Shown: positions 1-64,000 of the stretch, piece by piece | How the letters are laid out: every line of letters starts with the position of its first letter | Numbering within the stretch: the stretch's first letter is position 1 | NCBI RefSeq assembly: GCF_021390495.1 | Contig: NZ_JAJEJP010000001.1 | Location: 62,001-126,000 of the forward strand | Source of the DNA: Paraburkholderia sp. ZP32-5 | GTDB taxonomy: Bacteria > Pseudomonadota > Gammaproteobacteria > Burkholderiales > Burkholderiaceae | Reading direction: 5' to 3' | DNA length: 64,000 bases | The notes under the pieces: model-generated | Seen by the model: the letters and a program-made list of their open reading frames with translations, nothing else | Told to the model about the DNA's origin: nothing | Database searches by the model: none | Translations under genes and position numbers: made by a program

Positions 1-292
1 CGCCGCCTATGGAGCCGCCGCTAGTCGGTTCGGCCGTTGTATCGCTTTGCGACGCGATGAGCGTGGCGCCGCATGCCGTCGTATCTCCCTCCGAAGCAAC
101 GGGCCGACCGTCGAACGTCACGCCGAGGCTCTTGACCCCGACGATTGGATAGACTCCACCACACTTCGGACACGACACCTTGTCGCCCAAGAGCGCAATA
201 GCGACGCCGTCCGATTTGTTCTCCGGCGAACACGCAAGCACGCGACCGCCGTGCGAGGTCGTGTCGCCCTCGCGAATGAACGCGAAACCCAT
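1..292 (-). CDS. PAAR-domain protein (spike tip of type VI secretion), C-terminus outside window
   Basis: The gene reads leftward off the window edge, so only its first 97 codons are visible. The product opens with MGFAFIREGDTTSHGG and continues with the short glycine/aspartate turns of a PAAR domain, including a second REGDTTSHGG-like turn (VASEGDTTACGA). Cysteines in SCPKCGG and TACG may bind the zinc at the tip. PAAR proteins cap the VgrG spike of type VI secretion systems and often carry or recruit an effector; whether a C-terminal toxin follows cannot be seen. The ATG at 290-292 was chosen because a purine-rich ribosome-binding site (GAGAGAGG) lies about 10 bases upstream. The family call is confident; the specific role is inferred. 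Confidence 0.85.
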   Translation of the reverse strand, partial: MGFAFIREGDTTSHGGRVLACSPENKSDGVAIALLGDKVSCPKCGGVYPIVGVKSLGVTFDGRPVASEGDTTACGATLIASQSDTTAEPTSGGSIGG

Positions 293-811
293 AATGCATG
301 CCCTCTCTCTTTTTTGTCGGAGGAATGTAGCACAGCGGGTTTTCCCGAGGCCACTTGTCAATGCCGACAGTTGTCACGTGCTGCGCTTGCGGTTGTTACG
401 CTCGGCGAGGTTCTGGAGCGCTGAAAGAGAAGGCGCTCGAGCGGAAACGAGACCCGGTTTCAAGGGAGGGGTTGCGGAAATGCCGGACGGGCTAGGGAAG
501 CAATCTTGCGAGATGGCGGACGAGCCCTAACAACACCACGCTCGCCTGAAGGTGGTTCAGGCAACCGCCAAAGCGGCGGGACGCATTACGTGAACGCGGC
601 GCACACGTCGCGAAAGGAAGGAGAGTGCGGCGTTTGCCCTATGAGGGCCTGGGTAATAGGCTGCCCAGCCTGCACCATACGAGGTCAGATCAATGAGAAG
701 GAAGATTCAAGCGTCAATACGAAACCGCTGCCTAGACCCGTCGATGTGGATCGACGTTGACTGAGATGGGCCCAAAACGCCGACACCATCCGCTACACGA
801 AACCCAGAAAG
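293..811. other. Non-coding stretch between PAAR gene and tRNA-Lys terminator
   Basis: Several short open frames exist on both strands but none has a recognisable product, a convincing ribosome-binding site or plausible composition. It holds the promoter and leader of the leftward PAAR gene at its left end. I see nothing else I can support. Confidence 0.5.
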
Positions 812-839
812 CAAAAAGCCCAGCCGTGTAGGCTGGGCT
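812..839 (-). terminator. Rho-independent terminator of the tRNA-Lys locus
   Basis: A perfect 9-bp stem (817-825 with 831-839) with a 5-base loop is followed, on the minus strand, by a run of five T. It sits about 16 bases beyond the CCA end of the minus-strand tRNA-Lys fragment, where the terminator of the native tRNA gene would be. This indicates that DNA to the left is the original chromosomal flank. Confidence 0.8.
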
Positions 840-855
840 AAGTGCTTGAATTCGT

Positions 856-904
856 TGGTGGGGCGTGAGTGACTCGAACACTCGACCTACGGATTAAGAG
901 TCCG
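856..904 (-). tRNA. 3' fragment of tRNA-Lys(CUU): anticodon arm to CCA; likely attachment site
   Basis: Read on the minus strand, this matches the 3' part of a bacterial tRNA-Lys. It has the anticodon stem-loop with CUU flanked by CU and AA, the variable loop, a T-arm with TTCGA, and an acceptor strand ending in CCA. Just beyond the 5' side of the anticodon stem (right of 904) similarity stops, and the D-arm and 5' acceptor strand are missing. This is the footprint left when an integrase uses the 3' end of a tRNA gene and displaces it. The intact gene is expected at the far end of the island; I did not find it in this window. Confidence 0.8.
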
Positions 905-940
905 AGAGATATCGCATTCTTTCATGTGGATTGATATCCG

Positions 941-1053
941 TGTAGGCACTTTAAATCCTTTGTGGGTAAGGATTTCAGCCTTAACCTACGGATTTTTTTG
1001 TTGACTCATGTGGACTGATTTTCCTAGTATTTGCCTACATGGTGCCTACATGG
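941..1053. promoter_or_regulatory. Putative integrase arm-type binding sites and int promoter region
   Basis: The nonamer GTGCCTACA occurs at 1042-1050, as TTGCCTACA at 1031-1039, and inverted at 941-949. A further repeat, CATGTGGAYTGAT, occurs at about 924 and 1008. Repeated short sites between a tRNA attachment site and the integrase gene are typical of arm-type binding sites that the N-terminal domain of a tyrosine integrase recognises. The rightmost sites abut the integrase start, so binding could also autoregulate it. This is inference from pattern and position. Confidence 0.5.
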
Positions 1054-1060
1054 GAAATGG

Positions 1061-2428
1061 ATGAGCAAACAGAACTTCACGGCGGCTCGGGTCGATAGCT
1101 TCGAATGCGAGCCCGGCAAGCTGCAGACTATCTACTGGGACGCGAAGACACCCGGCTTCGGGTTGCGCGTGACGGCGGCCGGCGCGCGGGCCTACATATT
1201 TGAATCTCGACTCTTTAGCAAAACGGTGCGGGTGACAGTTGGGGATGCTCGGGCGTGGGATTTGGGGCGCGCCCGCACCGAAGCCGCGCGGCTCAAGACG
1301 CTTATTGACGATGGGAAGGACCCGCGCGAAGTACGGGCAGAGCAGCAGGCGGCGCATGAGGCACGTCGCGCGGAGGCCAAGCGGCAGGACGCGATGTTTG
1401 GTGCCGTGTGGGACGAGTATGTTGAGAGCCGGAAGGCATTCTGGGGGGAGCGCCATTATCGTGATCACTTGCAGCATGCGGATGAAGGGGGCCAGCCGAA
1501 GAAGCGTGGCAAAGGCGTGACGCAACCTGGCCCCTTGGCCCCACTTCGTTCCCTGAAGCTGTCCGAGTTGAGCAGTGAGCGGATCGCCGAATGGCTCGCG
1601 GCCGAATCGAAGGAGCGACCGACGATGTCGGCGCTATCGTTTCGTCTGCTGCGAGGGTTTATCCGCTGGGTTGATGACACGCCAGTCTACAAAGGCATCG
1701 TTCCGGCCGATGCCTACAAGGCCCGGGATGTCCGTGACGTCGTTCCGCGCGTGAAGGCAAAAGATGGCGATTCATTGCAGCGAGAGCAACTGGTTGTGTG
1801 GTTTCGCGAGGTTCGCCTGATCGCGAACCCGGTTCATAGCGCCTACCTGCAAGGGTTGCTGATTACCGGCGCGCGCCGGGAAGAATGGGCGGGGTTGCGC
1901 TGGGAAGATGTCGATTTCCGCTGGCGCAGTCTCGTGCTGGACGACAAGGTCGAGGGGACCGGAGGACGAACGATCCCGCTGACGCCATATCTGGCGACGG
2001 TGTTAACGAACTTGAAGCGGCTGAACGAGACGCCGCCCGGTCGCCGGGAACTCGCTCGCTTGAAGGAGCGCGGGGAGGTGTGGACGCCATCGGAGTGGGT
2101 TTTTTCCAGCAAGACGTCGGCGGATGGCAAGATTGCCGAGCCGCGTATTGCGCATAACAAGGCGCTGGCCGCAGCCGGTTTGCCTCACGTTACGCTGCAT
2201 GGCCTTCGGCGTTCGTTCGGCACGCTGTCCGAGTGGGTCGAGGTTCCGGTCGGCGTCGTCGCGCAGATTCAGGGGCACAAGCCGTCCGCCATCGCCGAGA
2301 AACACTATCGCCGCCGCCCGCTCGACCTGCTGCGGCTCTGGCATGACCGCATTGAGGCTTGGATGCTGGAACAGGCAGAGATTCCATTCACGTCACCGTC
2401 GGCCGCTGCCGGCGCAGAAGGTTCCTGA
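1061..2428 (+). CDS. int: P4-type tyrosine recombinase / island integrase
   Basis: A 455-residue integrase that would insert the island at tRNA-Lys. The N-terminus (residues 8-100) is the Arm-DNA-binding fold typical of P4-like integrases (TPGFGLRVTAAGARAYIF). A core-binding region follows, then the catalytic domain with R272 (ITGARREE), H380-x-x-R383 (LHGLRRSFGT), H406 (IQGHKPS) and nucleophile Y416 (EKHYRRR), so it appears intact. The frame is also open from a TTG at 1031, but ATG 1061 starts the conserved protein. It lies immediately right of the tRNA-Lys fragment. A second, internally deleted copy about 95% identical at the DNA level in its 3' part lies at 26698-27018. Confidence 0.92.
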   Translation: MSKQNFTAARVDSFECEPGKLQTIYWDAKTPGFGLRVTAAGARAYIFESRLFSKTVRVTVGDARAWDLGRARTEAARLKTLIDDGKDPREVRAEQQAAHEARRAEAKRQDAMFGAVWDEYVESRKAFWGERHYRDHLQHADEGGQPKKRGKGVTQPGPLAPLRSLKLSELSSERIAEWLAAESKERPTMSALSFRLLRGFIRWVDDTPVYKGIVPADAYKARDVRDVVPRVKAKDGDSLQREQLVVWFREVRLIANPVHSAYLQGLLITGARREEWAGLRWEDVDFRWRSLVLDDKVEGTGGRTIPLTPYLATVLTNLKRLNETPPGRRELARLKERGEVWTPSEWVFSSKTSADGKIAEPRIAHNKALAAAGLPHVTLHGLRRSFGTLSEWVEVPVGVVAQIQGHKPSAIAEKHYRRRPLDLLRLWHDRIEAWMLEQAEIPFTSPSAAAGAEGS

Positions 2429-2430
2429 GT

Positions 2431-2961
2431 ATGGAAACGGATGCAGCAAACAAGAAGGTCATCATCATTGCCGGTCCCAATGGGGCTGGCAAGACAACGT
2501 TCGCTCGGTCGTTCCTGCCTGCCGAAGCACAGCTTCCCCGTTTCGTGAACGCAGACCTGATCGCGGCCGGGCTTGCCCCGTTTGCACCGGAAACCGCGGC
2601 GATCAAAGCGGCCCGGCTGATGCTGGAAGAAATAGCGCAATACGCCCGACTCGGCGAGAGTTTCGCGTTTGAAACTACCCTGTCGGGTCTGGTGTACATC
2701 CGGCACGTCCGGCGATGGCGAGCGCAGGGCTACCGTGTTAGCCTGTTTTTCCTGAGCCTGCCTGACGCGGAAACCGCTATTGCGCGCGTGGCCGAGCGGG
2801 TACGCCAGGGCGGCCACGATATTCCCGAGCTGGTCATCCGTCGGCGGTTTGCTGCTGGCCTGAAGAATTTCGAGCAGCATTACCGTCACGCGGTGGACGA
2901 CTGGGCACTGTACGATAATTCCGGCAATACGCCCGTCATGCTGGAGTGGGGAGAGAACTGA
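2431..2961 (+). CDS. Zeta-toxin-like P-loop kinase
   Basis: A 176-residue protein with a Walker A motif at residues 15-22 (GPNGAGKT). It is followed by VNADLIAAGLAPF and FAFETTLSG, the arrangement seen in zeta-toxin/UNAG-kinase-like proteins. Those enzymes phosphorylate UDP-sugar precursors and block cell-wall synthesis, though many members of this short chromosomal branch are untested. ATG 2431 lies two bases after the integrase stop. The stop codon overlaps the ATG of the next small gene (ATGA), so the two are translationally coupled. A toxin-antitoxin role maintaining the island is plausible but inferred. Confidence 0.75.
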   Translation: METDAANKKVIIIAGPNGAGKTTFARSFLPAEAQLPRFVNADLIAAGLAPFAPETAAIKAARLMLEEIAQYARLGESFAFETTLSGLVYIRHVRRWRAQGYRVSLFFLSLPDAETAIARVAERVRQGGHDIPELVIRRRFAAGLKNFEQHYRHAVDDWALYDNSGNTPVMLEWGEN

Positions 2962-3146
2962 TGAAGCAGCAGGACCTATCCAAGGCCAAAAACCCGGATT
3001 TGCGCGCATCGCTTGCCGCCATGCAGCGTGCGGCCGAACTCGCGCGCCGTACTGCCGTGCAGACCGATACGGCTATCGTCGTGGTGCAGAACGGCAAGCT
3101 GGTGCGTATTTCGGCCGAGGAATTGCGAAACGGGCAATCGACGTAA
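2961..3146 (+). CDS. Small partner of the zeta-like kinase (putative antitoxin)
   Basis: A 61-residue protein beginning MKQQDLSKAKNPDLRAS. It has a predicted amphipathic helix (residues 10-35) and a short basic/hydrophobic stretch (AIVVVQNGKLVRISAEEL). Its ATG overlaps the stop of the zeta-like gene by four bases, showing translational coupling. In classical epsilon-zeta modules the antitoxin precedes the toxin; here the small gene is second. I do not recognise a family with certainty, so the antitoxin role rests on size and context. Confidence 0.65.
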   Translation: MKQQDLSKAKNPDLRASLAAMQRAAELARRTAVQTDTAIVVVQNGKLVRISAEELRNGQST

Positions 3147-3549
3147 CTTGCGTTCTTTTCGTGAGCGGTATTGCTGTCGACCAGCAGTACTCATGCTGAT
3201 TTTTGCGTCTCTCAATTGCGAATAGCCTTGCGCCGCCCAAGCGCACTTTGAGCTCCTTTCCCATCCGCAGCCGCAATACTTCGGGCGCATTCCGTAATGC
3301 AACATTGCGGCAACGCACGTCGTTTTCTGATGTCCGACACATTGGTCAAGCCTTATCGGCCGAGGATTGGGTGTCCGCTAGAATGGTTGCCATTGACCAC
3401 TCGAACGAAACCACGGACACCTGCAAGGTTTTCCGATTGTAGGGCCCCCGGTTGCTGACATCGAATGCGGTGACAAAAAAAGACGAACCCATGTCGCCGC
3501 CGGTTCCTCGGTGCCCACGGGCCCGCGTTAAGGCCGGCCGTACGGCCAG
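3147..3549. other. Non-coding stretch after the kinase pair
   Basis: No open frame here has a credible start or recognisable product. Near 3475-3520 an imperfect inverted sequence resembles the terminator at 4994-5025 without a clean stem. It separates the integrase/kinase cluster from a truncated ATPase and probably marks a deletion junction. Confidence 0.4.
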
Positions 3550-3954
3550 GTGACGCACGGGCGGGAGGTAACCTCGGTTGACGAAATGCTTACGCAGATG
3601 GAGGCGTTTGAAGGGGTTTTCATCGCATCGACCAACCTGCTCGACGGATTCGAGCAGGCCGTGTTGCGTCGGTTCGATCTGACGCTAAGGTTTGACTACC
3701 TTTGTGCCGATCAAGCATGGATGCTGTTATGTCGTGAGGCGAGGGCACGCGGGTTGCCTCAGCCGCTCGCCGTAACCCGTGCACGCCTCGTGCGGATTCA
3801 TGCGATTACTCCGGGCGACTATGCGGCAGTCGTGCGCCGTCATCGCTTTTATCCGGGCCACTCGGCGGAGGCATTTGTCACGGCGCTTGAGGAAGAATGT
3901 GCGCTGAAAGAAGACCCGGCGCAGCGAATGGGATTCGTCCGAGTATCTAGCTGA
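3550..3954 (+). pseudogene. C-terminal remnant of an AAA+ ATPase
   Basis: The protein is the back end of an AAA+ ATPase. Residues from about 7 onward read EVTSVDEMLTQMEAFEG, then FIASTNLLDGFEQ and LRRFDLTLRFDYL. This corresponds to the region between Walker B and the arginine finger (sensor-1 Asn, RRFD) plus the C-terminal lid. Walker A and Walker B are absent because the gene is cut upstream; no matching frame continues to the left. The GTG at 3550 is only the first in-frame start codon. It should be inactive as an ATPase. It ends just before a small Cys-rich gene. Confidence 0.7.
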
Positions 3955-4002
3955 TGCGCCAGTTGCAATATCACAATATCAACGTCTCAATGGGGATCAG
4001 GC

Positions 4003-4251
4003 ATGTCGGGGAAATGCAAATTTTGTGGATCATCGTCATATGGCACGTGTAGCTCTAGCCCGCATGGGAAGCATGAGCACCACGATGACGAAAAGCATTG
4101 CGAGTTCTGTGGATCGTCGTCATATGGCACATGTAGCAACAGTCCGTTCCGGAAGCACAAGCATGGGAGCGGTGCCAACAAGTGCATTTATTGTGGATCG
4201 ACCTCCACGGGGACGTGTTCTTCCAGCCCTCACGGACGGCATGAAAAATAA
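4003..4251 (+). CDS. Small Cys/His-rich protein with three tandem zinc-ribbon-like repeats
   Basis: An 82-residue protein built almost entirely of three copies of one unit at about residues 4-22, 32-50 and 61-79. Each copy has C-x2-C-G-S-(S/T)-S-x-G-T-C-S-x-S-P and then an H or K/H-rich tail (HGKHEHHDDEKH in the first). The CxxC...C...H spacing suggests each unit binds one metal ion, probably zinc. A GGGGATCA-like sequence precedes the ATG but the ribosome-binding site is not strong. The role is unknown. The linkers are rich in H, D, K and E and look flexible. I do not recognise a named family. Confidence 0.7.
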   Translation: MSGKCKFCGSSSYGTCSSSPHGKHEHHDDEKHCEFCGSSSYGTCSNSPFRKHKHGSGANKCIYCGSTSTGTCSSSPHGRHEK

Positions 4252-4270
4252 ACTCCAGTGATCCGCGATC

Positions 4271-4360
4271 ATGGCTTTTCAACTTTCGTGGCTTGATCAC
4301 GATGCAGCCGCTGCGCAACGCAGCTTGCAGGTTCTCTCGCTCTTCGACGAGCCGGACGCG
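4271..4360 (+). pseudogene. N-terminal remnant resembling DUF6361
   Basis: The first 28 codons read MAFQLSWLDHDAAAAQRS and then LQVLSLFDEPDA. This resembles the start of DUF6361 proteins (SWLDHD followed by a helix and an L-F-E segment), which I associate with helicase/phospholipase-D defence loci. Downstream the frame switches to unrelated sequence, so only the first exon-like segment survives. The match is short and from memory, so confidence is limited. Confidence 0.4.
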
Positions 4361-4614
4361 TGCATCGCTACAAGGGTTACGCCGTCCGCAAAAACGTGGC
4401 GCTCAGGCACGGGCATACGGCACCGCAACGTGCGCTTGGCGTGCACGGCGATGTCTGGAGCACACTGTTCGATTTGGCCGTCGAGAGCCGGCCAGCCAAT
4501 GCCAACGATCTGATTCCGCTCTGGATCTACGAGGTCGAAGGCGGGTCGCAGATCGAACGCACAGTGATGGCGCTGCCGCTCAGCCGCGCCAAGAAGATCT
4601 GCTGTCTTGCCTAG
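4360..4614 (+). CDS. Unrecognised 84-residue open frame, possibly a gene fragment
   Basis: A GTG-initiated frame encodes a product containing RYKGYAVRKNVALRHG, DVWSTLFDLAVESRP and LIPLWIYEVEGGSQIERT. The composition looks protein-like and third positions are GC-rich, so it is probably or was coding. No ribosome-binding site precedes the GTG, and the frame begins inside the DUF6361-like remnant in a different phase. It may be the 3' part of a gene whose front is lost. No function can be assigned. Confidence 0.35.
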   Translation: MHRYKGYAVRKNVALRHGHTAPQRALGVHGDVWSTLFDLAVESRPANANDLIPLWIYEVEGGSQIERTVMALPLSRAKKICCLA

Positions 4615-4993
4615 AGCGGACGTTCGACTCAGACAGCGCCGAGAACCGTCGGGCAATGGCGCATCTCGCTGAGTCCGAAGCCGCGCAAACAGTAGGAACG
4701 ACCGCAGGCAGAAGCCGGAACGATGCCGGTGACTGGCCGTTGAAGGCCAGTCTCGTGCGAATATTTCGCGCGTGAAAAATCCGTCGCCAGCATGCGCGAG
4801 TACATCGAAGCCGTCACGCTTCAGGTGGCTCGCTATGGCCGAGTTGCGCTTGCGTCGGTCCTCGGATGCTTCGCTAAAAGGCGCGAAGGTCTGGTACAGC
4901 CAATTGCAACCGCCGGTAGCCAATGGACGGCCAGGAGCGGCGCGATTGTTGCCGTAATACGGTGGATCACATTTCGTGAAGTGACCGTGATGG
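4615..4993. other. Gene-poor stretch
   Basis: Open frames on both strands here lack recognisable domains or good start sites. The right end is the terminator of the leftward lipoprotein gene. I see nothing else. Confidence 0.4.
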
Positions 4994-5025
4994 CAAAAAA
5001 TAAGAACCCGTGTCGTCGCGGGTTC
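4994..5025 (-). terminator. Terminator of the 663-aa lipoprotein gene
   Basis: On the minus strand a 7-bp stem (GAACCCG/CGGGTTC, 5004-5010 with 5019-5025) is followed by TTATTTTTT, 21 bases beyond the stop codon at 5047. Position, stem and U-tract all fit an intrinsic terminator. Confidence 0.8.
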
Positions 5026-5046
5026 CTCTGTGCTTACAGGGCGGCG

Positions 5047-7038
5047 TTACGGATTGCCGTACTGCCAAGTGTTGGTGTAATACTCGCCATCAGCTTGCCA
5101 GCCAAGCTGCACCTGAACGGTTTGCTCTGCCGTCGCGGCTGCAGTCGATGTCAGCACGTCGGTGAACGGAGTGTTGAACGTGAACGGTGACGGCGTATTG
5201 CCCGTACTCGCCCCCCATACTGTCGCATCGTAGGTCGTGCCCGGTATGCCCGCCTGGGCAACTCCGAGGGAATTGATTGATGCCCAGAAGTTTGGATAGA
5301 GGGAGCTGGCCGGAATCGTCCAGTCGAGCGAGGCCGACATACCCGGTGCACTTTGGGTACCGGAGCCACCCGGCGTCAGGTAGTTCGCGATCACGTCGTT
5401 GCTGAGTGTCTGCCATGCCACCGTGCTGCCTGCCGCCGCCGAATAGTTGCGCGCGATGTTCTGGATTTGCTCCGAACGGATCTCAGTGCCGGTTGTATCG
5501 TATAGCGTCACTGTGTAGACACCGAAGTTCGAGATCGTCGCGACGTTTTGCGATGACGACGCATATTCCGGCAGACCGTTCAACGAGAATGACGTCGTGC
5601 TGCCCGAGAGCGGGGCCCATGCCCACTTATAGGTCGTGGACATGCCGCCATTGACGCGGTTGCCAACACTCGTGAGCGGCGCGGTGAGCGTGCCTGTCGG
5701 AATTTGCAGATATCCAGCACCCGTACCGTTACCAGCGGTCTGGAGCCACAGGCCACTAGCGGGCAGGCCCGGTCCCGTCACGACGGCAGAACCGACGCTC
5801 GTGGCCGTGCCGTTGACCTTCACCGAAGACGGAATCTGGATATTGAGACCTGACTCATAGTGCGCGTTGCCCGCATCTGCCGAATCCATGTACTGGATAC
5901 GACCGAGGAACGACGCGATGTAGCTGCCGTCCTGCAACTGGTTGCCGATGATGTCCCATTGGCCGTTAGGCAATTGCTGCACGTAATCCATGCCGAAGTC
6001 GGGCGTGCCGTCTGGATCGGTCATCAGCAGATAGACGAGTGCCGACGGATTGCTGATGCCGGCAAGCGTACCCGCCGGGACGAACGCGACCGTCTTGATA
6101 CCAGTCAGCACCGTACCCTTAGTAAAGAGCGTATGACGCTTGGCGAAGCTGGCGACGCCCGCGCCGATGCCGTTGTTCAGGTAGTTCGCGTCGATAGCCG
6201 ACGTGCAGTTGCTGTCGGAGGTGTCCGCAGCACCGCCTTGGACGTCCGAGGCACAAGCGCTCAGCGAGGCTTGCAGGTTGGCGAGGTAGTTCGCCGGCTG
6301 AGCAGGCGCCGCGAGCGCGGTCGAAATGGCGGTGGACGCATTGAGCTGGATGGCCGTATCGGGATCGGCAAGGCTCGTGATCTGCATGCCACCACCCGAG
6401 GCCGAAGGCGTGACCGAGACCGAATCAATTACGGCGTCCGCTCCGGTCTGGCTCGGTGTGAACGCGCCGCCCACCGGATCGAATGACATGGTCGGCAGAC
6501 CGTTCGCCTTGAGGATCGGCGCAAGTGCCGTGTCGAGCGTCGTCACTGCCGTAGTCACGGCTGAGGAGGTCACGACGGACAGACCGCCGTTTTGCGTGAG
6601 GGTGATCGGATTGCCGTTCGCAGTCAGCAGTGCGGCGATAGCCGTCGTGAGCGGCGTCACATTGGCCGTGACCGGCGCGTCGTTATTGGTCACGCTACTT
6701 GCGACGACGGAATAGAGGGTCCCGGTCGCGCCGGACGGATCCGTTGCCATAATTACGAAGGGGGCCGTCATGCCGATGATCGGGACGGTGTAGGAGCCGT
6801 TACTCCCGGAAGTAGCCGTGACTGTTTTGCCAATAGCGTCCGTCACGATGACGGATGCGCCGACCAGTGCATTACCGATCGCGACTGTCCCGCCCATGGA
6901 ACTGGCCGAGGCCGGGGGCGTATCGGCCGAGCCGTTCGTGGAGCCTCCCGACGATCCGCCGCCACACGCGGTGAGCGCGGCGGTCGCGGCAGCGCACAGC
7001 GCAAGCTGCGCGATCCCCGATGCGCGTTTGTTTTTCAT
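5047..7038 (-). CDS. Large exported lipoprotein with carboxypeptidase-regulatory-like N-domain
   Basis: A 663-residue envelope protein. The start has a lipoprotein signal peptide with lipobox LTAC (Cys 25) followed by GGGSSGGS, a flexible linker. Residues about 50-130 (GTVAIGNALVGASVIVTD then GSYTVPIIG) look like a carboxypeptidase-regulatory or Big-like beta-sandwich. The rest is Ser/Thr/Ala-rich and ends in an aromatic segment (GWQADGEYYTNTWQYGNP). Such proteins occur on the Burkholderia outer membrane; the function is unknown. ATG 7038 is preceded by an AGGAAAAACAAG leader. A terminator follows at 4994-5025, and a second lipoprotein gene lies 93 bases upstream on the same strand, so the two may be co-transcribed. 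Confidence 0.8.
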   Translation of the reverse strand: MKNKRASGIAQLALCAAATAALTACGGGSSGGSTNGSADTPPASASSMGGTVAIGNALVGASVIVTDAIGKTVTATSGSNGSYTVPIIGMTAPFVIMATDPSGATGTLYSVVASSVTNNDAPVTANVTPLTTAIAALLTANGNPITLTQNGGLSVVTSSAVTTAVTTLDTALAPILKANGLPTMSFDPVGGAFTPSQTGADAVIDSVSVTPSASGGGMQITSLADPDTAIQLNASTAISTALAAPAQPANYLANLQASLSACASDVQGGAADTSDSNCTSAIDANYLNNGIGAGVASFAKRHTLFTKGTVLTGIKTVAFVPAGTLAGISNPSALVYLLMTDPDGTPDFGMDYVQQLPNGQWDIIGNQLQDGSYIASFLGRIQYMDSADAGNAHYESGLNIQIPSSVKVNGTATSVGSAVVTGPGLPASGLWLQTAGNGTGAGYLQIPTGTLTAPLTSVGNRVNGGMSTTYKWAWAPLSGSTTSFSLNGLPEYASSSQNVATISNFGVYTVTLYDTTGTEIRSEQIQNIARNYSAAAGSTVAWQTLSNDVIANYLTPGGSGTQSAPGMSASLDWTIPASSLYPNFWASINSLGVAQAGIPGTTYDATVWGASTGNTPSPFTFNTPFTDVLTSTAAATAEQTVQVQLGWQADGEYYTNTWQYGNP

Positions 7039-7131
7039 CTTGTTTTTCCTGTTGAAGTAATGGGCTCCGGACGGAACCCGGATGAGTGCCCGCCGCCGGA
7101 CACGCGGTGGGCGATGAGCTTGATGAGAGAG

Positions 7132-7761
7132 CTACCGGGCGGCCTGCCAGCCGTTGTCGGTTTTGATCATGGAGATCGTGTCGGTGTAGGACTTCTCTGC
7201 GCCTCCCTGGACCATGTCCTTGTACTCCTGGTCGCTCGCGAAGAAATTCATCCAGAACGAGCGCGGCAGGTTGGAGCACTTGTTCGGCAGGCTATTAAGG
7301 AAATTCCGTGCGTCGGGTGTCTGGCTTAGCTGCTGCTTCAGATCGTCTTGGCGGTCTTTGTATTTCGCTTCGATTTCCTTGATGGCGGCCGAAGACTCAT
7401 CCGTGCCTGAAGGGTCTTTCGCCGATGCCGTGTTGAGGTCCTGCTCTTCCAACTGGTCTAGGGCCGCTTGCCGCTTCGTCAGCTTCGCCCGTTCCTTCAT
7501 GCTGCCCTGTTCGTCACTCATGGGCTTGAATTTCAGCGTGTAGGCAATGTTGATCCGATAGTTGTTTGGGTCATCGCCGGGAATGCCGTTGCTCTTCTTG
7601 AAGTCCCCCGGCGAGAGGTACGGGCAGCCATCGAGTTGCGACTGGATGACGGCCCTGGCATTGGACTCGCTCGGGGTGGAATGGCCGCACGCGGCCATTG
7701 TGGTGAGCACGGAGACGCATAGCGTAAGCCGGACGATCGTCTTGCATTTGAAGCGGGTCAT
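7132..7761 (-). CDS. Small lipoprotein, paralogue of the one at 53.9 kb
   Basis: A 209-residue lipoprotein with signal peptide and lipobox MAAC (Cys 25) followed by GHSTPSESNAR. A middle region rich in K/E/Q/D (residues about 85-150) is probably coiled coil. It ends in ISMIKTDNGWQAAR. Both ends match a second protein in this window (53927-54661: ACGHSAPSESDAR and ISMVKTDNGWQEAR) while the centres differ in length and sequence, so they are diverged paralogues. The DNGW terminal motif is probably structural. The function is unknown; a periplasmic or outer-membrane-anchored location follows from the lipobox. It lies upstream of the 663-aa lipoprotein. Confidence 0.8.
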   Translation of the reverse strand: MTRFKCKTIVRLTLCVSVLTTMAACGHSTPSESNARAVIQSQLDGCPYLSPGDFKKSNGIPGDDPNNYRINIAYTLKFKPMSDEQGSMKERAKLTKRQAALDQLEEQDLNTASAKDPSGTDESSAAIKEIEAKYKDRQDDLKQQLSQTPDARNFLNSLPNKCSNLPRSFWMNFFASDQEYKDMVQGGAEKSYTDTISMIKTDNGWQAAR

Positions 7762-7829
7762 GACAGTCTCTTTGGGAAAGCGGGGCGATCGGTGAGGTCG
7801 TCCTACTTTCTGAATTGATTAAATTGTCG

Positions 7830-7948
7830 TGTTTACTCTACAAATCAAAGCGTGATTTGGCCTAAACCGGGTAGCTCACTAACAGCTATATCGGCTGCAA
7901 TTATTAAAACTGAAGAGTAAATGCTACATAAATTGAAGTGTATACAAC
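7830..7948. promoter_or_regulatory. Divergent promoter region with repeated operator-like half sites
   Basis: This AT-rich gap between the leftward lipoprotein and the rightward XRE gene contains TTGAAGTGTATACAAC at 7933-7948. It also has a related half-site, CTGAAGAGTAAATG, about 20 bases upstream, and an inverted version, TGTTTACTCTACAA, at 7830-7843. All resemble the arms of the perfect palindrome at 26079-26109. They are reasonable operators for the adjacent XRE protein, but this is pattern-based inference. Confidence 0.45.
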
Positions 7949-7985
7949 GTCGAGATTCAGTCGACGGGTAGGCATCCTGCACGCC

Positions 7986-8315
7986 ATGACTCCCAAGCGC
8001 TCAACTTCTCCGTCTACCCAACCGGCCCCGATTTCGATTGCCCTCGGCAAGCGGATCAAGGAGTGCCGGCACGAAGCCGGGAAATCGCAAGAGACGCTTG
8101 CGTTCGAAGCGCACGTCGACAGGACCTATATCTCAGCCATCGAACGAGGAATCGCCAACCCCTCGGTGGAGACGCTCGCGAACGTCTGTTATGCGATTGG
8201 CATCACGCTGGCCGGGCTGTTCGAACCGCTAGACGGGGTTTCGCTGAAACCGACCGGCGCGCGCCGGATCAACGCTGCCACACCGCCAGAGATCAAACGC
8301 AGCCGCCTGCGTTGA
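7986..8315 (+). CDS. XRE-family transcriptional regulator
   Basis: A 109-residue protein. Residues about 20-75 form a classic Xre/Cro helix-turn-helix: LGKRIKECRHEAGKSQETLA, then DRTYISAIERGIANPSVETLANVCYAIG. A short basic C-terminal tail follows. It presumably autoregulates from the AT-rich region upstream, where half-sites resembling the palindrome at 26.08 kb are seen. A GTG at 7938 is in frame, but ATG 7986 directly precedes the conserved part. Its stop abuts the stop of a convergent gene (8316), so the two transcription units meet tail to tail. Confidence 0.85.
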   Translation: MTPKRSTSPSTQPAPISIALGKRIKECRHEAGKSQETLAFEAHVDRTYISAIERGIANPSVETLANVCYAIGITLAGLFEPLDGVSLKPTGARRINAATPPEIKRSRLR

Positions 8316-8954
8316 TCAGGTCCGCGCCGTCCTGATCGAGAGTGCGCCTTCTAGCACTACGGTGTGCCGGTCGTAGGCGGTAATGTAGCGCGCCTGACCC
8401 GGAAGGTCGGGCTGGTCGTAGGCTAGTCGCGCGTTGTGAGTCATCAGGCGTCGCTCCGATTCGTCCGGGTCGAGCATCAACATGGTGTTCGGCTTGAAGT
8501 GGTGCCCGCGTGTCCGTCCTTCGAGTCCGATCGCCAGTGCGGCACGACAGAGCGATTCGTCCGATTGTCTCAAGCTCACGACGACGGGCCATCCTTCGGA
8601 CAGTTCTCGTTCGCAGAAGTAAGCTACTGTTTCGTGCGGTCCCTCGGCTGTCGCCGTCCGCAGACCCCAGCGCAGTTCCGCCAGAACTCCGCTCAGCTCA
8701 CTCATCGTGACGCCATGCAAGTAGTGCGGCCACGCGCGATCCCAAAACTCGGCCTCCGCGCCTTCGGTATAGCTGCGCAAGCAGGACGGATCGTGCAGCA
8801 GCCCGAGCGTCGCCAGCGCCATCGCCGCACAATGCAGCGCGCAGCTACCGTCCCATGCACCCTGCCTGCTGTACAGCGCGGTACCCGAGCCGACGACGCC
8901 GAGGCGTTGTTCAGGATGCAGTGTTGGCAACAGTTTCTGGACGAGAAATCCCAT
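8316..8954 (-). CDS. C39-like cysteine-peptidase-fold protein, possibly degenerate
   Basis: A 212-residue protein. Near residues 31-45 it has QGAWDGSCALHCAAMAL, resembling the Gln...Cys active-site helix of papain-like C39/bacteriocin-peptidase folds. Later, CRAALAIGLEGR followed by LMLDPDES matches the strand where C39 proteins carry the catalytic His (HxxLVIGI...DP), but here Arg/Cys sits at the His position. It may therefore be catalytically altered, or H153/H154 may serve instead. It is convergent with the XRE gene. No signal peptide is evident, so it is probably cytoplasmic. The fold assignment is moderate and activity is uncertain. Confidence 0.55.
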   Translation of the reverse strand: MGFLVQKLLPTLHPEQRLGVVGSGTALYSRQGAWDGSCALHCAAMALATLGLLHDPSCLRSYTEGAEAEFWDRAWPHYLHGVTMSELSGVLAELRWGLRTATAEGPHETVAYFCERELSEGWPVVVSLRQSDESLCRAALAIGLEGRTRGHHFKPNTMLMLDPDESERRLMTHNARLAYDQPDLPGQARYITAYDRHTVVLEGALSIRTART

Positions 8955-9168
8955 ACGTGGCGTGCTCCTACAGGTTGGTCATCAACGAACCCGGAGTCTA
9001 TTGAGCAAGCGGGACAATTCTTGTCCGACGAACGGTGTGGTCTTGCGGCGAAGCGGCCAGAAGGCACTCTCGAAAAAATGTTTTGAATAAACGCTTAAGA
9101 GATTCCTGGAATCGGCCGTTAGCCCAAGAAAGACATTTGAGCCGTTTCCACTAATTCCATTCCCCGAC

Positions 9169-10185
9169 ATGCTGGATCGAGAAATCATGCAGGTCTTGCC
9201 CGATGCAGGTAAGGGCGAGGAGCCAATCTCTACTCCCGACGTACATGGCAAACTTTGCGTCAGATTGCTCGATCCGCCGGTCGTAAAGACCGTGCAGCGA
9301 CGGCTCGAAGAGATGCTCAGGGATTCGCTGGTCGTCATGGAGCAGCGCGGGCGCGCCAAGTATTGGCGAAAGGTTGCAGGCGCAAGCGGTCTCGCTGCGA
9401 AGGCTGCAGGCACGATGACGTACGACGAGGCGCTGGCCTTGCAGACGTTGCGCCGTTTTTCCACGTGGCGAATTCCGACGCTGGTGGCCGAAACGCTCTC
9501 GCCGCTGTTCGATGTGGCCGCCAAACGTCTTGCGACAGTCAACAACCAGCACGAGCGGCGCTACCGTAAATGGATCGACAAGATCGAAGTCGAAACGGGC
9601 AGCTTCGCGTTGCAATACCCTGAAGTCGATTCCGATATCTTCGCAATGGTTTCGCAGGCGCTTTTTAACGAGCAGAAACTCGAGATTGTTTATCAGCCAC
9701 GCACGAAGGTCGACAACACGGAAGCGAAGGTTGTTCATCCGCTCGGGCTTGTGGAGGTGGGTGGATTGGTCTATCTCGTGGCAGCGATGCCGCGTCATCC
9801 CAATCCGGCGATGTACCGGCTCGACCGTCTCGTCCGCGCAACCATGTTGCCTGAGTCGTTTGCACAACCGCGCGGGTTCAGACTCTCGGAGTACGTGCGG
9901 GAGCAGCGTCACTTCGATTTCATGGTTGAGGGCGTGATAGATCTGAGGCTGCGTTTCAGGAATGGGGCAGGGAACCATCTACTCGAGGCGCCGCTATCCG
10001 ATGATCAGCAGGTCAGACAGGGCGACGACACGCTGGAGGTGCGCGGCACTGTGCTGTTGAGCCAGCGCTTACGGTGGTGGTTGCGGGCGTTTGGGCCGAA
10101 CGTCGAGGTGCTGGCGCCGGAGCGGTTGCGCTCCGAGTTGGCAGCAGAAGCGATGGCTCTGGCCGGGATTTATGCAGGCAGGTGA
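9169..10185 (+). CDS. WYL-domain transcriptional regulator
   Basis: A 338-residue regulator. The N-terminal ~90 residues form a winged helix (VKTVQRRLEEMLRDSLVVMEQRGRAKYWR). The middle holds the WYL fold: ALFNEQKLEIVYQPR, then VVHPLGLVEVGGLVYLVA and PAMYRLDRLVRATML. The C-terminal segment (LLSQRLRWWLRAFGPNVEVLAP) matches the WYL C-terminal extension. WYL proteins of the BrxR/CapW type repress phage-defence operons and sense nucleic acids or nucleotides. This one is the first gene of a rightward run that includes the dynamin pair and the helicase operon, so it is a likely controller. ATG 9169 is the first credible start. Confidence 0.85.
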   Translation: MLDREIMQVLPDAGKGEEPISTPDVHGKLCVRLLDPPVVKTVQRRLEEMLRDSLVVMEQRGRAKYWRKVAGASGLAAKAAGTMTYDEALALQTLRRFSTWRIPTLVAETLSPLFDVAAKRLATVNNQHERRYRKWIDKIEVETGSFALQYPEVDSDIFAMVSQALFNEQKLEIVYQPRTKVDNTEAKVVHPLGLVEVGGLVYLVAAMPRHPNPAMYRLDRLVRATMLPESFAQPRGFRLSEYVREQRHFDFMVEGVIDLRLRFRNGAGNHLLEAPLSDDQQVRQGDDTLEVRGTVLLSQRLRWWLRAFGPNVEVLAPERLRSELAAEAMALAGIYAGR

Positions 10186-10206
10186 GATCGTGAAAGTGCT
10201 GCGTCG

Positions 10207-10446
10207 ATGCACGGGCTGATTGCGGCGCACGAGCAGCTACCGTTGCGCTCGTGGATCGATATTTTCCGGGGGGCGTTCGGACATGATTTGTCTGAACGTG
10301 ACGCTAAGTTGATGGGGCGGCGCATCGAGGCCGTCCTTTTACAGCTTTCGCAGGAGAAAACATGTACACGAATTGCAATTCCTCCCCCCTGCAACATCTG
10401 GCCGCATTTGCGATTGTTTTTGTTGCAGCAGTGGTGGGGACTGTAG
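10207..10446 (+). CDS. Possible small protein after the WYL gene
   Basis: A 79-residue frame starts 22 bases after the WYL stop. Its first 50 codons look coding (LPLRSWIDIFRGAFGHDLSERDAKLMGRRIEAVLLQLSQE) but the last 30 do not. They overlap a better supported 44-codon gene with a strong ribosome-binding site in another frame. It may be a truncated gene. No family recognised. Confidence 0.3.
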   Translation: MHGLIAAHEQLPLRSWIDIFRGAFGHDLSERDAKLMGRRIEAVLLQLSQEKTCTRIAIPPPCNIWPHLRLFLLQQWWGL

Positions 10447-10496
10447 CCGTAGGAGCCTATGTCGATTCGGTAACGAGCGATGCGCAGCGCGGATGA
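10362..10496 (+). CDS. 44-residue single-pass membrane protein
   Basis: This short gene has a good ribosome-binding site (CAGGAGAAAAC) five bases before ATG 10362. It encodes MYTNCNSSPLQHLAAF, then one hydrophobic helix (AFAIVFVAAVVGTVAVGAY, residues about 15-33) and a polar tail. It lies between the WYL regulator and the dynamin genes on the same strand. Small membrane proteins often accompany membrane-acting defence GTPases, but the function here is unknown. Confidence 0.5.
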   Translation: MYTNCNSSPLQHLAAFAIVFVAAVVGTVAVGAYVDSVTSDAQRG

Positions 10497-10569
10497 ATGA
10501 CATGCGTTGCATTGAATGGTGAGTCCAAGGTAGCCCGCCACATACAACAAACAGACTACTAGAAGCGAT

Positions 10570-10767
10570 ATGCCAGTACGCCCAGCGCCTTTTACGTTGA
10601 AATGCAATCAATGCGGTTGGAAGCATACCTTTGCTCCACGTAGTGACGTTCTGGTGCCGGACATCGACATCCGTTCGCATTGCCCGCGGTGTGGTGCACA
10701 TGCGTTGGTTCGTTCGCAGCCGAATTTGATCGAGCGATTGTCCGGCCGATTGAGGCAGATTTTGTAG
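10570..10767 (+). CDS. 65-residue zinc-ribbon protein
   Basis: The protein has two paired-cysteine knuckles, CNQC (residues 12-15) and CPRC (38-41), separated by about 22 residues including KHTFAPRSDV. This is a treble-clef or zinc-ribbon arrangement. The C-terminal helix is basic (IERLSGRLRQIL). It could bind nucleic acid or act as an adaptor. It sits within the rightward run between the WYL gene and the dynamin operon, but separated by non-coding DNA on both sides. No named family recognised. Confidence 0.6.
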   Translation: MPVRPAPFTLKCNQCGWKHTFAPRSDVLVPDIDIRSHCPRCGAHALVRSQPNLIERLSGRLRQIL

Positions 10768-10891
10768 GGTAGGTGATTGAAGTACGACGCTCACGGAGAT
10801 AGTTCGTCGTGGGCGATTTGAGGCGTGATCAGTATTGTTGGCACTGTCGCGCTGTTCGATCAATTTCTAATAACTTTAAGGCAGCCTTTCC

Positions 10892-11242
10892 ATGTCTATT
10901 GAGTTGGCGCGATATACCCCGGACGAATTGACAGACACGAAGCTGAGCAGTCTGATCGATGCCAAAGCCTCGTTTCAGATCGTCAACATCCAGCACATGA
11001 GCTCAGTGGTCGAAAAAGTCGAAGGCCGGATCGAAAAGGCGGGCTTGAGCTGTCGCGTGTACACGGAGTACCGGTCGGCGGTCATGGCGGGATCAGTGCT
11101 CGGTGGAATTACAGCAATTGCCGGCGTGGCATCGGCCGCCGCGATTGCAGCGCACAACCTCGCGACGTGGGACCCGGACTATGAGTTGGGGAAGAACCAG
11201 ATCAAGGGGCATCTGAGCATCGTCTACAAGAAAGAAAAATAA
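10892..11242 (+). CDS. Small protein with central membrane segment, upstream of dynamin pair
   Basis: A 116-residue protein. The N-terminal half has charged helices (DELTDTKLSSLIDAKASFQ). A hydrophobic segment follows at about residues 65-90 (AVMAGSVLGGITAIAGVASAAAIAAH), likely one or two passes, then a short polar tail ending in YKKEK. ATG 10892 follows an AAGGCAGCC leader. It lies 140 bases before the first dynamin gene on the same strand and may be an accessory of that system, for example a membrane recruiter. The family is not recognised and the role is inferred from context. Confidence 0.65.
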   Translation: MSIELARYTPDELTDTKLSSLIDAKASFQIVNIQHMSSVVEKVEGRIEKAGLSCRVYTEYRSAVMAGSVLGGITAIAGVASAAAIAAHNLATWDPDYELGKNQIKGHLSIVYKKEK

Positions 11243-11382
11243 CGAAATCGAAACCACGTGTGAAGTGGTGCTGGAAGGACCGTCGCCTTTCCGACAAGTC
11301 CGACGTGTCGCGGCTGCGGCACAGTTACTTGCATCCACACCCGGTTTTGTTTCTTCAACAGCATTCGCAATACTGATCCAGC

Positions 11383-13584
11383 ATGCAACGAACCGACGAT
11401 ACATCATCGAACGGCCTGCACCAGGCCGTATTGACCGAAATCGACCATTTGCTCAGGCAACTCGAGCTCGATACGACGGACCCTCGCGTTGCGAGCACGA
11501 TGGAACAGGTAGCCGATCTCGTCGCTCCGATTCATGACGATCTTGCGAAGCGAATAGAGGCCTTGCAACAGCACGCGCGCTGGGACACGTTCACCATCGC
11601 GTTTTATGGTGAAACGAACGCGGGCAAGTCGACGATCATCGAAACGCTGCGTATCCTGCTGCAGGAGCGAACCAAGGCCGAGGCGCGCTCCGCGTTCCGT
11701 GCGAAGGAGGCGGAGTTCGGCATCAGCGAAGCTGCCCTGGCGGCGCTTGCGCAGTCAATCGAGGCGAGCCGCGCGGCGCTCGACGCGAAGCGCACGGACG
11801 CGGCCGGACGTAACGGGCAACTCGATGCGGAGCACGATGCACTTCAGCAGGAACTGAATCACCTGCGCCTCGCTCTCGAGGCGAAGAAACAGAGCGCGTC
11901 GTTCTGGCAAAAGCTCGTGTGGCTGTTCATCAAACCACCGGAACAACTCCAACTCGTGCGTATCGGGCAGCAACAACGGGAACTTGCGGCGGCGCATGCG
12001 ACGGAGCGCGCGAGGCTCGATACCCAGCTCGACAGCGCGCAAACCGCGCTTCAATCGCTTGAATCACAGCAGGCGAAGGCGCATGCGATGCTCGACAGCC
12101 TCGCGCCGTTCGCCGATGGCCAGATCATCGGCACGGGGCGCTCCGACTATACGCTCGACACGCATGGCTACGAATTCCATGCGAACGGCCAGCGCTTCGA
12201 ACTGCTCGATGTGCCTGGCATCGAGGGGAAAGAAGCGCGTGTGATGGACAGCATTCTCGGCGCGGTGAAGGCCGCACACGCGGTGTTCTACGTGACCGGC
12301 AAGCCCTCGGCACCACAGACCGGCGACAAGGACGGGCAAGGCACGCTCGAAAAAATTCGTGAGCATCTCGGCGATCAAACCGAGGTCTGGTCGATCTTCA
12401 ACAAGCGCATCACGAATCCGATCCAGCTCGAAAAAGGCGATCTGCTGAATCAGGGCGAACGTGCGAGCCTCGCGGTGCTCGACGAGACGATGCGCGAGCA
12501 TCTGGGCGACAACTATCAGCGCTACATCGCTCTGAGCGCTCAGCCCGCCTTTCTCGCGGCGGCCGACTGTCTCGTGCCGGCTTCGGATACCGCGCGCAGC
12601 CGCGAGAAGTTCCTCGCGAAAGCGACGCCCGCCGATATGCTCGCGAGGTCGGGTTTCCAGCCGTTTGTCGACTGGCTGAGCGGCGGCATGGTCGCCGATA
12701 GCGATGCGCGCATTCGCGCCGCGAACGTCAACAAGGTGCGCAGTGCCGTGAAGACGGCAGCCGGCAAGATCGCGCTGATCCAGCGCGAGAAGGTCGGGCC
12801 GCTTGCAGAGGACGTGCAGCGCGACTGGGCACACGTCAGTCAGCAGCTCGCACTCGCGGTAGGCGCTCTCGCCCCCGCGTTGCAGACACGCGCCGATTCG
12901 GCGATTCGAAAGTTCGAGACGCGTGTTCGCGAGCAGATCTACACGCGAATCGAGGGTGGTATCGATAACGATGACGTGAAGGATGCCTTGGGCGCGGCGA
13001 TGACGCGCGAGCAGGCAGAGTTTGAATCGGCGCTACCGTCCCAAATGGAGGCGGAACTCGAGCGATTCCAGCAGGACGTGAGCGATACGCTCGAACGCTT
13101 TCAGCGACGCGTTGCTGAACTCCAGGACGTGTATCGATCGATCGGCACACCGACGCTCGGTGGCTTCGAATTGAATATGACGTTCGACAGCGGCATCAAG
13201 TACGTGTCGCTCATTGCGGCGCTCGCCGGGGGGCTCATGATGATCTGGAATCCCGCCGGCTGGGTGACGCTTGCGATTGGCGGCGTGACGCTTGTCGTGA
13301 GTATCGCCAAAGCACTGTGGGGGCTCGTCGACAGCGATTACAAGAAATCGCAGCAGCGCAAAGCGGTGAACCAGAACATTGGTCGCGTCGTCGGCCGCCT
13401 GGAGGACGCGATGAAAAGCAATTGCGACAAGGTGATGGAGAGCGTCACCGCGAGCATTGAAGAGATCGCGGCGGAAGTCGAGCGATCGGTCGATCAGGTT
13501 GCGCAAGTCAATTCCGCTCTGATCCGGGTCAGCGCGAAGCTCACGCATTTTTCTACAACGATGTCCGAAACAGAGGTAGTGTAA
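11383..13584 (+). CDS. Dynamin-like GTPase, LeoBC-like (Eleos-type defence)
   Basis: A 733-residue dynamin-family GTPase. G1 P-loop GETNAGKST lies at residues about 76-84. A long coiled-coil insertion (about 90-240) follows. G3 is DVPGIEG near residue 276 and G4 is SIFNKRI near 335. Toward the C-terminus a hydrophobic hairpin (residues about 605-650: SLIAALAGGLMMIWNPAGWVTLAIGG) resembles the membrane paddle of bacterial dynamin-like proteins. It ends in helices. Its stop overlaps the next ATG by one base. The pair of large dynamins, the second about the size I recall for LeoA, fits the Eleos antiphage system. The family is secure, the system name is inference. Confidence 0.82.
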   Translation: MQRTDDTSSNGLHQAVLTEIDHLLRQLELDTTDPRVASTMEQVADLVAPIHDDLAKRIEALQQHARWDTFTIAFYGETNAGKSTIIETLRILLQERTKAEARSAFRAKEAEFGISEAALAALAQSIEASRAALDAKRTDAAGRNGQLDAEHDALQQELNHLRLALEAKKQSASFWQKLVWLFIKPPEQLQLVRIGQQQRELAAAHATERARLDTQLDSAQTALQSLESQQAKAHAMLDSLAPFADGQIIGTGRSDYTLDTHGYEFHANGQRFELLDVPGIEGKEARVMDSILGAVKAAHAVFYVTGKPSAPQTGDKDGQGTLEKIREHLGDQTEVWSIFNKRITNPIQLEKGDLLNQGERASLAVLDETMREHLGDNYQRYIALSAQPAFLAAADCLVPASDTARSREKFLAKATPADMLARSGFQPFVDWLSGGMVADSDARIRAANVNKVRSAVKTAAGKIALIQREKVGPLAEDVQRDWAHVSQQLALAVGALAPALQTRADSAIRKFETRVREQIYTRIEGGIDNDDVKDALGAAMTREQAEFESALPSQMEAELERFQQDVSDTLERFQRRVAELQDVYRSIGTPTLGGFELNMTFDSGIKYVSLIAALAGGLMMIWNPAGWVTLAIGGVTLVVSIAKALWGLVDSDYKKSQQRKAVNQNIGRVVGRLEDAMKSNCDKVMESVTASIEEIAAEVERSVDQVAQVNSALIRVSAKLTHFSTTMSETEVV

Positions 13585-15293
13585 TGGAACAGACACTCAA
13601 CTCTTTCAAGGGGCGGCAAGCGGAAACGTTGAAGGTGCTCAACGACCTTCAGGCGTTCCTGACACAAGGCGAAACGTTTGGTATTGATGCCGATCCGAAC
13701 GTCAAGGCGAAGCTCGACAGCGCGATCCGCAGCATGGAAGAGGAGAAGCTGCGCGTCGTGCTGATCGGCGGTTTCTCCGAGGGCAAGACAGCAATCGCGG
13801 CCGCGTGGCTCGAACGGCTCGACAAGTCGACGATGAAGATCAGCCACGAGGAATCGTCGAATGCGGTGACGGTCTACGAGGCGGGACCCGATTGCCTGCT
13901 GATCGACACGCCGGGCCTGTTCGGCTTCAAGGAGCAGTTCGACGCACAAACCAACACGCTTGAAAAGTACAAGGAACTCACGCGCAAGTATGTGAGCGAG
14001 GCGCATCTCGTGGTCTACGTGATGGACCCGACCAACCCGATCAAGGAGAGCCATCGAGACGATCTCACATGGCTCTTCCGCTCGCTGAACCTGCTGCCGC
14101 GCACGGTGTTCGTGCTGAGCCGCTTCGACGCGGTCGCGGATGTCGAAGACGAGCGCGAATATGCGAAGCTTTTCGCGATCAAGAAGGACAACGTGGCGGG
14201 CCGCCTGCGCGATCTGATCTCGCTGACCGACGCGGAGACCGCGGAACTCGCCGTGGTAGCCGTCGCGGCAGATCCCTTCGAGATGGGCACCGAATACTGG
14301 CTCGCGGACCTCGAGCGCTTCCGCACACTCTCGCGCATCGGGCTGCTCCAGCGCGCGACATCGGAAAAGGTTTCCGCGGCGGGAGGAATAGCGGCGGTTG
14401 TCGACGAGACGCGGCGCAGTATCGTGCGCGACGTGCTCGGCAAGCAGTTGCCGATCGCCGTCCATAACGACGACCGCATCGCGCAGGAGGTAAGCCGTCT
14501 CGAAACGATGAGTAACCAGTTGCGAAAGCAAATGGTTACATCCGATGCACGCATCAACGACGTGCGCATCGGCTTGCGCAGTTTCGTGACGGACTTCTTC
14601 ACCGATCTGATCCTTCAGGTGCGTGGACAGTCGCTCGATACGTTCACGGAATTCTTCGAGCGCAACATCGGATCGGACGGCGTGGTTTTGAATGCGAATC
14701 TGCAAAACGCGTTCGATCAGCAGATGCGCTCGGTGAAATTCGAGGTCAGCAAAATGGCCGTCGGCTTCGATGCGGAAGTGAATCACTTCAATACCAGCGT
14801 ACGGGCATTTGGCAAGCAGGGCATCGATTACGTTGTCAAAGGTGGATTGATTAACAACACGTCAGTGCTTGCGGCGCGCGATGGCATAGTGGGCGCCGCG
14901 AAGGTCGTGGGCCTCGATCTTGGCAAGATGCTCAAGTTCAAGCCGTGGGGTGCTGTCAATCTGGCGAAGGGACTCAATGGACTATTGTCGGCGCTCGGAC
15001 TTGCACTCGAAATCTGGGGCTCGGTGGAGGAGATGAGACGCGAGCAGGCATTTCGCGAAATGATCGGCAAGATGGTCGAAAACTTCGAGATGCAGCGCAA
15101 AGAATTGCTTGGTTTGATCGAGGGGCCGCACTTCGAGGATCAGTTCTTCCCGGAACTCGTCGAGTTGCGTGCAAACGTAGCGGCGGTAGCGCAAAGCGTT
15201 GCGGCGGGACGCGAGAAGCGCGAGCAGTTCCATCGCTGGCGCGATCGTGGGGAAGCGATCGACGCGGAGTTCCGGATGATCGATGCCGCCTGA
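13584..15293 (+). CDS. Dynamin-like GTPase, LeoA-like (Eleos-type defence)
   Basis: A 569-residue second GTPase, about the length I recall for E. coli LeoA. G1 is GGFSEGKT at residues about 62-69, G3 DTPGLFG near 109, and G4 LSRFD near 178. The helical C-terminal half includes an amphipathic stretch (NLAKGLNGLLSALGLALEIWG) that may contact membrane. Its ATG overlaps the preceding stop (TAATG), so the two proteins are made in coupled amounts. Bacterial dynamin pairs can form hetero-assemblies on membranes. In Eleos systems the pair protects against phage, possibly by acting on the membrane during infection. Here a small membrane protein precedes them and a nuclease/helicase operon follows 210 bases later. 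Confidence 0.82.
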   Translation: MEQTLNSFKGRQAETLKVLNDLQAFLTQGETFGIDADPNVKAKLDSAIRSMEEEKLRVVLIGGFSEGKTAIAAAWLERLDKSTMKISHEESSNAVTVYEAGPDCLLIDTPGLFGFKEQFDAQTNTLEKYKELTRKYVSEAHLVVYVMDPTNPIKESHRDDLTWLFRSLNLLPRTVFVLSRFDAVADVEDEREYAKLFAIKKDNVAGRLRDLISLTDAETAELAVVAVAADPFEMGTEYWLADLERFRTLSRIGLLQRATSEKVSAAGGIAAVVDETRRSIVRDVLGKQLPIAVHNDDRIAQEVSRLETMSNQLRKQMVTSDARINDVRIGLRSFVTDFFTDLILQVRGQSLDTFTEFFERNIGSDGVVLNANLQNAFDQQMRSVKFEVSKMAVGFDAEVNHFNTSVRAFGKQGIDYVVKGGLINNTSVLAARDGIVGAAKVVGLDLGKMLKFKPWGAVNLAKGLNGLLSALGLALEIWGSVEEMRREQAFREMIGKMVENFEMQRKELLGLIEGPHFEDQFFPELVELRANVAAVAQSVAAGREKREQFHRWRDRGEAIDAEFRMIDAA

Positions 15294-15502
15294 TAGAGCT
15301 TGCGTTAATTTTCGCGTTGGATCGCACCGTGCCTGATGTGCTCGACCGGAGAGCGGGTTCTGACTGGCACTCCAGCCCGGATGCAATGTTCCGTCGGGGA
15401 GTTCGTCGAAGCCGGCAGGAACAAGTGCTTTGCGCCGCGCGTCCAGTCACCTGCGGGCTCGATCGATAACAAATTCAGAACGTATGAAGTCGGGGTAAAT
15501 CA

Positions 15503-16891
15503 GTGACAACAATGATGTGGGGGCTGCTCGGCCCCGATACGTTGGGAGTGGAGCGGCGCACCCGCACACTCAGGTTGGGCCGTGCCGTAAGGTCGTTTAA
15601 CGACCTGGCCGTGCCGGGCCTGGGCGGCGTGTGGCTTGGCAAGCATCTATTCCTTGCTACGTTGGGTGTCTGCGTTGCTCAACAGACGCGCAGTCGACAC
15701 AAACAGGTGACCAACATCGAGGTCGCCAATGCGATCGAGGCGTTGGCATGCTGGTATGGCCTGCGCAGTATCAGTGATTCCAGGCCGGATCCCCGTCTGC
15801 GAGGCTTCCGCAAGCTGGCGGGCAAAGATGACGTCTCGTTTGCGAAGGTAAGGGTGGCGGGGTTTTATGTCTCGCAGCCGATGCGTATGGCGATCGTTCA
15901 GGCACTCCCGTCGCTGGGGCTTGTCGATGCTGGCAGTAGCCGCTTCAACACGTTTTCCTGCACACCAGCTGGTGAGGCGCTGATTGCTGCGCAGACTGCG
16001 CCGTACAACCCTTGTTACTTCACGCGCGATGTGGTCGACCATCTGGTTGACTGGGTGAAAGGCGAGGTCAAGCAGCCCGCGGCGAAAGTGGCTGCGGCAT
16101 TATCGCCGCTGACAGCGTTGTCCGGCGATGCACGCGCCGTCGTGTTCGAGCGGCTACGTCTGGGCGGCTCGCATGAAAGTGCGCAGCAGACGCAACGTCG
16201 ACGAGCGGCACTGACGTGGGTCGAATCGCTGCGCAAGAAAAGTGCGCTCAATTTTGCGTGGTCGGATGTACCGGATGAGATCACAGACCTGGGACATTGG
16301 CAGGATCTGCAGGCCGGTGGATTGTTTTTTCAGACCCGCGATGCCGCGCTTGCGGTGCTGGATGCGCTTGAGCAGCACATCGGAGAAGCGGGCCATGGCT
16401 CGCGCTACTCGCTGCATAGCGATACGCCGGTTGGGGTGACGTCACGCCTTGAAGTGCTGCGCCGTATCGCGCACGACTATTTGAATCATGATCAACAGCG
16501 TTCCGCGACTGCCGATCCGTCAGGTCTCGAGCACGCCGACGCTGCGGCCGACGCCGCAGCGTTTTGCCGCGAGTGTATCGCGGCGAACGACAGCGAAGTA
16601 TTGCGCAAACTGGTTGAGCGCGATGAACGGGTGCTGTATCTGAAGGGTAGCGATGTCGTGCCGGGGCCGGCCTTCGATGGAGGGCGTAACGCGCGGGCCG
16701 AGGATGAAGAAGGTGGCGCGGAAGCCGAGCTAAATGAAGAGGGCTCTCGCTCGACAGCTTTGAACCCTTCCGCGGAATGGCCCGACGGTCTCTCATACCG
16801 GGTTCGCAATCTGTTTCTGTTGAATGCCGATCTGCTTGGCAAACTTGACGACTGGCGCGATCTGGCAGCCGTCAATGGAGAAAGTCTGTGA
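15503..16891 (+). CDS. Uncharacterised 462-aa protein, first gene of PLD/helicase operon
   Basis: I do not recognise this protein. It starts GTG (15503) after a GGGGTAAAT leader; ATG 15512 is an alternative. It appears mostly helical. Residues 45-110 (VWLGKHLFLATLGVCVAQQ, VTNIEVANAIEALACWYGL) are the most hydrophobic. Residues 110-190 contain a possible winged-helix-like segment (RMAIVQALPSLGLVDAG, FSCTPAGEALIAAQ). An acidic low-complexity linker (AEDEEGGAEAELNEEGS) lies near residues 396-412, before a C-terminal helix. No enzyme motif is visible. Its stop overlaps the start of the phospholipase-D-fold gene (GTGA), so it is part of one operon and probably supplies specificity or assembly. Confidence 0.75.
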   Translation: MTTMMWGLLGPDTLGVERRTRTLRLGRAVRSFNDLAVPGLGGVWLGKHLFLATLGVCVAQQTRSRHKQVTNIEVANAIEALACWYGLRSISDSRPDPRLRGFRKLAGKDDVSFAKVRVAGFYVSQPMRMAIVQALPSLGLVDAGSSRFNTFSCTPAGEALIAAQTAPYNPCYFTRDVVDHLVDWVKGEVKQPAAKVAAALSPLTALSGDARAVVFERLRLGGSHESAQQTQRRRAALTWVESLRKKSALNFAWSDVPDEITDLGHWQDLQAGGLFFQTRDAALAVLDALEQHIGEAGHGSRYSLHSDTPVGVTSRLEVLRRIAHDYLNHDQQRSATADPSGLEHADAAADAAAFCRECIAANDSEVLRKLVERDERVLYLKGSDVVPGPAFDGGRNARAEDEEGGAEAELNEEGSRSTALNPSAEWPDGLSYRVRNLFLLNADLLGKLDDWRDLAAVNGESL

Positions 16892-18912
16892 GCAAGCGCA
16901 TCCACAAATCCAACGGCGTGTCCCTTGTCCAGCATTTCGATCCACCCACCGGCTATGTAGGTGCCTTTGGCTGGCTTTGCGGATATTCAGCCGACGCCGA
17001 TTTTCTGGACATGGCGGCCGAGCGATTCACTGGACAAGCCCGGGCACAGCGAGCACATGCCGGGCGGATTGCACTCGCGGTGATGCTCGATCCAGGCAAT
17101 CCGCTGATAGCGCCGATCGATGCGCCCGGCGTGGCAAGCCTGTCGATGTACGAAGCCAAGCAGAAGACGTTCGAGTTGCTGCACGCAAAGGTGGCGCTGC
17201 TGGGATTTCGTGATCCACATGACCCGGCGCGCTGGGTCGTGCGTCTGCTCGTCTCGACCGGCAACTGGACCCGGGAGACGCTCGAAGAGACTCTCGATCT
17301 GGTGTGGCGCGTCGATGTGGCCAGCGACGCGCTTGAAGCGCCAGACGCACAGACGCAACTGAGTTGCAGTGATATCCACGCAGCGCACGACCTTCTTGTG
17401 TATCTGGCAGATTACTTCGACCAGCGCTTGCTCACCCTGAGCGGCGGAGACTACCCGAGCGATACAAACCAATGGCGAAACCAGTTGGACCGTTGGCTGG
17501 ATCGAATTGCCGAATGCAAACGGGGGCACCCGCGCTTCTTCGACAACCGTAACCATTCTCTGCTTGCACAGTTGGCGAAGTGCATCGAGCGTGCAGGGAT
17601 CACCGCGGCCTGCCACTATCTCGCGATGGGCTCGGGCTTCTACGAAACGGCAAAAAGCGAGAGCGCGGTTCCCAAGGTGCTGCGCAGGATCGTCGAGACG
17701 TTGAAGGAAAAAGGGCGATTGACCAGACAGTGCGAGATCGACGTGTTCGTCAATCCGCTTGGCTGTCAGGCGGTCGCGCAATCGGTGAACGAGCTGGCTG
17801 CCGAAGGCTTCGTCGTGCGGCCGGCGCACCCGCCCGCGATGCTGTTTCCGGACGGCGATGCCCGCAAGCTGCACGCGAAATTTCTGTTCGCCGCGAACAA
17901 GCGGGAAGGCTTCAACAATTGCACCAGCGCCTGGATCTATCTCGGCTCCGGCAACCTGACCGGACCGGGGTTCGACACCAAGGCGGCCTTGGGTCGCGGC
18001 AATCTCGAAGCGGGAGTCGTGTTCGCTCCCGAGGGCCTGTGCTGGTATCAGAAGGCCGGTGTCGCGCCTGCCCAGGTCGTCACGAACCTGTTGCCGATGC
18101 AATGGAGTGCCCAATACGACAGCGACACCGGGTTGACGGCCGGGGGCGATATGCCGGTACGCCCGCAGGTGTCGATTGCGTCGCCCGTCGCATGGGTGAC
18201 GTGGATCGAACCGGTCGCTGCAACGCGATCTAATGGCCGCCTCAGTCTACCCGAGCCGCTGTCGACCACCAGTGGGTTCGCGGTGTTAGATGAGGCTGGC
18301 CAATCATGCGTCATGCTCGATGGCGATTTCCTGTGGCGAGGCGAGCGTCCGCGTCAGGTGAAAGTCCGCTGGACCGGAGAAACGGGTGCAAGGCACGAAA
18401 CCTTGCTGCCCGTGCTGGACGAATTCGGACGGGTCGCCGCGACGGGACTGTCATCGCTCGATCTCGACGAGGTGGCGTGGCAACTCGCGCAATTTCCATC
18501 TACGCCAGACGATGAGGGCGTTGACCGGGAAGGCATACCCGACGATCCAGTTACCGGCGATCAGCAGCCGCTACCGAGGTCTGCGCCGATGCGCGGAGAT
18601 TACGCGATCCGGCAGATGATGGAATTGGTCGAGAACGTCGCGGCGCGACAGACCGCGGTGGTCGAAGCCGACTGGTTCGTGTGGTGTAACCGTCTGGAGC
18701 AGACGCTGATACGCGCGAGTAACAGTGTCGGCGTGGAGACCTTTATCGAGCTGGAAATCAATCCATTGAGTCCGCTGCGCGCTGTGCCGTTTCGTCCGGC
18801 ATTCGCGGAGCTCGACAACTCAGAGGCGGGCGAGCGGTATCTCGAAGCGCTGCGGCGCATTGCGAGTGCCTGGCGGGTAGATGGCCTGAAAGGTCTCGAG
18901 GTGACACGATGA
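16888..18912 (+). CDS. Phospholipase-D-fold protein with two HKD-like motifs (putative nuclease)
   Basis: A 674-residue protein with two copies of the HKD half-site. The first is LHAKVALLGF with His 99, followed by LLVSTGNWT. The second is LHAKFLFAA with His 329, followed by IYLGSGNLTGPGF. The pattern H-x-K...(G/T)(S/G)xN is that of the PLD superfamily, in which two half-sites form one active site cleaving phosphodiesters. With a SNF2-type helicase as its partner, DNA cleavage is the most likely activity. The C-terminal 250 residues are beta-rich and end in a helical segment. It starts at GTG 16888, overlapping the previous stop, and its own stop overlaps the helicase ATG. Confidence 0.8.
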   Translation: MSKRIHKSNGVSLVQHFDPPTGYVGAFGWLCGYSADADFLDMAAERFTGQARAQRAHAGRIALAVMLDPGNPLIAPIDAPGVASLSMYEAKQKTFELLHAKVALLGFRDPHDPARWVVRLLVSTGNWTRETLEETLDLVWRVDVASDALEAPDAQTQLSCSDIHAAHDLLVYLADYFDQRLLTLSGGDYPSDTNQWRNQLDRWLDRIAECKRGHPRFFDNRNHSLLAQLAKCIERAGITAACHYLAMGSGFYETAKSESAVPKVLRRIVETLKEKGRLTRQCEIDVFVNPLGCQAVAQSVNELAAEGFVVRPAHPPAMLFPDGDARKLHAKFLFAANKREGFNNCTSAWIYLGSGNLTGPGFDTKAALGRGNLEAGVVFAPEGLCWYQKAGVAPAQVVTNLLPMQWSAQYDSDTGLTAGGDMPVRPQVSIASPVAWVTWIEPVAATRSNGRLSLPEPLSTTSGFAVLDEAGQSCVMLDGDFLWRGERPRQVKVRWTGETGARHETLLPVLDEFGRVAATGLSSLDLDEVAWQLAQFPSTPDDEGVDREGIPDDPVTGDQQPLPRSAPMRGDYAIRQMMELVENVAARQTAVVEADWFVWCNRLEQTLIRASNSVGVETFIELEINPLSPLRAVPFRPAFAELDNSEAGERYLEALRRIASAWRVDGLKGLEVTR

Positions 18913-21743
18913 ATCAGCGTTTTGAAGGTTGGGCTGCTGTCGGCGAGCGTTTGTGTGATGTCGCCAATAAACCGCAGGAAGTGGGTGCAACGCAGCTGAA
19001 CGATGGTCAACGGGCGAGCCTACGCGCGCTCGCGAAGCGGTTGCCGCGCAATGGGGTCGTGATAGCCGATGAGGTCGGCATGGGCAAGACCCGGATCGCT
19101 ACCGAGCTGACGCGCTGCGTTACCGAATGCGGTGGTCGAGTGGCGATTCTGGTGCCGCCCGGGCTCGGTTTTCAATGGCAAGCCGAATTGCGCGCGAGCG
19201 GCGCGTTCGCGCCACCGCTGCTGCGTAGCGTCTGGCAATACCTCGAAGCGTGGAGCGATGGCGATCACCGGCAGGCGAAGCACGCCAAACCTGCAGTGCA
19301 GGTCGAGGCGGTCGACGGTGCGCCGGTTTCGTGGTTCGATCAACCGGTAGTCATGCTGTCGCATGCGTTCACTAACTGGAAGCTTGGTGCGAAGAGCGCG
19401 CCGTGGCGATGGGCGCTCCTGCCGGAAATCTATGCTGCGTGGCGCAAGGACACGACCAACCGCGTGCCGCGCGGATATTTCGACGACGACAACCGCGACA
19501 AGCTCGGTGACGAGTGGGTCCAACGAGCGGCGCAAAGCATCGTGCAGATGGCTGGCGCGCTTCCCTTGGACAGCCCTGCACGGGTGCAGCTCGACGAACT
19601 GGTGAAGCGCACTCCGTGGCCCGGCGCGCTCGATGCGGGCGCATATGGCAGCGGCGAGGCACTGCGCATCTGTCTCGAACAGGCGGTTGGTTTGGGGCTG
19701 GGCATGTTCGATCTGGTTATCGTCGACGAAGCCCACAAGAGCCGTGGCAGCGACAGCGGCTTGACGCGGTTGCTCGAGCATGTCGTGCTGACGCATCACT
19801 CAGGTCGCAGACTGGCAATGACCGCTACACCGGTCGAACTCGATATCTCGCAATGGGAGCAGATCCTGACGCGGATTGGCGCGGACGCGGCGCTCGTGAA
19901 AGGAGTGATTGCCGACTACGCGCGTGCTGTCGAGCGCATCCGACAGTGCGTGAGCAATACCGACGCCCGCGTGTCGTACGCGGTGGCCGCGCAGCGATTC
20001 GAAACCGCGTTGTCGCAGTGGTTGCTGCGGCGCGACAAGCGTGAGGATCAACTAGTGCAGAAGTTTGCGCGGGCGACCGGCGAATCCATGCATGCGTATC
20101 GTCAAGCAGAAGACATTCTGATCGAGACCACGGATCTCCCCATGCGCTGGCGGCGCGCGGTGTGCGCCGCGGAGGCGTTGTCGCTGGTGACCCTCGGTGC
20201 CACCGAGATGGAAGCGAAGCGATTGCGTTTGACGCTCGGCAACGGTCACGGAATCGCGACGCTGCTCGACGAGGGGCTGCGCGATCAGGACGACGATCGC
20301 AAGCAGAACACGATTGACGCGGTTGCGAGTGCTGACGAAGTCGCCGCCGGTATCGTCGCTGCAGAAAAAGAGCCCGATACCGATCCGAAGCGCCGCGCGC
20401 GTACCGAATGGTGGATGAGCGTGATGCGCAACGCACTCGATCGCAGTGACCGGGATCTGTTCGAGCATCCTGCAGTCGTCGCGGCGGTTCATGCGATTGA
20501 GCAGTCGACCCGCGCTGGCGAGAAGGTGCTGGTGTTCGGCCGTTTCACAGTGCCGCTGCAGAAGCTGGTGGAGCTGCTCAATGCGCGGCAGATGCTTCTC
20601 TGCATCGAGCAGGAACAGCCTTGGCCGCAATCGAAGGTGCCCGACGGTGGCTGGGAGGCCGTCGAGGCTGCGCATCGGCAACTGTATCCGTCGAGCGTGC
20701 TCGATCGTGAGTCGTTGAATCGCGCGCTGGACGCCCAGTACAGCAAACTGGAGAGCCGTCGCGAGGTGTTTCGCCAACGGCTGATCGAACGGATCGAAGC
20801 CGGTTTCAAGGAGGAAGGGTCGGCGCCAAGGTTGATGCGTCTGTTTGACGCCTTCCGTCAGTCTGCTGATGCGTGGACTGTAGCTGGCACCTTGGGCAAA
20901 CCTGGCCCGTTGGCAATCGTCGCAAGGGCACTTCAGGAGTTGCTGTCACCAGAGGCCGCGCCATTGGACTTCGCACGCGCTTTCATTGAACTGATCGATG
21001 CCACCAGTGACCGCGATGCGGGCTCGAGTGATGCCGGCGTCGACAGCGAAGGGCCTGCCGACGATCTTGATGCCGGCGACGGCCTCGCCGCTGCCGCGCA
21101 ATGGCAGATTCTCGAAAAGCGCCTAACGGATGAATACAGTCGCCCTGAAGGCGGTTTTGCGCGACTGATGTACGGAAAGACAGAACCCGATACCCGGCGT
21201 CTTTTGCAGCTCGCGTTCAATCGTGCAAACAGCTATCCGCGTGTGCTCGTCGCACAATCACTAGTGGGTCGTGAAGGTCTGAATCTGCACAAGGCATGCC
21301 GCACCGTCGTGCTGCTTCATCCGGAGTGGAATCCAGGCGTGGTCGAGCAGCAGATCGGCCGCGTCGACCGGCTCGGCAGTCTATGGGAACAGCAACTACA
21401 GCAGGCGATTCTCGATGGGGTGTCGGGCAAGACGTTTCCACGTATTCGCGTGCGCCCGGTTGTATTTCGTGGCACCTACGACGAAAAAAATTGGGAAGTG
21501 CTGCGCACGCGTTGGGACGACTTGCGCGCGCAATTGCACGGTGTCGTGATCTCGCCGCACATCGCGGCAGATTATCCTGATCTCGCGGAAGTAATCGAGG
21601 ATATTAACCGCGGTGCGCCGAACTTTTCGCCACTCGCGGCAGAGCAGGGTGGTGATGTGGATGGTGCTACAGAGCCTGAAGCACGGCGAGACCGGCGTCC
21701 TGATCACGATGACTCGCCGGAAACGGAGATGATTGGGCAATAA
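18909..21743 (+). CDS. SNF2/HepA-like superfamily 2 helicase
   Basis: A 944-residue helicase/translocase. Motif I is DEVGMGKT at residues 54-61, motif Ia LVPPGLGFQWQAEL, motif II DEAH at 273-276, motif III MTATP near 304. The C-terminal half has motif V GREGLNLHKA and motif VI QQIGRVDRLGS (about 787-825). A long insertion separates the two RecA lobes (about 390-650). The set matches DEAD/SNF2-like proteins of the RapA/HepA branch and DISARM-type helicases, which translocate on double-stranded DNA. The ATG overlaps the PLD-gene stop (ATGA), so the three genes form one coupled operon. Such a translocase paired with an HKD nuclease suggests a DNA-targeting defence system. Confidence 0.85.
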   Translation: MNQRFEGWAAVGERLCDVANKPQEVGATQLNDGQRASLRALAKRLPRNGVVIADEVGMGKTRIATELTRCVTECGGRVAILVPPGLGFQWQAELRASGAFAPPLLRSVWQYLEAWSDGDHRQAKHAKPAVQVEAVDGAPVSWFDQPVVMLSHAFTNWKLGAKSAPWRWALLPEIYAAWRKDTTNRVPRGYFDDDNRDKLGDEWVQRAAQSIVQMAGALPLDSPARVQLDELVKRTPWPGALDAGAYGSGEALRICLEQAVGLGLGMFDLVIVDEAHKSRGSDSGLTRLLEHVVLTHHSGRRLAMTATPVELDISQWEQILTRIGADAALVKGVIADYARAVERIRQCVSNTDARVSYAVAAQRFETALSQWLLRRDKREDQLVQKFARATGESMHAYRQAEDILIETTDLPMRWRRAVCAAEALSLVTLGATEMEAKRLRLTLGNGHGIATLLDEGLRDQDDDRKQNTIDAVASADEVAAGIVAAEKEPDTDPKRRARTEWWMSVMRNALDRSDRDLFEHPAVVAAVHAIEQSTRAGEKVLVFGRFTVPLQKLVELLNARQMLLCIEQEQPWPQSKVPDGGWEAVEAAHRQLYPSSVLDRESLNRALDAQYSKLESRREVFRQRLIERIEAGFKEEGSAPRLMRLFDAFRQSADAWTVAGTLGKPGPLAIVARALQELLSPEAAPLDFARAFIELIDATSDRDAGSSDAGVDSEGPADDLDAGDGLAAAAQWQILEKRLTDEYSRPEGGFARLMYGKTEPDTRRLLQLAFNRANSYPRVLVAQSLVGREGLNLHKACRTVVLLHPEWNPGVVEQQIGRVDRLGSLWEQQLQQAILDGVSGKTFPRIRVRPVVFRGTYDEKNWEVLRTRWDDLRAQLHGVVISPHIAADYPDLAEVIEDINRGAPNFSPLAAEQGGDVDGATEPEARRDRRPDHDDSPETEMIGQ

Positions 21744-22160
21744 ATGCGCGCGCGTCATCGGGTTTCGCAGACGCTCCGGCTACGTCGCAGCGCCGAGGTA
21801 CGGGACATTGCTGACGGCTACTCGCGTTTCTTGTTCGGTTCGAGCTTTAACACTGGGCACAACGCGCGGGCCATGGCGAGTACGCAAAACCCAACACGTT
21901 CAATTACAGGTGTAACTTCGGCTCACAGCGAAGGGCCACGAACGTTCATCGGAGCGCGTTAGCGGTGGCGTCCAAGAGGCTCAGTTGACGGAATTGAAGC
22001 TCCGCACTACACTCGCCTCTCCCTAATCGAGGAAGCAAGCAACGACTCCGCACCGAAACAACGGTTCGGACGATTAGGTTCGGAATCTGCGCTTCGGCGC
22101 GGAGGGCTAGCAAAAGCCCGCCTGGATTACCTAGGCCTTCGGATCGATAGCTTCGGTTAA

Positions 22161-22206
22161 GGACTTTTGACAATGACTGCCACCTTGCAGTCATTGTCAA
22201 AAGTCC
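22161..22206. repeat. Perfect 20-bp inverted repeat with 6-base loop
   Basis: Arms 22161-22180 and 22187-22206 are exactly complementary across 20 bases, separated by CACCTT. No T-run follows on either strand, so it is not a standard terminator. It lies 72 bases before the OGG-like gene. It could be a recombination or binding site, or an RNA hairpin in that gene's leader. Confidence 0.85.
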
Positions 22207-22278
22207 TGTCCGATGCGTCGACCGAAGGGCATGGGGCCCAGCGAAAGGCCATCGGATATTTCATCGCAGGAGAAAACG

Positions 22279-23076
22279 ATGGCTTCCTTTCACTTCAACA
22301 CTCAACAGCCCAATCAATCGACCTTCCGCGAAGACCTTGTCGCGTGGCTTTGCACGCTCAAAGCGCCGAGGGAATGGATTGGATTGACCGCAATTACTTG
22401 GGCTCGAACTTTCTCTCCTGAATTGGCCGTCTTGTTCGCCGCGGCCGGATACGGGGAGCTTAGTCAGCATCTCAACCGACACAAGCTGATGGCGTTTTGC
22501 ATGCGCTCTGACGTTCCGCTTGAATTTCGAGTAGCGGCCGTTATGGCTTGGGGACGCTCAAATGCGCGGAACCCCCAAAACAACCGGAATCTGTGGGCCT
22601 CCATCGAAAATATTACGCCGCTGCTCAAGCTCCTTCCCGAACTCACTCGCAAACAGGCGTTCGCCGAATTCCAACGACTCGTTGCTTCCGGAGTTCTTCG
22701 AGGCATGCGGGCTTCATTCTTCACCAAGCTAATGTTCTTCTTCGGCTGCCCAAACGCCTACATTCTTGATCAATGGATGGGAAAGGCTATGTTGGCACTG
22801 CGGACCGCGAACTGGCATCCGACAATGGATGGCGGGCTGGCGTTTGTCGGAGGGGACGCCAATTGCGTTCGCTTGGGATATGGAGGCACCAGCATCGCGC
22901 TTAACATGTCAGGGGACGATTATGAATCGTATTGCTTGAGCGTCGAGGCATTGATTAAGCCCTTGGGACGCATCGACGGTGCAGATGTCGAATGTTGGCT
23001 GTTTTCTGATTCGAGGTCTGAATGGCGGTCGTTCCTCAAGCGACTTGACTGGAAGCTCAAGGCAAAACAGCAGTAA
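22279..23076 (+). CDS. OGG-fold (8-oxoguanine-glycosylase-like) protein
   Basis: A 265-residue cytoplasmic protein. It has no signal sequence. The central region (FAEFQRLVASGVLRGMRASFFTKLMFFFGCPNAYILDQWMGKAM) resembles the helical part of OGG-like glycosylase-fold proteins, with a hairpin-like turn and a conserved LDQW segment in place of a catalytic loop. Residues 60-120 are also helical. Start ATG 22279 follows a good ribosome-binding site (GCAGGAGAAAACG); the frame is open upstream to 22213 without one. Proteins of this type are often seen in defence islands, with undetermined roles. The assignment is from memory of the family and is moderate. Confidence 0.5.
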   Translation: MASFHFNTQQPNQSTFREDLVAWLCTLKAPREWIGLTAITWARTFSPELAVLFAAAGYGELSQHLNRHKLMAFCMRSDVPLEFRVAAVMAWGRSNARNPQNNRNLWASIENITPLLKLLPELTRKQAFAEFQRLVASGVLRGMRASFFTKLMFFFGCPNAYILDQWMGKAMLALRTANWHPTMDGGLAFVGGDANCVRLGYGGTSIALNMSGDDYESYCLSVEALIKPLGRIDGADVECWLFSDSRSEWRSFLKRLDWKLKAKQQ

Positions 23077-23285
23077 GGCATTCTTCTCTTTGGGAAAACA
23101 ACAGAAGGGTCTGGGGAGATGACTCACGCGTACGTCATGGAATTCACCGTCCTCGATTACCTTGCGTTCGCCGCGTCCGATACTGCCACTTTTATCACTA
23201 CGCGCTTTCGAGGTTGACCGCATCGGGTCGAGCTAGGTTGGTCGCACGCGTACCTTCGGATTGCATCGTTAGGCTGCCGCGTAGG

Positions 23286-24107
23286 CTATCCGGTGCCAAT
23301 CACTCTATCAATCTGCCGCAGCACATCGAGCGCACCGCCGTGCAGACCGATGGCGCGCTCGCGCGACACCTTCGAGTCGTCGGGATTGATGCGGATAAAG
23401 AGCCCACCGCTGCGCTCGCCAAAGCGGCGTACTGTCGGAATGGTCCTCCCCGCGCCGATTTCGATGATCACAAGTTTGTCGACATCCTGAGTCCACGCAC
23501 GAGCCTGCTCCACGGCGCACTCATACTGCCGACCGAGCCAGTTACCATCGTCAAACATGAGAATATTCGGCCGCGCCAGTCCGCCGCAGGTCGGGCAGCG
23601 CGGTAGCGGGTTGCGCAATCGCGTTGTGGCGTCGTCAACTTCGGGGCTGAAACCATGCGTGCTCCATGTCCTGCCGGTGCAGGTGCCAAGGCATTGCATG
23701 GTATGGATCGAGCCGTGACATTCCGCGACGCGCGACGGAGGGAAACCCGCTTTTTGGAATGCTCCGTCCACATTGCTGGTGTACACAAAGGCACCCGCGG
23801 GACAGATTTTTTCCCATTTCCGCAGAATCTGGAATCCTTCGTGCGGCACGGTCGATCGGTACATCGCGAGCCTGTGACCGTAGAAGCCCCACGCACGCAG
23901 TGGATCGCTGTAAAAGGTATGTGGACTAGCAGCTTCCGCGAAGGAGAGCCCTTCTGCTCGCAGCGCCGGGTAGGCATTCCAGAACCCCTCTTTGCCTCGA
24001 AAATCCGGCAAGCCAGAATCAACACCCATTCCGGCTCCCGCAGTAATAAGCAAACCTTCGGCGTTACCTATCCAGTCTGCCGCCAGTTCTGTTGGCGATA
24101 GTGCCAT
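23286..24107 (-). CDS. Sirtuin (Sir2-family NAD-dependent deacylase)
   Basis: A 273-residue protein with all sirtuin landmarks. These are the NAD-binding GAGMGVDSGLPDFRG (residues 24-38), TSNVD (110-114, the TQNxD equivalent), the catalytic His 131 in ECHGS, and two Cys pairs for structural zinc (C139/C143 and C171/C174). The C-terminal part has the second NAD-contact region (IEIGAGRTIPTVRR). It most probably removes acyl groups from protein lysines using NAD+. An NADase role in defence is possible given the island, but nothing in the sequence distinguishes this. It is leftward and convergent with the OGG-like gene. Confidence 0.85.
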   Translation of the reverse strand: MALSPTELAADWIGNAEGLLITAGAGMGVDSGLPDFRGKEGFWNAYPALRAEGLSFAEAASPHTFYSDPLRAWGFYGHRLAMYRSTVPHEGFQILRKWEKICPAGAFVYTSNVDGAFQKAGFPPSRVAECHGSIHTMQCLGTCTGRTWSTHGFSPEVDDATTRLRNPLPRCPTCGGLARPNILMFDDGNWLGRQYECAVEQARAWTQDVDKLVIIEIGAGRTIPTVRRFGERSGGLFIRINPDDSKVSRERAIGLHGGALDVLRQIDRVIGTG

Positions 24108-24199
24108 GAGATGCTCCTGCTTGACCAGACCGTGGCCACGGGCCGCAGCTACGAAATCTCCAGGATTTGAACCTCAGTTCGACATGAATGTGATCCGGT

Positions 24200-24599
24200 T
24201 CATGCCACCCAATTGACGAGAATGCTGGTACCACTGACGGCACCAAGATACAGACCGACCAGGACCAGTTGCAGACCGATGCTCGAGCAAATCCTGATCC
24301 AAAGCATCTCTGAAATTCCCCCATTTGTGACGATGACGTTGGGCTCGGCAATCCGCCGGACAGCATTGCCGATCCACACGCCAAGGCGTCCGAGAACCAC
24401 GCCCCCGAGCCAGATAAAGAGAAACGTGGATGCATACGAAATGCGAATGCTGGGGCATGTAAATGCCTGCGGCGAGGAAAGCCACGAACAGCGCAAGAAT
24501 AGTCCAAAGCATCGCGCCAATACGGTTCTTTTTCGTCGGTGAATGCGTTCGGCCGTCAGTTGCGATTGGAGTGCCGGTCTGGTTCTCGACACGGCTCAT
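24200..24599 (-). pseudogene. Small membrane protein gene split by a frameshift
   Basis: From ATG 24599 the frame encodes MSRVENQTGTPIATDGR, a basic stretch and a membrane helix (MLWTILALFVAFLAAGIYM). Near 24455 the coding phase changes and continues as SYASTFLFIWLGGVVLGRL, then LVLVGLYLGAVSGTSILVNW to a stop at 24200. Together they make a credible protein of about 130 residues with three membrane segments, so a single indel has probably broken the gene. No family is recognised. The change could also be a sequencing error. Confidence 0.5.
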
Positions 24600-24688
24600 T
24601 TCTACACCCGTTGACAAACGCACTAGTTGATGTCGACTTGCTGGCGGATCGTTTCCTGGCCTGACCATGCAACTCGTTGACCAGGCCG

Positions 24689-24712
24689 TTAAAAAGCGAG
24701 ACCGTCGATTCG
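24689..24712 (-). terminator. Possible terminator of the glycosyltransferase gene
   Basis: On the minus strand a 6-bp stem (AAGCGA/TCGCTT) with a nine-base loop runs into TTTTTA, about 35 bases past the glycosyltransferase stop. It is short but well placed. Confidence 0.4.
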
Positions 24713-24746
24713 CTTGCCCAAGTGTTTTGGGCTTGGGTGTTGTACT

Positions 24747-25649
24747 TCAAATTTGAGCGCGCCCTTGTTGCAAATGCCGACTAAGGCATTCAACGACGAT
24801 GTTGCCGAACATGGTCTCGTTCGGCACCTTCCGCGACAGCTTGAACAATAGCGGCGTGGATTGCTGGACGACCCGAAAAGCTATGTCGCGGCTGACGAAT
24901 TCCGTCATCAGGGAAAAGAATTCCGCAAGGTAGTGCGGTGATTCACCACCCAGCAGAGCCTTCAGATATTTTCGCTTGACCAGTAGATCAAGTTCACGCT
25001 CCAGCTGCAATTTCTGAACATCGACCGTACCGCGCTGACGGTAGCGGGTAAGCGGCTCCGGCAGATTGGCGTAGCGCTTTCCCAGTAACGCTCCACGGCA
25101 CCACAGATCGTAGTCTTCGGCGACGGCGAGACGCGTATCGTAAGTGCCAATGTCCCTGAAAAAGCTATTGCGAAACATTGCGCTGCCGTTGGACAGGGAG
25201 CAAATTTGAACCAGAGCCGTCTTGATGGACGCATCATCTTCGGGCTTGATCGATGTACGAACCTTGTTGCCGGGCTGCCCGTAGAAAAGCTCCATGCCGG
25301 TGCCCAGTACATCCACGTCCGGATTGGCTTCCAGAAATGCAAACTGCTTTTCCAGACGGGTGGGCATGGCAATGTCGTCCGCATCGATACGCGCGATGTA
25401 GGCGCTCTCAATGACACGCAACCCGAAGTTGGCCGCGCCGGCAACCCCGAGATGAGCATCGGGGGACAATATTCTGATATTCAGCCGTGCCTGAAAACTA
25501 CGGGCAATGTCCACGGTGCGATCCGTGGAGGCGTCGTCGACCAGGACCACGTCGAAGTCCCTGAAGGTCTGTCTCACGAGACTCTCCAGCGTTTCAGCCA
25601 GAGTCTGTTCCGCATTGCGAGCCGGAATCAATACAGTGGCCGCTTTCAT
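24747..25649 (-). CDS. Family 2 glycosyltransferase
   Basis: A 300-residue GT-A fold transferase. The N-terminus ATVLIPARNAEQTLAETLESL, then VVLVDDASTDRT (residues about 34-45) and ARIDADDIAMPTR (about 86-98, the DxD-type metal/nucleotide-sugar site) are diagnostic. AEDYDLWCR near 176 supplies the usual acidic catalytic region. It has no membrane anchor except a mildly hydrophobic C-terminus. It would add a sugar to a surface polysaccharide or glycan; the substrate cannot be predicted. It stands alone, without other polysaccharide genes, and may be backbone or transferred cargo. ATG 25649 follows GGAGTGAAACT. Confidence 0.85.
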   Translation of the reverse strand: MKAATVLIPARNAEQTLAETLESLVRQTFRDFDVVLVDDASTDRTVDIARSFQARLNIRILSPDAHLGVAGAANFGLRVIESAYIARIDADDIAMPTRLEKQFAFLEANPDVDVLGTGMELFYGQPGNKVRTSIKPEDDASIKTALVQICSLSNGSAMFRNSFFRDIGTYDTRLAVAEDYDLWCRGALLGKRYANLPEPLTRYRQRGTVDVQKLQLERELDLLVKRKYLKALLGGESPHYLAEFFSLMTEFVSRDIAFRVVQQSTPLLFKLSRKVPNETMFGNIVVECLSRHLQQGRAQI

Positions 25650-26078
25650 AGTTTCACTCCGGGCACACCATCACATGTGGGATTTCCTGAGCGCTTCGAT
25701 TGACGCTGCGGATCACGATCAATGATCAAGTGCGTAAATTCCCTAACACCGTTTATCGGCGAAACACGCTTAGCTCAAACGGAGCGCTGCGCCCTAAGAA
25801 AAAACTGAACCGCTTTTCCGACCCAACGATGCTGGTATCTAACCGTGTCGGTAGCCTTGCATGCGGAAGTCATAGCCCATCCGAGATGGCCACGCTGCCG
25901 ACGCGGTTCGGCGGATGAAACGTCATCTGTTACCCCGCATATGAGGCGCCCCAAAGCCAGAAGCGCTTTATCTGTCGCGACTCATGCCGTTGGGGTGGAT
26001 GATCCTTTCAAGCAGGCCGACACGGCGTCGGTTTTTCTTCCAGTCGATCACTGGTCCGGATCTCGCGAATAATTGTAG
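25650..26078. other. Non-coding stretch
   Basis: There is no supported gene. Short open frames lack starts and domains. It contains the promoter of the glycosyltransferase at its left edge and leads up to the palindrome at 26079. Confidence 0.4.
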
Positions 26079-26109
26079 TGTAAACACTTCAACATTTGAA
26101 GTGTTTACA
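26079..26109. promoter_or_regulatory. Perfect 14-bp palindrome, operator-like
   Basis: Arms TGTAAACACTTCAA and TTGAAGTGTTTACA are exact reverse complements, separated by CAT. The right arm resembles TTGAAGTGTATACA in front of the XRE gene at 7933. No regulator gene lies beside it now. It looks like an operator whose gene has been lost, or a distant site of the same XRE protein. Confidence 0.6.
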
Positions 26110-26260
26110 GCGTAAATAAATCTTCAGCGAGGCGTTCTGCCCGCTATATTGAAAAACCGCAAAGGGCCGGGAATTTCCGTAACCCGTTCATGTACGCGCC
26201 GAAGGCGAGAAGGGCGGAATTCAGCTCATTCCCGTGTCTCGGGGTCGCGACTAAAGATGA

Positions 26261-26467
26261 ATTATCAATATCAAGAACGTCACCCGCGATGACTTGCTCG
26301 CGGTGCGTCGCGTGCCGCCGCAGCTAATCTGGATCGTGCCGAGCAATACCGGCGGGTTTGGCGCGGCCGCCACTGCGGCTGAGGTGTTCGGTGCGAATGA
26401 AATTGCCTGGCTGCGGCGATGCTGCCAAGCAGGAACCTCACAATGTCGTCGCCGATCCATTCATTGA
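26261..26467 (+). pseudogene. Remnant of a P2-type phage portal protein
   Basis: The plus-strand frame reads IINIKNVTRDDLLAVRRVPP, then QLIWIVPSNTGGFGAAATAAEVFGANE before degenerating. It matches the conserved C-terminal region of P2 gpQ/PBSX-family portal proteins (SRDDLLAAHRVPPQLMGI...NTGGFG..EKAA..F..NE). The frame has no start, is preceded by a stop at 26258, and the end is scrambled. Only about 55 residues remain, showing that a P2-like prophage once occupied or neighboured this site. Confidence 0.7.
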
Positions 26468-26697
26468 GCTGCGTGAAGCGAGGTTGCAGGGGCGCCCAGC
26501 AAAGTAACCGGGCTTAGCTTACCGAGCCGCGCCCTTCCTATTAAAAGCAATAGGCATCGGCTTATGTGGATCATGACTTGGCGAGGGGAGGGCAAACATA
26601 GATCGCGCCCGCCGCGTCTACGCTCTTTCTCTGCCGAAAGCGGAAATTCCGCCGACGCCGTGACCACACAAGCGGTTTTGTCATAACGCCAGTCGTC

Positions 26698-27018
26698 GTG
26701 GCTCGCCGAGTCGCGAATCCGGTGCATGGCGCCTACCTGCAAGGGTTGCTGCTTACCGGCGCGCGCCGGGAAGAATGGGTGGGGTTGCCTCACGTTACGC
26801 CGCATGGCCTTCGGCGTTCGTTCGGCACGCGGTCCGAGTGGGTCGAGGTTCCAGTCGGCGTCGTCGCGCAGATTCAGGGGCACAAGCCGTCCGCCATCGC
26901 CGAGAAACACTATCGCCGCCGCCCGCTCGACCTGGCGCGCCTCTGGCATGACCGGATCGAGGCCTGGATGCTTGAGCAGGTGGACATCTCATTTGCCGTC
27001 GATAACTCTATCCACTGA
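26698..27018 (+). pseudogene. Internally deleted second copy of the island integrase
   Basis: The frame carries the integrase catalytic core: GAYLQGLLLTGARREEW, then directly PHVTPHGLRRSFGT, IQGHKPS and EKHYRRR. Compared with the copy at 1061-2428 it lacks everything upstream of residue ~258. It also lacks an in-frame block equal to 1898-2182 of the intact gene (285 bases). The deletion ends at GGTTG/GGTTTG-like microhomology. The remaining DNA is about 95% identical. Without the Arm and core-binding domains it cannot function as an integrase. It marks the end of, or a tandem copy of, the island beginning at 0.9 kb. Confidence 0.9.
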
Positions 27019-27130
27019 CCGATAAGTCGCTTTTTGTAAATCTCAATAAACGATATTGACTCGATCTGCGATCATACGTGTCATCGTGTTTTTGGAGAGT
27101 TTAACGTTTCGAAGAAACGAACTACTTGCT

Positions 27131-27982
27131 ATGACAGAGTCCGATCTGATTGAATTCAATCTCAAGCTGCGAGCTTGGGCTGAAAAATACATTAAATGGT
27201 CACCGTGGCACCCGATAGACGGGGCCTTGCTCCTGTCTGGACTCAACCCCAGTAACCGCTGGGACACACTCAAAGCTTGCGATTGGGGCAGTCTCGAACA
27301 TCGTGCTGTGTCGAAACTAGTGTCCGATGCTGCAGATTCAGCGAATATGCCTATCGAGGAGCCTAAGGGCGCGCCACTTTTCAACCAATTGCCTGTTGGG
27401 GAGCCTGAGGGCGCACGGCTATTCAAGTCGGAGTCGCGTCGCAGGCTGCGCGATGTTTGCACGATCCTGGAGGTGTGGAATGACTTCTGTGAAGGGTTAC
27501 TCTCCGACGGAACCAGTGTGCCCACCGAGTTGAGGTATGACGAGTTCGTGGGTTGGTGGTGGGAATATGGCGACGATAGTCCCCTACGCAATTCAACATA
27601 TTTCGACGCGTTTGTCGAACTTTGTCAATTTCCGTCGAAGAAAAATAATAATCACACCCCTTTCGATCTCGTCCGGCAGGCCGCTTCGCGTGGAGCCGAA
27701 GCTCGAAATAGCGACACGCACAAGAAACACGATCTCATCATGGAGATAGAGAAAGCACGGGACAGCGCAAGGCGGAGCGGCGCAGACCAGTATTCAGCTG
27801 CAGATGTATTTCCACTCCTTGTTGAAATTCTCCGAACTGGCGAAAGCAGGAATGCAACGCTTGTCGAGTTTATCGAGAAGAAAAGCTTGACATATAGAAA
27901 AGACGGAGCGAATACGATCATGCGCTTCGACTCGTTCGCTCGCTATCTTCGAAAGCGACGCAATCACGAGCGGGCGTCGTGA
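27131..27982 (+). CDS. Uncharacterised 283-aa protein at the start of a satellite-like block
   Basis: A soluble protein without signal peptide. The N-terminus MTESDLIEFNLKLRAWAEKY, then KWSPWHPIDGALLLSGLNP is an island-associated hypothetical-type sequence. The middle has RLRDVCTILEVWNDF and the C-terminus is a charged helical region ending in YLRKRRNHERAS, which could bind DNA. Base composition is slightly less GC-rich than in neighbours. The frame is open from 27056, but ATG 27131 best fits the protein. It precedes a hairpin and a series of small genes with a replication ATPase. Function unknown. Confidence 0.7.
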   Translation: MTESDLIEFNLKLRAWAEKYIKWSPWHPIDGALLLSGLNPSNRWDTLKACDWGSLEHRAVSKLVSDAADSANMPIEEPKGAPLFNQLPVGEPEGARLFKSESRRRLRDVCTILEVWNDFCEGLLSDGTSVPTELRYDEFVGWWWEYGDDSPLRNSTYFDAFVELCQFPSKKNNNHTPFDLVRQAASRGAEARNSDTHKKHDLIMEIEKARDSARRSGADQYSAADVFPLLVEILRTGESRNATLVEFIEKKSLTYRKDGANTIMRFDSFARYLRKRRNHERAS

Positions 27983-28097
27983 TTTTGCTCGAGTCGATCG
28001 ACGCCGGTGGACCTCCGCAACATGGAATCATCACTTGGCTCACGGAGCATAGCGGAACATTCCGGAACATTGATCGAATAAAGACATGGAGATAGTT

Positions 28098-28132
28098 AGA
28101 TTGGGCACCTCGCTTCGTGAGGTGCCCAATCT
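28098..28132. terminator. 14-bp hairpin between satellite genes
   Basis: Arms 28098-28111 and 28119-28132 are perfect complements around a 7-base loop containing TTCG. There is no run of T, so it may be an attenuator or a weak terminator after the 283-aa gene. Confidence 0.5.
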
Positions 28133-28209
28133 ACTTCTGGTACGACAGTAGATAGTTCCTTGCGGCGCGAAGTCCCACATTTTTGCGACCTGAATCGGAG
28201 CTATTGAAG

Positions 28210-28437
28210 ATGTTGCACCCAAACTTCGCCGACGCCTTGAAGCGTCGCCATGTCTCGACTGATGAGTTTGCAGAGCGCATGCTGGTATTGCGGCAAACGA
28301 TCCTCAAATCCTATTCGCGTGACGGGTCTTATTGCGGGATCCGACCGGTTCGATTACCGAATCGCCGCCTTGCCTGGCCTTCCGACGAGATTGAGAAACT
28401 GTTCGCTGATTCGTCGAACGACAAGGACGGGGACTAA
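28210..28437 (+). CDS. Small DNA-binding-type protein (excisionase/HTH-like)
   Basis: A 75-residue protein, MLHPNFADALKRRHVSTDE, then FAERMLVLRQTILKSYSRDGSYCGIRPVRLPNRRLAWPSDEIEKLF. The pattern of a helix-turn-helix, a basic wing with RPVRLPNRRLAWP, and a C-terminal helix resembles excisionase/AlpA-like regulators used by satellites. In those the wing phrase (PVRLPNGRLLWP) binds DNA. ATG 28210 has GGAG eight bases upstream. It is followed after two bases by the next gene, so they form an operon. Confidence 0.65.
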   Translation: MLHPNFADALKRRHVSTDEFAERMLVLRQTILKSYSRDGSYCGIRPVRLPNRRLAWPSDEIEKLFADSSNDKDGD

Positions 28438-28439
28438 CA

Positions 28440-28732
28440 TGCGCGGACGCAATAGAAAATCCAAATCCCTGTCTACCGTTACGGCATGGGAACGCGGAGT
28501 CGGCAAAGCGAATGGGTCAATCGCGATTTCCGTCGGCAAGCACTTTTGTGCAGACGAGGTCGGTCTGGTGGCTCTCGCGTCCGTAGGTGCAGCCGCGGAA
28601 GGCGGAGACGCGGTCTCCGCGTGTACTGACGTGGAGTTGGCGACCTTCGATGCTTCATGCCAAGTCTGCGATGCGTCCAGAAAGGACGAGGGTCAACGGT
28701 GCATGGTGGCGTCGGGAGGCAAGCATGGCTAA
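28440..28732 (+). CDS. Uncharacterised small protein of the satellite block
   Basis: A 97-residue product with a basic start (MRGRNRKSKSLSTVTAWERG), an Ala/Gly-rich centre and four cysteines. The pair in CQVC suggests a loose metal site. It begins two bases after the previous stop and overlaps the following ATG by eight bases. This arrangement, in a run of small genes before the primase-like ATPase, supports it as a real gene. No function assigned. Confidence 0.6.
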
Positions 28733-29081
28733 ATCCACAAAATCGCGTTCCGAAAACTCCGCACCCGACGTGGAAGGCGCACTGAAGGCAATCCATTCGA
28801 AGCAGTCGCGCGAGCAGATCCGGATCGAGCGCCTGCGACCGTTCATGCGCGTAATCGACGAAGCCTTGAAAAAAGAATGGTCATGGTCGGCGATCCTTGC
28901 TCTTATTCGAGAGCACGGTGGCCCTTCATTCACGAAAAAGGAGGCTGAATATCTACGCGGGAAAATCAAGCAGAGCTCGAACTCAGGCAATAAGGCGGAG
29001 CAGCCTTCATGGATCAAGGACTTTGACCAGTCAGCTGGCGTACCGCAATCCGGTGTAGTAACAGAAAAGGAGTCTGCGTGA
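28725..29081 (+). CDS. Small helical protein, possible mobilisation/replication accessory
   Basis: A 118-residue protein. Residues 10-80 form two charged helices followed by LRPFMRVIDEALKKEWSWSAI and LALIREHGGPSFTKKEAEYLRGKI. This resembles short accessory proteins that use an HTH-like fold (the ALKKEWSWSAIL...EHG pattern) in mobilisable and satellite elements. ATG 28725 has GGGAGGC just upstream. Its stop overlaps the ATG of the DUF3987 protein (ATGA-type). The name is uncertain. Confidence 0.6.
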   Translation: MAKSTKSRSENSAPDVEGALKAIHSKQSREQIRIERLRPFMRVIDEALKKEWSWSAILALIREHGGPSFTKKEAEYLRGKIKQSSNSGNKAEQPSWIKDFDQSAGVPQSGVVTEKESA

Positions 29082-30502
29082 TGCATAGTCCCGTCAATCC
29101 GGTTGGCGGGGGCTATATGCCCATGCCAAGCTTTGTTCCTCATCAGCCGACGAGCTGTCCGGCGATAGGTCACTACCCGCCTTCGTTGCCGCAAGCTATC
29201 AATGCTCTAACACCTGATCTGTACCGTGTCGCCCGTGAATGCCACTTCATTTACGGTGCGGACTATGGAGCCATTCTTGCCAACCTGCTCGGCAAGGTAT
29301 CTTTCGCTGCCGCCGGTAATTTCCGCATTCGCGGTCACAGCGGCAAAGCGATGCCGCTCGCCCTGCAAATCCGCTTTGCTGGGCCACCTATGAGCGGTAA
29401 ATCGGCTGCCCATGATAGGTTCAGCATACCTGTCATTGAGGCGATGAAAGGCTGGAAGACGAACTGGCTATTCGGCAACGTGACGCCTCCCGCGCTGCTG
29501 CGAAAGATTCGCAGTGGTGCGGATTTTTCGATGCTCAGCATGGCCGAAGGACGTGGCCATCTCGGTGACCAGGTCAATGGCCAGCTCAGTTGTGCGTACC
29601 CGGAACTAAACGACCTATACGACGGCCATGTGCCAGCGTTTGATCGTGCTGACGACGATGATGATGCACTCGCCAATGCACCAGACAGCGCGATATTTGT
29701 CGCGTGTGTGAATGTCCAGAATGACAGAAATCGTGCATGGCTCGACAAGCATGCGCAAGACGCGATGGAGTCGGGCTACCTGTATCGTCTGCTGATGATG
29801 GAAGCCGATCAGATTGCTGTGGAGGGAGCCGGAGGCCTACAACCTGAACAAACCCTTCTGGACTACGACCACCGCATTGCGGAGCTGATTGCAAGCGCGC
29901 GGGTCAGGCTCGAAGCCTTGTCCGCGAACGAACTGCCCGTGATAGCCCTCATGCCTGAGGCTGAGCAGATTCTCCGGCAGGCCCAGGAGCGCTTCATTCT
30001 GGCTGCGAGCCCTGTCCTGTCGCCGAACAGCGCACGCGTGTTTGGCGCTCGCCTGGCCGCTAATGCGCGAAGGATTGCTGGATGCATGCACGTTTTCGAG
30101 CGCTATGAGGGAGCCGTATCAGGCGATACGATGATCCGCGCGGCGACGATTGCGGAATGCTTCGGGGCGCACTGGCTCGCGCTCGTGTTTCCGACGCCGT
30201 CGATACCTGATGCCGTCCAGCGTGGACGGCGCCTCCTTGATTGGCTCCGTTGTTTTTTCCACCGGACGGGAACTGCGAGCTGGCGAGAGTCTGATGTCAG
30301 TGCGTTGGCCCCGAACTTTGGCTGGAGCAAGACGGAAATGAAGGCTGCCATCACGTCGATATGCGGGCAGGGCCTTGCCCAGGTGATGCCACGCATCGAA
30401 AACGGTCGGCGGGTCATCAAGCTTGAGCTGATCCTGAATCCCGTCCCCATGTTCCAACTGGCGAATCAGGTCGGCCTGCCAAATGCCCCCTGGCTGAGCT
30501 GA
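29078..30502 (+). CDS. DUF3987-type ATPase (YfjI-like, replication associated)
   Basis: A 474-residue protein. After a Pro-rich start, the region FIYGADYGAILANLLGKVSFAA and the P-loop GPPMSGKSAAHDR (residues about 104-116) match DUF3987/YfjI proteins. These accompany or replace primase-helicases in plasmids, satellites and prophages. The middle has VACVNVQNDRNRAWLDK (Walker-B/sensor-like area) and the C-terminus a winged-helix-like SWRESDVSALAPNFGWSKTEMKAAI. Its ATG overlaps the preceding stop. It is followed by two Gp2-like proteins, so the block probably encodes its own replication. Confidence 0.75.
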   Translation: MMHSPVNPVGGGYMPMPSFVPHQPTSCPAIGHYPPSLPQAINALTPDLYRVARECHFIYGADYGAILANLLGKVSFAAAGNFRIRGHSGKAMPLALQIRFAGPPMSGKSAAHDRFSIPVIEAMKGWKTNWLFGNVTPPALLRKIRSGADFSMLSMAEGRGHLGDQVNGQLSCAYPELNDLYDGHVPAFDRADDDDDALANAPDSAIFVACVNVQNDRNRAWLDKHAQDAMESGYLYRLLMMEADQIAVEGAGGLQPEQTLLDYDHRIAELIASARVRLEALSANELPVIALMPEAEQILRQAQERFILAASPVLSPNSARVFGARLAANARRIAGCMHVFERYEGAVSGDTMIRAATIAECFGAHWLALVFPTPSIPDAVQRGRRLLDWLRCFFHRTGTASWRESDVSALAPNFGWSKTEMKAAITSICGQGLAQVMPRIENGRRVIKLELILNPVPMFQLANQVGLPNAPWLS

Positions 30503-30601
30503 TGGTTTTCCCGTCCGCCATGAGGTGGGCGGGATTTTGGGGATATGACAGGCCACGTGTGCCCTGTTCCGCTACCCTTCACCCAATGCGACAACACTAC
30601 G

Positions 30602-31870
30602 ATGACATCACCGAAGGTTCCAGCCACTCGCACGCCATTGCTCCTCGTTGACGCACTGGCCGTACATGTCGAATGCAATCTGAATTCCCGTATTTATCCC
30701 AATAGCGTTTTCAACGGCCCGGAGATTTCACGTCTGGCCGCGCTTGACCGCTTCGTCAGACTGGCGCTTGAAGCCTCATTGGACCCGTTCATTTTCGTCC
30801 AAACTCGCCGGATCTTCATAGGGCAGGTGGGACCAACAGGTAGCATGCGGCGCGTTTCTCAGCCAGTCTACGTCAAGAGTGCTACCCCGAATTTCTCTGA
30901 TCCGGCCGCCCGGGAGTTAGCGGGCCTTTTCCCGGATCTCTTCTTCTGGGCGATGATGCGCGACGTTGGGGATCTGGCAATGAGTCAACTTGAAAGTCGA
31001 CTACTGTATTCACCGCATATACGGCTGCTACTCGACGTATTTCTTAGCCACCCAGTCGCGAGGGGCGGATGCAGCATCGACTCGCAAGTTGATTGCACGG
31101 GGCGCATCCTTGCGGAACTCTGTAACGATTTTGTTGCCCATTTCCGTCAAACCATGCGGGAAAAGAAACTGCTGCGTCGGGAGCGGCACAATTGGGAGTT
31201 CGGTAGCCGGGAGAACGTCGCGAACCTGAATACCTATCTGGACGGTTTGTTCGCTCAAAACGGCAGTGTCACGGTGCTCCATCTTCGTCTGTCGCATGCC
31301 AGAGAGCGAGCCAGTCTGATTAGCGCACCGGTGGAGGAGCAGCATCGTGACCTTCAAGCGCTTCGAAGATCCCGGGGAATTTTTCTGGATCGAATCAGAC
31401 GCAAACCATCGCTGTTCACTGATGCGCCGGGCTCTGTATGGTCGATCATTCCATCATTCGAAGGCGGGTACGAACTGCACATCACCCTGCTCTTCAACAG
31501 TGTGGCCCTGCGGCGGGTGCTCGAAGACAGAGGGATGGCATCCGCAGAGCTCGCCGATGCGTTTACAGACTACGCCGATCAAGTCGGAGCGTACTGGGTT
31601 CGAATCGCGACAGAGGGCCGGGGGAGCTATCTCCGAGGTGATCAGAGCCCTTGGCTGTATAACCGGAACTGGGTACACGGCGAGGTTCGAGCCGATGACA
31701 TTTCCCGATGCGAAAAGCTCAAGGAAATGCTGGGTTACTTGGCGCTCCGGCGAGCGCTGGTACGCCTGAAAAATGAGCCGCCGGGAGAGTATTTCCGTGT
31801 GTCGGAGCGTCAGCTCCGCAGTCCACGCCGGTCAGTCAGAGGCGCTGAAACGCGCAGGCGGTCCGCTTAA
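30602..31870 (+). CDS. Inovirus-Gp2/YfjJ-like protein, first copy
   Basis: A 422-residue protein. The C-terminal half contains VTVLHLRLSHARE, a helical region and GGYELHITLLFNSVALRRVL. This resembles the HUH-like strand (YHxHLLFF) of inovirus Gp2/YfjJ/YagK proteins encoded by satellites. Here the second histidine position is altered (LHITLLF). An adjoining GVYWVRIATEGRGSYL-like segment fits the family's C-terminus. ATG 30602 is preferred over GTG/ATG 30545 because the conserved part follows it. These proteins are thought to initiate or regulate satellite replication. It is the paralogue of the protein at 32577-33746. Confidence 0.55.
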   Translation: MTSPKVPATRTPLLLVDALAVHVECNLNSRIYPNSVFNGPEISRLAALDRFVRLALEASLDPFIFVQTRRIFIGQVGPTGSMRRVSQPVYVKSATPNFSDPAARELAGLFPDLFFWAMMRDVGDLAMSQLESRLLYSPHIRLLLDVFLSHPVARGGCSIDSQVDCTGRILAELCNDFVAHFRQTMREKKLLRRERHNWEFGSRENVANLNTYLDGLFAQNGSVTVLHLRLSHARERASLISAPVEEQHRDLQALRRSRGIFLDRIRRKPSLFTDAPGSVWSIIPSFEGGYELHITLLFNSVALRRVLEDRGMASAELADAFTDYADQVGAYWVRIATEGRGSYLRGDQSPWLYNRNWVHGEVRADDISRCEKLKEMLGYLALRRALVRLKNEPPGEYFRVSERQLRSPRRSVRGAETRRRSA

Positions 31871-32576
31871 AAAACAATGTCCAAAACGCCTAACCTATTG
31901 ATTCTAAGTAATTTCTGATTCGCCGGTTCGGCGGCGAGCCCCACACTCAGCGGACCCGAGGAAGTGCTCGATGCACCGCCTCGGTATTTTTTTCCCAAGA
32001 GAATTTCACGGGAAATTTGCGCAAAATTTTCCCGAGTCATCAAAAATTTCCGCGATAATTTTTCGTGAAATTTTCCACAATATTCTCGTCGAAACGCGCC
32101 TTGGTTACAGTGGATTATTTCCACGGGAGTTGATTTCTGCTCTGAACGTCGGGATGTTTCTGTAATCGTTGCCGCCCAGAACATGGATGGATTTCTCGTT
32201 TAACTGGAGAGATCTGTACGATCCATGTCGTGGAATTATGTTGTGATTAAGCTTGTAATTTGTAGATGGATTTCATCGTCTTCTATATTAGGATAGTCGT
32301 TGGAATTTGTAGATGTAGTAGAAGGGTATCTATAGATGCAGAACAGTTCAGAGGACAGGTGGATATAGCATGAATGATCAAGAGTTCATTGAGTGATTGA
32401 ATGAGCTCTCTTGAGCTATCAGTCGACAGGATTGATGACATGAAACATGCGATCAATCACCAATGCAAAGAACCATCGAAGATGGCTTGTTAGATTAACG
32501 CGAAGATGCGTTATGCCCGTTTGATACATGGAAAATAACTAGGTTCGTCTATGAAATGTCCATTCAAGGAGATTTC
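31871..32576. other. AT-rich gene-free gap, candidate replication origin
   Basis: About 700 bases between two Gp2-like genes hold no credible gene and are strikingly AT-rich beside the 60%-GC flanks. At 32010-32033 there is a near-perfect palindrome (GGGAAATTTGCGC...TTTTCCC). AATTTCACG and CGTGAAATT lie inverted about 60 bases apart on either side. AATTTGTAGATG occurs twice around 32258-32310. AT-richness, palindromes and repeats next to rep-like genes fit an origin or partition site. This is an inference. Confidence 0.5.
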
Positions 32577-33746
32577 ATGATGAGCTACGAATTAGGAGCA
32601 TTGGGATCGAATCAGTTCGTATCGTCCATAACAGACGGCAGTCGGGAACCTGCTGGACCTGTCAGATACTGGGAGGTAGGGGAATACCGGAGTCTATTGC
32701 AGAGCCTCGAAAGCTTCCTCAAGACCGTACTTGAAACAGATCAGGTTCCGTTTGAGATCCTGTATCAATCGTGGAACGCTTATGCGGTACGCAACCCGGT
32801 TGGTGTCTCTGGCTACAAAAGCCTGGTTGGCTTCATGCCACAGTGCGCGCAATGGATGGACCTGTGCTGGCCGGACTATGCGTATAGCGCCGACTTGCAG
32901 CTCTTCTTCGACTGCTTCATGCGGCATCAATATTCCCGACTATTCAGCAATGGGACGCTCATGGGGCACGTTGATAGAGTAACCGCTGCGAAACTCTACA
33001 ACGACTTTGTTGGTTGTCTGCGCGCTGAAGCGGTACGTCAAGGGGTGAGGAAGAAGTTGGCGGATGCACGAGCTAATCTTGGCGATCAGGCGAAGTCAAT
33101 CGGTTGTTATCTTGGCGAACTTACGAGCCAGTTCGGGAGCCTTGTGCCAATACGCCTCGATCTGGGCTATGCAGAAGACGCGTTTGACGCCAGCGACGCA
33201 ATGTCGCGTATGAGCTGGTCATTGAGCAGTGGCGTAGGCTGGAAGATGGTTCCGTCATGCGTACCTGTCAGCCATGGAAGACAGGAGACACGCGCCCGCA
33301 TCGACACCAGATCGGCAACGGCAGATAGAGACAGTTTTTTTGCGAATCGCAGGGGAGCCGACAAACATCTGTTTGAGCGCATGGTCGGACATGTCTGCAA
33401 GCAGGAACAGGGCGGCAAGAACGGCGTAAATCACTTTCATTGCGTTTTTCTCTTCGACGCAAGTGGGTTGAAGAAGGCTGACGTGCCTGCACTACGATAC
33501 GGCTTGGGGGATCGTTGGCGTCGAGTTACTCGCGGGCAGGGGTTGGTATTCGATTGTCACGACGAGGCTTACCGGCGCAGCATCGAGTCGCATGTGCAGT
33601 GGGCAATTGATCGCTTGGACTGCTCCGACGGGGGGCAGGTTACAAGGTTCGTTGATTACGTTGTCGGGTACTTCGCAAAAGACGATGGACAGATGGTGCG
33701 CGTCAAACCAACGGCGAAAGCGCAGACGCTCACAAAGGGGCGATAG
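32577..33746 (+). CDS. Inovirus-Gp2/YfjJ-like protein, second copy
   Basis: A 389-residue protein. The telling segment is KNGVNHFHCVFLFDASGLKK (residues about 290-310), a HxH-U-like strand as in the HUH-type replication domain of Gp2/YfjJ proteins. The surrounding GLGDRWRRVTRGQGLVFDCHDEAYR fits as well. Start ATG 32577 is chosen for AAGGAG seven bases upstream; ATG 32556 lacks one. Whether the predicted nickase-like activity is real is unknown. It and the protein at 30602 are distantly similar, so the element carries two rep-like genes flanking an AT-rich gap. The next sequence is a truncated transporter. Confidence 0.6.
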   Translation: MMSYELGALGSNQFVSSITDGSREPAGPVRYWEVGEYRSLLQSLESFLKTVLETDQVPFEILYQSWNAYAVRNPVGVSGYKSLVGFMPQCAQWMDLCWPDYAYSADLQLFFDCFMRHQYSRLFSNGTLMGHVDRVTAAKLYNDFVGCLRAEAVRQGVRKKLADARANLGDQAKSIGCYLGELTSQFGSLVPIRLDLGYAEDAFDASDAMSRMSWSLSSGVGWKMVPSCVPVSHGRQETRARIDTRSATADRDSFFANRRGADKHLFERMVGHVCKQEQGGKNGVNHFHCVFLFDASGLKKADVPALRYGLGDRWRRVTRGQGLVFDCHDEAYRRSIESHVQWAIDRLDCSDGGQVTRFVDYVVGYFAKDDGQMVRVKPTAKAQTLTKGR

Positions 33747-33754
33747 TTATCGCG

Positions 33755-33913
33755 GGTGAGCGTGTCGGCTCCGCATACGCTGAGTCTGTCACTTTTCTCA
33801 TCCCTATTTTTGGAATGATCTGGGGCGCTGCTTTCCTACGTGAGACGATCACACTGGTGGTGATCGCTGGATGTGCGGTTGTGCTCGTTGGAAGCCCAGG
33901 AAATTCCCGGAGC
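33755..33913 (+). pseudogene. C-terminal remnant of an EamA/DMT transporter
   Basis: The frame reads ERVGSAYAESVTFLIPIFGM, then IWGAAFLRETITLVVIAGCAVVLVG. It matches the last two membrane helices of EamA-family drug/metabolite transporters (LIPVFGMLWGALFLGE...GCALVLLG). No upstream part exists; it begins right after the Gp2-like stop. It therefore marks a junction where an element or deletion removed most of the gene. Confidence 0.75.
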
Positions 33914-34222
33914 GAAGCTTGCGAGTTGTCAGGCGATTCGAGTGTGCTCTACCACAACCATTCTGCAAGACTGAAACTGGTCGATCGCACGTCTGCCCCA
34001 GTGGCTCGGGCAGGAGACGGAACTGCTTATAATGGGTAAGGACGTAGCCGAAGTGCGCGAGTAGCCGACAAAATCCGGAGACTCAAGGAGGTAAATATTT
34101 ACCCTAATGAGGCGACCCATCGGACATGCGGTAGGGATTACCCACACTGCCCTTGAACCTCCGAGCGCTCTCTCCTATACCTGTGAAGTTGTCTGTCGTA
34201 ACCGTCGTCAAAGGAGAAATCC

Positions 34223-36106
34223 ATGGATCGCGTTGCGGCGACAAAAATGGTCGTGGCCTTGGCAAGTCTTGCTTTGACGGTGGCCTGCACGGATCTCATC
34301 TCTTATCACATGGCGGACGACACGGAGATCCCGCCAGCTTCGTTTCCCTATGCGTTGACCAAGACGCGCCTAACGACGGTTTTCACGGTGACGCTTGCCA
34401 CATGCACCGCTGTGCAAAATTCAAAGTACCCGTCGATGGACCTCAAGGTGACCGCGGCCACAGCGCCTTTGTTTGAGGTTGATGAAAATCAACGATATTA
34501 CGTCGATTACACACAGCTGACGTCATTTTTCAAATCTACGACCTTGAAAATCGTGACCAACAGCGACAACACATTGCAGAGCGTCAACACCGAATCGAGC
34601 GACCAGACTTTGCAGGTCACTGGTGCCTTCCTTCAGACAGCGGCGGCGATAGCTGGTGCAGCCTTTACAGGCAATGTGCATGTTCAGCAGGCGACTACTG
34701 AGTCTCAGAAGGTACAGGCGCGAGAAGATGTTGTGTACCGTGAGGAGTCGCTCAAAGAGGCCAAGAGGTTAATCGATAATGGGGAAAAGCCCTCGGCCAC
34801 GGCACCCACTCAGCGCTTCGTCACAGCATGCAGCGATGACGCCATAACCGCCGTAGGAAACCTCGAGAAGGCGCAGAAAGCGTTGAAGACCGCGCAGGCT
34901 AAATCAAAACCGACAAATGGCCCGCAGGGCGCTGCGTCCGCGCCAACGGCAGCGTCTGACGCAGCGGTCATCAAGGCGGCGAACGACGTCATCGAAGCGA
35001 CCAAGCATGTGACCGTAACCATACCGATTACGATTGAACCGACATTGGATGATTTCGTCGTCAACGGTCAATTGAAACTGGTCAAGATTTACAGGGACGA
35101 TTTGCTCAAATACCTGAGGCCGATCTGGGTGCGACAGGAGTTTCAGGCTGGATGGATTGACGTCTCTTTTAACGGCTCGAAGCCCGCGACAGAGGCGTTG
35201 CCGACAGACTCCGCCGCAGTCGCCGCCGCAGCGGCAGCGATTGTGGCAGCCAACGCCGCGACAGACGCTACACAAGCGGCCTCGGAAGCGGCAGCTTCAG
35301 CGCCTGCAGCGGCCTCAGACGCGGCGATTGCCGCCGCTGACGCTGCTGCAGCGGCAGAAGCCGCATCAAGCGCCGCGTCCAAGGCACATCAGCCCGTTGC
35401 TACCGCTGCGCTGGTTGTCCCCGAAGTTGACGACGTCTCTTTCCACCTCTTCGTTCGCAAGTACAGCTTCGGTGGGTTAGCGAAGAAGAAAGATCAGCCA
35501 GTGCCCGCTAAAGCGAGCGCTTCTCGTAGCGTTGTCGTGGCACCGCAGGTAGCTTCCGGTGTGGCCACCGAAGAAGAGGGTTTGGTCGTGCGACAGCCAG
35601 CGGTCGGGTACTATCGAACCTGCCTAGGGGTTTGCAGGGAGCCCAACATTCGCGGTGTTGTCATGCAAGACCCTGCCCAGAAGGATGTCGATCTGCTGCC
35701 TGAAATGCCGGTCTCAGTGCCGCAGCTTGGCAAGACGTTGCATCTGCCGCTTCACAATACCTTCGGCAAGGATATGACGCTTGGTGTGATCGTGGGTGCC
35801 GACGGCGCAGTGAACACGCTGTCTTTCCAAGACAACTCAACGATAGGTTCGGGACTTACTGCAATTGGAGGCGCCGCTACTGCGTACACTAGCACAGTGA
35901 CTGCTCAGAATGCCGCAATCACCGCGCGAAACGGTGCGATCACCGCTCAGGAAGGAGTTTTGACCAGCAACGCTTCCCTCGCGAGTAGCAATGCCAGTTT
36001 TGCGGACAACGCCCTGAAGGCGCAGTCGGATTGTATAAGCCAGGCGCAGGCGATCGTTAAGGCGGGCAAGCTTCCGACCGTAGCCTGCCCGGAAGGTGGG
36101 CCGTGA
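34223..36106 (+). CDS. Large Ala-rich lipoprotein with coiled-coil segments
   Basis: A 627-residue exported lipoprotein: signal peptide MDRVAATKMVVALASLALT with lipobox TVAC (Cys 22). Residues 150-240 have helical, probably coiled-coil stretches with SQKVQAREDVVYREESLKEAK. Residues about 325-395 are an extreme Ala/Ser/Asp/Glu-rich stretch. The remainder is beta-like and ends in Asn/Ser/Ala repeats (ASSNASFADNAL). ATG 34223 has AAAGGAGAAATCC upstream. It precedes a lipoprotein hydrolase by 250 bases on the same strand, and both may act at the envelope. Family not recognised; function unknown. Confidence 0.7.
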   Translation: MDRVAATKMVVALASLALTVACTDLISYHMADDTEIPPASFPYALTKTRLTTVFTVTLATCTAVQNSKYPSMDLKVTAATAPLFEVDENQRYYVDYTQLTSFFKSTTLKIVTNSDNTLQSVNTESSDQTLQVTGAFLQTAAAIAGAAFTGNVHVQQATTESQKVQAREDVVYREESLKEAKRLIDNGEKPSATAPTQRFVTACSDDAITAVGNLEKAQKALKTAQAKSKPTNGPQGAASAPTAASDAAVIKAANDVIEATKHVTVTIPITIEPTLDDFVVNGQLKLVKIYRDDLLKYLRPIWVRQEFQAGWIDVSFNGSKPATEALPTDSAAVAAAAAAIVAANAATDATQAASEAAASAPAAASDAAIAAADAAAAAEAASSAASKAHQPVATAALVVPEVDDVSFHLFVRKYSFGGLAKKKDQPVPAKASASRSVVVAPQVASGVATEEEGLVVRQPAVGYYRTCLGVCREPNIRGVVMQDPAQKDVDLLPEMPVSVPQLGKTLHLPLHNTFGKDMTLGVIVGADGAVNTLSFQDNSTIGSGLTAIGGAATAYTSTVTAQNAAITARNGAITAQEGVLTSNASLASSNASFADNALKAQSDCISQAQAIVKAGKLPTVACPEGGP

Positions 36107-36166
36107 AGGCGAAGCAACGACCGGCTAGCTCAGCGACTGTGGGCGAAGTCCAGCCTGAAGAATGAG

Positions 36167-36262
36167 ACCGTCTCGCATCGCCCCGTCGCCTGCGCTGAGA
36201 TGATATGCGACAGCAGTGGCTTCCTCTACGAGCGCCGCATTCTGCTGCGTCATCCTCGAACA
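36167..36262 (-). pseudogene. Remnant of a methyl-accepting chemotaxis protein
   Basis: On the minus strand about 25 codons read RMTQQNAALVEEATAVAYHLSAGDGAMR. This equals the QQNAALVEEA(A/S)AAA tail of proteobacterial chemoreceptors. The rest of the receptor is absent and the frame beyond is meaningless, so it is a fragment left between two lipoprotein genes. Confidence 0.65.
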
Positions 36263-36356
36263 CCTGCAATGCGTCGGCGCAGCAGCTCTAGTCGCGTGGT
36301 GAAGGAATCCCGCCACAACTACCTTGCGGTGACAAAAAATATCGAGTGAGCGCTCA

Positions 36357-37871
36357 ATGAACAAGATCGTCCGGCTATTTCATCTCCTGGCCCGTCTCAG
36401 CGGAGTTCGCTGTCGGGTCGTTCTGTGCGGGCCCCTGGTCCCCTCACTGATGGCGATTGCTGGATGCTCGACGGCCGTCGTCTATGACCAGGTGGGCAAA
36501 CCGTCAGGTTCGGTGGAGTCACTTGCCGGGTACATCCCCTCTACAGTCACAGATATCAAACTGGTTTTCCTGCACGGAGTTGGGGACCATTGTCCAGGCT
36601 ATGCGCTGAGCGGAGGTACAGCCGGTGGCTGGTTCGATGACAAAAAGGCCGCCAAGTTGGGTCTTACTCCTATCGACCCTGAGCCCACGAAAACCACAAA
36701 AATCTATAGCGACGAATTCCTGTCGACACCGGACGGCTCTGTTGTACACCCGTTTGACAACCAGTCCTACGTCGCGCTGCGCACGCAAAACTTCACCTAT
36801 GGCACTGCCAAGGCTCATGTAGAGGCGATCGAAATAACGTGGTCGCCACTCACGCAGTGGATCAAAAACCGACAGCTTGTCGACGACTACACTGAAAAAG
36901 GGAATGTTTCCTGTAACGACGATCTGGTCATATCTGGAGAGATAGATCCAGTAAGCGGGAAACCGCCGCCGCGCCTCGCTATCAATCGCGTTCTGAAAGA
37001 GGACTTGCTCGATCGCAATCTGGCAGACGCCGCCATCTACATGGGCCAATATCATTCCGTGATGCAACTCGGGGTGGCTGATGCCCTATGCCATGCGTTG
37101 ACAGGGCAACCCGTAGTAGATGGGCAAGGTGACAGGCAGGCTCCCGTTTGCGACTGGAACAAGGCAACCGTCGCGCCTCACACGGGCTTTATCTTCGTGA
37201 CGCACAGCCTTGGAGGCCGGCTTCTCTATGACACTCTTCTCGGACTCATGGACCTAGACGCGCCAGGGGTCGACCGGGCGGCTCTAGCGACTGAGTTTCC
37301 ACGGTCATCGACGTATATGTCTGACGTCATGAGCAGGACCCCGGTCGTCTACATGATGGCCAACCAGCTTTCGTTTCTCGGTATGGCCAACACCACCGCA
37401 CAAGACACCTCCGACTCGATAGTCGATAAACCCGCGGTTGATCTCATTGGACAACAGGACCAAGGCCAAGACCTGTCGCTGGCCGCAGGCGTTCAGGGCC
37501 GAGCTCAGGCGGCAATCGACAGGTGTGTTAACGTGGGTTGCCGACTGAGCGTCGCCAAACAGGCCGCGGTTGCACTGAACCCCCGTGGTCACGATGACCC
37601 GCCAAGCGAACAGCTATCTGTTGTAGCGTTTAGCGATACAGACGATCTGCTGACGTGGCCGGTGCCTAGCAAATATCAGCGAGACGCCGGCAACCCTCAA
37701 GCCGGCAAGATTCTTCCGCTGAAGTTCATCAATGTTTATGTCGACAACGCTACCCGGTGGTTGTTTTTTGAATGGCCACCATCCGCTCATGATGATTATT
37801 TCATCAATGGCGCAGTCTGGAACGTGATCCATTGTGGCGCCTACAATGGTCAGCCAAAGGAGTGCTATTGA
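36357..37871 (+). CDS. Lipoprotein alpha/beta-hydrolase (putative lipase/esterase)
   Basis: A 504-residue protein with an N-terminal signal region and lipobox LMAIAGC (Cys about 37). The hydrolase core has LVFLHGVGDH (oxyanion strand, about residue 70) and FVTHSLGGRLLYDTLLG (near 278), the G-x-S-x-G-like nucleophile elbow as THSLGG. A catalytic Asp/His would lie later; AFSDTDDLLTWPVP is a candidate for the Asp. Such lipoproteins are usually periplasmic or outer-membrane lipases or esterases; some related ones are secreted effectors. ATG 36357 precedes a hydrophobic segment. It is convergent with the nuclease gene, 52 bases apart. Confidence 0.7.
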   Translation: MNKIVRLFHLLARLSGVRCRVVLCGPLVPSLMAIAGCSTAVVYDQVGKPSGSVESLAGYIPSTVTDIKLVFLHGVGDHCPGYALSGGTAGGWFDDKKAAKLGLTPIDPEPTKTTKIYSDEFLSTPDGSVVHPFDNQSYVALRTQNFTYGTAKAHVEAIEITWSPLTQWIKNRQLVDDYTEKGNVSCNDDLVISGEIDPVSGKPPPRLAINRVLKEDLLDRNLADAAIYMGQYHSVMQLGVADALCHALTGQPVVDGQGDRQAPVCDWNKATVAPHTGFIFVTHSLGGRLLYDTLLGLMDLDAPGVDRAALATEFPRSSTYMSDVMSRTPVVYMMANQLSFLGMANTTAQDTSDSIVDKPAVDLIGQQDQGQDLSLAAGVQGRAQAAIDRCVNVGCRLSVAKQAAVALNPRGHDDPPSEQLSVVAFSDTDDLLTWPVPSKYQRDAGNPQAGKILPLKFINVYVDNATRWLFFEWPPSAHDDYFINGAVWNVIHCGAYNGQPKECY

Positions 37872-37923
37872 TGGAGGCACGAGTCGAGGGCCGGGTCACG
37901 GAAATGGTTACCTCGGCCTTGTC

Positions 37924-39066
37924 TCAGGCCAGCTTCGCAAGTGCGTCCCTGACCCGCATGAAGGCGTCAAGTGCCGCCCTCAGCACGAGGGCACGGTTCA
38001 TTGAGTTGAGGTTGCACTTCGCCATGTATTGCCCCGTCTTCACCAGCGCTCCGCCGCTCTCCGTGATCACCCTCTCGCGAAGGGTGCCGCGCTCAGTGTC
38101 CGAAGCAAGCCCAGTCGTGTCGACGTAGTACTGGAATTCGTCAGGCGGGTAGCAATAGGCGACCGTCGCGAGTTTGCCCAGCGCAGGATTTTGCATCCGG
38201 ATTGAAAGACCCTTGGTGCCCAGTTCCACAACGGCCCCGAGTTTCGGGAGCGCTGCGAAGAGGTCTTCGTAAAAGGGCCGCGCGGCATCCGAGACTCTCG
38301 CCATGAAGCCATCACGGTCGATCCTGGTGAGGCGCGACCTGTCCTTGACTGAGCGGGCGAGCGTTGTCGCACCGACCAGATCGGGCACGAGCACGCGTTG
38401 GGAAGAGCCCGTGCGCTGATACTGGCGGATCTCTACAGCAAGCACTTCCACGTTCAGCATTTCCTCGTTCAGGAATTCAACGAGCCGCTTCAATTCGGGT
38501 TGAATCTTGTCGGCAACAAAAATCAGCCGGATTCGTCTCGCAACGAGGTTTTCGTGAACCTTTTGCCAGAATTCGTCGGGTGTCGGGTACGTCAGACCGT
38601 CGCCCTGGTTCAGGAACTCGTCCAGTTTGTCGGGTGGCAGCTTGTCAGTGCAACCTGCCTCGAAGGCTTTCGTGATGTGATCGATGGTCCAGTACGCGAC
38701 GCCATTGGCGGCATAGTCGAGCATCTGGGCGACGACCTCCCTTCTCCCACGGGTGTCAGTTGAGCGCTTGCACTCGACGAACGTGGGCATACCGTCCTGG
38801 TCGAGAAAAAGGTGATCGAGGCTCCACTTTCCTCCTGAATCCTTGCTGTCAGGCACGCCCAGTTCACGTGAGATGAAGAGCCATCTGCGTGCGGGCGACC
38901 CGATCTGGTCGCCGGGCAGCAGGTCCGGGTATCTGGCTAGATAGTCCTGCAGATGCGCTTCCTTCTCGTAAGCGGTTTCGGTCAGCAGAACCAGCCCGGG
39001 CTCGCTCTCGTTCAGCAGGAATATCTTCGATTTGTTCTCGCTCATATTCGCCTTTGCTTCGCTCAA
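37924..39066 (-). CDS. PD-(D/E)xK family nuclease
   Basis: A 380-residue cytoplasmic protein. Residues 80-125 hold the nuclease core: WSLDHLFLDQDG with D84, FVECKRS with E98 and K100, and REVVAQMLDY with Q114, a complete D-ExK-Q signature. Upstream, EAHLQDYLARYPDLLPG resembles the lead-in helices of NucS/DUF91-type nucleases. The C-terminal half is helical/beta and uncharacterised. It probably cuts DNA, possibly in defence, as a stand-alone gene. The frame starts at ATG 39066; a second ATG at 39045 also fits. It lies in accessory DNA beside a lipoprotein hydrolase. Confidence 0.75.
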   Translation of the reverse strand: MSEAKANMSENKSKIFLLNESEPGLVLLTETAYEKEAHLQDYLARYPDLLPGDQIGSPARRWLFISRELGVPDSKDSGGKWSLDHLFLDQDGMPTFVECKRSTDTRGRREVVAQMLDYAANGVAYWTIDHITKAFEAGCTDKLPPDKLDEFLNQGDGLTYPTPDEFWQKVHENLVARRIRLIFVADKIQPELKRLVEFLNEEMLNVEVLAVEIRQYQRTGSSQRVLVPDLVGATTLARSVKDRSRLTRIDRDGFMARVSDAARPFYEDLFAALPKLGAVVELGTKGLSIRMQNPALGKLATVAYCYPPDEFQYYVDTTGLASDTERGTLRERVITESGGALVKTGQYMAKCNLNSMNRALVLRAALDAFMRVRDALAKLA

Positions 39067-39645
39067 TCTAGTGCTGGCCTCGGGTTAGTGCATGCTCCCG
39101 CGATTCCGCGCTCCCGATAATACTCCGCGCGCAGACGCCGCTTTTCAGAATCGCGGGGTGCGAATAATACGCGGTCGCTTAGCGAACGACTGCGAAGACC
39201 TCACCGGTCGGTCAGCAGGTAGGCGAGGATGACCATTGCACCTTGGGAGCTGCCGTTGACGTATTCCTCCGATCATCGTCCGAAACGGGTCGCGAGATGC
39301 CGGTCGCCTCGGATAACGCCCCCCTGCGGGAGACCGGGTTGCTGGTTGCCGCTGCGGATCTGGACAGTCCAAGCAATTCCGTGCTTTCGAGTTCAGCTAA
39401 TCGCGCTCCAGTCCAGCCAATTCCGTTTCCCTGCAAAGAAGAACCAGAACTGCGATAGATGCCAATCGGTCGTGCCGATTTGAGTGCGAAGGGGAACCGG
39501 CCGCTCCCCTTCGCACTGCGTGACAGCGTCGCCCGGTACGAAATGTTCACCGCACATCAAGCAAGCGAATTGCATGAAACGTTTATGCCATGCCAAGTCA
39601 CGCCCGAAAAGAGTAGTGCTGTCGTCTTACAGATAGATTTTTGCG
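39067..39645. other. Gene-poor stretch with an inverted repeat
   Basis: No open frame here has a recognisable product. At 39483-39517 a 13-bp perfect inverted repeat (AGTGCGAAGGGGA) encloses a 9-base centre. The opposing strand gives short frames that look like shadows. Confidence 0.4.
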
Positions 39646-39840
39646 TCAGACAGCGTGGGCGGCGTAACGACAACTCATCGCGCTGATCAGGCGCAACGGG
39701 GTAGTCTCGCTCGTTCGTTGTGGCAACTCTGGATGCGGCAGCGGACTGTCATCGCCCGGATGCTGAGGATTCTCGACAGAAATGTCCCCGGTCGACGTCT
39801 CGGCGTCGAGTTCATCCACGAATTCCTGCATGCCGTCCAC
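39646..39840 (-). CDS. Possible small acidic protein
   Basis: From GTG 39840 (or ATG 39831) a frame of up to 64 residues reads MDGMQEFVDELDAETSTGD, then ISVENPQHPGDDSPLPHPEL. It is acidic and Pro-rich. GGGAG lies about five bases upstream. Nothing is known about it, and it could be chance. Confidence 0.3.
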   Translation of the reverse strand: MDGMQEFVDELDAETSTGDISVENPQHPGDDSPLPHPELPQRTSETTPLRLISAMSCRYAAHAV

Positions 39841-39892
39841 ATCTCCCGGCTTCGGTGGACGTGAAGGGCATTTTCAAAAAACTAGCGCCATG

Positions 39893-40141
39893 TCAACTCC
39901 CCCCGGCATGACCATCCCGCATAGCATCGATACAAGCCGACACGCGCGATACAAAGGGGCCGACAGCGAGCGGCATTGCGACACGGCCCCCAACGTCTGT
40001 AATAGTGACGTGGTTCGTTTGAACTGGCATCACAGGTTGCCGTGCGCTCATGACAGCCGCGACGATCACTGCACCAAATGCAGCACCCAAGACCGCGACC
40101 GTTACGCACAGGCCGGGGTCCTGTTTAACTAATACGTTCAT
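39893..40141 (-). CDS. Small single-pass membrane protein
   Basis: An 82-residue protein with one strong membrane helix (VTVAVLGAAFGAVIVAAVM, residues about 13-31) and a polar C-terminal tail with PVQTNHVTITDVGGRVAM. Codon use is GC-rich. No named family. It is one of several small leftward genes between the nuclease and the efflux factor; its role is unknown. Confidence 0.5.
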   Translation of the reverse strand: MNVLVKQDPGLCVTVAVLGAAFGAVIVAAVMSARQPVMPVQTNHVTITDVGGRVAMPLAVGPFVSRVSACIDAMRDGHAGGS

Positions 40142-40252
40142 TACTGTGTATTCCTAATCCGTAGGTTGACTTCCGCCCGTAAAAAAACAGAATCAAACAG
40201 CGCTGCGGCAGGACACCAGCGCGTGCGACATCCTGTTTGCGTAGCTCAACGA

Positions 40253-40396
40253 TCAGTCGATCGCGATCCCGCGGGAGGGCACATATTCGATACGCTGTAG
40301 CCCGACCTCCAGCATCGCGATGAGGTTTCGCTGCGCAGTAGAGCAGGCCTTCATCCACTGGAATTCGCCGCGCTTCGCATTCGCGAGATCATTCAA
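40253..40396 (-). CDS. Possible 47-aa protein with strong AAGGAGG leader
   Basis: An AAGGAGGATTGAATGATC leader on the minus strand drives two overlapping frames. TTG 40396 gives MNDLANAKRGEFQWMKACSTAQ, then RNLIAMLEVGLQRIEYVP, a helical peptide. The ATG at 40393 gives a stop after 13 codons. The spacing from the ribosome-binding site favours the ATG, so the longer frame is doubtful. Confidence 0.3.
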   Translation of the reverse strand: MNDLANAKRGEFQWMKACSTAQRNLIAMLEVGLQRIEYVPSRGIAID

Positions 40397-40405
40397 TCCT
40401 CCTTT

Positions 40406-40708
40406 TTACCCAGCGTGATCGATTTGCCTTCGAACCCACATGTATCGCGGCTTCAGGAGCAGACCAATCACGGCCACCACTATCAGAAGCCATGCGTAGT
40501 GCCTTGGGCGCGTCCATTGGATAAGCAAACCGCAGGCAAGCCACCAAAGGCATGCCCATTGCCTGATCAAGCTTCGAGTGGATTGAGAGCGACGTGCCCC
40601 GCAATGCCCGCATGCATTCGCAGCGCGAGGCAGATTGCTCCCGCAAACGGGACAGCCTTTCAACGTGCGCGTTCTGGCCTTAAACATCCGGCGCTCGTGG
40701 TCTGTCAT
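40406..40708 (-). CDS. Zinc-ribbon protein with two membrane segments
   Basis: A 100-residue protein. Residues 15-40 form a short zinc ribbon with CPVC and CGHC knuckles. Two hydrophobic segments follow (QWACLWWLACGLLIQW and AWLLIVVAVIGLLL), then a basic tail. ATG 40708 lies inside the efflux gene, whose stop is at 40680, so the genes overlap by 29 bases and are coupled. It may be a membrane adaptor for the efflux factor, but nothing shows this directly. No named family. Confidence 0.65.
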   Translation of the reverse strand: MTDHERRMFKARTRTLKGCPVCGSNLPRAANACGHCGARRSQSTRSLIRQWACLWWLACGLLIQWTRPRHYAWLLIVVAVIGLLLKPRYMWVRRQIDHAG

Positions 40709-42140
40709 CCGTGTGCTCTATCCATCCGCCACCGAGGTATTGATACAAATCCACAAGGTTCGTGAGTTGCGCCAGTCGCGCGGCTATCAATGCCTGTTGC
40801 GTGGTGTAAAGATTCGTCTCCGCGGTGAGCACCGTGAGGTAGCTATCCACACCGGAATTGAACCGGTTGTTGCTGATTCTGAGGATGCGCTCAAGACTCG
40901 CCTGCGACCGCTCCAGAGACTTAATCTGGATTTCGTATGCGCTGCGCGCGGCCAATCCATCGGACACTTCCTGAAACGCCGTCTGAATCGCCTTCTCATA
41001 TGAAGCGATCTCGATACGCTTCTGTATGTGTGCGAGGTCCAGGTTTGCCTCATTCTGACCCGCATCGAAGATCGGCAGCGAAATCTGCGGGCCAAATGCC
41101 CACGCTGTCGAGCCCGGCTTAAACAGACCGCTCAACTGCTTCGACTCCGAACCGAAATTGCCGGTGAGCGATATCTCCGGAAAGAACGCTGCGCGAGCTG
41201 CACCGATACTCGCATTGGCCGCTTTAAGCGTCTCCTCCGCAGCCACGATGTCTGGACGCCGATGCAAGAGATCCGATGGCAGCTCGGCCGGTATATCGGT
41301 TAGGATCTTCTGGCTGTCGAGCGGGAGGCCTGGCGGAAGGTTCGCAGGCAAATCCGAACCGACCAGAAGCACAAGCGCGTCCTGCGTCTGCGCGCGGTTG
41401 CGCATCTGCTCTTGCTGCGCAGCTTGAGCCTGTGCGACTACGGTCTCCGCTGATTCAACATCGAGTTCGGATACCGTACCCTGCGCGAACTCGTTCTGCG
41501 TGATTTTCAGCTGTCCTTCAGCCGCCTTCAGCGTGTTGGCCGTGACATCAAGCTGCGCGTCGCAAGCGACCAGCATCAGATACTGATTCGCGACTGCGGA
41601 GACCAGTGTCATTTGCGCCGCTTTCCGATTTTCCTCTACGGCGAAGAACTGATTGAGCGCCTCACGCTTCAGGCTCAGCGTACGGCCGAACAGATCAATC
41701 TCCCAAGCTGAGTATGCGCCCACCGAATACGAACTCGAAAGCGAGCGCTCGCCCGACTTCAGCGTGTTCTCAGGGCTATGTGACCTGTTCAATGCCCCCT
41801 GCGCCTGGAATGTCGGCAAGAAGCCTAGCTCTGCAACTTGGTACTGCGCCCGCGCGGCTTCGACATTGAGAAGCGACACACGATAATCACGGTTGTTTAT
41901 CAGCGCAAGCTCGACAAGTCGATCAAGGCGCGGATCGCCGAGGAAGTCACGCCACCCGATATCCGGTGTAGCTCGCTTGCTGGGCGCCGACTTGGCATCC
42001 ACCGTCGCGTTAAGGGTCGCGCGCGAGAACGCGGGATAAGACGCCGGAATTGGGGGTTCGGGACGTTGATACGCAGGCTCGAGCGAGCACCCGGCAAGAA
42101 GCAGCACGGCACCAATAGGCGCCGCCAAAGACCTAAACAT
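40680..42140 (-). CDS. NodT-family outer-membrane efflux lipoprotein (OprM-like)
   Basis: A 486-residue outer-membrane factor: signal peptide and lipobox LLLAGCS (Cys 18), then the family start EPAYQRPEPPIPASYP. Two repeats of long coiled-coil helices follow, such as NVEAARAQYQVAELGFLPTF and NLDLAHIQKRIEIASYEKA, with GPQISLPIFDAGQN. It forms the trimeric tunnel of tripartite efflux or type I systems. Membrane-fusion and pump genes are absent on either side, so it must pair with partners elsewhere or be part of a broken operon. A small zinc-ribbon protein is coupled downstream. ATG 42140 has no strong ribosome-binding site. Confidence 0.85.
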   Translation of the reverse strand: MFRSLAAPIGAVLLLAGCSLEPAYQRPEPPIPASYPAFSRATLNATVDAKSAPSKRATPDIGWRDFLGDPRLDRLVELALINNRDYRVSLLNVEAARAQYQVAELGFLPTFQAQGALNRSHSPENTLKSGERSLSSSYSVGAYSAWEIDLFGRTLSLKREALNQFFAVEENRKAAQMTLVSAVANQYLMLVACDAQLDVTANTLKAAEGQLKITQNEFAQGTVSELDVESAETVVAQAQAAQQEQMRNRAQTQDALVLLVGSDLPANLPPGLPLDSQKILTDIPAELPSDLLHRRPDIVAAEETLKAANASIGAARAAFFPEISLTGNFGSESKQLSGLFKPGSTAWAFGPQISLPIFDAGQNEANLDLAHIQKRIEIASYEKAIQTAFQEVSDGLAARSAYEIQIKSLERSQASLERILRISNNRFNSGVDSYLTVLTAETNLYTTQQALIAARLAQLTNLVDLYQYLGGGWIEHTDDRPRAPDV

Positions 42141-42350
42141 GTTTTATAGCAGTAGGAATGCGGAAACAGTAATCGCCCCACCCGGGATACAGTGGTGGCG
42201 CACTCAACCGGGGACATGCCCGGGTGATGGAGATCAGATTTATTTGCCGAGCCCGCCGGCCGCAATAGCCCGTGCGACGCTCGTTGCGAAAAGCTCGTGT
42301 AGATGCGTGTGGTCCGGTGACTCCTTTCACCATTTGTCAACTTCGCCTCG

Positions 42351-42812
42351 TCAGAAAGTGACCGTGACGGCCAGGCTATCCGTGAACGTGTTGCCCGAGC
42401 CCGCGACGACACCGGTTTGTCGCGCGTTGATGCGTCCATAGAACGTTAGTGCGCCGCTACCCGACGCAGGCGGATAGGATCCTGAGATGACGGAAGTAGC
42501 GCCCGTGCCGTCTCCCCAGATCTTGCTGCGTTGTGTGTCGATGTAGACGTTGTAGGCAAGCGCCTGGCTGCCGGCGAGCATTTGACGCTCCGTGAACGTT
42601 CCATTCCCGGCGGCGGCCGCGACGGTATAGGTCACCGTCTGTCCCGGACACTCGACGTCGAGCGTGCCCGTGCTGTCGTCATTTGCCGACGCCAACGGGT
42701 TGTAGATGCCGAAATTCAATGCGGTAGCCGTCACCGTGCAACCAGCGGCGATCGCGGCGATCGGCATGGCGAGCAACGAAGCGATAGCCAGAGTGACGTG
42801 TACGCGCATCAT
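42351..42812 (-). CDS. Spore-coat-U domain pilin subunit (tip/minor)
   Basis: A 153-residue protein with a signal peptide ending at AAIAAGC. The SCPU domain follows: NFGIYNPLASANDDSTGTLDVECPG, then YNVYID, WGDGTG and FTDSLAVTVTF. The C-terminal beta strand donates to the next subunit in pilus assembly. ATG 42812 overlaps the usher stop by four bases (ATG 42818 also fits), so it is the last gene of the chaperone-usher operon and is probably the tip or minor subunit. No large adhesin follows, so this may itself end the pilus. Confidence 0.85.
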   Translation of the reverse strand: MMRVHVTLAIASLLAMPIAAIAAGCTVTATALNFGIYNPLASANDDSTGTLDVECPGQTVTYTVAAAAGNGTFTERQMLAGSQALAYNVYIDTQRSKIWGDGTGATSVISGSYPPASGSGALTFYGRINARQTGVVAGSGNTFTDSLAVTVTF

Positions 42813-45091
42813 TTGCATGTCACCGGCCCGATGTTCGGGAGATCGCCGCGGGAGGCCTTGTATTCGAACGATGCGACACAGCGGAAGCCATCACGACCGG
42901 TCACGTGGACGCGATTCCAACTCTCCAGATTTTCCAGATAGACCTTTCCTTCGTAGCCAACCGTGCCTCGCCGTGCACCCTGCTCCGAGAGCACCGTGCT
43001 CCCGAGCACGACCGGCGTCCCATTGCTCCGGACAAGCCGCACAACGGCGCCGTGGTTTCGATGGACAGGAAAGCGCACCGTGACCGACGAGCGGTCTGCA
43101 GGCACGATTTCATGCTCCGCCTGTTCAATATCAGCATCAGCTGGAACATCGCGTGGATCGATCGAAACATGATTCAGCTGGTACGAACGAAGATCCGGAA
43201 TGAGCACCCGACCGCTCGATCCCGTTTTGCCTACAAATCGATTCTCGTTGTAGACCGTAACGCCCGGCTCGGTATCCACGACCGCAAATGCGTCCTGCAC
43301 TGTGTTCGCCGCGAAGATCGAGCCATCCGACAGGACGACTGCGCCTTGCGCGGACACTTGCGTGGTGGTGTTACGTCCAATCCGGTCCACGCCAACTCCA
43401 ACCAGTCCGTGGTCCGACTTGTAGTCCACGTTGCCGAAAACGTGCTGTTGCCGCACGTTTCCAGTGCCCTGCGCCGCCACGTTCCAACCTACATCGCCCA
43501 CCGTGTTAGCCGATTGCGAGGCCTGCAGCTCCGCGACTGCCTGTCCACCCTGAATGCTTGTGCTTGTGCTAACACTACCCCGCTGCCCAAAGGGCATCGT
43601 GAGCGAAAGAAACACACCCGTGCTTGCACCATCCGCCATCTCGCGAAAGGCCGTCAAATAACCAGAGACCGATCCGATCAGATGCGCCGAGTAGCTAACC
43701 GATAGCAGTTTCACGTTCTGCTCGTTTGTCTTCACACCGGCGTACGTCACCCCGAGCGAACCCCATCTCGATAGCCCGAATCCGAGCGACGCGCGGTCGA
43801 GCCGTCGCTGCGGAATATCGCCATTCACCGTCGCAATATCGCGGAAGTCGTCAGTCGCGCGCTGCGTCGACGCGCTGAAGCTGAACACATGGTTGATGTG
43901 CTCAAAGCCGATCATGTATTGCCTGCCCGTGCCTACCTGCGCAGCCGTGGCCCCGGCAGCAGAGGCCGACACGACGCCGAAGTCGCCGACCGATAGCGAA
44001 GCGCCGACGCCGCCCATTGCGACGTCCGGAGAACCTTCACCGTGCCCTTCAACCGTTAGCCACGGTGTGATCCCGCGGCGATACGAGAGTTCGCCGGCAG
44101 CCGACTCGTAATGATCGTTGGGGCTGGCATAGTCGAGCCGCACCGAGCCGACTTCAGCGCTCAGCGAGCTAAGGCCCGGTTTCAGCAGCGACGGACTCGC
44201 ATAGAACGGTAGCGTCTGGACGATCTGCCGGCCCAACGCGTCTGTCATGACGACCGAAACGCTTCCGCCGCCAGTGGTCACGGGAAGCTGCGCGATATCG
44301 AACGGCCCGGCAGGAATTGGCTTCGACATCTGCTGAATACCGTTGACCAGCACGCTGACAGTGGTCGGCACGGCAGCCGTCCCACCGAAGCTCGGCACCG
44401 GATAGGTCACGAGGTCAGGGCGCAACGAAAAGTCCGTCGCGAGCTGGATGCCGCCGAGGCGAACCGGTTGCGACCATGCGAGACCGCCTGTGATGACATC
44501 GCCGAGCCGGTACCGATACATGCCGTTCGGATTTGAGTACGTGTAAGTAGTGTCGAGACGCGACGTCAACGAATCAGAGTTCCTGCTGTTGACTGCCTGT
44601 AATCCGGAACTGAGAACGCCATATCGATCGAACGCACGCATATCGAGGGTACCGCCGCTGGAATGCACGCCTGCGCCGTTGGTGCTGACCAGATCGTAGT
44701 TCACGACGATGCCTGGTGCCGCCGGGGAAACTTGCTTCGCAATGCCGGCGTTCGCGGTGCCCAATTGCGTCGTGGCGATTACTCCCCGGCCAGCTATCAG
44801 GTACAGCGCCTGAGAATGCATATCGAGCCGGTATGACAAGCCGTGAATATCGGCCAGGTCGACGAGACCGTCTTTGGAATGATCGGTCGGGAGGTCCGAA
44901 ACCATCAGGCCGTGCGAAAGCAGATCATGGCTCGAAGCAACGAGCTTCGCGCCGCGCTGCCTTACCGCAATGACCTGCCCTGTATCCCTACCGTTCATAA
45001 AGACTTCCAGCACAAACTGTTTATCTGCCGCGAAAGCGACGTTGCCCGAAACGAGAGTGACGAGCACGAGGCGTGCGATGACCCTGACCAT
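42809..45091 (-). CDS. Fimbrial outer-membrane usher
   Basis: A 760-residue usher with signal peptide (ends VAFAA). The N-domain has VLEVFMNGRDTGQVIAVRQRG. The 24-strand barrel contains RLDTTYTYSNPNGMYRYRLGD and TSVLVNGIQQMSKPIPAGPF (the plug-flanking region). The C-terminal domains read TVRFPVHRNHGAVVRLVRSNG, then YLENLESWNRV. It is of the archaic/SCPU-type class, shorter than classical FimD (about 830-870). It exports chaperone-subunit complexes across the outer membrane. It lies between the chaperone (12 bases upstream) and the minor subunit (overlapping). Confidence 0.9.
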   Translation of the reverse strand: MVRVIARLVLVTLVSGNVAFAADKQFVLEVFMNGRDTGQVIAVRQRGAKLVASSHDLLSHGLMVSDLPTDHSKDGLVDLADIHGLSYRLDMHSQALYLIAGRGVIATTQLGTANAGIAKQVSPAAPGIVVNYDLVSTNGAGVHSSGGTLDMRAFDRYGVLSSGLQAVNSRNSDSLTSRLDTTYTYSNPNGMYRYRLGDVITGGLAWSQPVRLGGIQLATDFSLRPDLVTYPVPSFGGTAAVPTTVSVLVNGIQQMSKPIPAGPFDIAQLPVTTGGGSVSVVMTDALGRQIVQTLPFYASPSLLKPGLSSLSAEVGSVRLDYASPNDHYESAAGELSYRRGITPWLTVEGHGEGSPDVAMGGVGASLSVGDFGVVSASAAGATAAQVGTGRQYMIGFEHINHVFSFSASTQRATDDFRDIATVNGDIPQRRLDRASLGFGLSRWGSLGVTYAGVKTNEQNVKLLSVSYSAHLIGSVSGYLTAFREMADGASTGVFLSLTMPFGQRGSVSTSTSIQGGQAVAELQASQSANTVGDVGWNVAAQGTGNVRQQHVFGNVDYKSDHGLVGVGVDRIGRNTTTQVSAQGAVVLSDGSIFAANTVQDAFAVVDTEPGVTVYNENRFVGKTGSSGRVLIPDLRSYQLNHVSIDPRDVPADADIEQAEHEIVPADRSSVTVRFPVHRNHGAVVRLVRSNGTPVVLGSTVLSEQGARRGTVGYEGKVYLENLESWNRVHVTGRDGFRCVASFEYKASRGDLPNIGPVTCK

Positions 45092-45102
45092 CAGCGGTGC
45101 GA

Positions 45103-45837
45103 TTACGGCACCTGAACAACTGGCACCGCAATCTGTTTTGACTGTCCATTGATCTGTACCTCAAGCTGCGCCGACGATGCAGTACGTAAGGCAGAGCCTT
45201 CAGGAACGTCCCAGCGTCGCTCTGCTCCTCCCAATACATACGCACTTCCATTGAATTTGACGTCGGTGGCGACTAAACCCTCGCCCGTAATCGACATCTG
45301 CCCGATCCGCACACGCTTACCGCCTTCATTGACAGCCTTCAGCACGCTGGTACCGTTGCGCGGAATCGAAAGCGTCCAATGCAGATCGCTGGCTGCCCTG
45401 GGCCGTGCCTCGAAGAAGACCGGCACCGAGAAATGCAACGAAAGGCGCACACCGGATGCAGCGTTTCCGGTCGGCAGTTCATCGACCAGCAAGCGGTACG
45501 TCCCCTCCGCATCGCGCTGACCAGCGCGCAACAGCACACGAATGATCTGCGATTCGCCCGGAGCAATATCAGCTGCTGGGGGACTCACGATCAGGTCGTC
45601 CGACTCAACAAGCTTGTCCGGTCCGCTCGGGGGTTGCGTCCACGCGAAAGCGCGCAATTGCAGCGATACCGGCTCATCCGACGGATTCGTGATGACCAGC
45701 GTCGCCGACGACCGCTGCGGTTGTATTTCGATCGAGACCGGATGTAATTCCAAGCTTTGCGCGCAGGCACTCAAAGGGACGCCAAGAAAAAGAACACACG
45801 CAATAACTGAAGTAATCCGGACAAGCGACATGACCAT
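45103..45837 (-). CDS. Periplasmic pilus chaperone
   Basis: A 244-residue chaperone with signal peptide ending CAQS. The N-terminal immunoglobulin domain includes LVITNPSDEPVSLQLRAFAW, then ESQIIRVLLRAGQRDAEGTYRLLVDELP, the F1-G1 donor region and conserved cleft. The C-domain starts near residue 140. It binds each SCPU subunit by donating a strand and hands it to the usher. It starts four bases after the major subunit's stop and ends 12 bases before the usher, so it is in the same operon. The proline/EGTYR motif is intact. Confidence 0.9.
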   Translation of the reverse strand: MVMSLVRITSVIACVLFLGVPLSACAQSLELHPVSIEIQPQRSSATLVITNPSDEPVSLQLRAFAWTQPPSGPDKLVESDDLIVSPPAADIAPGESQIIRVLLRAGQRDAEGTYRLLVDELPTGNAASGVRLSLHFSVPVFFEARPRAASDLHWTLSIPRNGTSVLKAVNEGGKRVRIGQMSITGEGLVATDVKFNGSAYVLGGAERRWDVPEGSALRTASSAQLEVQINGQSKQIAVPVVQVP

Positions 45838-45840
45838 CGA

Positions 45841-46368
45841 TCAGTACGTCACCGTTACGTTGACAGTGTCGGAGTAGTGTCCGACAACAGCGGCCTGGAG
45901 ATCTGCAGCCCGAATCTGCATATAGACCGGAATCGACTGAGTGGCGCCGTTGCCGGTTCCTGGCACCGTGTCGGTTCCGACCGTATCGCCCCAATTTGTC
46001 TGGCCCTGCTGATCGGTGGTGAGCGAGTATGCAAGCGTTGCCCCGGACTGATCGTCGATGGTGAGCTTGCGGGTTGTCACTGTGGCACCCGTCGCACCTC
46101 CTTGATCGAGGCCGACGTTATAGCTCGTTCCGGTTGTGCATGTGATGTTCACCGCACCTTGGCCCGCACCGTCAGCGGCAAAGCTAAGGTCGGAGAGAGC
46201 AATGTCAGTGGAGGCCCCGACCGAACAGGATGCGGTGACGTCAGCCGATACACCCAGTACGCCTTGCGCCGTCCCACTGGCCGCTGCGACAGGCGCGGCG
46301 GCGACCAGTGCGAGACCAGCGAGGGATGCGATCAGAAGCTTGCGCGGCAGAGCGTGATTGTTCTTCAT
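45841..46368 (-). CDS. Spore-coat-U domain major pilin
   Basis: A 175-residue protein: signal peptide (KLLIASLAGLALVAAAPVAA), then the SCPU domain with DVTASCSVGASTDIALSDLSF, a disulphide pair, YNVGLDQGG, NWGDTVGTDTVPGTG and the donor strand SDTVNVTVTY. It is likely the main shaft subunit of an archaic chaperone-usher pilus (Csu-like), used for adhesion and biofilm. It has an AAAGGACAAC ribosome-binding site and heads the operon. The EAL-domain gene ends 69 bases upstream on the same strand. Confidence 0.88.
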   Translation of the reverse strand: MKNNHALPRKLLIASLAGLALVAAAPVAAASGTAQGVLGVSADVTASCSVGASTDIALSDLSFAADGAGQGAVNITCTTGTSYNVGLDQGGATGATVTTRKLTIDDQSGATLAYSLTTDQQGQTNWGDTVGTDTVPGTGNGATQSIPVYMQIRAADLQAAVVGHYSDTVNVTVTY

Positions 46369-46437
46369 TTGTTGTCCTTTTCGTTTTAGAGAATTGCGGC
46401 CCGGCTACGCCGCGGCTGCGTTGCGATAACACCGAGA

Positions 46438-47691
46438 TTAGGCGTGGCGGCCGCTGCTGCGACCTTGCTCACCCCGAGAAAAGAGATAGCCTTGAAGCCA
46501 CGTCGCCCCGCTGAGCCGTGCTATACGCACGTCCGTCTCGGTCTCGATTCCTTCAACGACCACCGTTTGTACGCATGCTTTCGCGAGGCTGACCAGCTGC
46601 GTCAACCTGACCCGTGCCGTCTCGTCGAGGCGAGCATGACGTAAAAGTGAGCCGTCGACTTTTACAACATCGACGTCTAGAGTAAGCAGGCTTTTGAAAC
46701 TGCTATATCCACTGCCAACATCATCAAGAGCGACGCGACAACCGACGTTCTTGAGCGCACGAACAAAACCGAACGCTTCTTCGAAGTCGATAAGTGGAGC
46801 AGTTTCGGTAATCTCAACAGTCAGCCGTTTGGCAACGTTGGGAGCCTCGCTCAGCTTCAGGAGCGTGAGCGCCCACCACGCGTCGACGGTAGCGCTCTCC
46901 GCGGAAATATTGCAACCGATATGGGCGTCCGGATCATCGCGCAAGGTATTGATAACCGCATCGACCACCCAACGATCGAGGCGACGTATCAAGCCCAGGC
47001 GTTCGAGACTCGGCAACTGACGACCGACTCGAATCCGGTCAGATTTTCCTTTGGGTGTTTCGGAAAGCAGCGCTTCTTCGTAGACCAACGCGCCTGGTCG
47101 ATTGGCTTCACGAATCGGCTCAAACGACATGCTCAAACGGCCGGTGGCCATTGCTTCGAAAACGCGTTCCGCGACGACCGTGTCGGCTATGAACTGATCA
47201 CGCCAGGCTTTTCGTGGCTGCGCATCCTGCACTTTGGGTGCAGCGATCACCGAAGGGTCGAAGGGCCTGTCGTCATCCATATGCGCGATCTTCGCTGTGA
47301 TCGCTGCAAATGCAATTGTCGAGCCGGTGATGATGGGCCGGTCACCTAGCACAGCCAGTATGCGGTCGAGCAGGATCGCCGCCACCGGCGAACAGCCGAC
47401 GTCCCGCACAGTTCGTGGTGCGGGCGCGTTGAAAAGGAAAAGCATGTGATCACCGCTCGGGGCAAAGGAGCCCCTGCGTTCCTCACAAAGCACGCGTGCG
47501 CGCTCAAAGACAACGTGCCGCACAGCCGATGCAAAAGTCGCACCGTAGGCCTGCTCTATCTGTCGCAGGTTTGTTACGGACGCAACGATGCACAGGGGTT
47601 CGCGGGCAGCATGGCTCGGCGCTCTCTTTACGTCGAGACGCGAAAAAAGCGCGCGGAGCTCAGACGCTTCTGGTAGCGAATTGAAGCTCAT
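46438..47691 (-). CDS. EAL-domain cyclic-di-GMP phosphodiesterase with degenerate N-domain
   Basis: A 417-residue protein. Residues 1-160 look like a degenerate GGDEF domain (IEQAYGATFASAVRHVVFE, APSGDHMLFLF, with no GG(D/E)EF). The EAL domain (170-410) retains its metal and catalytic residues: YEEALLS (204-210), NIS near 261, EITE (293-296), DDVGSG (323-328), KVDGS (344-348), VEGIE (379-383) and WLQGY (398-402). It therefore probably hydrolyses cyclic-di-GMP. Ser replaces the usual Arg of EAxLR. It precedes the pilus operon by 69 bases on the same strand, so it may adjust pilus production locally. Regulation was not seen. Confidence 0.88.
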   Translation of the reverse strand: MSFNSLPEASELRALFSRLDVKRAPSHAAREPLCIVASVTNLRQIEQAYGATFASAVRHVVFERARVLCEERRGSFAPSGDHMLFLFNAPAPRTVRDVGCSPVAAILLDRILAVLGDRPIITGSTIAFAAITAKIAHMDDDRPFDPSVIAAPKVQDAQPRKAWRDQFIADTVVAERVFEAMATGRLSMSFEPIREANRPGALVYEEALLSETPKGKSDRIRVGRQLPSLERLGLIRRLDRWVVDAVINTLRDDPDAHIGCNISAESATVDAWWALTLLKLSEAPNVAKRLTVEITETAPLIDFEEAFGFVRALKNVGCRVALDDVGSGYSSFKSLLTLDVDVVKVDGSLLRHARLDETARVRLTQLVSLAKACVQTVVVEGIETETDVRIARLSGATWLQGYLFSRGEQGRSSGRHA

Positions 47692-47971
47692 GCGGGCACC
47701 CGATCGTCAATGATCGAGGGTGCAAAAGAGCGTTCGGTGACGAAAAGGTTCGTTTCTGCGAGAGTTCTGCCTGCTAGGAAACTTACGCAAAAAACGGAAG
47801 GAAATCAATGATGCGCGGTTGGCATGTCGCGGTAGAAACGACGGTGACGAAAAGGAAGGTTTCCGTCAATCCTTAGGTGCCAGGTGTGATTTAAGCGATA
47901 CAGGACCACATGTCGGACTTCCGCGCGGAGTCAGGTGGCGATTACCCTATCGCTCGAAAAAGGGAGCGATC

Positions 47972-48556
47972 ATGAGAAATATTGGCTACGCCCGCGTATC
48001 GACAGAGGATCAACATCTCGACCTTCAGCTGACCGCCCTGAAAGAGGCAAAGTGCGAACTGCTCTATGCTGATCATGGAGTGTCGGGCAAGAATGCGTCC
48101 CGCCCTGGGCTGGATAAGGCACTGGCACGCCTGAAGCCCGGGGACACGTTGGTGGTATGGCGTCTGGACCGGCTTGGCCGGTCTTTGGGGCATCTTGTGA
48201 AGTTAATCGAGAAGTTAAGCGTAAAGCGCGTTCACTTCCGCTCGCTGACCGAAGCCATCGACACCACCACTCCCGGTGGCATGCTGGTTTTTCACTTGAT
48301 GGCGTCAATGGCTCAGTTTGAGCGCACGTTGATCAGCGAGCGGACGAAGGCAGGTATCGCCGCAGCGCGGGCGCGAGGTGTTCAACATGGGCGATCCCCG
48401 GCCCTTACGGCGCAACAGCAGGACACGGCCATCAGGTTGCTGGAGAACCATTCGTTTGAAGAGGTCGGCTCAATCTTCAATGTGAGTGACCAGACAATTC
48501 GACGTCTGGCCAAGAAGATACCAGGCGCTCGGGAGAATACCGACCGTTCTGCGTGA
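47972..48556 (+). CDS. Serine recombinase (resolvase/invertase), plus-strand copy
   Basis: A 194-residue serine recombinase. The catalytic start MRNIGYARVSTEDQ has the nucleophile Ser 10. It is followed by WRLDRLGRSLGHLV and the long E helix QFERTLISERTKAGIAAARARG, and a C-terminal helix-turn-helix (FEEVGSIFNVSDQTIRRLAKK). It is the Hin/TnpR class that inverts or resolves DNA at short sites. ATG 47972 has GGGAGCG before it; the frame is open upstream without a start. It faces a similar recombinase at 48825-49421; the intervening DNA has no obvious target sites. Confidence 0.88.
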   Translation: MRNIGYARVSTEDQHLDLQLTALKEAKCELLYADHGVSGKNASRPGLDKALARLKPGDTLVVWRLDRLGRSLGHLVKLIEKLSVKRVHFRSLTEAIDTTTPGGMLVFHLMASMAQFERTLISERTKAGIAAARARGVQHGRSPALTAQQQDTAIRLLENHSFEEVGSIFNVSDQTIRRLAKKIPGARENTDRSA

Positions 48557-48824
48557 GCCATGTTAGGGCGAAACGTCTCGGTTGCATGCACTAATGCGCA
48601 GATCGAGAATGGCATGTTTCCAACGCGACAACGACTAATGGGAGACTTAAATCCATCGTCTACGCTTGTCAAGAAACGGATTCGATTGATGAGGCAGTGT
48701 TCGAGGGCGGTATTCGTCGGCTGTCCGTATGCAGCGCGCCGATCGCTCGCCTCGATGCTGCCATCATGATGCATCGGAACGTATCCGTACAATTCGCGAA
48801 ATATATCGCTATGCGAATCGTCTG

Positions 48825-49421
48825 TTAATGGGATGTTGCAACAGGCGACCCGCGCATATAAACCGGCACAATCCCCACCCTTATGAGGCTGCGCGTCAGT
48901 GTCTGGGGGTGGATCTCGTAGCGCTGTGCTACCACTTTTCGTGGGAGTTCTCGCAGGAGCCGTTGCGCCTCGCGACATTGCTCATCAGTGAGCGCCCGAC
49001 GTCGACCGTGTGGCCGGCCCTTTGCGCGAGCGGCAGCAATGCCGGCGCGAGTGCGCTCGCCGATCATCTCGCGCTCGAGCTGCGAGAACGCGGCGACGAG
49101 ATGAAAGTAGAAAGAGCCCATCGGCGTTGTCGTGTCGATGGTATCCATCAGACTGACGAAGTGAATGCCTTTCTTTGCGAAACGAGCCGTCAATTCGATA
49201 AGCTTCAACAGCGAACGTCCCAGGCGATCAAGACGCCAAACGATCAGGGTGTCGCCCTTTTTAAGCGTTCGAAGCGCTCGATCGAGACCGGGCCGTTTGA
49301 ACTTCGCACCCGATACTCCGTGGTCGGTAAAAATGCGATCACACGATGCCCGCTCTAGCGCTGCGATCTGCAGATCCAGATGCTGGTCATCGGTCGATAC
49401 ACGTGCATAGCCAATTCTCAT
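48825..49421 (-). CDS. Serine recombinase (resolvase/invertase), minus-strand copy
   Basis: A 198-residue recombinase related to the one at 47972: MRIGYARVSTDDQ with nucleophile Ser 9, then HGVSGAKFKRPGLDRALRTL, WRLDRLGRSLLKLIE and QLEREMIGERTRAGIAAARAKG. The C-terminal helix-turn-helix (RKVVAQRYEIHPQTLTRSL) differs, so the site preference probably differs. The start ATG 49421 is supported by the family's N-terminus; the frame opens at 49448. It may serve to invert or resolve nearby accessory DNA. The two genes are convergent, about 270 bases apart. Confidence 0.87.
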   Translation of the reverse strand: MRIGYARVSTDDQHLDLQIAALERASCDRIFTDHGVSGAKFKRPGLDRALRTLKKGDTLIVWRLDRLGRSLLKLIELTARFAKKGIHFVSLMDTIDTTTPMGSFYFHLVAAFSQLEREMIGERTRAGIAAARAKGRPHGRRRALTDEQCREAQRLLRELPRKVVAQRYEIHPQTLTRSLIRVGIVPVYMRGSPVATSH

Positions 49422-49942
49422 ACGTCGTCTTTCTTGCGGGCGGGCCAATCCATAGCCGAATAGCTTTTAATGGCGAGGGGCTGTTCAAGTCACTTTTCCA
49501 GATTGACGAATCCGCGTTCGATTGCGCCGCTATGCAAACGGGTGGTCGGCACAGTGCGGATGCGCAAGTGGCAGCTGTGGCGGATCGCCGCGAAGCTGTT
49601 GGAGGCGAGTGCCCTGCCCCGCGCCCGAATGGATTTCGTCCCGGATATCGCGCTGAAACGCGACAACGTTTGCTCATCCGCATTTAGTTGCGGTCACAAC
49701 CGCTATACCGCGCCAGCGAGTCTCGATTCGGATCAGAGATAGGGCGACGCCTTATTAGGGAGCAATCAACATTGCACTGATTGCTTGATCCTTCTTGTTG
49801 GGCGTTAGCGTCCTGAGAACTTTTAGTGGCAGAATTCTAAAGCCACTTAAATTCCGATTGTGTTCTGTCCGTCCCGATCATTGTCTGAAGGTGCCAGCCG
49901 TCGCGTTAGTGATATGTACGGAGAGAACGGGAGCCTCATGCC
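49422..49942. other. Non-coding stretch before the AraC gene
   Basis: The left end holds the promoter of the minus-strand recombinase. Frames here do not give recognisable proteins. A weak hairpin with CAATCA/TGATTG lies near 49762-49790. Nothing more can be supported. Confidence 0.4.
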
Positions 49943-50983
49943 GTGTCCCCCGCTGCCCAACAGATACCTTATGTCCGCTTCGACTCGAAGGACGTGTTGC
50001 CTGACGAGCGTCTCGACTATTGGCAGGGCAGCCTGTCCAACGTGTGCACGTTAAGTTTTCCAGGCGGCCTCACCGCATCGGAGTTCAAAGCCCGAAACGA
50101 AATGTGGATGCTCGGCGACATGATGCTGAGCGTGCGCGAATGTAGCCCACATATTCTGCACCGCTCCGAACGATCGATAAAGCTGGACCAGCTCGATCAC
50201 TACAAGATCCATTTTCGAATCGGAAACGGTGCCAACACCGATATGGTCCTTGGACGTCGCCTTATTCATGTGGAAGCAGGCGGAACCGTGCTTACCCATA
50301 TGGCTCAGCCAGAGCTTGCGCACGTCCACGGCGGCACGACCATTAATGTCATCATTCCGCGTGACCGGCTTGATCCTCTCCTCCCGCGCCCGGTCGATTT
50401 GCATGGTGTTACGTTGAACGGCCCATGTAGTGTGCTGCTCGCTTCGCATCTCACGACGCTGACGCAAACGGTCGGCGGACTGACACGCGAACAGCTACCC
50501 GCGGTGACAGGCGCAACGCTTCAATTGCTGGCGGCCGCCGTCACGCCCACCCTGGACACACTTGCGCTGGCGCGGCCGGTTGTCGAAGCGACGCTGATGC
50601 GTCAGGTGCGCCATTTCATCGAGGCGAATCTCACGAACCCGGACCTTACGCCCGACGTCATCTGCAAGCACTTCAAGATCTCCCGAAGCGCGTTATACCG
50701 GATGTTCGAACCACTCGGCGGCGTGGCGGGTTTCATAAAGGAGCGCAGGCTGTACAACATCCACACGCTGCTCACCTCTGCCCAGCATCGCCCTCACCTT
50801 CACCGCATCGCCGAGATGCACGGCTTCAAGACAGCCGCCCACTTCAGTCGCTCGTTCCGCGAGCAGTTCGGCTACAGCGCCCGCGAGCTTTTCGCGGCCG
50901 CACCACAGCGCCCCGTGCATATGCCAATCTCGGGTGGCCCACGCTATTCGATGGACCGATGGCTGCATTTGCTACGGGGCTGA
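49943..50983 (+). CDS. AraC-family transcriptional regulator
   Basis: A 346-residue regulator. The C-terminal AraC DNA-binding domain has two helix-turn-helix units. The first is LTPDVICKHFKISRSALYRMFEPLGG (residues about 235-262), and the second is RIAEMHGFKTAAHFSRSFREQFGYSARELF (290-320). The N-terminal 200 residues are a cupin-like ligand domain. The start is GTG 49943 after GAGCCTCAT; no better one is seen. It stands alone between the recombinases and a gene-poor area; no operon is apparent. The ligand is unknown. Confidence 0.87.
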   Translation: MSPAAQQIPYVRFDSKDVLPDERLDYWQGSLSNVCTLSFPGGLTASEFKARNEMWMLGDMMLSVRECSPHILHRSERSIKLDQLDHYKIHFRIGNGANTDMVLGRRLIHVEAGGTVLTHMAQPELAHVHGGTTINVIIPRDRLDPLLPRPVDLHGVTLNGPCSVLLASHLTTLTQTVGGLTREQLPAVTGATLQLLAAAVTPTLDTLALARPVVEATLMRQVRHFIEANLTNPDLTPDVICKHFKISRSALYRMFEPLGGVAGFIKERRLYNIHTLLTSAQHRPHLHRIAEMHGFKTAAHFSRSFREQFGYSARELFAAAPQRPVHMPISGGPRYSMDRWLHLLRG

Positions 50984-51970
50984 GTTCGCGGCATCATTTG
51001 AGTGACACGAAAATTGTGGCGTTTTCTACATGAAGCCCCCTGCTTCCATGTCCGTGCATCCCCGATGCTCCTATCACCCAGATCGACCGTGAAACAATTG
51101 TTGAAAACGGCCGAACACCCCATCACATAAGGCGCGGAGCGGAAAAATTTTCCCTGTGTTTAACGGCAAACCGCAATCGCCTACTTGGCTACACTCGATC
51201 TCAAAGTGCGCGGGAAACATCAACGATGCACCGACTGGTCGTGACTAGACGACGTTACCTGCCCGGTGGATTCCGACTTCGAACAGGGCGCACTGGATCG
51301 CTGAAAGTAGAGAAGGGCGCATGATCGAGCGGGTGAATTGCGAGGGCTGAGCGTTCCGTGCAGTGAACAAGGTGCGCTATCGCGATGGCATGCCGTGGTC
51401 GTACGCACGAAACCCAGTGCAAATGGTGTCGGAAGTGCTCGTGGCCGACAACGATGGCCGCGATTGATCGAACAGATGCGGCACGCGCTCCAAATGCCGG
51501 TCCTGACTGATGCCGATTTTCGTGAGCCGCCCCGCGAGCTTCATAGCGCACGCCTTCGGGTGCCGCGATTCGAACCAGTGCGTCGAATATTCCGGCGCGC
51601 AAACCTCCAACGTCACCTACAGCGGAAACGAAAGCCGAGTTGCTCACGTTCATGGTGGCTAGTCAGTTGCTTGCGTATGCGCGGTCGGGACAGCGATTAC
51701 GGACCGAACACCTGATCGAGTCGTGCCAGATCTCGCTGTCTACAACCGGAGCGCGCTGCGACTGGATCGTTCGGGCAAAGCTGGTCGAAGCCTCCGGGTC
51801 ACTCGCACAACAAGCTCAGGCACTGCCATTCCCGCGTGACGACGCAGGTCCCCGGAAACTCTTCAATCTTCACGGTGGCTGGCTTCTCGACTACCGCTCC
51901 CCGGTCGTCCGGCAGATTCAAGGTCTGAGCTTGGCCCGTCTGGGAATTGTTGGCGAACAGTGACGGAGTG
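50984..51970. other. Gene-poor stretch, possible decayed genes
   Basis: No intact gene is convincing. Around 51775-51830 (plus strand) the frame reads KLVEASGSLAQQAQAL, which resembles the tail of a methyl-accepting chemotaxis protein, but the rest does not. Several long frames on the minus strand appear to be shadows of high GC. The right end is the inverted-repeat element at 51971. Confidence 0.35.
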
Positions 51971-52058
51971 CGTTAAGGGTTATTCGACGCCTGCCAGCAC
52001 GCGCAGCGGCACCGTCTCATTCCTGCGGCCGAAGGCAGATATCGAATAACCCTTAACG
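51971..52058. repeat. 88-bp element with perfect 17-bp terminal inverted repeats
   Basis: Arms 51971-51987 and 52042-52058 are exact reverse complements (CGTTAAGGGTTATTCGA). The centre carries CTGCC and GGCAG in mirrored positions. No T-tract follows, and no gene lies inside. It resembles a miniature inverted-repeat element or a recombination/integration site rather than a terminator. Confidence 0.75.
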
Positions 52059-52272
52059 ATTTCGGCCGGCCACCGGGGCGCCACGGAGGCTGGAGTTGAT
52101 GCAAAACGCATGAGACCCTGGCCGGCCGCGAACCACCGCTTGCATCCATGGTCGGTCGGACATTCGGCGGCCAACTCCGCTTTCGTTAGCGGACACTGCC
52201 GTCCGAAGCTTGCACGAGTAAAATCCGGATGCAACGCCTGACGTGCGCGCACGTAACCGATCGGAGGCCTGG

Positions 52273-53400
52273 ATGGACCTGACGGACTTCATTGAGGGCA
52301 ACATTCAGGCCTTGGTCGACGATTGGACTGAATATGCCGTTGCAATTAGCCAGGAGGAAAGTCAACTCTCCGAAGGCCAGTTGCGCAATTCGGCTGCCGA
52401 CATCCTGGCCGCCATCGCGGCGGACATGCGCGAGCCTCAGAACCAGGCGCAGCAGCAGAGCAAGTCGCGCGGCGAAAAATATGTCCCACAATCTAAGTTC
52501 AGTCACGTCGCACGCCTGTACGCAGAGGACCGCCTTTCACACGCGTTCGGTATCAATGATGTCGTCGCGGAGTTTCGCGCCCTGCGCGCCACTGTGCTGC
52601 GCCGCTGGCAGACGACTTCCCCGGGCGGAGCTACGGCGTTTCAGCAGATGATCCGGTTCAACGAGGCGATTGACCAGGTGCTTGCAGAGTCGGTATGGCA
52701 CTATGCGCAGCGTACGGAACGCATCCGGGACCTTTTTGCCGGCGTGCTTGCGCACGACCTCCGGTCGCCGCTTGGAGCGATATTGAATTCCGCCGAAGTG
52801 CTGCTGCGCGACGAAGGCCTCGCTCCAGCCAGTATAAGGGCACTCGCATTCATACAGCGCGGCACGATGCGCATGAGACAGATGATTGAGGACCTGCTGA
52901 TTTTTACGCGCGCTCGTCTGGGCGACACACTGCCGGTAGGTTTCAGCCCTCAGGACATGGAGCGCATCTGTCGCGACGCGGTGGATGAAGTGTGCGCGTC
53001 CTATCCGGACGCACTCATCGAGCTGCGTCTTGAGGGGGATCTCCGGGGTCGATGGGACGGCGGCCGGTTCGGACAGTTGTTAGTCAATCTACTGGTAAAC
53101 GCGGTCCGCTATGGTTCGGGGCAGATTGTCGTCGAAGCCCGTGCTCACGATGGACAGGTCACCGTGGTCGTCGCCAACGAAGGCAATCCGATACCGGAGC
53201 GCGCACTCCCCACGCTGTTCGATCCGCTAACGAGGGCGACCACGCCCGACCGGAGCGGAATGGCCGCGGGCATGGGTCTGGGCCTTTACATTTGCCGCTG
53301 TATTGCCTCTGCGCATCAGGGAACGATAAGCGTTGAATCGTCGGAACGTGGTACCCGCTTTACCGTGCAGATACCGGCTTCGCCTTCGCTGTCCATCTGA
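52273..53400 (+). CDS. Orphan sensor histidine kinase
   Basis: A 375-residue cytosolic kinase with no membrane helix. The N-terminal region (MDLTDFIEGNIQALVDDWTEYA) resembles the helical RsbRD-type sensor. The H-box is LAHDLRSPLGAILNSAEVL (His near residue 164), followed by the ATP-binding domain: the N-box NLLVNAVRYGSG, then GMGLGLYICRCIASAHQG. It would autophosphorylate and pass phosphate to a response regulator, but none is adjacent. ATG 52273 has GGAGG seven bases upstream. Signal and target unknown. Alone in a gene-poor area, it may depend on a distant partner. Confidence 0.85.
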   Translation: MDLTDFIEGNIQALVDDWTEYAVAISQEESQLSEGQLRNSAADILAAIAADMREPQNQAQQQSKSRGEKYVPQSKFSHVARLYAEDRLSHAFGINDVVAEFRALRATVLRRWQTTSPGGATAFQQMIRFNEAIDQVLAESVWHYAQRTERIRDLFAGVLAHDLRSPLGAILNSAEVLLRDEGLAPASIRALAFIQRGTMRMRQMIEDLLIFTRARLGDTLPVGFSPQDMERICRDAVDEVCASYPDALIELRLEGDLRGRWDGGRFGQLLVNLLVNAVRYGSGQIVVEARAHDGQVTVVVANEGNPIPERALPTLFDPLTRATTPDRSGMAAGMGLGLYICRCIASAHQGTISVESSERGTRFTVQIPASPSLSI

Positions 53401-53714
53401 ATGCGCTGGACAGCGCCCGAGCAGATGACCGTTGACAATAGAGACCGGACGTTTGATTACGGATAAATCGACAGGCAGATTCGTGTCGTCAACACTCATC
53501 CGACCTTCGCACCAGCGGTCATTCATCACCCGGGAATTGCGGGTAATTGCGAACGGCGGCTATGGCCGATTTACGGTCGTCGAGAGGCGAAACTGGCTCA
53601 CTTTGTTAATAGCAGTTGAACCTCTGACGTCGAGACCGACAGCATAGCGGCGCATATGTTTTTTTCATGAAGTGGCGGTCCGATAAGAAGTTGCCGCTGC
53701 CTCAGCCTGAAGAC
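53401..53714. other. Non-coding stretch
   Basis: No supported gene. It lies between the histidine kinase stop and the terminator of the leftward lipoprotein. Open frames are short and without family features. Confidence 0.4.
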
Positions 53715-53772
53715 AAAAAAATGGTGCTACACACACAGCAGTGCGACGGAAGTCGCACTGCTGTGTGTCACC
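53715..53772 (-). terminator. Strong hairpin terminator of the 54-kb lipoprotein gene
   Basis: A 17-bp perfect stem (53731-53747 with 53752-53768) with a GGAA-type loop is extended by GGTG/CACC at its base. On the minus strand it is followed by ATTTTTTT. It is about 150 bases past the lipoprotein stop. Confidence 0.75.
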
Positions 53773-53926
53773 GCGTGGCAAATGTGGCCGCAACGCGGCT
53801 TCTGGAAACTGTTCAGCTTTTCGCGGCCTTAAACTTAGAAGCCCGATTCCTAAATGATTGCGAGCGGGCGGGGGAGCGGCCGAGCACGTCTGTGTCCCTG
53901 TACGGGACGTGGTAACGTTCCAGCGA

Positions 53927-54661
53927 CTATCGTGCTTCTTGCCAGCCGTTGTCAGTCTTCACCATCGAAATGGTTTCCTTCCACTGAGTTTCATTGCCAT
54001 TAGTGAGACCGTCGGGTAGATGTATTTTCGCGAATGCTTCATTGAGCATCTTGTAACCAATACCCGAGCAAGCGCCGCTGATCTCCTGCGCATACGGAAG
54101 CATTATCTTGTCTTGACGCACTATTTCTTCAGCTTCCGAGTATGTTTGAGCCATATCGCCGCCGTTCAGACCACTCGAATTCTGACGGTCATACTGCTCA
54201 CGCGCGCCATTTACACCTAGTTCTACGGTGTAGGTGACTTTGGTCGGATCTGCGGGATCATGCGTGGCGATGCTGTTATCCGGGTCATGCTGATGCGCTT
54301 GCGCGTAAGCCTCTTCGTTCGCCTTGAAATCTTCCCGCGCCTTATCGTAAGCCGCCTTGGAATCAGCCAGCTTGGAGAAATCAGCTTTGACCTTATCAGC
54401 TTGCGCCTTCATGCCGTCGGTTGGATTGAGCTTGAGAGTGTACTTGACTTCGACTCGATAATCGTTATCGTCGATCGGAGTGCCATTAGTCTTGCTGGCA
54501 TCTTGTACTTTAATGTACTCACAATCGCCGATACGTGCTTCGATAGCTTTCCGTGCGTCGCTTTCTGATGGAGCGCTATGTCCGCAGGCGGTAAGTCCTG
54601 CGGACAGAAGGGTATATAGCGCGATATGTCTGAACGGTATCGTGTTGCGCGTGATTTTCAT
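53927..54661 (-). CDS. Lipoprotein, paralogue of the 7-kb lipoprotein
   Basis: A 244-residue lipoprotein: signal peptide with lipobox LTAC (Cys 26), then GHSAPSESDARKAIE. The middle is long, helical and probably coiled coil (MKAQADKVKADFSKLADSKAAYDKAREDF). The end is ISMVKTDNGWQEAR. The start and end match the protein at 7132-7761 while the centre is longer, so it is a diverged paralogue. Function unknown; anchored in the envelope by the lipid. ATG 54661 is at the end of a T-rich leader. A heptanucleotide repeat array begins about 105 bases upstream of the start. Confidence 0.8.
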   Translation of the reverse strand: MKITRNTIPFRHIALYTLLSAGLTACGHSAPSESDARKAIEARIGDCEYIKVQDASKTNGTPIDDNDYRVEVKYTLKLNPTDGMKAQADKVKADFSKLADSKAAYDKAREDFKANEEAYAQAHQHDPDNSIATHDPADPTKVTYTVELGVNGAREQYDRQNSSGLNGGDMAQTYSEAEEIVRQDKIMLPYAQEISGACSGIGYKMLNEAFAKIHLPDGLTNGNETQWKETISMVKTDNGWQEAR

Positions 54662-54766
54662 GTTTGTGTCTTTCTCTTTAAGTAACGGCTGGTGTTATTG
54701 AGGTTTCGTATTGAACATGCACGACTTCGTGCCTCAGGCGTCCACTGCGCAGCTACCTTTGTGCTG

Positions 54767-54850
54767 AGGAAGCAGGAAGCAGGAGGCAGGAGGCAGGAAG
54801 CAGGAAGCAGGAGGCAGGAAGCAGGAAGCAGGAAGCAGGAAGCAGGAAGC
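54767..54850. repeat. Heptanucleotide tandem repeat, 12 copies of AGGARGC
   Basis: Twelve consecutive heptamers (nine AGGAAGC and three AGGAGGC), followed by a degenerate ATGAGGC. It is located about 105 bases upstream of the lipoprotein start, on the other strand relative to it. Copy number is likely to be unstable by slippage. The length of 7 leaves all reading frames open, which generates spurious Cys/Pro-rich open frames. Confidence 0.95.
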
Positions 54851-55276
54851 ATGAGGCGTGGGCGTCTTGCGGATTCGTGGGAACGGTGCGACAGCGTGTG
54901 GGGCATCCCGCATCAGATAGCCATCCGGGTCGCGGGGAATTGTCTGGCCCGTTGAGCATCTGTACCGGGTAGTCGCGCGCCATTGACTCAGCCACTGATC
55001 TGTCGTTGGGTGCGTGATGTTGTGCATCACGTCGGCAATGCCCGTCGTGCCGCCTACTCGGTCCTCCAAACCCCTTTCAAATCTGAATTTCATTTTTTGT
55101 CTATTTGCTTGTTGATTCCATGGCCGGTGTGACGGACAAACGGCCAACCGAGTTGGTCGCGATCAAGGCTGCTTTCGGTTTGAAAAGTAGGTCTGCGGTC
55201 AATCACATGACTAGTGTGAATCGCTCAAACACGTGACTGAGAATCGCGGCTGGGCAGTTCCTCATTAGCGACCGAA
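54851..55276. other. Non-coding stretch before the XRE gene
   Basis: There are no open frames with support, apart from shadows created by the heptamer array. It includes the region before the XRE operator. I see nothing else. Confidence 0.4.
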
Positions 55277-55295
55277 TACTACCAAATAGGTAGTA
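55277..55295. promoter_or_regulatory. Operator palindrome at XRE promoter
   Basis: TACTACC and GGTAGTA are perfect 7-bp inverted arms around AAATA, about 55 bases before the XRE start. The right arm overlaps a plausible -10 (TAGTATAT). This fits autorepression by the downstream XRE protein. Confidence 0.7.
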
Positions 55296-55348
55296 TATGA
55301 CGTGAGCTAAACCAGGAGGATTTTTGCTTTCAGTTTTGGAAGCGGAAG

Positions 55349-55651
55349 ATGCCCGTCCTTGCTCAACGGCTCAAGGAAGCTCGCCAACGCTCGGGACTTT
55401 CCCAAGAGAAACTAGGGATTGAAGCGGGCTTGGACCCCATGTCTGCCAGCACGAGGATGAACCGTTATGAATTGGGAAAGCGCGTGCCCGACTTGGAACT
55501 GGTAGAGCGAATCGCGTCGGTATTAGATATTCCCGCAGCGTTCTTTTATGCGACTGATGCTTCCGAAGCGGATCTGTTGCTGAAATTTCATCGACTGCGC
55601 AAAGGTCAAAGAGAGAGGGTTCTAAGTTTTGTGGATGAACTCCTCCGTTGA
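55349..55651 (+). CDS. XRE-family transcriptional regulator
   Basis: A 100-residue regulator with a helix-turn-helix at about residues 5-60: LAQRLKEARQRSGLSQEKLG, then SASTRMNRYELGKRVPDLELVERIASVLDI. The C-terminal helix is short. It is typical of regulators at the edge of integrative elements. It presumably binds the TACTACC palindrome upstream. ATG 55349 is at the end of a purine-rich leader (GAAGCGGAAG). Confidence 0.85.
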   Translation: MPVLAQRLKEARQRSGLSQEKLGIEAGLDPMSASTRMNRYELGKRVPDLELVERIASVLDIPAAFFYATDASEADLLLKFHRLRKGQRERVLSFVDELLR

Positions 55652-55722
55652 GTCAATTGACGGAGTATGGCCACTGCACGGTTTTTTTCGGCAGCATCCC
55701 GAGACAACAGAGTCTGGCGCAT

Positions 55723-55941
55723 TCAGACTTTGCCTCCAGCTTTCCGATTGCGAATACGGCTGCCGCTTGCCCGTTGATGCTCGGCAAGGATGGCAGCATG
55801 AACACGTGCCGCGTAGATTTCAGCCTGCGTCAGCGTCTCGGGTTGTTCGATGAGGACAGCAAGATGCTCGAGTGAGGGTGTACTTGTTATCTGGAGCGAG
55901 CCGTCCGGAATATCCTCAATGGTGATAACGTATTTGCTCAT
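55723..55941 (-). CDS. Small protein of unknown function
   Basis: A 72-residue protein: MSKYVITIEDIPDGSLQITST, then PSLEHLAVLIEQPETLTQAEIYAARVHAAILA and a basic tail. Helical, soluble, no known motif. It is convergent with the XRE gene by 70 bases. Typical of element accessory genes. Whether it is expressed is not shown by any clear ribosome-binding site. Confidence 0.5.
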   Translation of the reverse strand: MSKYVITIEDIPDGSLQITSTPSLEHLAVLIEQPETLTQAEIYAARVHAAILAEHQRASGSRIRNRKAGGKV

Positions 55942-56042
55942 GGTTGTGGGCTTTGCATCGATTGCTGGTAGGCAATGGTTGATCGATCGGTTGAGCTGGT
56001 AAGGGCGTCCGTGCGGATGCTTGTTTTGAGTTCGTCACGCTA

Positions 56043-56465
56043 TTACTTCTCTTGGGAGGGGGCGACCGAGGTGCCGGCCGTCGCTCGAGACGTATCCACT
56101 TCGCGTACCGCCTGTTTAGCCATGACGGGTGTTTTGGCATCCAATGCCGTTGAACAGGTGCGGTAAATCGCTGGACCCAGCACGCCAGTGCGCTTAAGGG
56201 CGCTCAACCGCTCGCGACGGATCTGAGTGGAAAAGGTCGAGTTGCCGACAATGACCCATGCCGACTGGATCAATTCGCGTCGTGCAGCGCCGCGTCGGCT
56301 CATGTACATCATTCCAGCTAGCGGTCCGGCACACACCGATATGGCGATCCACTCGACACGTGTCAAGGCGACGCTTTGGGCGCCGAGTTGGTGCATGTCG
56401 AATGCAATGGCACATGCCGTGATGACGACGCAAGCCGCCCATATCAATTGAACTGCGAGAAACAT
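56043..56465 (-). CDS. Membrane protein of unknown function
   Basis: A 140-residue protein. Two N-terminal membrane helices (MFLAVQLIWAACVVITACAIAF and WIAISVCAGPLAGMMYM) are followed by a basic region (SRRGAARREL) and a polar, mostly helical tail. It starts from ATG 56465 after an AGGTGTTTC leader with GGAGG. It is divergent from the XRE gene at 56533 and shares its promoter gap. No family recognised. Confidence 0.6.
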   Translation of the reverse strand: MFLAVQLIWAACVVITACAIAFDMHQLGAQSVALTRVEWIAISVCAGPLAGMMYMSRRGAARRELIQSAWVIVGNSTFSTQIRRERLSALKRTGVLGPAIYRTCSTALDAKTPVMAKQAVREVDTSRATAGTSVAPSQEK

Positions 56466-56499
56466 GAAACACCTCCTCGCCTATATCGTATCCGTATCT

Positions 56500-56530
56500 G
56501 GAATATTCCGCATCTGTATTTAGAATTCTA
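56500..56530. promoter_or_regulatory. Two operator-like palindromes in the divergent promoter
   Basis: GGAATATTCC (56500-56509) and TAGAATTCTA (56521-56530) are perfect 10-bp palindromes, 11 bases apart. They lie in the 67-base gap between the divergent membrane gene and XRE gene. The second touches the XRE start codon, where no ribosome-binding site is seen, so the protein could repress its own translation start region and promoter. Confidence 0.6.
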
Positions 56531-56532
56531 GA

Positions 56533-56790
56533 ATGACTCATCCGATCCATGACTCCCGCTACCAGCGCATTGCCACGCTGCTCGGCGAACTCCGAAAGCA
56601 ACACGGCCTGCTGCAACAGGACGTTGCAAATCGGCTCGGACGACCGCAGGGCTTTGTGTCGAAAGTCGAAAGCGGCGCCCGCCGTATCGATCTGGTTGAA
56701 CTGCTGGATTTTCTCCGGGCGCTGGAGTCCGATCCCCACGCGTTTATTGATGAGTTACTGAATCAGCCGATTTCTTCGTTGCCGCGCTAG
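56533..56790 (+). CDS. XRE-family regulator (short)
   Basis: An 85-residue protein, essentially a single helix-turn-helix domain: YQRIATLLGELRKQHGLLQQ, then DVANRLGRPQGFVSKVESGARRIDLVELLDFLRALE. It probably represses its own gene and the divergent membrane protein gene. ATG 56533 follows directly on palindromic operators and lacks an obvious ribosome-binding site, so translation may be leaderless or weak. Confidence 0.82.
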   Translation: MTHPIHDSRYQRIATLLGELRKQHGLLQQDVANRLGRPQGFVSKVESGARRIDLVELLDFLRALESDPHAFIDELLNQPISSLPR

Positions 56791-57054
56791 TGTTTAGTAC
56801 CGTTCTGGTAGATGGAGCGTGGTAGAGGACCGATCCCATTCCGCGATGATCAAGATGGTCTGCCCATTCAGGAGCAGATCATTGGAAAATTGCCGTAGCC
56901 CGGGTTCGAGTGGCAGGTCGTTCTGACGGCGATCAGCAGCACTGAGGCTGCCCAAGTCGCAGCGAAGGTGAACGGGCGAGCACGGGATGCGTGCCCGCCC
57001 TGATGCGAAACCCGCGAAGTGAAGAGAAAAGACCGGGCGCAGGACGCGTTCGGG

Positions 57055-57452
57055 TCACGGTCGGGTTTTCAGAAGCCGGCGGCATAGTGCAGAAGCGTGC
57101 GCCTGTGAACAGCCAAGATGGCGCCGGATCCCGGCGACGGTCAGTCTTACCTGACCTGCACTGATATCACTGGCGAGCCTAGTCACGTCGTTATCAAAGG
57201 TTGCCAGAGGCAGGCGGTGACCATGTACGCGCCCCACAGCACACGACCCATGACTCGGACTGCAACCGGTGAACCGCGGTTGATTACGGGCAGCAGGTGC
57301 GCGCTCACGATCAGTGCCGCACCCATCGCGATCCAGACGACATGCTCGGCGAATGAGCCGCCGCGCCGCCAGCCAGCAATTGTCGAAAGGCATACTGCCG
57401 TCCCGGTCGTGGCCGCCGCCGCTGCGACCACCCATCGTTGTGCCGCGCTCAA
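57055..57452 (-). pseudogene. Small membrane protein with an apparent frameshift
   Basis: A TTG start at 57452 overlaps the previous stop (TTGA). It encodes MSAAQRWVVAAAAATTGTAV, then FAEHVVWIAMGAALIVSAHLLPVI and LWGAYMVTACLWQPLITT with a stop at 57183. In a shifted phase the reading continues as VTRLASDISAGQVRLTVAG, then IRRHLGCSQAHASALCRRLLKTRP to 57055, a coding-like C-terminus with an HTH-like look. A single indel near 57190 may have split a membrane protein; alternatively the first part ends naturally. No family is assigned. Confidence 0.5.
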
Positions 57453-58411
57453 GCGCTCGCCCCGCCCAGCAGCACCGCCTTGCGCTCGAGCTTCTGGCGC
57501 AGCGTCGGCGATCCGTTAGCGGGAGCAACCGTTGCCCCGCCAGTCGCATCGGTGCCTCCACTGACATTGGCAGCGGAACCGGAGCCGGAACCAACGTCGC
57601 CATCTCGCCCGACATCAGGATGGAGCTCGTCGACAACTGCGCTGCCGTCCTCGGCACTGTCCTCGAATGCGCCATTTGCAAATCCTGCACGCGCTGCCGC
57701 ATCAAGCGCCGCCTGATCGAATCCCGCTGTGCGCCGCTTCCCGTCGAGTTCACGGGCTTGCGCGATTGCCTGTTCAAGCGTACTGTCCGTCCGGACACTG
57801 AGATCGACGTAATAGATCGCGCCTCTGTAGCTCTGCGTGGTGGACTTGCCGCGCAGCTTCAGTTCCAGTGGCAGACACGCAAGCAGGTTGCCCGATACCG
57901 CGCTGAAGTAATGCAGGCGTGCGGCCAGTGTCCTGATCGAGTTGTAGGACGTCGTTCTGAAGATGAAACTGCCCAGTTCGTCCTCATCACCGATGGTGAC
58001 ATTGAGGCGCCCGTACGGCTTGCAGTTGCGGGCTTGTCCGAACGCACAACCGTCGGGCGACGGGCAGGGCAGCTCTTCAATACCGCTCTCGCACACGCGT
58101 TTACACGTTGCGCCATTGCCGACGCACATTGGGCGCCCCGTATCTCGATCGAACAGCGAATACTCGGCCCGCAGATTGAGGTCGGGATCGTTGAAGAGAA
58201 ATCGCACAGGAATCGCGCGTAGCTTGCCGGTAGCGGCCTTGCGCAGCGATTCGTTCAGCGGATGTAGTATCCATTCGCCTCGCTGCTGGATCTGGGTTGT
58301 GACTGTAAATTGATCGTCTTTCTCGGGCAGGCGTTTGCCGTTCTTCTCGACGATGCGGCCGATGGAAATCCTCCCGATAACGGGTGGAGTGATGCTCAAG
58401 CCTTTTAACAT
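57449..58411 (-). CDS. Recombination directionality factor-like protein
   Basis: A 320-residue protein: MLKGLSITPPVIGRISIGRI, then NGKRLPEKDDQFTVTTQIQQ and RGEWILHPLNESLR. This matches the Gp3-like family annotated as phage recombination directionality factors or hydrolase/metal-binding proteins. A Cys cluster (CVGNGATCKRVC...CPSPDGCAFGQARNC, residues about 95-130) probably binds zinc. The C-terminal 90 residues are Gly/Ser/Ala-rich and disordered. In integrative elements it accompanies YqaJ and DUF932 genes, as here. Whether it controls excision is unproven. Its stop overlaps the next TTG start. Confidence 0.75.
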   Translation of the reverse strand: MLKGLSITPPVIGRISIGRIVEKNGKRLPEKDDQFTVTTQIQQRGEWILHPLNESLRKAATGKLRAIPVRFLFNDPDLNLRAEYSLFDRDTGRPMCVGNGATCKRVCESGIEELPCPSPDGCAFGQARNCKPYGRLNVTIGDEDELGSFIFRTTSYNSIRTLAARLHYFSAVSGNLLACLPLELKLRGKSTTQSYRGAIYYVDLSVRTDSTLEQAIAQARELDGKRRTAGFDQAALDAAARAGFANGAFEDSAEDGSAVVDELHPDVGRDGDVGSGSGSAANVSGGTDATGGATVAPANGSPTLRQKLERKAVLLGGASA

Positions 58412-58460
58412 GGACTTCTCCTGTACATAGACGGAGGGGGAACAGCAAGATCAGCGGAAT

Positions 58461-59456
58461 TCAGCTGTTCACTAGAAAGCGGCGCGAACCGGGCTTCGTG
58501 ACGGCGTACTGTGCGGCGAGTCCGGGGTGATCGGCCAGCAGCCGCGGCAGGTCAACGCTGGCACTGTCCTGGCTACGTTTGAATGACACTGATCCAGTTT
58601 CAAACGTAGCCCGATCAGCTTCGCCCATCGCCTGCTGGATTGTCTGTTTGAGCTTCGCTTCGATGGCCTGGCGACCTTCTATGTCAGCGCGTACGGCTAC
58701 CAGATCGGAAAACACGGAAGACAGATTGCGATCGTGCGTGAAATCGACCGCGCCTCCTGTGCCCGGATACAGGCAGCGCAACGCGCGATCGGCTGATTCC
58801 GAGCCGTCAGCGACGGGCGGCGTATCGGCTTCGACGTGCCTCCAGAACGCGGCTTCAAGTTCGATCAGGCGGGCGATGAGCTCGTCGTCTCGTTCAATTC
58901 GATGCACCTTGAGCTTCTGGCCGCAGAGCAATACCGCCACGTCGACAGATGACTTGCCCGTAACCGCAAGCTGGTGCTGAACCTGTAACTCCACGTATTC
59001 AGGCACACCGTTGTGCCATAGCCGTGCTCCAAACTCACCCGCTGTCTTGCATTCAAGCAGTTGCACGTCTCGACGGCCCACGACTTCGCGATCTACGTTG
59101 GCCAGCATGAACGGTATCGTTGGATGCTGAAGTATCGCGTTGACCCGTCGCACCCGGTTGCCGGTCTGCTTCGTGTAAGACGCCGCAACGATGGGCTCGA
59201 GCAGGGTGCCCCAATACACCGGCTCCGCCGTATCCCCCGGATCAGGTTTTGGCAGACCCTCATCTCGGCCCGTCTTGATGAGCCACAGTTCCAGTGGACT
59301 CATGTACGGTGAAAGCCCCACAGCAGCGGCTGCATCGGAGCCGCCGATGCCATTCTTTCTTACCGATAGCCAGTCTTCGTGTGAAAGCGATTTCGTATCG
59401 ACGAGTCGCAATGCAGGCCGAGATCGACTGCGCCCGACTGATTCAGGCAAAGGCAT
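58461..59456 (-). CDS. YqaJ-family exonuclease/recombinase
   Basis: A 331-residue nuclease of the PD-(D/E)xK superfamily. GIGGSDAAAAVGLSPYMSPLELW (residues about 37-60), GTLLEPIVAASY, then ANVDREVVGRRDVQLLECKTAG (with the D and ExK residues at about 120-138) and PEYVELQVQHQLAV match YqaJ/lambda-exonuclease-like proteins. These process ends for single-strand annealing. The start ATG 59456 has GGAGG before it. Upstream a GC hairpin and pyrimidine tract are seen. The operon with DUF932 and the RDF-like protein is common in integrative elements. Confidence 0.88.
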   Translation of the reverse strand: MPLPESVGRSRSRPALRLVDTKSLSHEDWLSVRKNGIGGSDAAAAVGLSPYMSPLELWLIKTGRDEGLPKPDPGDTAEPVYWGTLLEPIVAASYTKQTGNRVRRVNAILQHPTIPFMLANVDREVVGRRDVQLLECKTAGEFGARLWHNGVPEYVELQVQHQLAVTGKSSVDVAVLLCGQKLKVHRIERDDELIARLIELEAAFWRHVEADTPPVADGSESADRALRCLYPGTGGAVDFTHDRNLSSVFSDLVAVRADIEGRQAIEAKLKQTIQQAMGEADRATFETGSVSFKRSQDSASVDLPRLLADHPGLAAQYAVTKPGSRRFLVNS

Positions 59457-59479
59457 GTGCAACCTCCAGAAAAGAAGAA

Positions 59480-59508
59480 GGCCCGGCGGGACGTGATCCC
59501 GGCGGGCC
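59480..59508 (-). promoter_or_regulatory. GC-rich hairpin and pyrimidine tract before the YqaJ start
   Basis: On the minus strand an 11-of-12-bp stem is followed by TTCTTCTTTTC and then the GGAGG of the YqaJ gene. It could partly terminate DUF932-gene transcripts or stabilise mRNA ends. A similar GC hairpin precedes the DUF932 start. Confidence 0.55.
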
Positions 59509-59530
59509 GTATGACGTGATGGACACTCGC

Positions 59531-60496
59531 TCAGGCAACTAGCTTCATTGCCTCGTCCCAAGCGCGCTGCTTGATCGCTGCACCGGCGCCGAACCAGGCG
59601 GCGTCGCGCCGGTGATCCTCGCTGCGCGCACGGCGTCGGTGGTCAATGAATTCTGTAATAGCGTTCAGCGCGCCCCAAAGACTGCCACATGCAGATGAGA
59701 GGTCGGCACCCATTCCCAGTCCGGCATACAGCGCTTGTACGGCCCGGATCGCGCTGTCGTTGGTGGCCGGCATCGAGACACTGGAACTGGCTGGATAGGT
59801 CAGCACGCGACGGAAGAACGCCTCGGCCGCTGCATCGTTCACTTTGCGATCTGCCAGAGCTTTCATGCGTACCATGAAGCCGTCCCACGACGAGATTGCG
59901 ATGCCGAGCTGCCGTTTGACGGCCTGCGCGTCGAATCGGGAGCGATGAGGCACCTTCACGCAGCCAGCAGAATCGCCCAGCGCGATCTGTAGCGTGTTGT
60001 TGCAGACGACACGTACCGATGTGAATTGGGCCGTGGTCGCGAGCGTGCCGTCGCAGGCGGTGGCGAGCAGTAGATAGCCGTTCACCTCATCGCGTCCCCT
60101 GAGCGAGACGGACTGGCCGGTACGGGCGAGGGCGAATAGTTTCTTGCCGTCCTTGAGCACGCCGGCCGTCTCCAGCTCGAAGCCGCCGACCTCGGTGAGG
60201 TCACGATAGAACTCCAGGATTTCGCGCGGCTGCACCACCCGATAGCGCGATGACACGACGCTCAGCGGTGCCTTTGTGTCCGAGCGGTACAGCACGCGCT
60301 GTTCGGGAAACGCGTGGATCGAGCCGAAACCGGAACCGGGAGGCGTGGCGACGAAGCGGACGTCGGCCGATTCGATTGTCCAATCCATACCAGCCTGACG
60401 TGCCCAGATTTCGATGGGCTGCTTGGCGGACAGCTGATTACCAAGACCATGCCACGGAGTCTCGCCGCGATAGGCCATCGAGGAAACGAGATGCAT
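59531..60496 (-). CDS. DUF932 family protein
   Basis: A 321-residue protein starting MHLVSSMAYRGETPWHGLG, then AKQPIEIWARQAGMDWTIE and FVATPPGSGF, VVSSRYRVVQPREILEFYRD, FALARTGQSV, ATACDGTLATTAQFTSVRVVCNNTLQIAL. All are hallmarks of DUF932 proteins of phages and integrative elements. Function unknown; possibly involved in DNA processing, given the nearby YqaJ. ATG 60496 follows GGAGG; the frame extends upstream to 60517 without it. Downstream gene is YqaJ, 74 bases away. Confidence 0.88.
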   Translation of the reverse strand: MHLVSSMAYRGETPWHGLGNQLSAKQPIEIWARQAGMDWTIESADVRFVATPPGSGFGSIHAFPEQRVLYRSDTKAPLSVVSSRYRVVQPREILEFYRDLTEVGGFELETAGVLKDGKKLFALARTGQSVSLRGRDEVNGYLLLATACDGTLATTAQFTSVRVVCNNTLQIALGDSAGCVKVPHRSRFDAQAVKRQLGIAISSWDGFMVRMKALADRKVNDAAAEAFFRRVLTYPASSSVSMPATNDSAIRAVQALYAGLGMGADLSSACGSLWGALNAITEFIDHRRRARSEDHRRDAAWFGAGAAIKQRAWDEAMKLVA

Positions 60497-60520
60497 AAAA
60501 CCTCCAGATGAGTGCATAGA

Positions 60521-60539
60521 GCCCGGCGCGCGGCCGGGC
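60521..60539 (-). promoter_or_regulatory. GC hairpin before the DUF932 start
   Basis: GCCCGGC and GCCGGGC form a 7-bp stem with a 5-base loop 24 bases before the start codon on the minus strand, just ahead of CTGGAGGT. Together with the hairpin at 59480 it makes a repeated leader architecture. Confidence 0.45.
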
Positions 60540-60586
60540 GATGAAGAAAAGGGATAACGAGATCGGAAAAGGACGGAATGGGCCGG

Positions 60587-61075
60587 TCAGTCCGGCCGGA
60601 TCGAGAAGGCGTGTCCACACGCGCTGCAGTACCAGTTGCGCAGCACCTTCTGGTCGAGGTTTTCTCCGAGTGCCGCGCCGGTGGCGCAGCCGGCCGCGGC
60701 GCCGGCGAGGCCAGCGATGATCGCGCCGGCGATGCCACCGCACAGCACGCCGAACGGGCCGCCGAGGGTGCCGGCGACGGCTCCCAGTTCGGCCCCGGAC
60801 AAGGCCGCGGCGGCTGCGCTGGTGCCACCGGCTGTAGCACCAATCGCGCCGCCGATACGCCGTGCAATGTGGCGCGGCTGCGTGCGGAACGATTCGCAGG
60901 CCGGACAGCCGTGGATCACCTCTCCCGTATCGGGGCGGTAGGGAGGGAGTCCGTGGCCGAACGATCGGGACGATGCATGCGCAAACTCGTGGTCGTGCAG
61001 GCGCGTCTGTTCGCGTAGCTGTTCGTCATCGTCGTCATCGTCAAACGGCAGATAGGGTGGGCGACGGTCAGACAT
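60587..61075 (-). CDS. Gly/Ala-rich protein with terminal zinc knuckles
   Basis: A 162-residue protein: an acidic start (YLPFDDDDDDEQLREQ), a knuckle CPAC near residue 56, a very Gly/Ala-rich hydrophobic middle (residues about 72-135) like glycine-zipper membrane segments, and a C-terminal CSAC knuckle (WYCSACGHAFSIRP). The two Cys pairs may together bind one zinc. It overlaps the 43-residue membrane protein upstream by 8 bases, so they are coupled. No family name. Confidence 0.6.
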   Translation of the reverse strand: MSDRRPPYLPFDDDDDDEQLREQTRLHDHEFAHASSRSFGHGLPPYRPDTGEVIHGCPACESFRTQPRHIARRIGGAIGATAGGTSAAAAALSGAELGAVAGTLGGPFGVLCGGIAGAIIAGLAGAAAGCATGAALGENLDQKVLRNWYCSACGHAFSIRPD

Positions 61076-61199
61076 GGCAGGACGTTGCCTTTCGTCGGGT
61101 GTGGCTGACGTAGCAGCCGACGCACATCGTCCACAGCGCGCCGAGGGCGAAGCAGATCACATATGCGGTCAGATAATCGAGGGGCGGGGTGGGAAGCAT
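61068..61199 (-). CDS. 43-residue single-pass membrane protein
   Basis: ATG 61199 has AGGAGT at good spacing. The product MLPTPPLDYLTAYVICFALG, then ALWTMCVGCYVSHTRR has one membrane helix (residues about 9-31) with a basic inside end. It overlaps the start of the Gly-rich gene by 8 bases. Its position as first gene of the leftward operon supports it. Confidence 0.55.
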   Translation of the reverse strand: MLPTPPLDYLTAYVICFALGALWTMCVGCYVSHTRRKATSCHV

Positions 61200-61527
61200 C
61201 ACCGGACTCCTTAAGCGGGTTCGCCGTGCGCAGTCGCAGCGGCGGAGCGACAGGCTGTTGCCCTGCTCAGGCGGGTGATATATGTCTCAGATTTGTTTGA
61301 TTGCGGTCAGGGATGCATGCGATCGGAGGACCTTAGCATGTCGCCCTTCCGAAGGCACGGCGTCGAATTCGTGCCGATATTGGAGGTACGAACGAAAGAA
61401 CCAATCGAGAGTAACCTTCGATAATCGTTGGCGGAACCCGGAATCTAACTCGCGTCCGCTGCTGAACTAATAGTAACGCCTCAGCCCTGAGTACGCGGTT
61501 TCGTTTGTTGGGTCGCGTACCCACCAC
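61200..61527. other. Gap between the large GHKL/DUF3883 gene and the leftward operon
   Basis: About 330 bases without a supported gene. It must hold the promoter of the 61-kb operon and the end of the large upstream gene. I do not see a clear terminator. Confidence 0.4.
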
Positions 61528-64000
61528 TCAGAACGAGAGTTCCGTTTGGGCAATCTCACGCCAGCCCCGGTCAAAAGTAAACGTCCGAGCGAGGCCAACC
61601 GGATTTCGAATCCTAAGCACTCGGGCCTTTGTCGCGTCCGTTGCATGCTCGACCACGTACAGCCAGTAGGCACTGCCTTTCTCACGGGCGTGGTCGAATT
61701 GAGTGTGTGAGAGCGCTACAGGCCGATCTTCCAGACTACCCATCATTGACTTCACTTCGACCCAGCGAACTTGCCTGCCACTGGGGTCGGCTTCGTAGAG
61801 GTCGAAGCCCGGATTGCCTTCTGGTGTGCGGCGAAGTGCTGGCTCAAGCTTAATAATCAGGTCGATGGCATGCCCTTCGATCTGCATACGTGTCGCATGA
61901 TCGATGCCGTCTGGATCGGGCCCATCGTCGTCCGGATGTGTGCCGATGTAGGAAATGAAGGGGCGCCCCCCCGTTTGTCCGGGTGCCCCCTTTCCATGAC
62001 TGCCACCATTTCCATTGCCTTTGCCACCAGAAACACTGTGTGCATCTGCGCTGCCGGGCGTGCCTCCGGTTCCCAGACCACCGCCGCGTGGTGTTCCAGT
62101 ACTCGTGCGACCTTTCCCGCCACGCCCAGCATCACTGACTACGCTGTCGTCACCATCGGGGTCAGGTGTGCCGGGCCGGATATCCGGCATGTCATCGCCG
62201 TATAGGTCTTTCGCATCGTCATAAACGTCGCCATCGGATGGCTCGTCGGCTTCCGGCTCGGAGGCTGTCGATGGCTCTGGTTCAGATGGTGGATTGGTGA
62301 TGCCCAGCCGGGAAGTCAGGTCGGCCACGTTGGTGATACCGAGCTTGCGCAGCAGATCGAGCGCCGCCGGATCGATGCCCGCCTCTTTGGCCAGTTGGTC
62401 GATGATCGGCGGCTTGAAGGCGATCTTGGTCAGGAGGAAGGGGCTGTGCTTCCAGCCAACGGTGTCGAACACCACGAGGCCCGGAGGTACCAATTCGCCG
62501 TCGGCGTTCGGCACCCAAGCCACCTGATTCAGCGTCCGGACGAAAGCTGCGTCGAATCGGGCCGTCTTTGTCTCGTGCGAATAGCCCCATTTGTAGGAGC
62601 CGTAAAAGGCAGCTGTGTTGCGAGCATCGAGATCAGCCAGTGCCTCCCACAGAACTTTCACTCTCGCTGCCGCCTCTCCAGATTTCAGCGTGGGCAGGAA
62701 GTCCAGAAGCTGCGTCAGCCCGCGAAGGGTGAAGTCTTCGGGCGGGTTTTCCCAGCTTGCGCGCTCGAGACCCGCTTCTCTGCGGATTCGCTCCTTCTCC
62801 GAATACCCCAGACTCGACGGTGTTGCCTCCGGTATGAGATAGCGGCTTGCCCCACATGACACGAGCACGTCGCGGATGTCTTCACCGCGCAGGCAATCAT
62901 ATTCGTTGTCGACGATCAGGATGCCGGGCACACCGGCGAAGAGCTGCTGCAAGCGGTCGGTGGCGATGTAGACTTCGCCGGGCTTGGCGACATATGCCTT
63001 GCCGTCGCCGGTGTCCACCACCATCACAAAGGTGGTATCGCGCAGGGCGGAACGGAGCTTTTCTTTTTGTGCTGTCGAGTCGGTGCTGAAGGCAGCACGG
63101 ATGCGTTCGATGTCAGCAGCGTAAGCATAGTCGCCAACATCCACTTCTTCCTGCTGGTACTTCGGCAGGAGGTTCCAGATCACGTCATCCACCGGATCGG
63201 GTTCGGTGATCCCCAGCGAACTCAGGAACAGGCGCACCTCGGGAGTCGCGCATACTGCGCGGCGCATCGTCGGGAAACTGGTGGCAATGGCGCTGGGCAG
63301 GAAGGCCTTGGCTTTCCCATTCTCGCGGGCGACGACATGGGTGCCATCATCAAGGCGGATGAGCGGAACAGTGTCGAGGTGGCGACGCAGAGCTTTCTCT
63401 TGGCCGCTCAGGAATTCATACAGCCGCAACACCCACTCGTCGGCTTGTGTCTCAAGGAATGACTTGGTCAGGCCCGGCACCAGTTTTGTCGGCGTGATCT
63501 CGTCGATGTCGAGTTCGCGCATCAGGTACTGGCGAATCTCGGGTGCCTTGTCCTGAGTGATATCGCCAGACAGCCAAGCAGCGACCTCCGAACCGAACAG
63601 CGCCGCAACCTGTTCCGGGCTGAACAGCTCGCGCAACTCTTGCGTGCGCGCCAGCTTGGCCTGATGGGCGGTGACATGCCTGCCATCGAAGGTGGGAAGC
63701 AGCGCCTCCTCCTGAAACGCCTGCCGGACGGCATTGAACATCGGCGCGAACCGTGAATCTTCCGGAAATTTCTCGCGATCAAGCGGCAAGCAGCGCAACG
63801 CCGAGACATCCAGCAACGCCTTGTCCCGCATCCAGCGCATCGCTTCCGCCAGCAGGCCGGACGTTTCCTTGACCAGATGCTGGTTCCACGGCTCGCTGGG
63901 CGGGATGTTGTCGCGGCTAGGCGTGGTTCGGTACGGCCCTTGCACGAGAAAGCCAAGATGACTCTCAACAACGGTCGGGAAGAAGACCACTAGCGGCGAC
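61528..64000 (-). CDS. Large GHKL-ATPase/DUF3883-type protein, N-terminus outside window
   Basis: The visible 824 residues are the C-terminal part. They open with VVFFPTVVESHLGFLVQGPY and then RTTPSRDNIPPSEPWN, the segment following the HSP90-like ATPase domain in sacsin/NO-VEIN-like bacterial proteins. A long helical middle follows. Then comes a disordered Gly/Asp/Ser-rich linker (about 580-690), and a DUF3883 domain (FDLYEADPSGRQVRWVEVKSMMGSLEDRPVALSHTQFDHA), a restriction-endonuclease-like fold with E-V-K at its core. Such proteins occur in defence islands. The frame stays open to the window end; the ATPase lies outside. GTG 63990 is not the true start. Confidence 0.8.
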   Translation of the reverse strand, partial: SPLVVFFPTVVESHLGFLVQGPYRTTPSRDNIPPSEPWNQHLVKETSGLLAEAMRWMRDKALLDVSALRCLPLDREKFPEDSRFAPMFNAVRQAFQEEALLPTFDGRHVTAHQAKLARTQELRELFSPEQVAALFGSEVAAWLSGDITQDKAPEIRQYLMRELDIDEITPTKLVPGLTKSFLETQADEWVLRLYEFLSGQEKALRRHLDTVPLIRLDDGTHVVARENGKAKAFLPSAIATSFPTMRRAVCATPEVRLFLSSLGITEPDPVDDVIWNLLPKYQQEEVDVGDYAYAADIERIRAAFSTDSTAQKEKLRSALRDTTFVMVVDTGDGKAYVAKPGEVYIATDRLQQLFAGVPGILIVDNEYDCLRGEDIRDVLVSCGASRYLIPEATPSSLGYSEKERIRREAGLERASWENPPEDFTLRGLTQLLDFLPTLKSGEAAARVKVLWEALADLDARNTAAFYGSYKWGYSHETKTARFDAAFVRTLNQVAWVPNADGELVPPGLVVFDTVGWKHSPFLLTKIAFKPPIIDQLAKEAGIDPAALDLLRKLGITNVADLTSRLGITNPPSEPEPSTASEPEADEPSDGDVYDDAKDLYGDDMPDIRPGTPDPDGDDSVVSDAGRGGKGRTSTGTPRGGGLGTGGTPGSADAHSVSGGKGNGNGGSHGKGAPGQTGGRPFISYIGTHPDDDGPDPDGIDHATRMQIEGHAIDLIIKLEPALRRTPEGNPGFDLYEADPSGRQVRWVEVKSMMGSLEDRPVALSHTQFDHAREKGSAYWLYVVEHATDATKARVLRIRNPVGLARTFTFDRGWREIAQTELSF

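Follow-up and report, generated by a model that had tools for sequence, protein, structure and literature searches.

Members of the PLD superfamily cleave independently of metal through a phosphohistidine intermediate, and the HxK...N form of their motif is of the Tdp1 type. PLD proteins are joined to helicases in more than one named system, Mokosh II being a PLD-helicase fusion. In the list given in an excerpt of PMC10952713, Azaca and Mokosh are entered under PLD-like domain, and BR type-2 HKD-SNF2 appears as a PLD-helicase fusion in an excerpt of PMC12839542. Azaca itself keeps its components apart: ZacA (DUF6361) is followed by ZacB, which has two HxK...N motifs, and by the SNF2-type helicase ZacC. 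Here we describe a cassette that probably represents an unnamed three-component restriction-like system directed against invaders, Azaca-like in its working, for which a role in defence would be expected. Among the records that text searches listed we found no description of the cassette, and we found no defence assay of its family; PADLOC was used in its 2023 state, and the system may have been named since.

The cassette lies in a window of 64,000 nucleotides, the whole stretch of DNA analysed, from a genome of 9.09 Mb in four contigs. Its features and main neighbours are as follows.

9169..10185, + strand: WYL/WCX-domain regulator, upstream neighbour
11383..13584, + strand: LeoBC-like dynamin GTPase (Eleos), neighbour; PADLOC E 2.1e-151
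13584..15293, + strand: LeoA-like dynamin GTPase (Eleos), neighbour; PADLOC E 1.1e-165
15503..16891, + strand: U462, the first protein, 462 aa; GTG start; mostly helical, outside known families
15809..15991, + strand: putative winged-helix-like element, U462 residues ~103-163; weak resemblance to AlwI/N.BspD6I by hhalign
16888..16891, + strand: U462/PLD overlap of 4 nt, GTGA
16888..18912, + strand: PLD-superfamily protein, 674 aa, ZacB-related; GTG start
17182..17265, + strand: first HxK...N motif (H99, K101, N126), invariant in 48/48 rows
17872..18009, + strand: second HxK...N motif (H329, K331, N356) and E374, invariant in 48/48 rows
18909..18912, + strand: PLD/SNF2 overlap of 4 nt, ATGA
18909..21743, + strand: SNF2/RapA-type SF2 helicase, 944 aa; ATG start
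19068..19094, + strand: helicase motif I (DEVGMGKTR), from a 43-row alignment
19725..19736, + strand: helicase motif II (DEAH), from the alignment
21345..21374, + strand: helicase motif VI (EQQIGRVDRL), from the alignment

The first-pass annotation had proposed three genes coupled by 4-nt overlaps, encoding a protein with no recognisable enzyme motif, a double-HKD PLD nuclease and an SNF2-type helicase, with no methyltransferase present. This is borne out in part. Both overlaps are real, and overlaps of 4 nt recur at 28/50 and 36/46 junctions across related loci. The third protein carries SNF2/RapA SF2 motifs I, II, III, V and VI, nearly invariant over the 43 rows. Nine proteins encoded between 9169 and 24107, those of the cassette itself plus six from neighbouring genes, were scanned against Pfam, PADLOC and NCBIfam; no methyltransferase was among them, and U462 matched no family at E 0.1. 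The PLD protein does contain two motifs, but not of the HKD type. In an alignment of 48 rows, which included the window's copy and left out short or broken ones, the position of the HKD aspartate is occupied by G106 and A336 (G in 41/48 rows, A in 42/48). The HKD subtype (HxKx4D in both halves) was therefore rejected, N126 and N356 being invariant, and the invariant H, K and N together with G or A in place of Asp define a duplicated HxK...N protein.

ZacB was the only PADLOC match of the PLD protein at E 0.1 (E 4.3e-8), and its score of 39.6 against a ZacB profile was reached by none of 100 shuffles (maximum 25.8). The ZacB-type PLD component of Azaca is thus present by both measures. The SNF2 protein matched PDC-M27C (E 4.8e-20), DrmD (E 1.6e-17) and ZacC (E 2.4e-9) in PADLOC. 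The PLD and SNF2 proteins are both predicted to be active.

In order to follow the cassette in other genomes, approximately 5.8 billion proteins were searched with U462 and 8000 candidates were scored; 691 of these qualify as relatives with an E-value no higher than 0.001. Scanning genome contigs gave 55 loci, 54 with a clear U462; in the remaining one (L063) the gene has decayed to a fragment. The full cassette, in the same order and on the same strand, is present in 46 of the 55 loci (46/54 of those with a clear U462), a count that takes in a few with one gene in pieces (L056, L059 and L060). A contig edge cuts within or just past the cassette in L017, L020, L023, L029 and L043, open reading frames are shortened near a contig end in L044 and L053, and the decayed L048 keeps a PLD fragment and no SNF2 gene. 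The locus titles name Burkholderiales and other Proteobacteria as well as Planctomycetota, Acidobacteria and Nitrospirota, mostly as metagenome bins. On plasmid records with a PLD relative, U462 lies upstream and SNF2 downstream in 7/7; the PLD gene is split in one of the plasmid loci (L074), and an apparent frameshift fuses two frames in another (L071).

Occurrence of the cassette is patchy. A PLD match was found in 5/144 genomes of the same genus, with U462 alongside in 4/144 (G695 unconfirmed); one of these genomes, G606, carries the cassette on a contig of 69,952 bases, and it is also present on a P. caledonica contig (L010). In a sample of the family, U462 was found in 3/299 genomes, its own genome counted. 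Distance matrices of the three proteins from 40 cassettes are correlated (r 0.92, 0.90 and 0.91), while the maximum over 1000 permutations was 0.22. Given this correlation and the fixed order in distant loci, the three genes are one co-inherited and co-moved unit, whose products may also form a physical complex. Conservation of the cassette in distant bacteria exceeds chance.

The surroundings of the cassette vary. The WYL gene and the LeoBC-LeoA pair upstream, which had escaped the first-pass annotation, are accompanied by a 116-aa open reading frame; LeoBC and LeoA are adjacent and have one base in common, as an Eleos pair. An OGG-like protein and a SIR2 protein are encoded downstream. The region is flanked by a tyrosine recombinase gene (1031-2428) on one side and by a partial copy of that gene's 3' part on the other (26697-26993, 89% and 92% in two stretches), an arrangement that an integrated island would show. 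Sixty-four related loci, 63 of them distinct since L089 repeats L010, were compared. WYL relatives were found in 17/64, in seven of these no more than 75 nt upstream of U462, and LeoA and LeoBC in 0/64. Other loci encode a tandem AAA ATPase resembling IetA and a DUF2779 protein, and a GajB-like UvrD also occurs among the neighbours. Rhodobacterales plasmids encode a pair we term AddAB-like, annotated as a PD-(D/E)XK nuclease and a UvrD helicase, and in L014 a NERD-helicase gene sits between the WYL gene and U462. WYL (11) and IetA (7) lead the PADLOC matches of the nearest flanking open reading frames (109/126 frames; best 25 of 223 families), raw counts for which no enrichment is claimed.

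The first-pass annotation had assigned specificity to the first protein. A subunit that chooses short sequences host by host should be hypervariable, and U462 is not: median pairwise identity is 0.42 for U462, 0.43 for PLD and 0.45 for SNF2, mean column entropy is 1.87, 1.91 and 1.78 bits respectively, and U462 blocks 21-60 and 121-140 are conserved nearly as well as the enzyme motif blocks. Variability no greater than that of the enzymes argues against a diversifying, HsdS-like specificity subunit, so that the assignment is plausible solely for a reader of a conserved cue. Methyltransferase motifs, searched in 336 flanking open reading frames of 50 related loci, were flagged in three loci. 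One of the three flagged frames was rejected as a UvrD helicase. Real methyltransferases are thus confined to 2/50 loci, where they are separated from the cassette by 6.4 kb on its upstream side in L047 and by 2.6 kb on its downstream side in L049; they are exceptional and non-adjacent. Together, the want of hypervariability and of a tightly linked methyltransferase speaks for a conserved cue rather than for a sequence methylated by the host, although an unlinked methyltransferase may still give protection.

We infer complex formation, DNA cleavage, defence activity, the cue and the regulation along the following lines. U462 would bind either DNA itself or some DNA-associated cue shared by many invaders, and would load the SNF2 motor, which would translocate along DNA with ATP; the paired HxK...N PLD protein would then cleave the DNA, probably metal-free and via a phosphohistidine intermediate. 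The cue may be a conserved feature such as DNA ends, a replication structure or a modified base, and since it would not be a short sequence also found in the host, a methyltransferase would be unneeded. The WYL regulator may often control expression. A restriction-like module of PLD, SNF2 and a partner working without methylation, as first suggested, fits the fixed three-gene unit, with defence its presumed purpose. Defence-type neighbours (Eleos, WYL, IetA-like AAA, GajB-like UvrD and NERD-helicase), plasmid and island settings and patchy occurrence count in favour of this reading.

It is possible, though not likely, that the system is already named and that U462 is a very diverged ZacA, making the cassette an Azaca subtype. 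The gene order is common to the genuine Azaca loci L064-L066, which have the same general make-up, and the PLD protein is a ZacB homolog. U462 and ZacA are both modelled as mainly helical; by eye, both have an N-terminal D..PG turn and a C-terminal Y/F-R...DL helix. However, the ZacA model, which found ZacA in 3/299 genomes of the phylum, was silent on U462 and in U462's own genome, and HHalign comparisons of U462 with ZacA were no better than shuffles, the score being reached by 108/150, 75/100 and 70/100 of them (5/100 with a divergent master). The SNF2 protein, moreover, scores DrmD and PDC-M27C above ZacC. A match of the genes to a named system in a defence database had been set beforehand as evidence against novelty; two components have such a match in PADLOC and the first gene has none.

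A type IV-like modification-dependent restriction system, in which U462 reads modified bases and SNF2 and PLD destroy the DNA, seems unlikely. SauUSI is a functional analogue, the pairing of PLD with an SF2 motor and no tightly linked methyltransferase agrees with such a system, and so does a reader conserved as much as the enzymes; however, no modified-base reader domain of Pfam was detected in U462 (E 0.1) or in 26 members of its alignment A1 (E 5), whose weak matches were scattered over one member each.

A more specific origin of U462, as a stand-alone reader derived from a nuclease-less type IIS (AlwI/FokI-like) enzyme that steers SNF2 and the Tdp1-like HKN PLD protein to a conserved non-methylation cue, we regard as distinctly doubtful. 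The AF2 model of U462 is confident and mostly helical (pLDDT 87.4, pTM 0.87), and nothing in the PDB matched it. Around residues 103-163 there is a weak likeness to the N-terminal recognition region in AlwI/N.BspD6I (scores 23.9-30.5, HHalign probability 0.9-6.7%), with scores that controls equal (reversed ZacA 24.4; single shuffles of other templates up to 34.7 for PLD, 29.5 for WYL and 27.0 for AAA), and a second look at the structure of the element was likewise weak. In contrast to the AlwI, N.BspD6I and FokI enzymes, no REase domain was detected in U462, and its overall fold is unmatched. DndG, SspB and BrxA are FokI-like winged-helix readers according to excerpts of PMC10853773 and PMC12839542; U462 was unmatched by a three-sequence BrxA profile, 20/100 shuffles reaching the score. 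Were such an origin true, the cassette would be a restriction machine that spares self without marking, with interchangeable partner modules alongside (Eleos, AAA/DUF2779, AddAB-like and NERD-helicase).

A Tdp1-like role is very unlikely; in it, the PLD protein would act on DNA ends with a protein attached, such as a terminal protein or a relaxase, and the motor would track towards such an end or away from it. HKN does replace HKD in both motifs throughout the 48 rows, and Pfam Tdp1 gives a weak match (E 0.007); this match is under the cut-off, however, ZacB has the same motif type, and BfiI is a known PLD nuclease of the HKN type. That the cassette and the Eleos genes together make up a single larger system headed by the WYL gene is highly improbable, for although all are on one strand with WYL upstream of everything and the NERD-helicase gene of L014 is likewise placed, 209 nt separate the end of LeoA from U462 and the Eleos genes do not recur in related loci.

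DISARM, with which the first-pass annotation compared the cassette, also combines PLD and an SNF2 helicase in one locus, and the DrmD match is weak (92 bits against the NCBIfam cut-off of 610); the comparison does not hold, as DrmA, DrmB (DUF1998) and a methyltransferase are absent among the six neighbours. BREX-type partners were likewise absent from these six. The PLD-helicase fusions (NF042964) share a PLD domain and an SF2 motor, whereas the cassette has separate genes and U462, and scores 52.6 bits against a cut-off of 1100. If defensive, the cassette adds a widespread, apparently unnamed PLD/SNF2 system, and makes testable how a methylation-free motor-nuclease machine spares its own chromosome. 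Of the named systems Azaca comes closest, sharing with the cassette the order of its three genes, a homologous PLD protein and an SNF2-type helicase in third place. The helicase box differs by eye, being DEAH in the cassette and DEFQ in ZacC of L064, L065 and L066, and U462 is not relatable to ZacA/DUF6361 by profile, so that on present evidence the cassette, while resembling Azaca in its working, is not filed as Azaca. The cassette also suggests that the Azaca layout of reader, HKN PLD and SNF2 motor is a reusable chassis with a swappable first subunit.

The tyrosine recombinase gene and a second, partial copy of it flank the defence region on both sides, in the fashion of an integrated island; the distance between the two is about 24.6-24.9 kb.

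Features around the cassette (U462, PLD-superfamily protein and SNF2 helicase), in window positions
1031-2428, tyrosine recombinase gene (Pfam)
2359-2961, Zeta-toxin-like P-loop protein (Pfam, E 1.9e-11), its gene directly after that of the recombinase
10892-11242, ORF of 116 aa, preceding the dynamin pair
11383-15293, LeoBC-LeoA dynamin pair of the Eleos type, upstream of the cassette
22213-23076, OGG-like DNA glycosylase protein, just downstream of the cassette
23286-24107, SIR2-family protein, also just downstream
26697-26993, partial recombinase gene copy (identity 89-92%)

The 116-aa ORF matched no family and was present in none of the 64 related loci. Relatives of the SIR2 gene are likewise found near the cassette in loci L047 and L063. 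Elsewhere in the window, a 36-nt inverted repeat with a 16-nt loop lies at 51971-52058, and AGGAAGC-type repeats of roughly 7/14 nt form an array at 54767-54864.

In three Rhodobacterales plasmids (L072, L075 and L076) the cassette is part of a contiguous run of five genes, all on one strand, encoding a PD-(D/E)XK nuclease, a UvrD helicase, U462, PLD and SNF2. Three other copies are decayed or interrupted: L048 has a short PLD gene and no SNF2 gene, U462 is a fragment in L063, and about 2.3 kb splits the PLD gene of L074.

At L064:77-3912, the neighbours of a true Azaca locus are a protein of the Helicase_C type and one of the MZB (MrfA Zn-binding) type, which together form a DISARM/MrfAB-like pair.
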